DNA of 64,000 bases from Phymorhynchus buccinoides. Its lineage: Eukaryota; Mollusca; Gastropoda; Neogastropoda; Raphitomidae. Position 1 is the first letter of the stretch, and each line of letters opens with the position of its first letter. Of the stretch, positions 1 to 64,000 are shown one piece after another. Location of the stretch: assembly GCA_017654935.2 (NCBI GenBank), contig CM065710.1:11442415-11506414 (forward strand), in the 5' to 3' direction. The notes below the pieces were generated by a model. The model had not been told where the DNA came from and ran no database searches. It worked only from the letters and a program-made list of their open reading frames with translations. The position numbers and the translations under genes were made by a program.

Positions 1-249
1 GAATACCAAGGGAAGCTAGAGCCACTCCAATGGCTGGTCCATTCACGGACTCAAAGAGCCTGAAAACCGCAATACAGCAAAAAACCGAACCAACAACGTC
101 ACAAAAGCACAGCCCTTGAGGGCTTTGGACAAAGATGCTTCCAACAGTATAACGTAGGAAGGCTAAAACTTGACCGGGCAAGACTCTTGTCACAATGGAG
201 TTTCTCTGCAACAGCCTTAGAAGGCTTGGAGAAAGAGGGAAAAGGGAGG

Positions 250-2840
250 TAGTCCTCATGGACACCTAGTACCAACTTGAAAGGATGAACAACAAAAAGA
301 GCCTAAGGAAACTGAATCTTCCTTGGGCCTGGTAGACCCGCCCAAAGTGAAACGGTTAGTTACTGCGAGAAGCGTAACAGAGTATCCAAATGACGTCAGG
401 ATAACCGTGGAAAAAACCGGGCAACCGATTCTTCCCCGAACAAGCCCGACTCCGGAAGGGGAAGAGAGCGCAAAACGCTCCTTTTCCCTGGACGAAAGAG
501 ACCTGTTCTGCGCCAGAAAAGAATCCCGGGCCAAGGCACAGGTTTGAACCTTCAAACCAGCCGTGACATCAGAGAGGCTCTGTAGCACATTGCCCAAAAG
601 GGCTAGAGAGACTCCAACGGAAGCTTCATCCACCTGATCAAAGAACTGAAAAACCGCCGGTGAATCAGAGGCTGATTTGCCTAGAGACTCCGCCAAGGTT
701 TGCACGAGAGAGGTGGCCATGCCACAAGCCCTGAGAGAACCAGACAGAGATTCCTCGAGAGACTTGAAGGCCGAAGGCTTGAACGTGACGGGAGGAACAG
801 CAGCAGGACCCCAAGGACTCCACCTCCTCAGCAGAAGGTTTGGAGACGGAGGGGAAGCGCAGGTATTCCGTCGGTAGGGGGACGAAAGGTCTGAATCTAG
901 GTACCAAAAAGGAACCGAACTGAGACGAGGCCGGCTGAGAACGCCCCAGATTAGCCTCAGCAATCTGTTCAACGAAAGGACCTTGCCGGTCCTCAAAGTG
1001 AACTCCGCTTTAACCACCAAATCCTCCGGGAAGGAGGGGGCTTGGAGAGTCAAAGAGCTCTTGGCCTGCAGAAGAGAGCCAACCGCGTGATCAGTGGCGG
1101 ACTCCTGATGGGAGGAACGCACAGGTACCACGTAAGGGCACGATCGAGACAAAATCTTGAGAAGATTCTGAACCGAGGACTCAGTGTGAGAGTGAGGGAC
1201 CTCCGACTGAGGGTCCAGTTCCATGTCTGACTCCTAGTCGGACTGAAACTCAGAGAATTCCTTGGAGGGGTCTGGCCGTTGAAGCTTCTGATAAGGGCGG
1301 CCCAAAGAGTCAAACACCACCGGAGGGCCATGCCTGGAAGAGGGCTCTGCCGGTAGGGAGTGAGAGGATCTCTGAACACCGGCCGGAACCGGGAGAACGT
1401 GGCGTCCTCCGTGCGAGCGGGACATTCCCGGTTGACCCAAACCGGAGGAACGAACCGGAAATTCATCATCGGAATTTTCCGGTTCTAGGCGAACCCTTTC
1501 CCGGTATGTCCGCGTTGGCCAAGCAACCGGGAGACAACCGGATGATTACCGGGTAAACACCGGGAGAACCGGAGGAAACGGTCTCGCAACCGGGAGAAGC
1601 AAATATCCGGTTGCGGTGGGAATGCCATGAGGCTCCAACCGTGCCATCCCCCGGTATGTCCGCGTTGGCCAAGCAACCGGGAGACAACCGGGAGAAACCG
1701 GATGAATACCGGGTGAAACCGGGTAAGCACCGGGAGAACCGGAGGAAACCGTCTCACAACCGTGAGAAGCGAATTTCCGGTTGCGGTGGGACTGCCAAGA
1801 GGCCCCAACCGCGCCAGTGCCAGGATCACTGGAGAGCCATCCCCCGGGAGGGGGGTATGGACTCTTATCGGTATGAAGGTGCCCCGCACCGACCGATTTG
1901 ACTGTCCTGGTAACCTCTCCCTCGAACTGAGTGGAGGATTTGAGCCCGGACTCAGGAAAGGGAACAGGCCGTTCCCGATCCTGGAGGTACCTCCCAGGTA
2001 CCACCGGATGATTGCCTGACAGACTGGCCAGTCTGGTGACAGAGGAGTCACCTCTGTCACTAGGCAAGCTCCCCGGAGGGGAGCCTCTCTGTTCCGTAAA
2101 CATCAAGCCCACAGGACGGAAACCAGAGGTGGAAAGGGATTTCCTATCCCTGTTGAGGTCGACGCTGGCCTAGTGGACAAGGGCCTCCTGGAGGCAAGCC
2201 TGTGAACAGAAGGAGAGAGGGTTGCGCCAGTGACAGTCACACGAGAAGAGACAACTGGCGGCACCCTCTCTGGCCTAATCATAGAACCAAAATAGGAGGA
2301 AGATTCTGTCGAAGCGAAAGGGAGAACCCTGAAACCCGAAGAGTCCAAGTGACGAAAAGCGTAGTACAAAGCCTGCGAGTCCAACGGAAAAGGAGAAGGA
2401 GCAGAAACCTCCGAAGGGAGAGAAACTGGAATGGGCTCCGAAACCGGTTAGGCCGGTGTAACCGAAACGGACTGTGACTGGACGAGACGTAGGATTTGTG
2501 AGGATTTAGACGAAAACTTCTTGTAGAAGATTAAGAGAACCTGCCCAAAGGGTCCCTAGTGAGAGAAGAAGAGTCAACTGACTTGGAAACAGAAAAACAA
2601 CCGAAGCAGAAACTGCTTTGCCCGAGTGTTTTGAAACCGAGGGGTGCAAGAAGCCATAATGGCTGACGCCACCCCGAAAACGAACAACAGAGTGAACGAA
2701 ATAATTTTTCAACTAAAACGAACACCAAGAAATGACAATGAAATAATATCGATAGGATGACTAACAGCCTTCCCAAGAAACTGAATAGAACAAAGCTATG
2801 CACGGAACGAACCCACCAGATAGACAAGAGTCAGAAAAGG
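250..2840 (-). pseudogene. Decayed retroelement gag-like coding remnant (possibly DIRS-like)
   Basis: A 322-codon open frame on the minus strand (1224 down to 256), continued upstream by shorter minus frames with stops and shifts, gives a Ser/Leu/Pro-rich protein. One stretch (about 560-760) reads as a helical region ending in a motif like CALARDSFLAQ, which resembles the end of gag-like proteins of DIRS-type elements where an RRDxxL motif is common. No zinc knuckle, reverse transcriptase or tyrosine recombinase is visible. The GC-rich coding-like composition differs from the AT-rich DNA that starts near 3000. The assignment rests on pattern memory only; it could be another gag type or an unrelated decayed gene. 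Confidence 0.33.
1490..1790. repeat. GC-rich tandem repeat built on CAACCGG
   Basis: Two imperfect copies, about 1500-1600 and 1650-1770, share ccggtatgtccgcgttggcc and a run of caaccggga/aaccgga motifs. The short motif recurs more than ten times in 300 bp. It lies inside the gag-like remnant and reads open in more than one frame. Confidence 0.7.
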
Positions 2841-2999
2841 CGGAGCAGGGTAGGCCCAGGTGTGGTAGAAAGGCTGGAAAATTTAAGAATGACATATCCG
2901 GTGCCCCAAGGGTGCGCGTCATACCCGGAAGTAAGGGGAGTCACTCCCGCTGCTCCCTGCGGTATGGGTGCAGTCCCATGGGGCCAGTTTCGTTTTAGC

Positions 3000-3330
3000 T
3001 TGTGCTAGGGTAAGGTTCCAGGTTGTTTTAGGCTAATGCAGTTGTTTTGAGTGTTGGTACAGTATGATTAAATTAGATTGGCAGATTTGTATTTTTTCAA
3101 GCTATGTTTCAAGTAAGCTTACTTTCTTATGCTTGAGTGTTTAAAGTTCTATTGTCTTTTTTATCTGAGTCAAGTTTTGTTTCTTACATTACTACTTGCA
3201 CTCATCTAAAGAGCGACGTTGCTTGGAACAAAAACGAAATGAACTGGGAATCAAATTTTTTGGTGACCAAAATTTTGAAAAACAGGCGCCGCCTCGTTTG
3301 CACCCATGTAAAAGTCACCATAATCGTGTA
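3000..3330. other. AT-rich stretch without recognisable features
   Basis: Sequence changes sharply from GC-rich remnant to AT-rich DNA near 3000. I see no gene, RNA or repeat that I can name up to the KIF23-like fragment at 3337. Confidence 0.5.
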
Positions 3331-3336
3331 AGCAAC

Positions 3337-27942
<24,606 letters not shown>

Positions 27943-28051
27943 TTCATAATCTTTGCGATGTAAACGCAGGATCAAACGTTGATCGAACACTGAAAACAAA
28001 ATCCAAATCTTCGCTTCGCAGTCTCAGTTGAAGATGAATCGGCGCAGCGCA

Positions 28052-28090
28052 CTTCCGGTGTTTGAATTTCGAGGGAAGTGTAGCCAATCA
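28052..28090 (-). promoter_or_regulatory. KIF23: Candidate KIF23 promoter: inverted CCAAT box, CHR-like and ETS-like sites
   Basis: About 110-150 bp upstream of the start codon, the minus strand reads TGATTGG (28090-28084), then TTCAAA (28066-28061), then CCGGAAG (28058-28052). CCAAT boxes some 20-30 bp upstream of a CHR (TTTGAA in either orientation) are the known arrangement for G2/M genes controlled by NF-Y and DREAM/MuvB, and vertebrate KIF23 is such a target. Motifs this short occur by chance; spacing and position are the support. Confidence 0.45.
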
Positions 28091-28610
28091 GGAACGCTCA
28101 CTCCGTTGCGTGTGTTATCTCCCTTGCTAAAAAGTACTTCACGTTATGGCTGGCACTTGGCCAAGATAAAACGATTTTGATTTATTTTTATTAGGACAGT
28201 CGAGATAACGGCGAAGTTTTCTCAATTTTCTTTTTATTACCTCTACCAAAGAGGTTATATAGATTAGTTGTTGTTTGTTGGCCTGTCTGATTATCTGTGA
28301 CGAATATAAAAAGATGATGGTGGTAGTTCAAAGAAACATACTTCTTTCTTTTTGACTGTCACTCTTCTCTCTTTTTTTCTTCTTTTTAAACTTTTAAAGC
28401 AAATATCTGAGTAGGGCCAAAGACTATACAGTATCTTTGGTAGGGCTGCTACAAGAAAACAATGAGTAACCCGAAGGTTTGGGCCATGTCACAGAGAAAG
28501 CCGAAAGAAAAAAAAAAGTATAAAAGTTTTGAGCTCCCTAAGAATCCAGAATTAAATGTCCCATATGTGTCTGATTCAGACCAAGAGGACGTAATACTCC
28601 ATTTTCGTTC

Positions 28611-28674
28611 GGGGGGGGGGGGGGGGGGGGGGTCCAAGGCGTAAAATCTATATTTTTCTCTCTCTCAGAAGATA

Positions 28675-28732
<58 letters not shown>
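28611..28732. repeat. Two poly-G tracts
   Basis: G runs of about 20 and 55 around tctctctctcagaagatag. Length is probably unreliable. Confidence 0.9.
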
Positions 28733-28733
<1 letters not shown>

Positions 28734-29037
28734 ATCAGCATATATGCGGGGAATTATACTTAGTACGTTTCCGATTTAGAGCAAAAATTGACTTTTTTTC
28801 TAAATTGTTATGGACTCTGAGTTGAAGAAACAGACAAATAGTAGACCAACAACAAACAAAGATTAAAAAAATATTGAAAAATATATAAAAAGACCGTAAC
28901 TTCCATGATGGGGGAAAAAAACAACTTTTTTTGATGGGAACTGAAAAGAAAAGAAAAGAGAAGACGAGGAAAGGAAGCAAAAACAAACAAACTAAAAACT
29001 CCGTAGCTAAAAAAAAAGCCTGCAACAACTATAAGTA

Positions 29038-29253
29038 GGGGAAGACGGGGTAAAAAGCGCATGGGCGGGTAAGAAGCCCACCCCAATTATTTCATGAAAT
29101 AAAGAAAATGTCAGTCAAATTTTGCCCATGAGACGAATGTTAGACATTAACGCTCGTCTCATGGGCAAAATGAGACTGAAATTTGCTTCATTTCATGAGA
29201 TATTTGGGGTGGGCTTCTTACCCGCCCATGCGCTTTTTACCCCCGTCTTCCCC
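29038..29253. mobile_element. 216-bp palindromic MITE 'GGGGAAGACGGGG', copy 1
   Basis: Almost perfect inverted repeat, arms gaagacggggtaaaaagcgc and complement, middle near gacattaacgctcgtctcat; TA on both sides. Between the KIF23 and SEC11A start codons. Confidence 0.9.
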
Positions 29254-29499
29254 TATACTACATTTTTTTTTAAAGAACAGGACATAAAAATAAGACTTCT
29301 CTCAAAAATGAAAATAAAGAAAGAAAGAAAGGGGGATGGGAACTGAAAAGAACCCAAAAGATCAACTGACAGTTAAAAAAAATTATGTTGAAGTAAAAGG
29401 GGGAAAGGTGTATGGGGATGGATTTTATTTAAGTACCCTTAAAATGTTGCCACACACACACAATTTTTTTTTATAATTCTGGATCGATTAATTCTCATT

Positions 29500-29740
29500 G
29501 GTCCAATGAGCGGCTTAGCTGGCTGTTTTGACCGCCAGGTGGCATAACGCTCGAGTGGGGCTAATCCTCTCTATATTCTTAGTTGGGGGGAGAGAGAGAG
29601 GGGGAGAGGAGTCCTTCCCTCTCTCTCTCTCTTTCTCTTCCCCCAACTAAAAATATCACGAGATACGGGCCCCTATTGAGTTGGTTGCCACCTGGTGGTC
29701 AAATTGGCGAGCTAGGTTGACCATTCCGACTGGGTAATAT
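29500..29740. repeat. Imperfect inverted repeat with GA/CT core
   Basis: ttgaccgccaggtggca (left) pairs with tgccacctggtggtcaaa (right) around a (ga)n/(ct)n core at 29585-29640. A related piece is at 41080-41210. Confidence 0.6.
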
Positions 29741-29840
29741 TATCCTACCCCAAATTAACGCAGTGAAATGGTTTTAGGTGATTTATCTTACCAATTGTAA
29801 CCTCTTTAAACTGCAGCAGTACTATTAGCAAATACCTATA

Positions 29841-30047
29841 GGGTGAGACGGGGTAAAAAGCCCACGGGCGGGTAAGAAGCCCATGCCAATTATCTCATGA
29901 AATAAAGCACATTTTAGTCACATTTTCCCCATGAGACGAGTGTTAATGTTTAGCATTCGTCTCCTGGGCCAATTTTGACTGAAATTGTCATGAGATAATT
30001 GGCATGGGCTTCTTACCCACTCATGGGCTTTTTACCCCGTCTTACCC
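29841..30047. mobile_element. Palindromic MITE 'GGGGAAGACGGGG', copy 2 (diverged)
   Basis: Arms gagacggggtaaaaagccca and complement; TA on both sides. It has more mismatches than the other copies. Confidence 0.88.
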
Positions 30048-30394
30048 TACTACCATATCCTAATAAAAGCATACCTCATCATTATTAATACCTTCATTCT
30101 TGGTGCCCCTTCTCCATTTCTTTTTCAGTCTCCGCCATCTTCATCCTAACAAATGTCCCATATGTGCCTCTAAGCAGGTCGGAGGACGTAAACTGACAAA
30201 TTTCTATTCAGTACCCTTAAAATACACACACACACGAACGATCCTGGAGGCAATGCCCGGAGACAGTGCAACACCAGGAAAGTCCCGATTTTTAGCAGTA
30301 CAGATGTTTATGAACTAACTCCACCCGCATAAACCTTCTAACTTCGAGTGCCAGACAGTTGTTTTTACGACTTCTAGTTCTTCTTCTTCTTCGA

Positions 30395-30434
<40 letters not shown>

Positions 30435-30546
30435 CATTCTATTTATCAGTCGATTTGGGGTGTCTGTCTTTTCTTCCCCCCCCCCCCCCCCCCCCTCTTA
30501 TTTTCATTTCTTTTTCTGTCTCTGTCTCTCTTTCACGGTATCAGTT

Positions 30547-30759
30547 GGGAAGACGGGGTAAAAAGCGCATGGGCGGGTAAGAAGCCCACCCCAATTATCT
30601 CATGAAATGAAGCAAATTTCAGTCTCATTTTGCCCATGAGACGAGCGTTAATGTCTAGCATTCGTCTCATGGGCAAATTTGACTGAAATTTTCTTTATTT
30701 CATGAGATAATTGGGGTGGGCTTCTTACCCGCCCCATGCGCTTTTTACCCCGTCTTCCC
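30547..30759. mobile_element. Palindromic MITE 'GGGGAAGACGGGG', copy 3
   Basis: Arms gaagacggggtaaaaagcgc and complement. The left flank has lost the TA (ttggga). Confidence 0.88.
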
Positions 30760-30769
30760 TACCTGGTAT

Positions 30770-31497
30770 GACCAAATTGATAGGTTTATCAAGGCCGTCC
30801 CCCCTCCTCATCTCCCCCCTCCCTCACACACACACACACACACACGCATAAAAAAAGAAGTGGGTGTACATGGAGAGGTGGCCATGTTGTTGTTTCAGTT
30901 TTGTTGCTATGTATGTTTGTTATGTAAAGACAATAAAAACGTTAAAACCAGGTGGCCATCAATATTCAACATATAGGCCAATCCCTCACCCACAACATGA
31001 TCCAGACAGATGAGACAATTAGCGCACAACGCAGCATGCCTGCTACCAAGACCAATTACAGGAAGTTCTCTTCCCCCCCCCCCCCCCCCCAAAAGCCGCA
31101 GTGTGGGAAGTGGAGCAGCCTTCCACCCGAGGCAATTTCATCAGCCTCGGTGGAGGTCTTCAAATCCCAGATATCTAACCTACTCCCCCTCCCCTTAGTC
31201 CCCCACCATCCTGCCCTTCTCCATACCCCCATGACCCTCCACCCACCCCACTTCCCCAGTGAGCTGATCATCTGGGCAGCTATCCTTTCCTACAGTTAAT
31301 ATTGATAAGTATACCAGAACCCCCTTTGTTTATGCAATATCAACATGATGACGAAGGATGCCTCAAGAAAAAATAAGAAGAAATGTGCACAGATTCCCTA
31401 AAAAGACGAACCGAAAACATTATCATCTCGCGAGAGTCGGGAACGAGATTTCGAGTCATCTTTTGGAAGTGTAGCAGACAACGCTTACATTTTCAAT
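30770..31497. other. Upstream region of SEC11A
   Basis: Poly-C tract at 31075-31090, then 400 bp of ordinary sequence up to the SEC11A start codon. It should hold the SEC11A promoter and 5' UTR, but I see no TATA or other motif I would defend. Confidence 0.4.
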
Positions 31498-31557
31498 ATG
31501 AGTGGGTTGTTGAGTTTCGATTTTCTCGACGATGTTCGTCGCATGAACAAGCGACAG
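31498..31557 (+). CDS. SEC11A: SEC11A exon 1
   Basis: 60 nt encoding [20 protein letters not shown], then donor gtaagg. Confidence 0.97.
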
Positions 31558-31914
31558 GTAAGGGATCAAATAATGAACGTTTTTTCTTTCTATATATTTC
31601 TTCCAATTTGCATTTACCTTTGGAATTGAATCTGTAAACACTCGCCGAAAACTGGCAACGTGTCCCAAGAACTGAAGTCAGTGAAGATGACGGTGTTGTC
31701 AGTTGTGTAGGCGGATGATGACCGTAATACTAATAGTTTAGGTGCCGTGTCTCCATATGTTTGGGTTTAATTTTCATGTGATAAAACTGTAAGTTTGTTT
31801 ACATGTTCAGTTGTTGTTGTCATAAGCTTTCTTGTGCTGTACGTTTATTCTAAATTTGATATTTGTGTGTGAAGACGTATGTCTAAAAGATTTGTCAAGC
31901 GTTTGACTGTTGAG

Positions 31915-31962
<48 letters not shown>

Positions 31963-32064
31963 TTAGCACATATGCATATATATATATGCGTGCATATTTA
32001 CACATACACACACACACACATGCATGTACACGCGCGTGCACACACACAACACACACACACAGCA

Positions 32065-32110
<46 letters not shown>

Positions 32111-33290
32111 AGTGTGACACACATGCACACACACATACACACACACACACAAACAGACATACAATAACACACACACGGTGATGCACGCAAATACACACAT
32201 GCAGACAAACATGCGCACGCACACACACACACACACTACACAGCAGTTAAAACTAAAAGTATATAAAAAATATGGTATAATATATTAAATAACGATAGAA
32301 TAAATTCAACTCCCCTGTCTCTTCCCCTTTCTCTTCCTGGTCTACATAAATGACCTCCCAGACAGAGTGGCTTATCCTACACGCCTCTTTGCTGATGACA
32401 CCATCTTGTATCAAGAGCAGGCAGACCAACAAGACCAGCAGCTACAGGAAGACCTGAAGGCACTGGAACAATGGGAACATGAGTGGGACATGAAATTCCA
32501 CCCTGACAAATGCAGTGTCATGCATATCACACGGAGGACTACCACCACCTCCCCCAAGTACTCCCTCCACGATCAAGAACTGCAGAGAGTGGCCTCCTCA
32601 AAGTACTTGGGAATAACACTGCAGGATGACGGCAAGTGGGACACCCACATAAACAACACTGTGGCCAAAGCCAACAACACCCTTGGCTTCATCAGAAGGA
32701 CCCTCAAGACGAACCAGAAGGACATGAAAGAACTGGCCTACAAAGCACTTGTCCGTCCTCATCTTGAGTATGTCTCAAGCGTGTGGGATCCCACCGCGCA
32801 GAGAAACATCAACGACATTGAGGCAGTCCAATGTAGAGCAGCACGCTTCGTCATGAATGACTACCATCAAAAGTCCAGCGTGACTGCCATGCTCAACAAA
32901 CTGGAGTGGCCCACGCTGCAAAAACGAAGAGCCGCCACAAGACTCACAACCTTCTTCAAGATCCTCAAAGGGCAGCTCCAGGTCAAGTGCGAACATCTGC
33001 AGCCCTTAGCTGCAAGAGCGAGAAGAGGGCACAACGAGCAGTTCAGCAGGATCCCCTGCCACACCCAGCAGCGCAGCTCCTCCTTCTTCCCCCGCGCAAT
33101 CAGAGAGTGGAACGCCCTGCTTCCAGAAACTGTCCAGGCCCCCTCTGCCAAAGCCTTCTTCAGGAGGCTGTTGGCAGAGCACTAAAAGCTCCAGACCCAA
33201 GGGTAGGCAGTTGTTGGGCCGGCATCACGGCTGGGTTCCGCTGAACGGTCCCAGTCTGGCCGGTTGTCTGGCTGTCTACCCACCATAGCT

Positions 33291-33366
<76 letters not shown>

Positions 33367-36300
33367 CTTATCTTCCGAAAATTCTCAACTAATCTCTAAA
33401 GTAGCATCGTTTATACATAAAGCTTTAACAGTTAGACGTCAATGTTTGAGTGAAAGGCAGAATGCACGAGATGTTACTTAAAGTTTTTGCTTGTATTGTT
33501 ATTGTTATGGGCCAGTGGCCTAACAATTAAACCATTTTTGACTTTGACTTTGACTCTCTCTCTCTGTGTGTTTTTTTGTTTCTTTTTTCTTCTTTTCTTT
33601 GTTTTCTCTCTCTTCGACCTCTTCGCCCTTTTCAGTTGAAATAATGGTCAGAACTGACTTTGTCAACTATATTGGAAGAAGAAGAAGAACTCAGTGCTTT
33701 TGGGATTCTTTGTTTCAGCTGTATTACCAGGTGCTGAACTTTGGCATGATCGTGTCGTCAGCTTTAATGATCTGGAAAGGGCTAATGGTGGTCACTGGCA
33801 GTGAATCACCCATTGTGGTTGTGCTCAGGTAATACTATTAACCCATTGACTGCCGTATAACGTATCACATACTGACTTGATGACATCACTGATGACATCA
33901 TCAGATGTAGAGGAATAACTCTGAGTGATATGCTGGCTTTTGCTCTAACACAGTCAAGAGAGTTATATCCCCAGACCATTTTGCCAGATTGGCTCTATCA
34001 CTATCACTGATAGTGATAGAGCCAACTGATAGTATCAGTTGTCTTTTTCTTGGCATGATTTGTCCAATGATTTTTTCTTTTAATTTTCTCTGGTAAGTCA
34101 AGCCTCAAGGGGTTAATAACAATAGTAATGATGATGATAATTATAATAATAAAATAATGTTAATGATTGATCCTGTCAGCTCTGATTATATTTCTTAGAA
34201 TATGAAAAGATCTGATGGTAGTCACTGGGTATATTCATATTACTATACTATGCATTGTGGCGGCACCATAGCCTATGAGGTTTAGCCGAGGCGTGGTGAC
34301 CGCTACACCTATCTGTATTAAAAAAATCAGGACTTTACTGGTGGTGCACTGCCTCCGGGCATTGCCTCCAATATTGTTCCCACCATCTTTGTATTTACAA
34401 ATGTCCCATATGTGTCTGTTCCAGACCGAGAGGACGTAAAACACAATTTTTCGTTCGGTAGTCACTGGCAATGTTACTTACCAAGATCATTGTGGCAGTA
34501 CCATAGCTGATGAGGTTTAACTGGTATTAGGTATTGTAGGTATTAGGTACTTTATAGTCACAGAGGCATCTCTGTGAAATTCGGGTTGCTCCCACCCAGA
34601 GAGTGCGTCGCAGCCAGAGGCGCGCCACCCATTTTTATTTATTTAATTTAATTTTTTGCATGCGGTTTTTGTGTGACTGATGAGGAAGAAAAGGGGGCGG
34701 GGTAAATTTTGACCAAATGACAACTTTTTCGTTGCCACTGGGTTTAGCGTGTGCCAAGTGCATGGGCACACGGGATCTCGGTTTATCGTCTCATCCGAAA
34801 GATTCCACATTCTGACCGTAAGGCCTAGTGCAAAGTGAGAGGACAAATCCCCTGTACCCAGGTTCGAACTCGGGTTTACTTGACACGAAGCGAACGCGTT
34901 ACCACTGTGCCACTCTACACCACTGAGGCGTGGTAACTGCTACACCTATTGTTAAAAAATCGGGACTTTACTTGTGTTGCAATGCCTCCTGGCATTGCCT
35001 CCAATATTGTTCCCACCATCTTTGTATCTACAAATGTCCCATAATATATGTGTCTGTTCCAGACCGAGAGGATGTAAAACACTTTTTCGTTCATCACTGG
35101 CAGTGAATCACCCGGGTAGCAAAAAAATAGATTGTAATTATAGTATCGTCAATCCCGTCATCTCACGGTTGAAACTGAAAGTAGTTCAGGAGTGCTCCTG
35201 AAATCAAGATAGGAATAGCTGATAGATAGAATCTTCAGGATTGGCCATCATGGTGTAGAGTGGCACAGTGGTAACGCGTTCGCTTCGTGTCAACTCAGTC
35301 AAGTAAACCCGAGTTCGAACCTGGGTACAGGGGATATTTCCTCTCACTTTGCACTAGGCCTTACGGTCTGAACGTGGAGTCTTTCGAATGAGATGATAAA
35401 CTGAGGTCCTGCGTGCCCATGCACTTAGCACACGTTATTTTCAGTGGCAACTAAAAAGTTGTCATTTGGTCAAAATTTACCCCCCCCCCCCCCCCTTTTT
35501 CCTCATCAATCACAAAAAATCACATGCCAGAGAAAAAAAGGTGGCGCGCCTCTGGCTGCGACGCGCTCTCCAGGTGGAAGCAACACGAGTTTCTGACAGA
35601 GGGATGCCTCTGTGACTATAAAGTACCTAATACTTAATACCTAATGACATCTGGAACCATGGTCTTATAAAATAAAATATTTCTACAAAAATTGATGGCA
35701 GATTAAAATAAATATGTGCTCTGCACGTTTTTGGAATGCGGTACAAAGTTGGAATTCCCACTTTGTCCGAAAGGCAAAGCGGCGCTATTCAAAAACGAAA
35801 TCGCGTGCACTTGCGTGATGGCGCGAGAAACAGCTGTATAGTGATCACAAAGCTGCCCTAACCCTAACCCTAACCCTAATCCTAACCCTAACCCTGTTGG
35901 CACAATTCCGGAATTGTCAGTGAAAGGGGGGCAATTCTAGAATCGGCTGCGCAAAGTTGGAATTCTCACTTTGTCCCGTCCAATTCTGGAATTGTACCAC
36001 ATTCCGAAAACGCGCAGAACACATGCAATTCTAACACCACCCCCACCCATCCTGTACGCACAGACACGCACACATTGGAAATGATTTGTAATGCGGTCAC
36101 CACTTCAGGATCTTGGGAAGAATCAGAGATTATTGAAACGCGTCATTTCAGGATTGGAGAGGGTGTTTTCATGAAATTTTTGTAAAAATGAAGAAAAAAA
36201 TTGTTCAATAAAAAAAAGAAGAGAAAAAGGTACTGATGATATATTGTGATGATGGTGATGATGATATATGATAACAGTGGCAGCATGGAGCCGGCGTTCC

Positions 36301-37789
36301 ATCGAGGAGACCTCTTGTTCCTGACCAACCACGTGGAGGAACCCATCCGCGTTGGGGAGATTGTAGTCTTCAAGGTGGAGGGAAGGGACATTCCCATCGT
36401 GCACAGAGTGCTCAAAGTTCACGAAAAGTGAGTAGCTCTAACTGCCCAGGGCTCCCAGGGACCCCCGTTTGGGGGTCCATGAAGCACTACGAGCAAAAAG
36501 GACCCTCTAAGAGTAAGAGTAAGAGAATGTGCAGGGGGTCCCAGGGATGCACTATAAAAACGATTCAAGGTGGAGTGAAGGGATATCCCCATCGTGCACA
36601 GAGTGCTTAAAGTTCACGAAAAGTGAGTAGCTCTAACTGCCCAGGGCTCCCAGGGACCCCCAAGTGGGGGTCCATGAAGCACTACGAGCAAAAAGGACCC
36701 TCTAAGAGTAAGAGAATGTGCAGGGGGTCCCAGGGATGCACTATAAAAACGGTTCAAGGTGGAGGGAAGGGATATCCCCATCGTGCACAGAGTGCTCAAA
36801 GTTCACGAAAAGTGAGTAGCTCTAACTGCCCAGGGCTCCCAGGGACCCCCATTTGGGGGTCCATGAAGCACTACGAGCAGAAACGACCCTCTAAGAGTAA
36901 GAGAATGTGCAGGGGGTCCCAGGGATGCACTATGAAAACGGTTCAAGGTGGAGGGAAGGGATATCCCCATCGTGCACAGAGTGCTCAAAGTTCACGAAAA
37001 GTGAGTAGCTCTAACTGCCCAGGGCTCCCAGGGACCCCCGTTTGGGGGTCCATGAAGCACTACGAGCAAAAAGGACCGTCTAAGAGTAAGAGAATGTGCA
37101 GGGGGTCCCAGGGATGCACTATAAAAACGATTCAAGGTGGAGTGAAGGGATATCCCCATCGTGCACAGAGTGCTCAAAGTTCACGAAAAGTGAGTAGCTC
37201 TAACTGCCCAGGGCTCCCAGGGACCCCCGTTTGGGGGTCCATGAAGCACTACGAGCAAAAAGGACCCTCCAAGAGTAAGATAATGTGCAGGGGGTCCCAG
37301 GGATGTGCTATAAAAACGGGCAAAGTAACAAACCATGTTTCTTGGCATTTTGAGTTATGACTTCCAGTTGAAGACATTTTCGCCATGCATTGTTTTCTTC
37401 CACATTTTTTCACCGTCTATTTTCTCTCCCCGACTGTCATTAACCCTCTTGGATTCAAGTCGGCCCAAGCCAGCCGGTCGGAAGTTACCTCCAAGTATTC
37501 AGGTCGGCCAAAACCGGCCGAAGCTAGCCCCCACTATGAGCCCCCCCCCCCCCCCCTCCCCCCTCTGATGGCATTTTTCCACCACGCACAAAGTTCTGGC
37601 TTGTTATAGACACACAGTACGAAGAAGCTTCTCACTTGCAGTGATGCAATGGTAACTATACGGTGTTCTGTGTGATCTTCAAGTTCAAAAGACCGATTTT
37701 CTAAAAAATATGGGAAAGAGCCTGAACACTTAAAAGAGGTCTTTTTCTGCATATGTAACAAATGTGAATGCAAGAGGGTTGAAAGAGCA

Positions 37790-37840
<51 letters not shown>

Positions 37841-38026
37841 ATACATACATAGAAATAAATGTGCACGCATGCACAAGGGGAGGTTGTGGTGTTTAAGGTT
37901 GAGGGAAGGCACCTTCTTATTGTGCTCAGGGTGCTCAAAGTTCACGAAAAGTGAGTAGGCTATCACTGCCTGTGTTGTTCAAAGAACACACAGACACACA
38001 CACACACGCACTCAGTCACAAACACA

Positions 38027-38065
<39 letters not shown>

Positions 38066-40024
38066 CCTCCCTGTCCATTTTATAAAAAAAGCTTTTCTGG
38101 ATTATCTGGGAGTAGGATCAGCAGATTTCTCTGGCGCCTCAAGCAAACCTTTTTTTTTCCCCCATCTCTTTTGTGGGAAGCACGATTCTTAGCATTGAGT
38201 GTTGCGGTTTTAGCGAATGCGTAATGATGGTGCCCCTTTTTTCTGTTGTCATTTTTGTTGCAATCAATTCCCCCTGTGGGGATACTGGGGAGTCTTCCTT
38301 ACAAATAGTTCCCCCACCTTCTGGAAGTTCTGTGCTTGTAACTTCCTCGAGTCTGTCTCTTTTCCTTTGCTTTGTGTCATCTACTATCTTTCTGACTTTT
38401 TGGACCATTCTCCTGCCTTTTTTTTCTAAAACAATCTTTCATACAGTGGAATCCGTTTAATTGGCCATCGGATAATCGGCCAAAGCCGCTTAATCGGCCA
38501 ATTTCCTCTGGAACGGAATTTTTTCTTCTTAAGCATGTGTTATTTTGTTCGTTTTTACGGCCAAAGCTGAAATCTTCAATTTCGCTTTATTGGCCACTGT
38601 TTCTCTCTAATTTTTCCTCTTTACCCCTTTTTGAGAGGGAGAACAACAGAGGCAGACAAACTGACAACACGCTTTTGACGTTTACATGGTTGAGTGTGAA
38701 GTTGGAAGGTGAGCTGTTGTCAATTGAAAGACCCTGCATGGCGTTAAAATCACTCAAGAAAACAAAATCATTGTCTTTTACTCGTGCTTCTGTCAAGTTG
38801 TAGGATTAATACACACACACACACACATCACAAAAAGGGAAAGAATTTGAATTTGAACTGCAACATTTAATTTTGACGTCATTGCTTTTGACTTGCATAA
38901 TTGCGTCATACAGTATCTCGATGTTCGTTTTATCGGCCGATTCGCTTTATCTGCCATATTTTTCTTGGTCCCAAAAGTGGCCGATTAAGCGGATTCCACT
39001 GTATATATAGTTTTCTCCTTTGAGCTCCTCCGAAATCGGAATGTGTAGGCTGAATGCAGTGAGGAGACCAGTGAAAACTGGAAAACGGACACATACGTAC
39101 CCATTGTGGCCTTATGGCCTGGGAACGCAGAAGAAGAAGAAGAAGTTGTAATCAATGTAACTCATCAATAATAAAATCATGTGATTAACTGTGTTTTTTT
39201 ATGTCACGTTAATGCAGGGAGGACGGCACAGTGAAGTTTCTGACCAAGGGAGACAACAACTCGGTGGACGACCGTGGGTTGTATGCCCCTGGCCAGCTGT
39301 GGTTGGACAAGAAAGACGTCGTGGGCAGAGCTAGAGGGTAGGCTGTGTGGGAAGAAAAGAAAAAGTTTGATCATGTTAGCCCTCTTCTCCGTTCTTTGCA
39401 CTGGCTTCCTGTCACAGACCTCTTCTCCGTTCTTTGCACTGGCTTCCTGTCACAGACAGAATTGAGTATAAATTAAACACCCTTTGCTATAAATCTACCC
39501 ATAAAGCTGCTCCATCTTACCTCTTCGACAATATTTTTATTTATACGCCAGCTCGCACTTTACGTTCAGTTTCTGACCCTCTTTCTCTCCAGATCCCTAG
39601 GTATAAACTTTCAACTGTTGGTTGGCGCTCTTTTGCTGTCTCAGGACCGACATCATGGAACAAACTTCCTCTTTCCCTCCGTCAGCGACCGATCCTCTCT
39701 GCTTTCAAATCGAACCTCAAAACCCACCTGTTCCCCCTTCATTGAGGCTCCACTCTCTTTCTCTTCTCTATCTTGCCTTTAGGTCTGTTTCTGCTGTATG
39801 CCATTTATGTCATCCGTGTGTGTTCGCTTTGTATTGCGTTTTTTGTTTGAATGCGTTATGAATGCTAACGTGTGTGTGCGCTTTGATTTGATTTCTATTT
39901 TTATTATTATTTAAGAAAATTTATATAGCGCTTCACCTTTAAGCTCAAAGCGCTTTACAATTGCCCTAAAATTATTCATATTAAAAACAACCGCTTACAT
40001 ACCTCTACACTATCCTTCACATTC

Positions 40025-40058
<34 letters not shown>

Positions 40059-42781
40059 ATGCGCACACAAAAGAAATATGTACATATTAAACTAAATATA
40101 AATAAAATACATATACATAATAAAATAACAATTTACAATCAGATTACATTAAAAAAAAAATCAATTTTCAATTTACATAAACAAGTTACACATTCACAAT
40201 GACCGCAAAAGTAAAGTATACATATAGGTACACACAAGGTTCACAAACATTCAAAAATAGAGAAACACGCTCATAAAAGCAAATTAAGACATACTCGTAT
40301 TCACCGCACTCACGGGTTAAAAACCGACGACAAAAAAAAGATTCAGCGCCATATAAATACTGTATGTTGTTGTTGTCGTCATGGAATGGTTTTGTATTGT
40401 TTTTATAGGGATGCTTTTTTTTTCTCCAGCGTGCACAAGACTTCTAGGTTTTGGGCATGCCCCCCTTCCCCCTTATTCTTAAAATGTTAGTTTTGTGGCA
40501 CCAATTTTAAAATGCTGCTCAAAATTGACAAAGAAAAGAGATTTGCATTGACGTTGATAACGTTGGTGTGTTTCAGGTTTGTGCCCTATGTCGGCATAGT
40601 TACCATCCTCATGAACGACTATCCAAAATTCAAGGTGAGATGATATGAAATGGGAATTCTTTGCCCTTGTTGTAGAAACTCTGACAAAGATTTTCTCCAG
40701 TCGAAGACGGACGTGCCGGGCCTAGCTATTTCTTAGTTAGGCGCATAATAGCAGCATGATGCATCTGCCTGTGCTCATACTGACAGGAAACTGTCTTGAG
40801 CGATCGACGAAGAAGAAGAAATGAACCAATTTACCCTCAAGCCAAAGAAATAAAGGTTCTTCTTCTTCTTCGATCGCTCAGACAGTTTCCAGTCAATGAT
40901 GAGCGCAGATGCGTCATGCTGCCGTTATGCGCCTAACTAAGAAATAATTAGGCCCAGCATGTCCGACTTCGGCACGAGGAAATGTTTTTGAAAGCGTTGC
41001 TTAAAAAAAGGCAGGAGAATGGACTGGAGATGCAGAAAGATAGTAGATGACAGCAAGGAAAGGGAGATGAGTCCCTCCCCCCCTCTCTCTCTCTACCCCC
41101 AACTAAGAATATCATGCGCTAAGCCCCTACTGGGGTTTTTTTGGGGTTTTTTTTTTTGCCCCTACTGGTTTGATTGCCACCTTAAGGTGAAATGGGCATC
41201 CTAAGTTGACCATTAATTGCACTGTCTCTTTTGTTTTGAAATCATCTTGTTGTGAGCTGTGCTTATTAACCTCAGGCATCAGAACAGTCTGAAGTCCAAT
41301 CCTCTGAAAACTGCGGTAAAAGGGCCATCAAGGCCCCACACTAAAGAGAGGCAACACTGAAATCAGTTCCAAACACCACCCAAAAGGCTGAATATAGCGA
41401 AAAATCACTGTAAAATGTTATTTCACACAAAGGATAACACTGAATAAAAAGGCAAAACCTCTGACAAGAGAAGCCAATCCTCTGTCAGAAATTCTTAATC
41501 CTCTGACAATTCTGATGCCTGTAACCTTCCTGCCAACATCACATTTGACTCAATAGGGCATTTACCACGAGTGTTCGTTCTCTATACTAGACTACTAATT
41601 TGCCCGCACTCGTTCTGCCCGAGTTACGCTGACCTTTCTAATTCAACTCAATCAAATTCAAGGTCGCCCTCACGTGGCAAATGCCCTATTCACATTGTGG
41701 AACAAATGTTGATGCATTGAAAATGTTACACATGTTTTGATTTTGGCGCCTTTTAAAACCCACGTTACCATACTAACCGATGATGATCGCGAAACAGTTT
41801 TGCTGTCATTGTAAGGCCATGTCTCTTGTGGATGTGCCTGCCAAGCATTAAGTTCTAGATACGAAACGTATTGAATCTATCGGCAAATAACCAATACATG
41901 TGTACTTTGAAAGTTTTCCCTTACTTTTTGTGGGCGGCTTAGTTGCCAAACGTCTCATAAAGTTACAGAAATGTGCATGTCATAACTGTATATATTTGTA
42001 TGATTGTCATAAAATAATAGAAATAATGTTTATTAATGCTGTTTGGCGCCTTGGCTTAAAGCTGTAGCGGACCAGTTGACATAGGCTAGAACACCAAGGC
42101 TACATCAAAATGTTGTTATGCTATGCATAGTTATGCGGGGATTGCCTTTAGCCATGACAAGCTCCTAGCATAACATCATCAGTCTCCCAAAATCCTCCGA
42201 AGTCGGATGTGTGTGACTGCCAACGTGGCGGGGTAATCAAAAACGGTCACACACGTAATGTTCTCATCCCTAGCTGATGCATTTGTACCATAGTGTTCAA
42301 GAGCTTTGGCTGTTGGGAGTCTTTAAGCCAGGGTATGACAACAACAATGCTGTTTCAAGTTCAAGTTCAAGTATACTTTAACATCTCCAAAAGAGAAATT
42401 CAGGTTAGGTGCAACAACATGACAGAAATACAACATAACTGAAAGAACATTAATCAAACGTGTGAAACAAAATTATGCCAACCAAATAATTATTATTAAA
42501 ATTCATTACATCAACTTAGAAATGTGCACATTTAAAACAGAGAGAGAGACTGACTGACATTGAGAGAGAGACTCAAAACTTTTAATTACAAAGGCAGAGA
42601 GAGAGAGAGAGAGATATCATAGGGATACAGAGAGAGAGAGAGACAGAGATACATAGATGAGAGAGAGAGAGATGGCTATTCCAGCTTCAGAATGAATATT
42701 TACGCACCCTCCTCTTTGTTTTTGTTGCAGTATGCTGTCTTGGTTTGTCTCGGGATCTTCGTGTTGGTTCATCGAGAGTGA
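31498..42781 (+). CDS. SEC11A: Signal peptidase complex catalytic subunit SEC11A, complete, six exons
   Basis: SEC11A is the ER membrane serine protease that cuts signal peptides as part of the signal peptidase complex. Exons: 31498-31557, 33719-33828, 36278-36427, 39218-39337, 40577-40634, 42731-42781 (549 nt, 182 residues plus stop; vertebrate SEC11A is 179). All introns are GT-AG and every phase closes. Order: cytosolic [16 protein letters not shown], a single membrane helix about 24-40 ([19 protein letters not shown]), SGSMEP with Ser59, IPIVHRV with His99, and [13 protein letters not shown] with Asp125, equal to human Ser56/His96/Asp122. It ends FVLVHRE. The start is fixed by alignment with vertebrate [17 protein letters not shown]. 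The gene lies head to head with KIF23, start codons 3.5 kb apart. Introns are full of transposons. Confidence 0.97.
31915..32240. repeat. Poly-C and (CA)n microsatellite
   Basis: C run 31915-31960, then acacac variants to about 32240. Apparent Val/Cys or His/Thr frames are artefacts. Confidence 0.95.
32311..33185 (+). pseudogene. Non-LTR retrotransposon reverse transcriptase, 3' fragment (Jockey/CR1-like)
   Basis: A continuous frame of about 290 codons, 5'-truncated near 32311. It begins in the RT fingers/palm ([12 protein letters not shown]), has the active-site box FADDTILY, then [33 protein letters not shown] and a C-terminus [18 protein letters not shown] typical of these elements. No stop or shift occurs before 33183, so the insertion is young. 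It is in SEC11A intron 1 in the sense orientation. About 370 bp of 3' UTR with a (ct)n run and a (tgactt)n-type tail follows to about 33556. The clade is not certain. Confidence 0.9.
33186..33560 (+). repeat. LINE 3' UTR with (CT)n and TTGACT tail
   Basis: (ct)n at 33294-33362 and actttgactttgactc at 33540 close the insertion. Confidence 0.7.
33719..33828 (+). CDS. SEC11A: SEC11A exon 2 (membrane helix)
   Basis: 110 nt, acceptor tttcag, donor gtaata. It encodes [20 protein letters not shown] and on to SESPIVVVL, and ends two bases into Ser57. Confidence 0.97.
34280..34475. repeat. Interspersed repeat, copy of 34926-35110
   Basis: Contains gcattgcctccaatattgttcccaccatc, also at 34996, with further pieces at 28550 and 30150 (tgtcccatatgtg). 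Confidence 0.65.
34553..34922 (-). mobile_element. tRNA-derived SINE, family A, minus copy
   Basis: On the minus strand it starts gtagagtggcacagtggtaa (box A-like) and ggttcgaactcgggtt complements a box B gttcgaacctg; the far end is tcacagaggcatctctgtga. Pairs with an inverted copy at 35252. Confidence 0.8.
35252..35645 (+). mobile_element. tRNA-derived SINE, family A, plus copy
   Basis: gtagagtggcacagtggtaa then gagttcgaacctgggtacag (box B), and end gatgcctctgtgactataaa. Opposite orientation to the copy at 34553, about 330 bp apart. Confidence 0.8.
35855..35896. repeat. Interstitial telomere-like CCCTAA repeat
   Basis: Seven units, mostly ccctaa with one cctaat. On either side, aattccggaattg-like imperfect palindromes recur (35745-36000). 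Confidence 0.85.
36278..36427 (+). CDS. SEC11A: SEC11A exon 3 (catalytic Ser and His)
   Basis: 150 nt, acceptor taacag, donor gtgagt. It encodes [18 protein letters not shown] and [13 protein letters not shown]. Its last ~65 nt are repeated in tandem in the intron after it. Confidence 0.97.
36428..37310 (+). repeat. Tandem array: SEC11A exon 3 donor-half copies joined to a MITE fragment
   Basis: Unit of 189 bp (first period 195): gtgctcaaagttcacgaaaa, donor gtgagtag, cagggctcccagggaccccc (left part of the CAGGGCTCCC MITE), then ttcaaggtggaggga of exon 3 again. Exon-copy starts are at 36566, 36755, 36944 and 37133. Since 189 is a multiple of three, one non-exon frame stays open for 245 codons (36623-37360). 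Confidence 0.97.
37780..38062. repeat. (CA)n and (CT)n microsatellites
   Basis: (ca)n at 37790-37840 and (ct)n at 38030-38062. Confidence 0.95.
37876..37951 (+). pseudogene. Detached, diverged copy of SEC11A exon 3 donor half
   Basis: Reads [10 protein letters not shown]..., [10 protein letters not shown], then gtgagtagg. It has lost similarity upstream of GEVVV and has several substitutions, so it is older than the array at 36428. Confidence 0.85.
38268..38430 (-). repeat. Interspersed repeat R1, reverse fragment
   Basis: Contains ccaccttctggaagttctgt and a gtctttctgactt-like end. Confidence 0.75.
38444..39001. mobile_element. Tigger/pogo-like MITE
   Basis: Ends CAGTGGAATCCGTTTAATTG and the near complement AAGCGGATTCCACTG with TA at both edges; inner repeats aatcggcc / ttatcggcc. 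558 bp, no transposase. Confidence 0.8.
39218..39337 (+). CDS. SEC11A: SEC11A exon 4 (catalytic Asp)
   Basis: 120 nt, acceptor atgcag, donor gtaggc. It encodes [20 protein letters not shown], then [19 protein letters not shown]. Confidence 0.97.
39362..39745 (+). pseudogene. LINE 3'-terminal coding fragment (CR1/L2-like)
   Basis: Encodes [20 protein letters not shown], then [34 protein letters not shown] and [10 protein letters not shown], the C-terminus common to CR1/L2-like polymerases. A 39-bp direct duplication sits at its start (cttctccgttctttgcactgg twice). Confidence 0.85.
39895..40400. repeat. LINE tail/AT-rich block with (CA)n
   Basis: agcgcttcacctttaagctc and caaagcgctttacaattg at 39925-39965, (ca)n at 40027-40050, then AT-rich DNA to gcgccatataaatactgta at 40348. 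Confidence 0.6.
40577..40634 (+). CDS. SEC11A: SEC11A exon 5
   Basis: 58 nt, acceptor tttcag, donor gtgaga. It encodes [19 protein letters not shown]. Confidence 0.97.
40685..41075. repeat. Interspersed repeat R1-associated, inverted pair
   Basis: ttcttagttaggcgcataat (40731) is inverted at 40925 (gttatgcgcctaactaagaa), giving a hairpin of about 290 bp around (ttc)n/(gaa)n. Confidence 0.7.
41273..41521. mobile_element. MITE with CAGGCATCAGAA termini, copy B
   Basis: Aligns with 12901-13159 end to end. Confidence 0.85.
41530..42720. other. SEC11A intron 5 remainder
   Basis: No coding similarity. (ag)n runs at 42540-42670. Confidence 0.5.
42731..42781 (+). CDS. SEC11A: SEC11A exon 6 and stop
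   Basis: Acceptor ttgcag, then [16 protein letters not shown] and TGA. Confidence 0.97.
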   Translation, partial: YAVLVCLGIFVLVHRE

Positions 42782-43134
42782 GGCTGCGTTGATCTTCAAG
42801 CTGGTTTTTTTTTTTTTTTTTTCCGCCAAAAGTTTTTAAAATTCATGTCATGACATCTTTGACCGCCATGGATTTTTTTGGTTTTGTTTTGTTTTATTTC
42901 TTGTTCATTTATCATTAATTTTGTCTTCATTTTAAGAAAAATGGTTGTATTGATTTGTCTATGAACTATTCTTCATTAGTTTTGCCCCATTATTGTAAAG
43001 AGTTTTGATTAATATTAGTATGGGTCTGTGTTTTATATTGTATTTGAAGGTAGTTGGGTTGTTTGGTATCATTGAAGAAGATTGCAGATTGGTAATGCGC
43101 GTTTACATTGTTTTGTTGTTTTTATTGATAATTT

Positions 43135-43511
43135 GGTAAAGGTCAAGATGTGCCACCCCCCCCCCCCTATATTTCTCGGTTAATTGTATTTTTCCGGTTT
43201 TTGCCTTTCTTACCATACATAAAGCTGTATTTTAGGAACATTTTTAGCTAATAACCTTTTTGGAATACTAACCCTATCCCTAACCCTAACCCTATAAGAT
43301 GGAAACACGCAACGAACCACAACTGTGACAAATCGCGGTGTACTGCAGTACATAGTGGGGGTTAGGTTTAGGGCTAGGGTTAGTATTCCAAAAAGGTTAT
43401 TAGCTAAAAAGGTTCATAAAATACAGCTTTATGTATGGTAAGAAAGGCAAACAACGGAAAAATACAATTAACCGAGAAATGCAGGGGGGGTGGCACATCT
43501 TTACCTTTACC
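43135..43511. mobile_element. Foldback element with telomere-like arms, copy C (intact ends)
   Basis: Ends ggtaaaggtcaagatgtgcc and ggcacatctttacctttacc; an exact 8-bp duplication gataattt flanks it (43127-43134 and 43512-43519). It lies 350 bp past the SEC11A stop, perhaps in the 3' UTR. Confidence 0.9.
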
Positions 43512-43804
43512 GATAATTTTACGTTTTATTGAGGATGAATCTGGTATATATTTTTTTTTTCTCCCTCGATTGATATTTTACTGTCATTTTCTTTGTTGCA
43601 TGCATGCTGTATTTTGTGCAGCTAAAAGATTACGCATGTGTGTGAGTGCTTTGGAATTTTGGAAGCGTGTGCTGGTGTGCAAGATGCTGTGGTTTTTTAA
43701 AAAGAGTGTGCAAGTAGATTTTCATACATAATTTTGAATAATTGAGACCATCAGTTCAAACAAAAAAACTTGTTTGATGATACGCAACATGAATAGCTCC
43801 AGAC

Positions 43805-43842
<38 letters not shown>

Positions 43843-44063
43843 GATATATAAAGTAACTAAAATCAAAATGAGAAATCTACCATTTATTCTGGAAGTTAGT
43901 CAAATTTGAAAAGTGTTTACCAACTTTCATTGTTTTGTGGACTAATTATTTGACGTTAGCAGGACACTGTGCATATGCTTCTAATGTAAAAAAAAAAAGT
44001 GTTTAAGAATAATGAGTGTTTGTTGATATTTGGATGAGGAATATGGTGCAATTAAATGTTTGA

Positions 44064-44069
44064 AATAAA
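44064..44069 (+). terminator. Possible SEC11A polyadenylation signal AATAAA
   Basis: AATAAA followed 30-60 bp later by GT-rich gtgtgtggttttttt. Nearly 1.3 kb after the stop, so a long 3' UTR would be needed; weak. Confidence 0.35.
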
Positions 44070-44120
44070 TGTAACCATGTGCAGCGTGTGTGGTTTTTTT
44101 GTGTGTGTGGGGGGGGTATT

Positions 44121-44536
44121 TGAGATATCGTCGGTGAAATTCAAAAACCTCGTATCTTGATTTTTTATATTTTTAGTTACTCAGTTAGATACATAGTCAG
44201 CTCTCTAATTTTCCCCGCCACCTTCCACCAAAAGCTCGTATCTCTAATGACTTTCTGTCTGGGGTAAATGAGGTTGTGTAAATAGAAGAAAAACTCGTAA
44301 GTCCCAAATTCAGATCTAGTTAATGACAAAAACCTCATATCTTCGTTCTTTTCAAGTCTAAAAAACATTTAAAAAAAGTAATTTTAACAAAATGCAGGAT
44401 TAAACTCGCAATGTCTTGAACAACATGTTCATCATAGTTAATTAATTGTGGTTAATTAAAAAAAAATTTGGTTCCATTTTTCTCAAAACTAACGAAATTG
44501 AGATACGAGTTTTGTTTAATTTCACCGACGATATTC
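44121..44536. mobile_element. MITE with GATATCGTCGGTGAAATT termini
   Basis: Left gatatcgtcggtgaaattca and right aatttcaccgacgatat are inverted repeats; 416 bp, AT-rich, no coding frame. Confidence 0.7.
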
Positions 44537-44928
44537 TAGTCACAGAAATTTGTCTCTGTGAAATGTGGGTTGCTCCCACCTGGAGAGTGCGTCACTGTGA
44601 GCGCAGCACCACCCACCTTTTTTTTCTTTGCATGTGTGGGGGGATAAAGAGAGGGTGGGGGCGGACTTGGAAAACCTAGCTATCAATTTGGTCATATCAG
44701 GAGCGGGATTATTTCTCCCTACTCTAACCGAATTTTAACTGCGGTGGGATTTTTATGTGCGTAAAGCGCACGTGTCAGACTTGCTTTAAGTCCCAATCTG
44801 AAGGACTCGACATTCAGTTCAATTTTTCCTGTCGAACTTGAAAGGGCAAAGCCCAGAATCGAACCCGGGTCACTCACATAAAGAAATTGGCAGGCGAACG
44901 CCTTAACCACGCTGCCACACTTCCTGTG
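44537..44928 (-). mobile_element. tRNA-derived SINE, family B, minus copy
   Basis: On the minus strand gtggcagcgtggttaaggcg (box A-like) and cgggttcgattctgggc (box B). The far end gtcacagaaatttgtctctg is shared with family A. Confidence 0.8.
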
Positions 44929-46000
44929 TGTGTGTGTGTGTGTGTGTGTTTGTTTCATTAGAAACTCATCACTAATAAGCCCTAGATTTCTTGCAAAAAT
45001 CACAAGCAAAACAGCACACACACACACACAAACATCCCCCTCTTCCACACACACGTACATCAATATTCAATGTTCATCATGCAAGCACACAAAACGTACT
45101 CGCACGCACAAACACCCTCCCTCTTCCGTACACACATACATCAATCTTCAATGTTCATCGCGCAAGCACACAAAACGTACTCGCACGCACACAAACACCC
45201 CCCCTCTTCTGCACACACATACATCAATCTTCAATATTCTTCGTGCAAGCACACAAAACGTACTCACACACACACAAACAAACCCCTCTTCACACACACA
45301 CATACATCAATCTTCAACGTTCATCGTGCAAGCACACAAAACGTACTCACACACACACAAACAAACCCCTCTTCCACACACACGTACATCAATATTCAAT
45401 GTTCATCATGCAAGCACACAAAACGTACTCGCACACACACAAACACCCCCCCTCTTCTGCACACACATACATCAATCTTCATCGTGCAAGCACACAAAAC
45501 GTACTCGCACACACACAAACACCCCCCCTCTTCTGCACACACATACATCAATCTTCAACGTTCATCGTGCAAGCACACAAAACGTACTCACACACACACA
45601 AACACCCCCCTCTTCTGCACACACATACATCAATCTTCAATATTCTTCGTGCAAGCACACAAAACGTACTCACACACACACAAACACCCCCCTCTTCTGC
45701 ACACACATACATCAATCTTCAATATTCATCGTGCAAGCACACAAAACGTACTCACACACACACAAACACCCCCCTCTTCTGCACACACATACATCAATCT
45801 TCATCGTGCAAGCACACAAAACGTACTCACACACACAAACACCCCCCTCTTCTGCACACACATACATCAATCTTCAACGTTCATCGTGCAAGCACACATC
45901 AAACGTACTCGCACACACACACAAACACACCCCCCCTCTTCTGCACACACATACATCAATCTTCAATATTCATCGTGCAAGCACACAAAACGTACTCACA
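44929..46000. repeat. Minisatellite, ~70-bp unit with CA-rich core, next to the gap
   Basis: About 13 copies of a unit with tacatcaatcttcaa, cgtgcaagcacacaaaacgt and acaaacaccccc. Three frames stay open through it by chance. It runs into the Ns, which probably marks where assembly failed. Confidence 0.97.
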
Positions 46001-46500
46001 NNNNNNNNNNNNNNNNNNNNNNNNNNNNNNNNNNNNNNNNNNNNNNNNNNNNNNNNNNNNNNNNNNNNNNNNNNNNNNNNNNNNNNNNNNNNNNNNNNNN
46101 NNNNNNNNNNNNNNNNNNNNNNNNNNNNNNNNNNNNNNNNNNNNNNNNNNNNNNNNNNNNNNNNNNNNNNNNNNNNNNNNNNNNNNNNNNNNNNNNNNNN
46201 NNNNNNNNNNNNNNNNNNNNNNNNNNNNNNNNNNNNNNNNNNNNNNNNNNNNNNNNNNNNNNNNNNNNNNNNNNNNNNNNNNNNNNNNNNNNNNNNNNNN
46301 NNNNNNNNNNNNNNNNNNNNNNNNNNNNNNNNNNNNNNNNNNNNNNNNNNNNNNNNNNNNNNNNNNNNNNNNNNNNNNNNNNNNNNNNNNNNNNNNNNNN
46401 NNNNNNNNNNNNNNNNNNNNNNNNNNNNNNNNNNNNNNNNNNNNNNNNNNNNNNNNNNNNNNNNNNNNNNNNNNNNNNNNNNNNNNNNNNNNNNNNNNNN
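46001..46500. other. Assembly gap (500 N)
   Basis: Exactly 500 N, a conventional size for an unknown gap. Sequences left and right need not be adjacent. Confidence 1.
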
Positions 46501-48626
46501 TAATGTAAGAGTCTGTTTGATTCTAAGATATTGATGCCAAGGAATTTTAGAATTTGGACAAAGTGATGCTAAACAACAGGAAAAAACTACCTAGCTCTCC
46601 AATAAACGCTAAATTTATAGCCTTTTTATGAACCTCTAAAATGTTGAAAAAATTGTGCTGGATATGGTTCATGCTGTATTTTTTGAAAGGCATTGGAGAA
46701 AACTTTTCATAAGTTAAAGTTGTCATCTAAGTTATGGTAAATGGTGCAAGCCAAACATCTGCCGCCATAAGTTAATATGGCGAGATGAGACTATCAAATA
46801 GTTTTAAAAGAACCTGAACGTTTATGTTTTTCATTTCTAAACATTCTTTAAGGATATATGTTGCTTAATTTCCGTGCGCTAAGAGCTCCAGATGCTATAA
46901 GTTTTTCCTGATGTAGGAAATAATTCCTAGGTACTTGTACTGATCTGTCGTTTCAATAATGTTTGTGGCCACATCTAAAAAATGTTTAGTTTTGGGGTCT
47001 GTCTTTGGAAACTATTAACACTTTAGTTTTCTCATTGTTATGTGTATACCCACTCTTACCAATACAAGTGCAATTATCAAGTTTTAATTGTAACCATGCT
47101 TAGATGTTGCAGAAGTACGAGGTCATCTTGCATAGAGTAAAGAAGATATACATTAATTCTGATTGACTTATTTTTGGTGATCTACGTCTGGAAACCACTT
47201 AATTCTATCATTAATAATATATTAATAATGTCGGGCTTACGAGCTTCTTGTATAATTCTCTTCGTACATAATGGAGTGCCGGCAATCCCGTTCTTGTGGA
47301 TGAGCAAATTTGGGCATTTGTGTGCATACTTTTTGAATCAGATAAAACATTTACCTTGAATACCTATTTTTGTAATTTTATCAAGTAGCCTTCGTGTGAT
47401 ATGTTATCGAATGCTTTGAAAATCAACAAAAGCATGCATATAATCTACTGTTACGTGATTTAAGGTATGTTCTACTATACTGGTTGAAAATGAGAATATT
47501 ATCTGAAGTCCTATGGTCCTTTCTAAACCAGCTTGTTCTTTGCTAGCAGATTGTTTGTTCTAAGTAATCATTTATTCGCGGAGTATTTAGTATTGACATA
47601 ATACAATTACCTAGCGAAACAGTTAAGCGTGAGCCTCTTGTAGTTGCGGGGTTTGATTTATCCCTCCTTTATGTATGGGAGATATGCCTTTCTTCCACAT
47701 ATCTGGATATGGAATTTCAGATATAATTGAATATGTTTTTAATGTGGGCAACAAATTCTGAAGTGCAGCTTTTAGAAATTCATTTCTAATCATCTGATCC
47801 AGGAGATTTGTTATTTTTAAACTTTTCTAATAGCTTTAGTTATTTCTTTATCTGTTAATATCATAATCTAAATATGACTATCGATATTAGTTTTCAATAG
47901 ATCTATATCATTTTTATACACTTTCTTGAGTACATCAATTACTACAGATTCTTTGTTCGCCTTTCGACTTGTTTTCCCAGAAGTTCTTCCAGAGAGCAAT
48001 CCACTTTTTAAAACTGGAATAGATTGTTTTTGTTCTGGTTGTCCATGGTCGTAGTTCTTTTACTGTTTTTCCAAAGTGCGTTTGGGTTATAGTCAAGTTT
48101 GTTTAAAAATCTAATAGTTTTGCTTATATGCTTTTTTCTTTTTCTTAATTATTTTGTTATATATTTTCCTTGCATAAAAAATATTTTTGATGTAGTGTTG
48201 GCTAAATGGACTTCTAATTATGCAATTTAATAAAGATTTGGTTCTTTACGTTTATTTCGCATTTCTTGTCAAACCATTTTTTATTTTGTACTTTTCCTTT
48301 TCTTCCCGTTTCTTTTTATCTATAAGTTAAGCTTCCTTTACCGACATCCTGTAACAGTTGTGTAAAGTCTTCTACTACATTATTTATTGGTAGCGGGAGG
48401 AAAGTAAGGTTCTTAGCATCTGCTTTAAGAATGTCATTAATCTTTTCATACGTGTTTTTGTCTGAAGACGTGAGGGCCTTTTGAAGTTTTGCCTAGAGTT
48501 TTCATCCCAAAAGAAAGTAATATTTTCGCTCTCCCCCCCCCCCTCCCCCCATTTTACATGTTTTTTTCATGTTCATTATGTTTGGTTTCTCTATGTGTTT
48601 TGCCTCCTGTTTCATAGTAATTTTCT
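46501..48626 (-). pseudogene. LINE reverse transcriptase domain, frameshifted
   Basis: AT-rich region with no long frame. Short minus-strand fragments show RT blocks in order: a GISPIHKGG / NYKRLTLNCFAR segment near 47600-47700 and MHAFVDF followed, one frame off, by KAFDNISHEGYLIKL near 47370-47450. The order agrees with the endonuclease upstream. Several shifts and stops make it dead. The 3' end is lost in the gap. Confidence 0.75.
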
Positions 48627-49490
48627 TTAGTGACGTAATGATTTATCTTTAATGATATTGGACAATGATCTGAATAAGCTGTTAAATCGTGAACTTTCCA
48701 TATTGATTACATCATTCAATAAGTCTTGAGAGCATAATAAGTAATCAACAACGCTACATCCTTTGGGTGTGTAACAAGTATATCGACCTTGTAAGTCGCC
48801 AAGTGTTCTGCCATTGAGAATACTCATGTTACAGTCAATACATATAAATGTGAGTTTCCTACCAAGTTTTTGGACACAACTGTCCATAGAACATCTGTCA
48901 TTTACTGTATTAAACGAATAATGCTCAGGTAGTGGATATGTATTATTTTCCTTGTCCATTTGGATGTAGTCAGGAATCGTGCCTGACCTTGCATTAAAGT
49001 CTCCGCACAAAATTACTTGTTCATTGCTGGATAGATTAATTAGATCAGCTTCGACTTTGTCCCATATACTGCTCGTAAAATCTTTACCAAAAGAGGAATG
49101 TTCTGGGGGTATATACACACATCCTATGTATGTTTGGTTTGTATGTCCCTCTTTTTGCATTCTCAACCAAGCTATATCACTGTTATTTGGGGGTAGAATC
49201 TTAACAAACTTTCTTAAGTTTTGTTTGATAAAAATCGATATACCCCCTGAAGACTTTTGAGCCTTTGCACGCTTGGGACGACAATAATGTATTCCTGGGG
49301 CGAAGTCTGCAAAATGTACCTTGCATGCAGTTTCATTGTCAAGGTGTGTCTCTTGCAGAAAGACTATATCATATTCTGATATAAATATAATCACATCATT
49401 TTCTTCTAATTTATTTATCTTTTGTCCATCAATGGTTTCTTTAAATCCCTTTACATTCCATGAAAGTATCTTTAAATTGTCAAGTTTCAT
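48627..49490 (-). pseudogene. LINE AP-type endonuclease domain, frameshifted near its end
   Basis: From ATG at 49490: LKILSWNVKGF (Asn), YDIVFLQETHL (Glu), GGISIFIKQN, YIGCVYIPPEHSSFG, VILCGDFNAR (Asp-x-Asn) and CSVVDYLLCS. The terminal SDH motif is present (HDLTAYSDHCPI, about 48690-48655) but in another frame, so one base was gained or lost after MESS. The domain nicks target DNA for target-primed reverse transcription; this copy should be inactive because the pol frame breaks here. Confidence 0.9.
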
Positions 49491-49554
49491 TGTACGTTAA
49501 ATAAGGTGTGTGTTTGGTAGTGATTGAAAGCATTATATTGTTATACAGTGAAAA

Positions 49555-50640
49555 TTAATCACAGTGCATGTAATCATGCACATTTTCATAATATCTGTCA
49601 CGGCTGTCCCCTCTGTGAACCCTTGAGTGATGCCAGTCGTCAAGGTAGTTTTGAGGGTGAAAGCCTTTCTCCTGTTGTCCATGACTGCGGAAGAGTAAGT
49701 CATATCTATGACTGTTTCCGTCGTTGTCGCGCCTTCTGCTTCTGTAGTCCCCTGGTTCTTGCCGGTCGTCATGGTAGTATTGAGGATTGAAGGACACATT
49801 TTCCCTCTCCATGTTGTCCATGACTGCGGAAGGGTAAGTCATATATATGACTGTTTCCGTCGTTGTCGCGCCTTCTGCTTCTGTAGTCCTCTGGTTCTTG
49901 CCGGTCGTCATGGTAGTATTGAGGATTGAAGCGTTTTTCATTGTGTCCATAGCTGCGATAGTGTTGACCGTTTCTGATATCGTTCCCGTTTTTGTCATGG
50001 CTTCTTCTGTTGTCGTCATGGTAGTTTTGAAGATTGTTGCGTGTCTCATGTTGTCCGTAGCTTCTATGTTGTGGACCATTTCCATAAGCTTCTCTATTTC
50101 TGTCGTCACTTCTTCCCCTGTTGTCGTCACTGCAGTCTTGAGGATTGGAACCATCTTCATGCTGTCTACTACTGTAATAGAAATGGCCAACTCTCTTTCT
50201 GTCGTGGCTTCTTCCTCTGTTGTCGTCATGGAAGTTTTGAGGTGTTGTAGCGGTTTTCATGCTGCCTACTGCTGCGAAAGTGTTGGTAATTTAAAACAAG
50301 AAAAAAAAAAAAAAAAAAAAAATTTGTGATCATCTCTGTTTCTGTTGTGGCTTCTTCCTCTGTTGTCGTTATGGAAGTTTTGAGGGTTGTAGCGGTTTTC
50401 ATGCTGGTCATAGTTGCGGTGACTTGCACTATTTCTGTGACCATTTTCATAGGCTCCGCTTGTATAAGTTTGGCTTTTGTTGTACTGGTTGTTTTTTGCG
50501 TTCTGCGTGTGCAGTGTTATGCCTGGGTTTGTCCTCGTGAAACAGTACACTAGGCCTTCTGTTGTTTGTTTCTCGATCCTTTCTGTGTTGATAGTTGTTT
50601 GTGACTGTACTTCCTTTTTCGTCGTCTGAGCTGTCATATG
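49555..50640 (-). pseudogene. ORF1 C-terminal repeat region (HDDNRGR repeats), with poly-A insertion
   Basis: About seven units of 101-143 bp, marked on the plus strand by tgtcgtcatgg/cggtcgtcatgg at 49629-50363. The minus strand reads NPQNFHDDNRGRSHDRNR-like repeats rich in Asn, Asp, Arg, His and Tyr. An A/T run at 50290-50322 and shifts between units break it. Such Arg/Asn-rich tails fit an RNA-binding role, which is inference. Confidence 0.7.
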
Positions 50641-52231
50641 AGGTCTTTTCCAGCGATTCTCTCTGGAGACTTGGTGTTTTTCTTGCCGAATCTTGCTGGT
50701 TGGATCTGTGGTTTGTTCGTTTGATGTGTTTCTTTTGCTTTTGCCTTTGCCATAGGATGCTATGAACCCGTCGTCCTATGTTTCCTGCCAGAAGTCCAGA
50801 CCCTCTCTCATTCGGGTGAATCTCATCATGCATGATGTTTTCTTTGTTCTTCAAGTTGTCATGCTGAAGGAAGGACACTTCTTTTGATTTCAGGTTTGCA
50901 AATACCATAGCACTGTACACCTCTTTTTTGCCATCTAACATTTCATCGAGCGTCCCCCTTGGGATGACGTTGCTGATGACAACTTGTGATTTGGGGCACT
51001 GCTTTTTGATATTTGTAACGCATTTGGTCATCTTCTTGCTGGCCTTGTTGGCTGAGCTTTTCTTGAGATTGTTTATTCCAAGATGCAAGAGAATGACGTC
51101 AGGGTCTTGACCATCCTGTAACCTGAGCTTACTACACTCCTCAATGGTTGGTGCTTTCGTCATGTTTGTCTTTAAACCATACGACTTGCCCAGGCGTTCT
51201 GGGTCGATGCCCCTCAGAACTGAGTCATGAATTACACGAAGGCTTGGGAGGTTTTCATCTTGTTCTCCTTCAGTATGGCTTGTTTTGTCATCTGAGTCAG
51301 TGCTACTGACGTCACTGACACTGTCTGACTCAATGATGTGACATTCACGCGCCTGAGTGTGTTGTGCCGTGTTTGGGCTGCATTTCCTTTGTGATGTTTC
51401 CTTATGTCCAGTCCTTTCTTTTTCTTCCTTTGAGGTGGGTATTTGGTGCGTTGAATTGGTGGGTGTTGTGGTACCAAATTTGTAATTGTGCTCTTTGGCT
51501 GGTGTTTGTTCATGGCCATCTGTTGTCTGATTGGCTCTATCTTGGGTAGGTGCATCCTTGCTGTTACCAATTTGATGCTCAAGTTTGTTTTGTATACTGT
51601 GTATCAGTTGCGCAAATCCATCTCCCCTTATTCCATCCGATTTTTGTGACTGTTCTGTGAGATTTATGACTGCTTTCTCAAGGTTTTGTAGGATGTTTTC
51701 TGTTTTTTGGTTGTGCACTTCAAGCAGTGCACACAAAGTGCTGTCATTTGTGCTTTTGCTTGTTGCATCTTCTTGTTGGGGTTTGTCTTTTCGTCCTGCA
51801 GCTATTATCTCTTCTTCTATTTGATCATCGTGTAGTGACTGTGCACAAAGTTCACATGTGTATTTTCTTTGTGTCTTGGCGAAGATGCAAACTTGATATA
51901 TGGGTAGCTTAGTGCAGGAGTAATGGATCTTCTGATTGCAGTCTGCACATTTCAGTGATTTCTCAGTGTTCTTTTCTTTGCAGAAGCACTGTACGTCTTT
52001 TTTGAGTTGATGCCTTTGCGTCATTGACACTTGCGTCATAATCTAAATCTCTTGCATCACAGTTTGTTCCATTTTCTGTTTTTGACATGCTGTTGCTTTC
52101 AACTGTCCCACTGACCTCTTTTTCTGGTTCATTCGTCAGCGGAATGTCATCCCATTCTCCGTAAACCACTGGGTCAGGGAAACCAGCTCGTTTCATGGCC
52201 TCTTTTGCCGCAGCCATTGTGGCGTAGCCTT
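50447..52231 (-). pseudogene. LINE ORF1: end of hybrid-binding domain, PHD-like finger, SGNH-esterase-like domain
   Basis: The frame starting YATMAAAKEAMKRAG ends the N-terminal domain and continues GEWDDIPLTNEP. A one-base shift near a run of six A (about 52000) moves to the 530-codon frame with a Cys/His finger (CFCKEKN, CADCNQKIHYSC, CELC; C4HC3-like), a charged linker, and a domain with IHDSVLRGI, ILLHLGINNL, VVISNVIPRG and DEIHPNERG, matching SGNH/GDSL blocks I, III and V (Ser and Asp-x-x-His). Esterase-like ORF1 proteins are known in CR1-type LINEs. It is a pseudogene because of the shift and the LTR insertion. Confidence 0.85.
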
Positions 52232-52449
52232 TGTGGTAAGAGCCAAGGGAAGGGGGGGGTAATTAGGAAGATAGGGGGCAGGTCGGAGAGAGAGGCGAGA
52301 ACGAGGCTGGGGGGACGCGAGGACAGACCTAAGAGAGAGGCCGGGTCACGACGACGTGTGAAGAAAGTAAGTCCCCGATGTAGTCGTTAGAGTAGGACTA
52401 TGGGGGGTGGGGGGGAAGTAGTTAGTAGAGCTGAAGTGAAAATACTTCA
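52232..52449 (+). repeat. 5' LTR
   Basis: 218 bp, TG...CA ends, purine-rich (ggagagagaggcgagaacga). It reads the same as 56799-57016 at every base I compared. Confidence 0.95.
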
Positions 52450-52451
52450 AA

Positions 52452-52464
52452 TGGCGTCGCCGAC
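52452..52464 (+). promoter_or_regulatory. Putative tRNA primer-binding site
   Basis: TGGCGTCGCCGAC begins two bases after the LTR. TGG complements the CCA end of a tRNA. Which tRNA cannot be named without a search. Confidence 0.55.
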
Positions 52465-53537
52465 AAAATTTTAGTCCCCAAATTTGAGCGAACAAATTGT
52501 TAGTTTAAGTTTTGGCATTTTTATTTTTATCCAAAACCGGTTCGATTTCAGTTGCCAACGACTTCGTCGCTTCGATTTGCAATGAATTGTTGATCGTAAA
52601 TTTGAGGGGTTTTTTTTATTGAAAAGGTTTGGTAAATATTATGAGGGGTCAATTCGAGTAAAGTAGGGTGGGTTTTATTGATGAATTTTCGGAAATTGAG
52701 AAATTTTATTGAAAATTGGATTTTCATAGGAAGAAAAGTAAGGAGAGGAGCAGACGACATTTGGAGATGCGGCGCGAAAATGATGCCTCGTTTTGATGTT
52801 TAATATTTTTGGCCAATGGGCGTCCGCCAGAGAGAAGAAAAAGAAAAGATGTCCGTCATAAACAACGTAGTGCCTGGAAGGGGGAGGGGGGGGGGTTCGT
52901 CGATTGAACCCGTCGATTGTGGATGTTGACTTTTCTTGCAGGAATTGGTTTCGTTTTGGGAATGCAATGAGAGTATATGAGGAGCCATAATGGTCAGCTT
53001 TTGACCATGGGCCCTTAAGGAAAAGAAGAAATATTAATAAAATTAGGAAGTCGGTGTTTGTGAAACAACATTGACGAGGCAGAGAGGAGGAAGGTGGGTT
53101 TTTTGTTTTTGCTTGGGCTTGATTTTGTTCAATTTCGTTCTGTTTGCTGCATTGTTTTGTGAATGATGAATTGTTTCCAAACGATAGATTAATTTAACAA
53201 AAACATAAATAAATAAAAATTACCATGGTGGAATTAAAAAAAAATAAATAAATAAATAAATAAATAATAATAATTTCTTTTTTAGACATGCTCTTGAATC
53301 TGTGTAGGATCGTGGGGAGTGTTATTAACATTGACTGGATTAAGGGTGACATAGATATTACTGGGGTCTAGGCCACCTGGTCAACTGCATCTCTGTTGAG
53401 ATTTGTGTTATTCTATTTTTACTGGGATTGGGTCCACAATCATGTCTGGATGGTATTATTTTAACCTTTGAAGGATTCACCATACTGTTGTTTGTTGATT
53501 AAACTTGGAGTACTGCAAATTTTCACTAGTATGAGTG

Positions 53538-53568
<31 letters not shown>

Positions 53569-54080
53569 GGGTGGGGGGGGGTAAGGGGTTGCCTCTATTT
53601 TTACCTAATCCATTTTCTAACTGCAGTTACAGTTTACATCAGACTTGAATTTTTACTCCTCTGTAACTCGTCAGCTCTTTACGAGTGGGATAAAGATAAG
53701 AATTGGCCGTTCAAGTTTTTATCTAAACGAGTATTTTTAATTTGTATTGGGAAAGTACACCCTGGTATAATTAACTAATTTTATCCAACTCCAGGTTTCA
53801 TCGTAGACAAACTAGGTATGTTAGTAGTCCTCTAAAAACACAATTTAAAAATTAAAAAATGTACTCCACTCATGATCCTACACATAAAAATAATAAGATA
53901 AAGAGCAAATAAAATTTAGTAAACATTAATATTTGACAGCACATTCCACTATGTTTTAGCAAGCTAAAAGGAGGGAGTCTCCTTTATTGAGTGCACTTCA
54001 GCTAAGCAAGGCTACTTTCTATAATATTTATTACCCTGGGCTTGTATCTCAAGGTTTTTTGGGATATATCTCATGCTTTG
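52465..54080 (+). other. 5' untranslated interior of the LTR element
   Basis: No coding similarity. It holds poly-A runs at 53229-53270 and 53538-53568 and AT-rich DNA, and occupies the place where gag would be. Confidence 0.6.
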
Positions 54081-54082
54081 AC

Positions 54083-54244
54083 ATGAGTCCTAGTATGAAC
54101 AGGGTATGGAGGCAGAGGTTCAGGCAGACCATCAGGGCCTTGAGGGAGGTGGACCCGGGGGCACCATTGACTCCTTTTGAGTCAACACGTGCTGATCTGG
54201 CAAGTGAGGAACCGGGGACTTCAGGGGGACAAGGGGGTGGGTGA
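54083..54244 (+). CDS. Small upstream reading frame of the LTR element
   Basis: From ATG 54083: MSPSMNRVWRQRFRQTIRAL, then a Pro/Gly/Thr-rich end and a stop at 54242. The frame is open further up to 53987 without an ATG. It overlaps the TatD-side frame, which is open from 54191, by about 50 bp in a -1 arrangement (as gag and pol often are). Function unknown; it may be the start of the nuclease protein if a frameshift or splice joins them. Confidence 0.4.
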   Translation: MSPSMNRVWRQRFRQTIRALREVDPGAPLTPFESTRADLASEEPGTSGGQGGG

Positions 54245-54264
54245 AGAAGCTGAAGTTTAAAAAA

Positions 54265-55469
54265 ATGTTGAAGAAGCGTGAGGCACAGCTACGGGTCACA
54301 CCAGTGCAGAGTGACCTACAGGTTGTGGACTTGACGGGGAAGGGAAGTATAGGAACTCGGGAGGTTGTAGCGGTGGAAGCCAATCTAGCGGAAAGTATGG
54401 CATCAGTGCGCTTGGTTGAAAACAAGGGGGAGAAAGGAATGGAAATGGAGGATGGGACCGAGGGGAGGAGAGAGGCAAGTAAGCCATTCCTATATGATGC
54501 ACATTTTCATTTGGACAGGACGTTTGAGAGGGTAAGGGCTTCAGCAGGTATCGGTTCGGTTAATGACCAAACAGGGAAACTGAACTTCAATCTGTCAGCC
54601 CTACTGCAGGAGAGTGGTAGACCCGAGCCGATGAATGTCCAACTGCGGGGGGGTGTGGCTTGCTTCTGTGATGAGGTCTTCATCAACCACATTTGTGAAA
54701 ATAAAGACCTACAAGACCACTTGAGCAGTCAGACCAACTGCTGGTATGCTTTTGGCATACATCCCAAGAGTGCAGTCAAACTACTTCGGAATGGGGATAA
54801 GCAGGCAAGGAAGGTGATCGACTCGGTCCAGACTCTCCTGCAGATGCCAAATGCTGTAGCTTTAGGCGAGTTAGGCTTTGATTTCTCAGGGCCTACAAGT
54901 CCTAAACTACAGGAGGAACATTATGGCAGGAGCAACTCCTAAGGATGGTCCTTACGGCATCCAAGGAAAAGCTCCGAGAAGGGATCCCCATAGTGATCTA
55001 TGCTAGGGAGGCCAAGGGCGCTCACAACACGGTGGGGCTAGGAGGTCGGGGTACGGCCAACGAAGAAACCATCCGGATTCTTCAGCAGTATGTGGGTCCT
55101 CAGCACAGGATCTACGTACACTGTTTCCGTGGGGGAATTGAGGAGATTCGGAGATGGACCGAAGCTTTCCCGGAGGTGGTGTTTGGCCTGGTCCCTAGCG
55201 AGGATTTCACTTCGGGGGAGGTCCTGAAGGAGCTATTCCTAAAAGGAAAGCTGCTGTTGGAGACAGATGCCCCATATTTCACCGCTACAACTCCCGTTAA
55301 GGAAGAGTTTAGTACACCATATGGGGTTGCAAGGGTGCTCACCAGAGTAATGGCAAGGTTGCCTTTGCTCGAAGTCGGAGAGGGCAGATCCCGGAAACCC
55401 TCGTTGGCAGAAGTGGTGAATAGGGTCAATAGGACCTTTTGGGGGCTTTTCCGGAACATCCCTCAATGA
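54265..55469 (+). pseudogene. TatD-family metal-dependent nuclease (TATDN-like), one apparent frameshift
   Basis: TatD enzymes are TIM-barrel metal-dependent DNases. From ATG 54265: a basic leader (MLKKREAQLR), a variable stretch, then PFLYDAHFHLDRTF (His-x-His), NCWYAFGIHPKSA, AVALGELGFDFSG (Glu; usual form GEIGLD) and LQEE, where the frame shifts by -1 near 54915 (EEHYGRSNS and stop against ETLWQEQLLRM). The second frame gives GIPIVIYAREAKG, RIYVHCFRGGIEE (His), KLLLETDAPYF (Asp) and STPYGVARVL. The His normally in VIHxR is Tyr here, so one metal ligand looks lost. The core is full length for TatD (~300 residues). It sits alone between LTRs. It could be a captured host gene, or part of a known but unfamiliar element family. 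Confidence 0.9.
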
Positions 55470-55499
55470 AGATGAAGGGCAAGGCAAACAGGGTTCCCA

Positions 55500-56798
55500 C
55501 AATTAGTTTTTGTAGGGAAACAATCAATAATAAAGTAAAGTTAAACATGTAAAACATCAGACATGTGTTTAAAATAAAAATAATAATTGTTTAATCAAGT
55601 GATTGAGGGGCTATTTTTAATTTGATATGCCATGTATGGGTACTTAGCAAAACATTAAGTACTAATAGTGACCTGTCTAGGACTGGTTGTTGAATATATG
55701 CTTTAATTTTGGCTGGGTTTCTTCTGGTTTTCTTGGGGCCGATTTTCAAGATTCCAAGTGCAATCCCTATACTAACATGCAGTGTTGGGTGTACTACTGG
55801 GGGTCAACTCGGATGGAAGTTGTAATACATTGGGTGATTTTCTAATGTTTCACTTAATTTTGTAGTGGGAATCCTGGATAGTGCAGGTAGCTCTTTGAAT
55901 CTCACCTTGGTTTCACCATTTGGCTGCTTTAGAGCTATGAATTTGAGGCAGTACCCTCGGCATGGTTTGCCAGGTTGAGGGGGGCCTTGAAATCGCGGGC
56001 TCTTTTGAGAGGGAAAGGATGGGGGGGGTTTGGGAATTGGCGGTCTTAGAGCTATGAATTTGAGGCAGTACCCTCGACTCGGCATGGTTTGCCGGGATGA
56101 GGGGGGCCTTAAAATCGCAGGCTCTGAGAAGTAGGGAGGGGCTGGGGAAAAAGGAAGGGAGGTTCGGGAAAAGGGAAGGGAGGAATGGGAAGAGGGTAGG
56201 GAGAGGCTGGGAAAAAAAGAAGGGAGGTTCGGGAAAAGGGAAGGGAGGAATGGGAAGAGGGTAGGGAGAGGCTGGGGAAAAGGGAAGGGAGGTTCGGGAA
56301 AAGGGAAGGGAGGTTTGGGAAAAGGGAAGGGGGGAGGAGGTTTGGGGGAATGGGAAGAAGGGGGGAGGCTGGGGGTGGGGCTAGTAAAATTGTTCGATTT
56401 GGTTCTCTTTCTGTGGACTCCTTTGTAGAGGGGTCTGCAGCGTAGGAAGAGAATTTTTATGATGTATTTTCTTGTGGTTAGTGGGGAAATCCTTTGTAGA
56501 GGGTTTCTCCTCATTAAGATTTGTTAATGTATTAATTAATGAAGGGAGTTTTTGATGGGACAGTGGACTTGGTTTTACAAGTTCGAAGATTATGAAGGGT
56601 TGTTGTTGCATTGGAGAGTTATTGAATTTGGTGTTGTGTTAAAAGAAGTTGTTGCGTTTGAGAGTTATTGAATTTGGTGTTTTGTTAAAGGAACTTAGTA
56701 GCGTTGGGGAGTTCGTGGATTTATTAAATAGGTTTAGTTTTTAAGGGGTTTTGAGCTATGGGATGGGAGGGGAAACCTAAAAAGTAAAGGGGGGAGAG
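55500..56798 (+). other. 3' interior of the LTR element, with GA-rich tandem repeats
   Basis: A ~117-bp block with gctatgaatttgaggcagta occurs twice (55933 and 56051). From 56110 to 56370 runs a tandem of gggaagggaggttcggga-type units. The long proline-rich frame on the opposite strand comes from this skew and is not a gene. Confidence 0.8.
56779..56798 (+). promoter_or_regulatory. Polypurine tract
   Basis: aaaaagtaaaggggggagag directly precedes the 3' LTR (one T inside), the usual plus-strand primer site. Confidence 0.8.
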
Positions 56799-57016
56799 TG
56801 TGGTAAGAGCCAAGGGAAGGGGGGGGTAATTAGGAAGATAGGGGGCAGGTCGGAGAGAGAGGCGAGAACGAGGCTGGGGGGACGCGAGGACAGACCTAAG
56901 AGAGAGGCCGGGTCACGACGACGTGTGAAGAAAGTAAGTCCCCGATGTAGTCGTTAGAGTAGGACTATGGGGGGTGGGGGGGAAGTAGTTAGTAGAGCTG
57001 AAGTGAAAATACTTCA
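56799..57016 (+). repeat. 3' LTR
   Basis: 218 bp, same sequence as the 5' LTR; followed by CCTT of the target duplication. Confidence 0.95.
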
Positions 57017-57180
57017 CCTTTATGGCTAGCCTTTGGGTAGCCGTTTACTGATTGCGATGCCTGATTCCAGTTTTCGAAAATCCCAGTTACTCTACCGCAA
57101 CTTACTGCGTAAATTTTCCTTCCTTGTCGTTTTGCTTTCGAGTTGTTGCAAGATATTATCGCTATATCTTCATTTGACAT
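57017..57180 (-). pseudogene. LINE ORF1 N-terminus: Cauli_VI / RNase H hybrid-binding-like domain
   Basis: From ATG at 57180: a short leader, then KIYAVSCGRVTGIFENWNQ and VNGYPKASHKG, the pattern of the hybrid-binding domain of eukaryotic RNase H1 and caulimovirus translational activators (YAVxxGRxxGIYxxWxxxxxxVxGYPxAxxKxF). The end of the domain lies on the other side of the LTR insertion at 52231. Confidence 0.85.
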
Positions 57181-57244
57181 TCTGTTTTTGAATTTCTTTT
57201 ACCGAGCTTGTATCAGTTGTTTCTCATCGTCGCCATTGTCCCGG

Positions 57245-57350
57245 AAGTCTGTATGTGTGTGTGTCTGTGTGTGTCTGTGCGCACGCGCGTGTGTATGTGT
57301 GTGTGTGTGTCTGTGTCTGTGTGTGTATGTGTGCGCACGCGCGTGTGTAA
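57245..57350. repeat. (GT)n microsatellite
   Basis: gtgtgt variants with gcgcacgcgcgtgtg twice. Confidence 0.95.
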
Positions 57351-57390
57351 AGTTTTGGTTGGGCTACTGAAGTGTTCAAGTCTTTAGGTA

Positions 57391-57609
57391 GGGGAAGACG
57401 GGGTAAAAAGCGCATGGGCGGGGTAAGAAGCCCACCACCCCAATTATCTCATGAAATGAAGCAAATTTCAGTCTCATTTTGCCCATGAGACGAGCGTTAA
57501 TGTCTAGCATTCGTCCCATGGGCAAATTTGACTTGAAATTTTCTTTATTTCATGATATAATTGGGGTGGGCTTCTTACCCGCCAATGCGCTTTTTACCCC
57601 ATCTTCCCC
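57391..57609. mobile_element. Palindromic MITE 'GGGGAAGACGGGG', copy 4
   Basis: Arms gaagacggggtaaaaagcgc and complement, TA on both sides (taggta... and ...ctagtgg). Confidence 0.9.
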
Positions 57610-57946
57610 TAGTGGTAACTGTAAGCTGATCATGCTGCCTCGTCCACACATGCAGTGCCTATAGAGTTACGGAGACAGCACAACAAACAACAAACAGAAG
57701 AAGAAAATACCTAGTAGGCCTAATGTTCATTTTCAAGAAAGACAATTTACAACACACAACAAAGAAGAAAAAAAAATGTGGGGGTTTTGGGAGGGGATTA
57801 ACTTAGTTGGCCTTAGACCTTTATTTTGCAGTATCCTGCAGGTTTGGAACAATTGCCTGGGGTCAGACCCGGACCGGTGTCTTGAGAAATAAGTCATCCC
57901 GTGAAATAAGTCACCTTGCGCAGGTTAGGTTAGGTACATTAATATA

Positions 57947-58190
57947 GTCACAGAGGCGTCTCTGTGAAATTCGGGTTGCTCCCACCTGGAGAGCGCGTCG
58001 CAGTCAGAGGCGCGCCACCCAATTTTTTAAAAAATTGCATGCCATTTTTGTGTGACTGATAAGGAAGGAAGGGAGGGGGGTAAATTTTGACCAAATGACA
58101 ACTTTTTCGTTGCCACTGGGTTTAACGTGTGCTAAGTGCATGAGCACACAGGACCTCTGTTTATCGTCTCATCCGAAAGACTAGAACCGT
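57947..58190 (-). mobile_element. SINE family A fragment lacking the tRNA head
   Basis: Aligns with the body at 34553 (tcacagaggcgtctctgtga, ttgctcccacctggagag), then breaks off at gaaagactagaaccgtgacc. Confidence 0.75.
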
Positions 58191-58199
58191 GACCTAATC

Positions 58200-58640
58200 G
58201 CTACGGAAAAGAGTCAACTATTTTGTTTTTTAAATAATGAGATTTAAGTGCTCAATCTACACTGAAAGAACCGAGAAATTGAGCGGGAGGGTGTTAATCT
58301 ACATCTTTGCTGAGAAATCGACGTAGCCTACAGACCCATGGCACTTAGTTTCGCATTTTTCCAAATTGGCGGACAATGTCAACGTACAAACACCCACGCA
58401 GACAAAAATAATTAATTATAAATTTTAGAAAAATATCACTGACTTCTCAATATTTAGTGATGAATCCTCTGTTCTTCCTGCACGCCACAAGACGCCTCTG
58501 AATGTATTCAGGGGAGAATCCTTCCCAGACAGCGGACAATTCGAAAGAGGAAAGGGGACGCATTTTACGGGAGAGGTATTTCACGCAACACCGGTACACT
58601 ACCGACCGGTAGGCCGTTTCTGAGAAATTTACATTCTTAA
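58200..58640. other. Intergenic DNA, no gene seen
   Basis: No recognised repeat or coding similarity. The minus-strand frame here runs into a (GT)n repeat and is not supported. Confidence 0.4.
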
Positions 58641-58649
58641 AGCTTTTCC

Positions 58650-58758
58650 CCCCCACACACACACACCATGCACACACGCACGCACGCACACACGCACGCA
58701 CGTACCCACACACGCACGCACGCACACACCACCACACCCACACCACACAGGCCACACA

Positions 58759-58795
<37 letters not shown>

Positions 58796-58897
58796 CAGGA
58801 TGTAAAACAGCTTGATCAAACTTATTCTTTTATCGTCAATAAAGATCATTTTGACTTGACTTGACTTGACACACACGCACACCACAGAGAGAAAAAT

Positions 58898-58935
<38 letters not shown>

Positions 58936-59025
58936 ATGTACACACACACACACGCGCGCGTACACGCACACACGCACACGCGCACACACACACACACACA
59001 CACATACACGCGCGCGCGCGCACTG
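58650..59025. repeat. Two (CA)n microsatellites around a TTGACTTGAC tail
   Basis: acgcacac variants 58650-58795 and 58870-59020, with acttgacttgacttgaca at 58855, a small LINE-like tail. Confidence 0.95.
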
Positions 59026-59149
59026 ACTACTTGACATGTACTTTGATTATCATTCAAAACAAATTTTTGAAGGAAGCAAGCTCAGGCGTGTGGCTTTATA
59101 CAAAAAATGAAATACATTTAAGAGAGAGGGAGAAAGACGTTTGGTGTGA

Positions 59150-61260
59150 TAAGTCAAAGTAAGTTTATTTCCAAACCCCCAGGGGGTACATGAAATTGTT
59201 ACATAATACATGTAACTACTTCCAAATGAAACATTACACACAAAACCAGCAGAGAGAAACATAGCGGTATATAGTGCCTCACAAACCAACCTTACACAAT
59301 CTAGTATACTCTCTCACATACGCACACATAAAAAGCTATATATGCATACATCAAATTTAAACATAAAAAATGCAGAGAACTAATAATCCCAATCCCTAGT
59401 GATGGGATGTAACTACAGAAAAAAAAAGAACACTGCATGGACACAATATTTGTGTTTTAAAATACCATTTACTCTCACCTAAGTGGAAGGGTTTATAGCC
59501 TAACAAAATAAAGAAAGGTCTTAGAAATATTTTACAATTATCTTAATAAAACTAATTAAGCGAATGAGGATTTTTTTATTTGTTGTTTGGAATAGAGAAT
59601 GGAACTTAATAATATTTGGTCTTTTCTGGCAAAAGTTTGGCAAATATAGTTTCCTTGGTTCTTGGAAGGCTTGGCATTCAAAGATGTAATGGAATTCGTC
59701 TCCTAACACACGGTGTTCGCTCTTAGGACAGAATCGTTCGTTGTGTGAGATGTTTTGAATCCTTCCTGTTTGAATTGGTAGTTTATGGTTTAAAGTTCTA
59801 AATTTAACAAACAAAATGGCTAAGTTTTCGGGTAAAGCTTTTAAATAATTTTCAATAACAAAAACGTCCTTATATAGTATGTAATTACTGAAAATTTGCT
59901 TTTCATTTAATTGTGAATACCAATGTTTAATAAATTGATCTTTCAAAGAACGTAACACTTTGGACTTAAACCAGTTTAGTGATATGTTAGGATGGGTTTG
60001 CTGAGTCCAAAAACCAGTAATTCCTAGGTTATTCAATAAAGTATTAACACACATTAAGAAGGTGACAGATGTTTGTTCTCTCCATACAGATGTAACATAA
60101 AACGATACATTATGCAAGAAAATTTAGACTGATTAACGTCATTCACAAGTTTAAACCAATAACACAGCATTCTGCTCTTTGCTTGAATCTCTATAGGATA
60201 CTGTCCTAGTTCTCCATAAACCATGCAGATTGGTGTAGATTTATTTGTAGACTTATTTTTATCATTTTGTAATATCGAAGTTGCAACTTGGATGCTAAAT
60301 CAGTCATATTGTGACACCACACCTCAACCATAAAGAAGTATTGGTGCAATAATTCTGTCGAATAGCTCAATTTTTATATATAATGGTAATAATATTTTTT
60401 TGCTGTTTTTCAGAAGGCAAAACATGGTTCTTGATGCTTTATCATAAAGCTTTTTTGGGGCAAGATTGAATTTATTATTGTAATTGAAATAAATGCCTAG
60501 ATAATAAAACCGGAATACAGTTTCAATCCGCCGTCCATTATAATAAAAATGAGGAATGTTACGTATTTTACCTCTTGAAAACACCACAACATTAGTCTTA
60601 GCTACATTAACTCTTAGATCCCATCTATTACAGTATGTATACATAGCATCCAAAGCCTTTTGTAAATCTTCGACTGATTCTGCACACACGGTTGTGTCAT
60701 CGGCATACAGCAACAAGAACATTTTTAACATTAAATTTTGGTCTTCTTCCCCCCACCCAGTCCTCCAGCTTCCCGCTTTAAACTATTCAGTCCATTCATT
60801 TCCTCACTTATACATGATTGTAGATCATTAAGATAGATAGCAAACAATACAGGAGAAAGATGTTCACCTTGCTGAACGCCTGTTGTACATTTAAAAGAAT
60901 TTGAACATTGTCCTCCAACTTTAACAACTGACTTAGCTGAATTGTACATGTCTATTATAACTCTCAAGATGGAACCTTTTATACCCGAATTAATACGTTT
61001 TTGCCACAAAAAAGCTCTATTTACATAATCAAACGCTTTTTCATAGTCCACAAACAAGCAATACAATTTCTTTTTTTTTGACAAAAAATAATCAATAATG
61101 CAATGGAGGGTGAATACATGATCGACAGTGGAGTGCCCTGCACGGAAACCCGCTTGTTCATTTCCAATTGTAGAATTCATATTAAAGAAAACATTTAATC
61201 TTTTGTTAAGTAGGCTAGTAAACAACTTACCAAAACAGCTTAGTAATGTAATTGCAGATG
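59150..61260 (-). pseudogene. Second non-LTR retrotransposon, pol C-terminal part, 5'-truncated and frameshifted
   Basis: Three minus-strand frames in order. 61225-60731: IGNEQAGFRAGHSTVDHVF, KLYCLFVDYEKAFDYVNRAF, CTTGVQQGEHLSPVLFAIYL (RT blocks). 60731-60324: FLLLYADDTTVCAESVEDL (catalytic YADD), NVAKTNVVVFSRG. 60117-59521: a C-terminal domain with a CPKSEH...HYIFEC zinc-knuckle-like motif. At least two frame breaks, so inactive. It is a different family from the LINE at 46501-57200. The 3' end is probably near 59150-59180. Confidence 0.88.
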
Positions 61261-61390
61261 ACTAAAATCCTTTTTCCTCCAGAAGGGTTATAAACCATTT
61301 TTGTGTTGGTAATATTTTAGTCTGATAAATATGCACTGTTGAGCCTTTCCGACTGACGATTGACCTTATTAATTAAACTATCTGGCCTGC

Positions 61391-61590
61391 GACCTTTGCA
61401 CAGACGATGCTCTGCCTATTGCTGTTGATCTTGATCTTTGGCCTTGACCTTGACCTACGTTGACCTGTATTAACTCTACTGACCTATTATATGACCTTTG
61501 CACAGACGACGCGTGTCTTGCTGTTGATCTGATTTTTGGCCTTGACCTTGACCTACGTTGACCTATATTAACACTACTGACCTATTATAT
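61391..61590 (+). repeat. Two acceptor-half copies of the cathepsin exon 1 region
   Basis: Units of about 101 and 99 bp (61391-61491, 61492-61590) precede the true exon. Each has gacctttgcacag (acceptor-like), the exon start, and ggccttgaccttgacctacg, then an intron piece ending ctgacctattatat. The first copy keeps an ATG at 61407; the second has ACG. Confidence 0.93.
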
Positions 61591-61606
61591 GACCTTTCCA
61601 CAGACG

Positions 61607-61722
61607 ATGCGTGTCTTGCTGTTGGTGCTCGCCGTGGGTCTGACCTTCGGCCTTGACCTTGACGCCGAATGGATGACCTTCAAGAAGACCTTCAACAAGC
61701 AGTACAAAGACGGTGAAGAGGA
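61607..61722 (+). CDS. CTSL: Cathepsin L-like coding exon 1
   Basis: An acceptor tttccacag four bases before the ATG suggests a non-coding 5' exon elsewhere. Donor gtatgt comes after two bases of a Glu codon. Confidence 0.92.
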
Positions 61723-63946
61723 GTATGTCCATGATGATGATGATGCTGATTATTATTATTATTTATTATTAGTATTATTATGATTGATTTATATTATTAT
61801 TATTATTATTACCATTATCATCATTGTTATTGTTAATCCATTCATACGGCCCCTAATCCAAAATGAATGAATGCCCTAGACGTTTGCAATAAATAATAAT
61901 TAAAATAATAATCATAATAATAAAGCAAATAAACATGCACGAGCACACAACACACGCACACGCCACACGCACACGCACAGATACGCAAACACACAACACA
62001 CACACACACATCACACACAGACACACACACACACACTATCTCACACGCACAAACACACACACAGGTGGACATGAGCTTGATAGGCAAAAGAGCGTTATGT
62101 TTCATCATTATCAATCTTCCTCAATCACTCAGACCTCAATCACTCAGTCATATGACCGCTATGCGCGTCATGCTGCCGCTATGCGCCTAAACTAAGAAAT
62201 TAGTTAGGCCCAGCATGTATGTCTTCGGCTGAAGAAAATCTTGGTAAGAAAAAAAGAGAAAAGATAGCTAGGATGTCGGAAAGACAGAAAGATTAGGATC
62301 AGACAGAAAGATGAGTGTCTTTAGTGTATGACAGGAAAGCAAAGGGGAGGGAGAAGGCAGGAGTCGAAGAGAGTAGAAAGAGTATGTAGTGAGTTGAGTA
62401 TTGACCAGCAGATTAGAGGAAGTAGTGGAAGTCAGTGATGTAAAAGACTGTGTGAGTTAGAGAGGACGTGACAAGATTAGAGGGAAGAGGAAGTGGAAGT
62501 TACAAAACACAAGAACTCTTCCAGAAGGTGGGGGGGTGTAGGAGGGGGGGGACTTATTTGTTTTACGAGACAATCCCCATGGATGGGGTTCATTATCAAC
62601 AACAATGGGGAAATTTGGTGGGGGGCATATCCACCTAGCCTCCACCACCACCACTGTTACCCCTCCCCCCTCTTCTTCTTCTGCGTTCCCAGGCCATATG
62701 GCCATAATGGGTAAGGTACATATGTGTCCGGTTTTCAGTTTTCACTGGTCTCCCCGCTGCGTACAGCCGACACATTCCGATTTCGGAGGAGCTCAAAGGA
62801 TAAACAATATTTGGAATACTTTTTTTTTAAGGCAGGAGAATGGGGCCTGTGAGTCAGAAAGATGGTAGGGGAAGACGGGGTAAAAAGCGCATGGGCGGGT
62901 AAGAAGCCCACCCCAATTATCTCATGAAATGAAGCAAATTTCAGTCTCATTTTGCCCATGAGACGAGCGTTAATGTCTAGCATTCGTCTCATGGGCAAAT
63001 TTGACTGAAATGTTCTTTATTTCATGAGATAATTGGGGTGGGCTTCTTACCCGCCCATGCGCTTTTTACCCCGTCTTCCCCTAGATGACAGAAAGCAAAG
63101 ACAAAAGGCAGGGTCAAAGAGAGTGGCAGATTAGAGGAAGTTACAAGCACAGAACTTCCAGAAGGTGGAGGGACTATTTGTACGAAAGACTCCCCGGTAT
63201 CCCCACAGGGAGAGACTCGTGGAAGGGGCGGGGTTGTTCAGCTCCCCGTATGGAGGCACGGGGCATCCACCCGGTCAATTTTCTAGTTGTTTTTTTTAAT
63301 ACCCTCGATCTACAAGTATGCTTCTTTCAGTGTTGTGAATAATCATCCTACCCGTTTCTCCCCCCCAAAAAAATGGCAGGATGTTGCTTCTCAGACAGGG
63401 AAAATCTAGCTATCAATTTGGTCATACCAGGCAGCGGGATTTCTCCCTGCTCTTGCCGACTTTTAACTGCCGTGGGATTCCGGCTTATGTGCATAAAGCA
63501 ACACGGATCAGACTAGCTTTAAGTCCCCGCCATCCGAAGGACTCGACTCTGTGGGATTCTTACGTGCGTAAAGCGCACGAGTCAGACTAGCTTTAAGTCC
63601 CCGCCATCCGAAGGACTCGACTCCGCGGGATTCTTACCTGCGTAAAGCAGCGCGGGTCAGACTAGCTTTAAGTCCCAGCCATCCGAAGGACTCGACTCCG
63701 TTCAGTTCGATTAGTTTCCTGTCAAACTAGAAAGAAAGGGCGAGGCCGGGATTCGAACAGGGGTCACTCACTCACGCATTGAAATGGGCAGGCGAACGGT
63801 CTCTAACCCCTCTGCCACCTTCCTTTATTCCTTCCTCCAGGCGGAAGGTGTGGGAATACCATCTGGACTTCATCCAGAGGCACAACCTGCAGGCCGACCA
63901 AGGCGTGTATTCCTTCCACGTGGGAGTCAACGAGTATGCAGATATG
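61607..63946 (+). CDS. CTSL: Cathepsin L-like cysteine protease, N-terminal part (prepro region), runs off the window
   Basis: Exons 61607-61722 and 63841-63946 (222 nt, 74 codons, GT-AG, phases agree). The start gives a signal peptide MRVLLLVLAVGLTFG, then LDLDAEWMTFKKTFNKQYKD, the start of the I29 inhibitor prodomain, and after the junction EERKVWEYHLDFIQRHN, the ERFNIN-type helix, followed by GVYSFHVGVNEYADM, matching the FxVGxNxFxDM motif of L-type propeptides. The prodomain keeps the enzyme inactive until it reaches the lysosome or gut. The catalytic domain should lie beyond 64000. L-type rather than B-type because of ERFNIN; exact orthology is open, as molluscs have many L-like copies. 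Confidence 0.93.
61735..62070. repeat. (TTA)n and (CA)n microsatellites
   Basis: attattattattatt runs at 61750-61815 and acacac variants at 61940-62065. Confidence 0.95.
62150..62760 (+). repeat. Interspersed repeat R1 and related copies
   Basis: gcgtcatgctgccgctatgcgcctaa at 62165 and ccaggccatatggccataatggg at 62690 mark two R1-type units in a row. Confidence 0.7.
62868..63081. mobile_element. Palindromic MITE 'GGGGAAGACGGGG', copy 5, inserted in R1
   Basis: R1 reads agatggta, then the element, then tagatgacagaaagc. Unbroken R1 copies read agatagtagatgacag, so TA was duplicated on insertion. Confidence 0.93.
63082..63285 (+). repeat. Interspersed repeat R1, right half
   Basis: Continues R1 after the inserted palindrome: agaacttccagaaggtgg and ggggagagactcgtgga-like end. 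Confidence 0.8.
63391..63832 (-). mobile_element. tRNA-derived SINE, family B, with internal tandem repeat, abutting a splice acceptor
   Basis: tagctttaagtccc(c/a)gccatccgaag occurs three times (63504, 63587, 63664), unit about 80 bp. The minus strand has box B-like gttcgaatcccggcc and a head ending next to tattccttcctccag, the acceptor of cathepsin exon 2. Confidence 0.8.
63841..63946 (+). CDS. CTSL: Cathepsin L-like coding exon 2
   Basis: 106 nt, acceptor tcctccag, donor gtgagt. It encodes RKVWEYHLDFIQRHNLQADQ and on to VGVNEYADM, part of the I29 prodomain. Confidence 0.95.
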
Positions 63947-64000
63947 GTGAGTGTGTCTGTGTTGTACGTCCATAGGGGGGATCTGAGGGGGGGGGGGGGG

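Follow-up and report, generated by a model that had tools for sequence, protein, structure and literature searches.

An internally deleted LTR retroelement with a TatD nuclease remnant in Phymorhynchus buccinoides and its relatives with gag, pol and TatD

Structure of the element in the window

The window analyzed here is a 64,000-nucleotide stretch of contig CM065710.1 (assembly GCA_017654935.2) of Phymorhynchus buccinoides. An LTR retroelement was found at positions 52232-57016 of the window on the plus strand, and its structure revealed a recent insertion with an internal deletion and no surviving coding capacity; its features are as follows:

52228..52231, no strand: left target-site duplication CCTT; an empty site with a single CCTT reopens a frame
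52232..52449, plus: 5' LTR, 218 bp, TGTGG...CTTCA; matches the 3' LTR exactly, and the same LTR is present at other loci
52450..54094, plus: untranslated leader, corresponding to the first part of the full-length element's leader; 95% identity to the leaders of L096 and L097
52452..52464, plus: putative PBS TGGCGTCGCCGAC, starting 2 nt past the 5' LTR
54083..54244, plus: ORF3 remnant, first frame; begins at a leader ATG and is terminated by the first frameshift
54094..54095, plus: deletion joint CCTAGT/ATGAAC; about 11.3 kb absent compared with C6:53288820
54208..54942, plus: ORF3 remnant, second frame; ORF3 linker and N-terminal half of TatD (PF01026 at about 54496-54912), with the HxH and Glu ligands
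54906..55469, plus: ORF3 remnant, third frame; C-terminal half of TatD with the third His ligand changed to Tyr, and the ORF3 stop
55470..56778, plus: 3' untranslated region; a G-rich minisatellite at 56131-56331 and a pair of repeats lying about 120 bp apart
56779..56798, plus: PPT AAAAAGTAAAGGGGGGAGAG, directly 5' of the 3' LTR; identical in L092, L094 and L095
56799..57016, plus: 3' LTR, 218 bp; matches the 5' LTR exactly
57017..57020, no strand: right target-site duplication CCTT; matches the left copy

Paired LTRs with zero differences, a short target duplication, a putative PBS and a PPT identify the window element as an LTR retrotransposon. The LTR identity and the CCTT flanks confirmed what the earlier note had read from this DNA, namely 218-bp LTRs with TG/CA ends, a target duplication, a PBS-like start and a polypurine tract in plus orientation, and its view that an LTR element with a sense TatD gene had moved recently was upheld. 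The putative PBS was letter-identical in the full-length relatives L096, L097 and L100, and L104 contained one extra G; no tRNA gene was found within the window. When the flanks were rejoined with a single CCTT, a minus-strand frame was open through the start of a match to Cauli_VI (RNase H1-N), and this restored frame indicated that the insertion was precise. No Pfam match to gag or pol was present in ten internal frames of the element, nor did gag or pol DNA of the family itself match its interior; the window copy, having no gag-pol of its own, is not autonomous.

The TatD family profile PF01026 matched the window copy in two frames (E=3e-7 and 1.3e-10). The coding region was broken twice: a G run had lost 1 nt, and a second site had a 4-nt deletion. 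Additionally, one of the six canonical metal ligands, which we take to be HxH, E, H, H and D, was Tyr in the window copy; at this position, 45 of the 46 homologues had His and one had a gap. Owing to the two frameshifts and the His-to-Tyr ligand loss, the window copy is unable to yield an intact enzyme, and the remnant does not retain an open frame with all ligands. Thus, of the nuclease coding region with nearly all metal-binding motifs that had been described before, the PF01026 match proved real and "nearly all" was fair, while the frames are broken and one ligand is Tyr. A sequence comparison of one window frame with the PDB gave no match.

Full-length relatives and their third gene

Elsewhere in this 2.1-Gb genome, we found Ty3/gypsy relatives of about 16 kb that carry the LTR, PBS and PPT of the window element and have the gene order gag - pol - ORF3, with the TatD domain at the end of ORF3. 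A gag-pol element of this kind was what the earlier note had proposed to search for, and its claim that TatD stands in this family instead of gag-pol is contradicted by these relatives, which hold gag, pol and TatD together. The genome gave 32 LTR matches, and the sequence examination covered those other than C22, C25, C223 and C3:2138828. In 7 of the 19 locus groups examined, gag, pol, ORF3 and TatD sequence was present, in order in six and internally inverted in C19. No full-length copy with both LTRs was found among them, as each was cut short, rearranged or bounded by N on one side; C3615 is without the pol end and the second half of TatD, and C1662 is without parts of the integrase and ORF3.

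The gag of the full-length relatives matched PF03732 (Retrotrans_gag, 5.5e-7) and zf-CCHC PF00098 (2.7e-9), and their pol contained AP, RVT_1 (4e-32), RNase H, rve (2e-18) and PHD (8e-11) domains. The Pfam order in the L109 pol was protease-RT-RNase H-integrase, which is the order of Ty3/gypsy elements. A 205-aa RT piece compared with the PDB matched Ty3 chains at 2.9e-48 and 1.9e-47, the next row at 2.8e-28 and the rest at 3.2e-14 or weaker; by this sequence comparison, the RT is closer to Ty3 than to retroviruses. Pol had many relatives in the protein database, where 3051 of the 7998 candidates scored reached E<=1e-100. A protein search with ORF3 revealed one further protein. The relatives share gag, the pol domain order, the Ty3-like RT piece, a 4-bp target duplication and PBS/PPT with Ty3/gypsy elements (Metaviridae), and they differ in the addition of ORF3 with TatD, a PHD finger ending pol and a leader of 5.1 kb.

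ORF3 was 1168 aa long and open in one copy (TatD, 8.8e-24). It was composed of RGG repeats, a C2H2-like zinc finger, an "HW" domain and the TatD metal-dependent nuclease. PF01026 scored 84.7 bits in L095 (cut-off 27), and the TatD ligands were complete in L094, L095, L109 and L111, so that profile and ligands both place this part of ORF3 in the TatD family; a stop was present in the TatD of L094 and L111, and one ligand was lost in L092. ORF3 occupies the env position of a Ty3/gypsy element, for which gypsy, reportedly an endogenous retrovirus, is the comparison case. In contrast to env-bearing gypsy, Pfam at E<=0.1 detected TatD alone in ORF3 and matched no envelope protein.

The position of ORF3 also resembles that of the accessory ORFs (aORFs) found between pol and the 3' LTR of other LTR elements, as a sense ORF in the env position was seen in the best-preserved copies. 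The plant aORFs that the review PMC7264820 names in its abstract are env-like or have an undetermined role; relative to that account, the ORF here differs in ending in a recognisable metal-dependent nuclease. LTR elements with an accessory ORF are already known, and what appears to be new is an accessory ORF with a recognisable nuclease. Among the literature matches listed, no title or abstract start described an LTR element with a TatD gene.

Animal TATDN2 nucleases are linked to R-loop resolution (PMC12709183). ORF3 shares with them the PF01026 family and, in intact copies, equal ligand positions. It differs in having HFHxDR where TATDN2 has HCHxD, in an identity of 25-33% in the search, in the zinc-finger/HW part ahead of TatD and in its retrotransposon carrier; in the tree, a 99/96 branch divided ORF3 from the host-type (HCHxD) TATDN2 proteins. 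The zinc-finger/HW/TatD arrangement was present, whole or in part, in mollusc proteins and in those of one echinoderm. The zinc-finger/HW part of ORF3 aligned with the equivalent part of animal HFHxD proteins at an hhalign probability of 95.4 (E 1.9e-8), and a control with a gag piece gave 0.9 (E 0.06). No relative was found in viral contigs searched with a TatD-class alignment and with pol.

Selection on TatD and its linkage to pol

In the two deeper comparisons, the dN/dS of TatD was 0.15 (L117, 180 codons) and 0.14 (L118, 304 codons), with Fisher p values of 5e-4 and 2e-16 based on approximate site numbers; L118 itself has stops and frameshifts, which were dropped codon by codon beforehand. 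The corresponding values were 0.05-0.19 for pol in L117 and L118 and 0.24 (L117) and 0.29 (L106) for gag, and the zinc-finger/HW part of ORF3 was under weaker constraint (0.39 in L117). Elsewhere, the TatD ratio was 1.92 in L093, with 42 frameshifting gaps, and 0.89 in L111, with four changes, and dS was 0 in L092, L094 and L109. Judged by these ratios, TatD is under purifying selection in the informative comparisons, and it does look like a lasting component of the full-length elements.

Pol and TatD are likewise linked in at least two additional families, which are diverged from this one. In the C20 family, TatD lay 2.8 kb behind a pol of 81% identity and was open over 320 aa, with 50% identity and no ligand lost (dN 0.43, synonymous sites saturated). 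In the C16 family, pol was 48% identical, and a TatD piece was located 397 bp downstream of the integrase. Overall, 10 of the 35 listed TatD matches had a pol match within 8 kb, nine of them on the same strand with TatD downstream; the other 25, six of which were C31 deletion copies, had no listed pol, as bounded by pol matches taken from 95 scored of 2856 candidates. Seven pol loci of 71-96% identity (C31:31423419, C28, C15:12934472, C15:12810706, C24, C3:29244871 and C7) had no TatD nearby among the matches listed. The other TatD loci were on C23 (three), C13:9816154, C26 (three), C3213, C1946, C1050, C27, C8 (two), C17, C9 and C2, and those on C17, C9 and C2 may be host exons. Gag-pol copies without TatD, or TatD confined to a single copy, had been named beforehand as outcomes that would speak against a TatD-bearing family. 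Neither was found as worded: the best-preserved gag-pol copies have TatD, and TatD occurs beyond the window copy.

Origin of the deleted copy and role of the nuclease

The window element is very probably a non-autonomous internal-deletion derivative of a gag/pol/ORF3(TatD) Ty3/gypsy LTR retrotransposon of about 16 kb. The deletion of about 11.3 kb would have arisen by template switching during reverse transcription, and a full-length relative would have provided packaging and integration in trans for the deleted RNA. Reverse transcription of a spliced subgenomic RNA, with env-like splicing for ORF3, would likewise fuse the leader to the ORF3 region minus gag and pol, and the leader ATG now reads in frame into ORF3. 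This origin is nevertheless improbable, because GT-AG splicing at the joint was rejected (the left and right parent sequences are without GT and AG there) and the joint falls about 710 residues into ORF3, away from its start. Even less probable is that the gag-pol-less element represents a spreading, LARD-like family with TatD as cargo, as its identical LTRs, intact cis signals and three near-identical copies might suggest. With one mismatch or fewer allowed, the joint was found at three places genome-wide, all on C31, although N stretches could hide others. Three independent insertions were rejected, since all three copies have common flanks and a common CCTT target duplication. A single insertion with a single deletion joint accounts for the gag-pol-less form, which was tripled only via segmental duplication. 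LARD and TRIM elements are non-autonomous LTR derivatives that keep LTR, PBS and PPT and are devoid of gag-pol. The window element resembles them in these features and presumably moved in trans, but it holds a coding-gene remnant and is a single insertion event rather than an amplified form with many independent insertions. Its importance is merely that of a deletion product that exposed the family. Capture of a host TATDN gene had been offered earlier as an alternative; as a chance event in the window copy alone, with no role for the element, it would fit a copy that is broken and a single insertion, and animal hosts do possess TatD genes. We regard this transduction as very unlikely, given that TatD is equally placed in the full-length relatives and diverged families, that its dN/dS is far below 1 in the deeper comparisons and that ORF3 and host-type TATDN2 lie on opposite sides of the 99/96 branch.

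The usual view is that LTR retrotransposons require gag and pol alone, and the extra ORFs known in them are mostly env-like or have an undetermined role. We consider it rather probable that the relatives belong to an old, widespread animal Ty3/gypsy group with TatD as a standing third gene, in which the nuclease acts in reverse transcription or integration; the earlier guess that an element family may make functional use of the nuclease was upheld. The task of the nuclease is one that we infer: the ORF3 protein may bind the element's nucleic acid via its RGG and zinc-finger parts, and TatD could, while cDNA is made or integrated, trim 3' ends or strip RNA from RNA-DNA hybrids, perhaps as a helper of RNase H. 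To our knowledge, a nuclease role of this kind has no precedent in gag-pol elements. Retroelements and viruses often use accessory genes to counter host defence, and it is possible, albeit less likely, that ORF3-TatD does so by breaking down guide RNAs or nucleic acid that is foreign or competing. The quick divergence of ORF3 between two families (TatD 50% vs pol 81%) resembles an arms race, and the higher ratio of the zinc-finger/HW part fits with it; the catalytic core, however, has a low dN/dS in the deeper comparisons. Because the third gene is a recognisable metal-dependent nuclease under selection, its role is testable in the tube.

If TatD is a standing third gene of an old Ty3/gypsy group, many mollusc and echinoderm "TATDN2-like" annotations would be retrotransposon genes, and the same may apply to invertebrate TATDN2-like gene predictions and to the "TatD family hydrolases" of some symbiont genome bins. 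In a search of genome contigs, the best 80 of 577 relatives were all titled as bacterial records.

The window element and its full-length relatives

As the earlier note had proposed, the window element has two identical LTRs, a target duplication (CCTT), a PBS-like sequence and a polypurine tract, and a TatD domain was matched between the LTRs. Pfam revealed no gag or pol match in ten other internal frames of the element.

Features of the window (C31:11442415-11506414 of the 2.12-Gb assembly)
52232-52449: 5' LTR, 218 bp, identical to the 3' LTR
56799-57016: 3' LTR, 218 bp, identical to the 5' LTR
54208-54942 and 54906-55469: TatD (PF01026), Pfam matches in two overlapping frames
53540-53566 and 56131-56331: simple and G-rich repeats in the leader and the 3' region
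48627-52262 and 56989-57198, minus strand: LINE-like interrupted target; ORF1 matches RNase H1-N and, weakly, PHD and GDSL
48627-49496: endonuclease-like frame in the LINE-like target (by eye)

When the element and one CCTT were taken out, a continuous minus-strand frame was restored, in which the RNase H1-N match runs toward the frame with the PHD-like and GDSL-like matches; this frame is probably a LINE ORF1. Repeat-rich frames were also present behind the leader in two other copies, L096 and L097.

The LTR search of the assembly gave 32 matches, and 19 locus groups (the window included) covering 28 of them were scanned for element modules. Gag, pol, ORF3 (the third gene, after gag and pol) and TatD sequence occurred together in seven of the 19 groups, twice on contig C6 and also on C13, C15, C19, C3615 and C1662. 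The nuclease is therefore neither a substitute for gag-pol, as had been claimed, nor confined to the single window copy. On C15 and C19 gag is represented by its end only, with C19 inverted internally, and the C3615 and C1662 copies are truncated or patchy. Two of the 19 groups (C18 and C23) contained gag with part of pol and no TatD. TatD without pol was present in four groups, namely the window, two duplicates and L091, of which 2.2 kb was read. In five of the remaining six, nothing beyond LTR, leader or 3'-UTR-like pieces was present, and C4 showed nothing at the cut-off used.

The best-seen copy, which starts at C6:53288820, contains the 5' LTR, 5.1 kb up to the first gag ATG, gag (646-aa frame), pol (1341-aa frame), ORF3, TatD and the 3' UTR, followed by N, and is ~16.2 kb long up to the expected LTR end. 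Its ORF3 is in two overlapping frames that shift within the repeat part; ORF3 of the second C6 copy is a single 1168-aa frame. According to Pfam, gag contains Retrotrans_gag and CCHC, pol contains protease, RT, RNase H, integrase and a PHD finger, and ORF3 contains TatD. Among solved structures, an RT piece was closest to Ty3. The window element thus derives from a family of gypsy-type retrotransposons whose third gene encodes a conserved TatD nuclease; no description of such a family was found among the literature matches listed. We rate it as a variant, so far undescribed in the literature searched, of the LTR elements with additional ORFs treated in PMC7264820.

The PHD finger closes pol after the integrase C-terminal domain (L109:1933-5955); PF00628 is also present in the 21 best database pol relatives (P0049-P0069) and absent from most later ones. 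On C15 (L093/L092) and C19 (L113/L094), the gag end near position 1734 (minus strand) lies head to head with a plus-strand ORF3-TatD-LTR piece, which might reflect autointegration products or an assembly artefact. A solo LTR on C8 (L098:4731-4962; 82% identical, CTAG target duplication) is an independent insertion, probably recombined out.

Origin of the window copy and its duplicates

Compared with the C6:53288820 copy, the window element lacks ~11.3 kb, and full-length start positions 1-1863 (LTR and first leader part) are fused directly to a stretch that comprises roughly the final 40% of ORF3 together with the 3' UTR and the LTR. GT-AG splicing did not fit the joint, nor did a simple crossover in shared AACAGGGTAT, from which we infer that the deletion would have arisen by template switching; a three-base TAG is common to both sides if one differing base is allowed. 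The joint was present three times in the assembly (search with up to one mismatch), always on C31. These copies have a common left flank of 1 kb (98.5-100%), a common right flank of at least 134 bp and the same target duplication, indicating one insertion that was duplicated later. Two frameshifts and a His-to-Tyr change are likewise common to all three. Although three TatD-only copies exist, the family envisaged in the earlier note is reduced to this one insertion. The recent movement it proposed is borne out by LTR pairs that are identical within each copy. The PBS and PPT are identical to those of the full-length relatives, which are the gag-pol elements with the same signals that had been sought, and whose proteins the window element, having no gag-pol, presumably used. 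As a deletion derivative, the window element is of an ordinary kind. The three segmental duplicates lie within C31:11230910-11499430, about 114 and 150 kb apart.

Linkage to pol, selection and a possible task

A whole-genome PF01026 search listed 35 TatD rows, and an integrase-PHD search yielded at least 98 pol rows (95 of 2856 candidates scored). Among the matches listed, 10 of the 35 TatD rows had a pol row at most 8 kb away, with ~0.0001 pairs per TatD row expected under a uniform model. In nine of these, TatD was on the same strand, 0.4-2.8 kb downstream of pol; the tenth is the inverted C19 copy. Three of the nine were absent from the LTR-search matches, namely those on C20 (pol 81%), C1591 (pol 79%) and C16 (pol 48%). 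On C20, the TatD frame stays open for 320 aa, is 50% identical and has the full set of ligands (dN 0.43, synonymous sites saturated). Among the matches listed, no TatD was found near seven other pol loci (71-96% identity) or, overall, near 86 of the 98 pol rows (most with 33-51% identity). Of the 35 TatD rows, 25 had no listed pol nearby; the C31 deletion copies account for six of these. TatD loci without a listed pol neighbour include C23:983025, 1060182 and 1095168, C13:9816154 and C26:32707052 (a 964-aa open frame), and may represent additional element families or host genes.

All metal ligands are kept in L094, L095, L109 and L111 (one stop each in L094 and L111), and a ligand Asp is changed to His in L092. 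Against the L095 frame, TatD dN/dS was 0.15 in L117, which covers half of the domain, and 0.14 in L118, similar to pol in the same two (0.05-0.19); gag values were above these (0.24 in L117, 0.29 in L106), and the zinc-finger/HW part of ORF3 reached 0.39 in L117. Contrary TatD values were obtained for L093 (1.92; the comparison includes 42 frameshifting gaps) and L111 (0.89, based on four changes), and three copies with dS of 0 were uninformative. We consider it very probable that the nuclease serves the element in some selected role. Of the suggestion that it is a functional part of a non-autonomous family, the low dN/dS and the linkage to pol support the functional part, but the full-length relatives carry gag-pol.

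Given the RGG repeats and zinc finger in front of TatD, its likeliest task would be to process hybrids or 3' ends of the element itself, and PMC12709183 connects TATDN2 with the resolution of R-loops in cancer cells and medaka germ cells; we propose such processing tentatively. A counter-defence function appears rather unlikely, and some activity other than these two is similarly doubtful.

Relatives in other animals

The protein search revealed 46 TatD relatives with 25-33% identity. Their signature was HFH(L/M)D in 29, including members named from Saccostrea, Elysia, Nucella and Patiria, HCH(L/I)D in 12, including named TATDN2 proteins, and neither by the motif used in five. In a 55-row tree, a 99/96 branch separated the HFH class and ORF3 from the HCH class and bacteria; Tegillarca P0029 grouped with the HFH class, yet has no exact HFH motif, and the pairing of ORF3 with P0001 was weak (81/47), with long branches. 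A C2H2-like C...C...H...HxP motif was present in 11 of the 46 and an HW motif ahead of TatD in 21, two of which are HCH proteins; both were recognised by eye in ORF3. ORF3 residues 450-605 were matched by a profile built from 12 of these N-terminal parts, with a probability of 95.4 (E 1.9e-8), and a control gag piece gave 0.9 (E 0.06). Pol relatives reached 70% identity, with Batillaria attramentaria, one named relative, at 61%, which points to a gastropod-like mollusc as the probable host.

A related pol protein, P0135, has a macro domain (PF01661), possibly another accessory domain in these elements. Three TatD family hydrolases (P0006, P0019 and P0028), whose names come from genome bins of Thiodiazotropha and Sedimenticola, fall with the animal HFH class in the tree and are thus probably host contamination. 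In the giant squid Hox cluster figure of PMC6962438, a predicted TATDN2 gene appears among non-Hox genes, transposon-like ones included, and may be such a retrotransposon ORF3.
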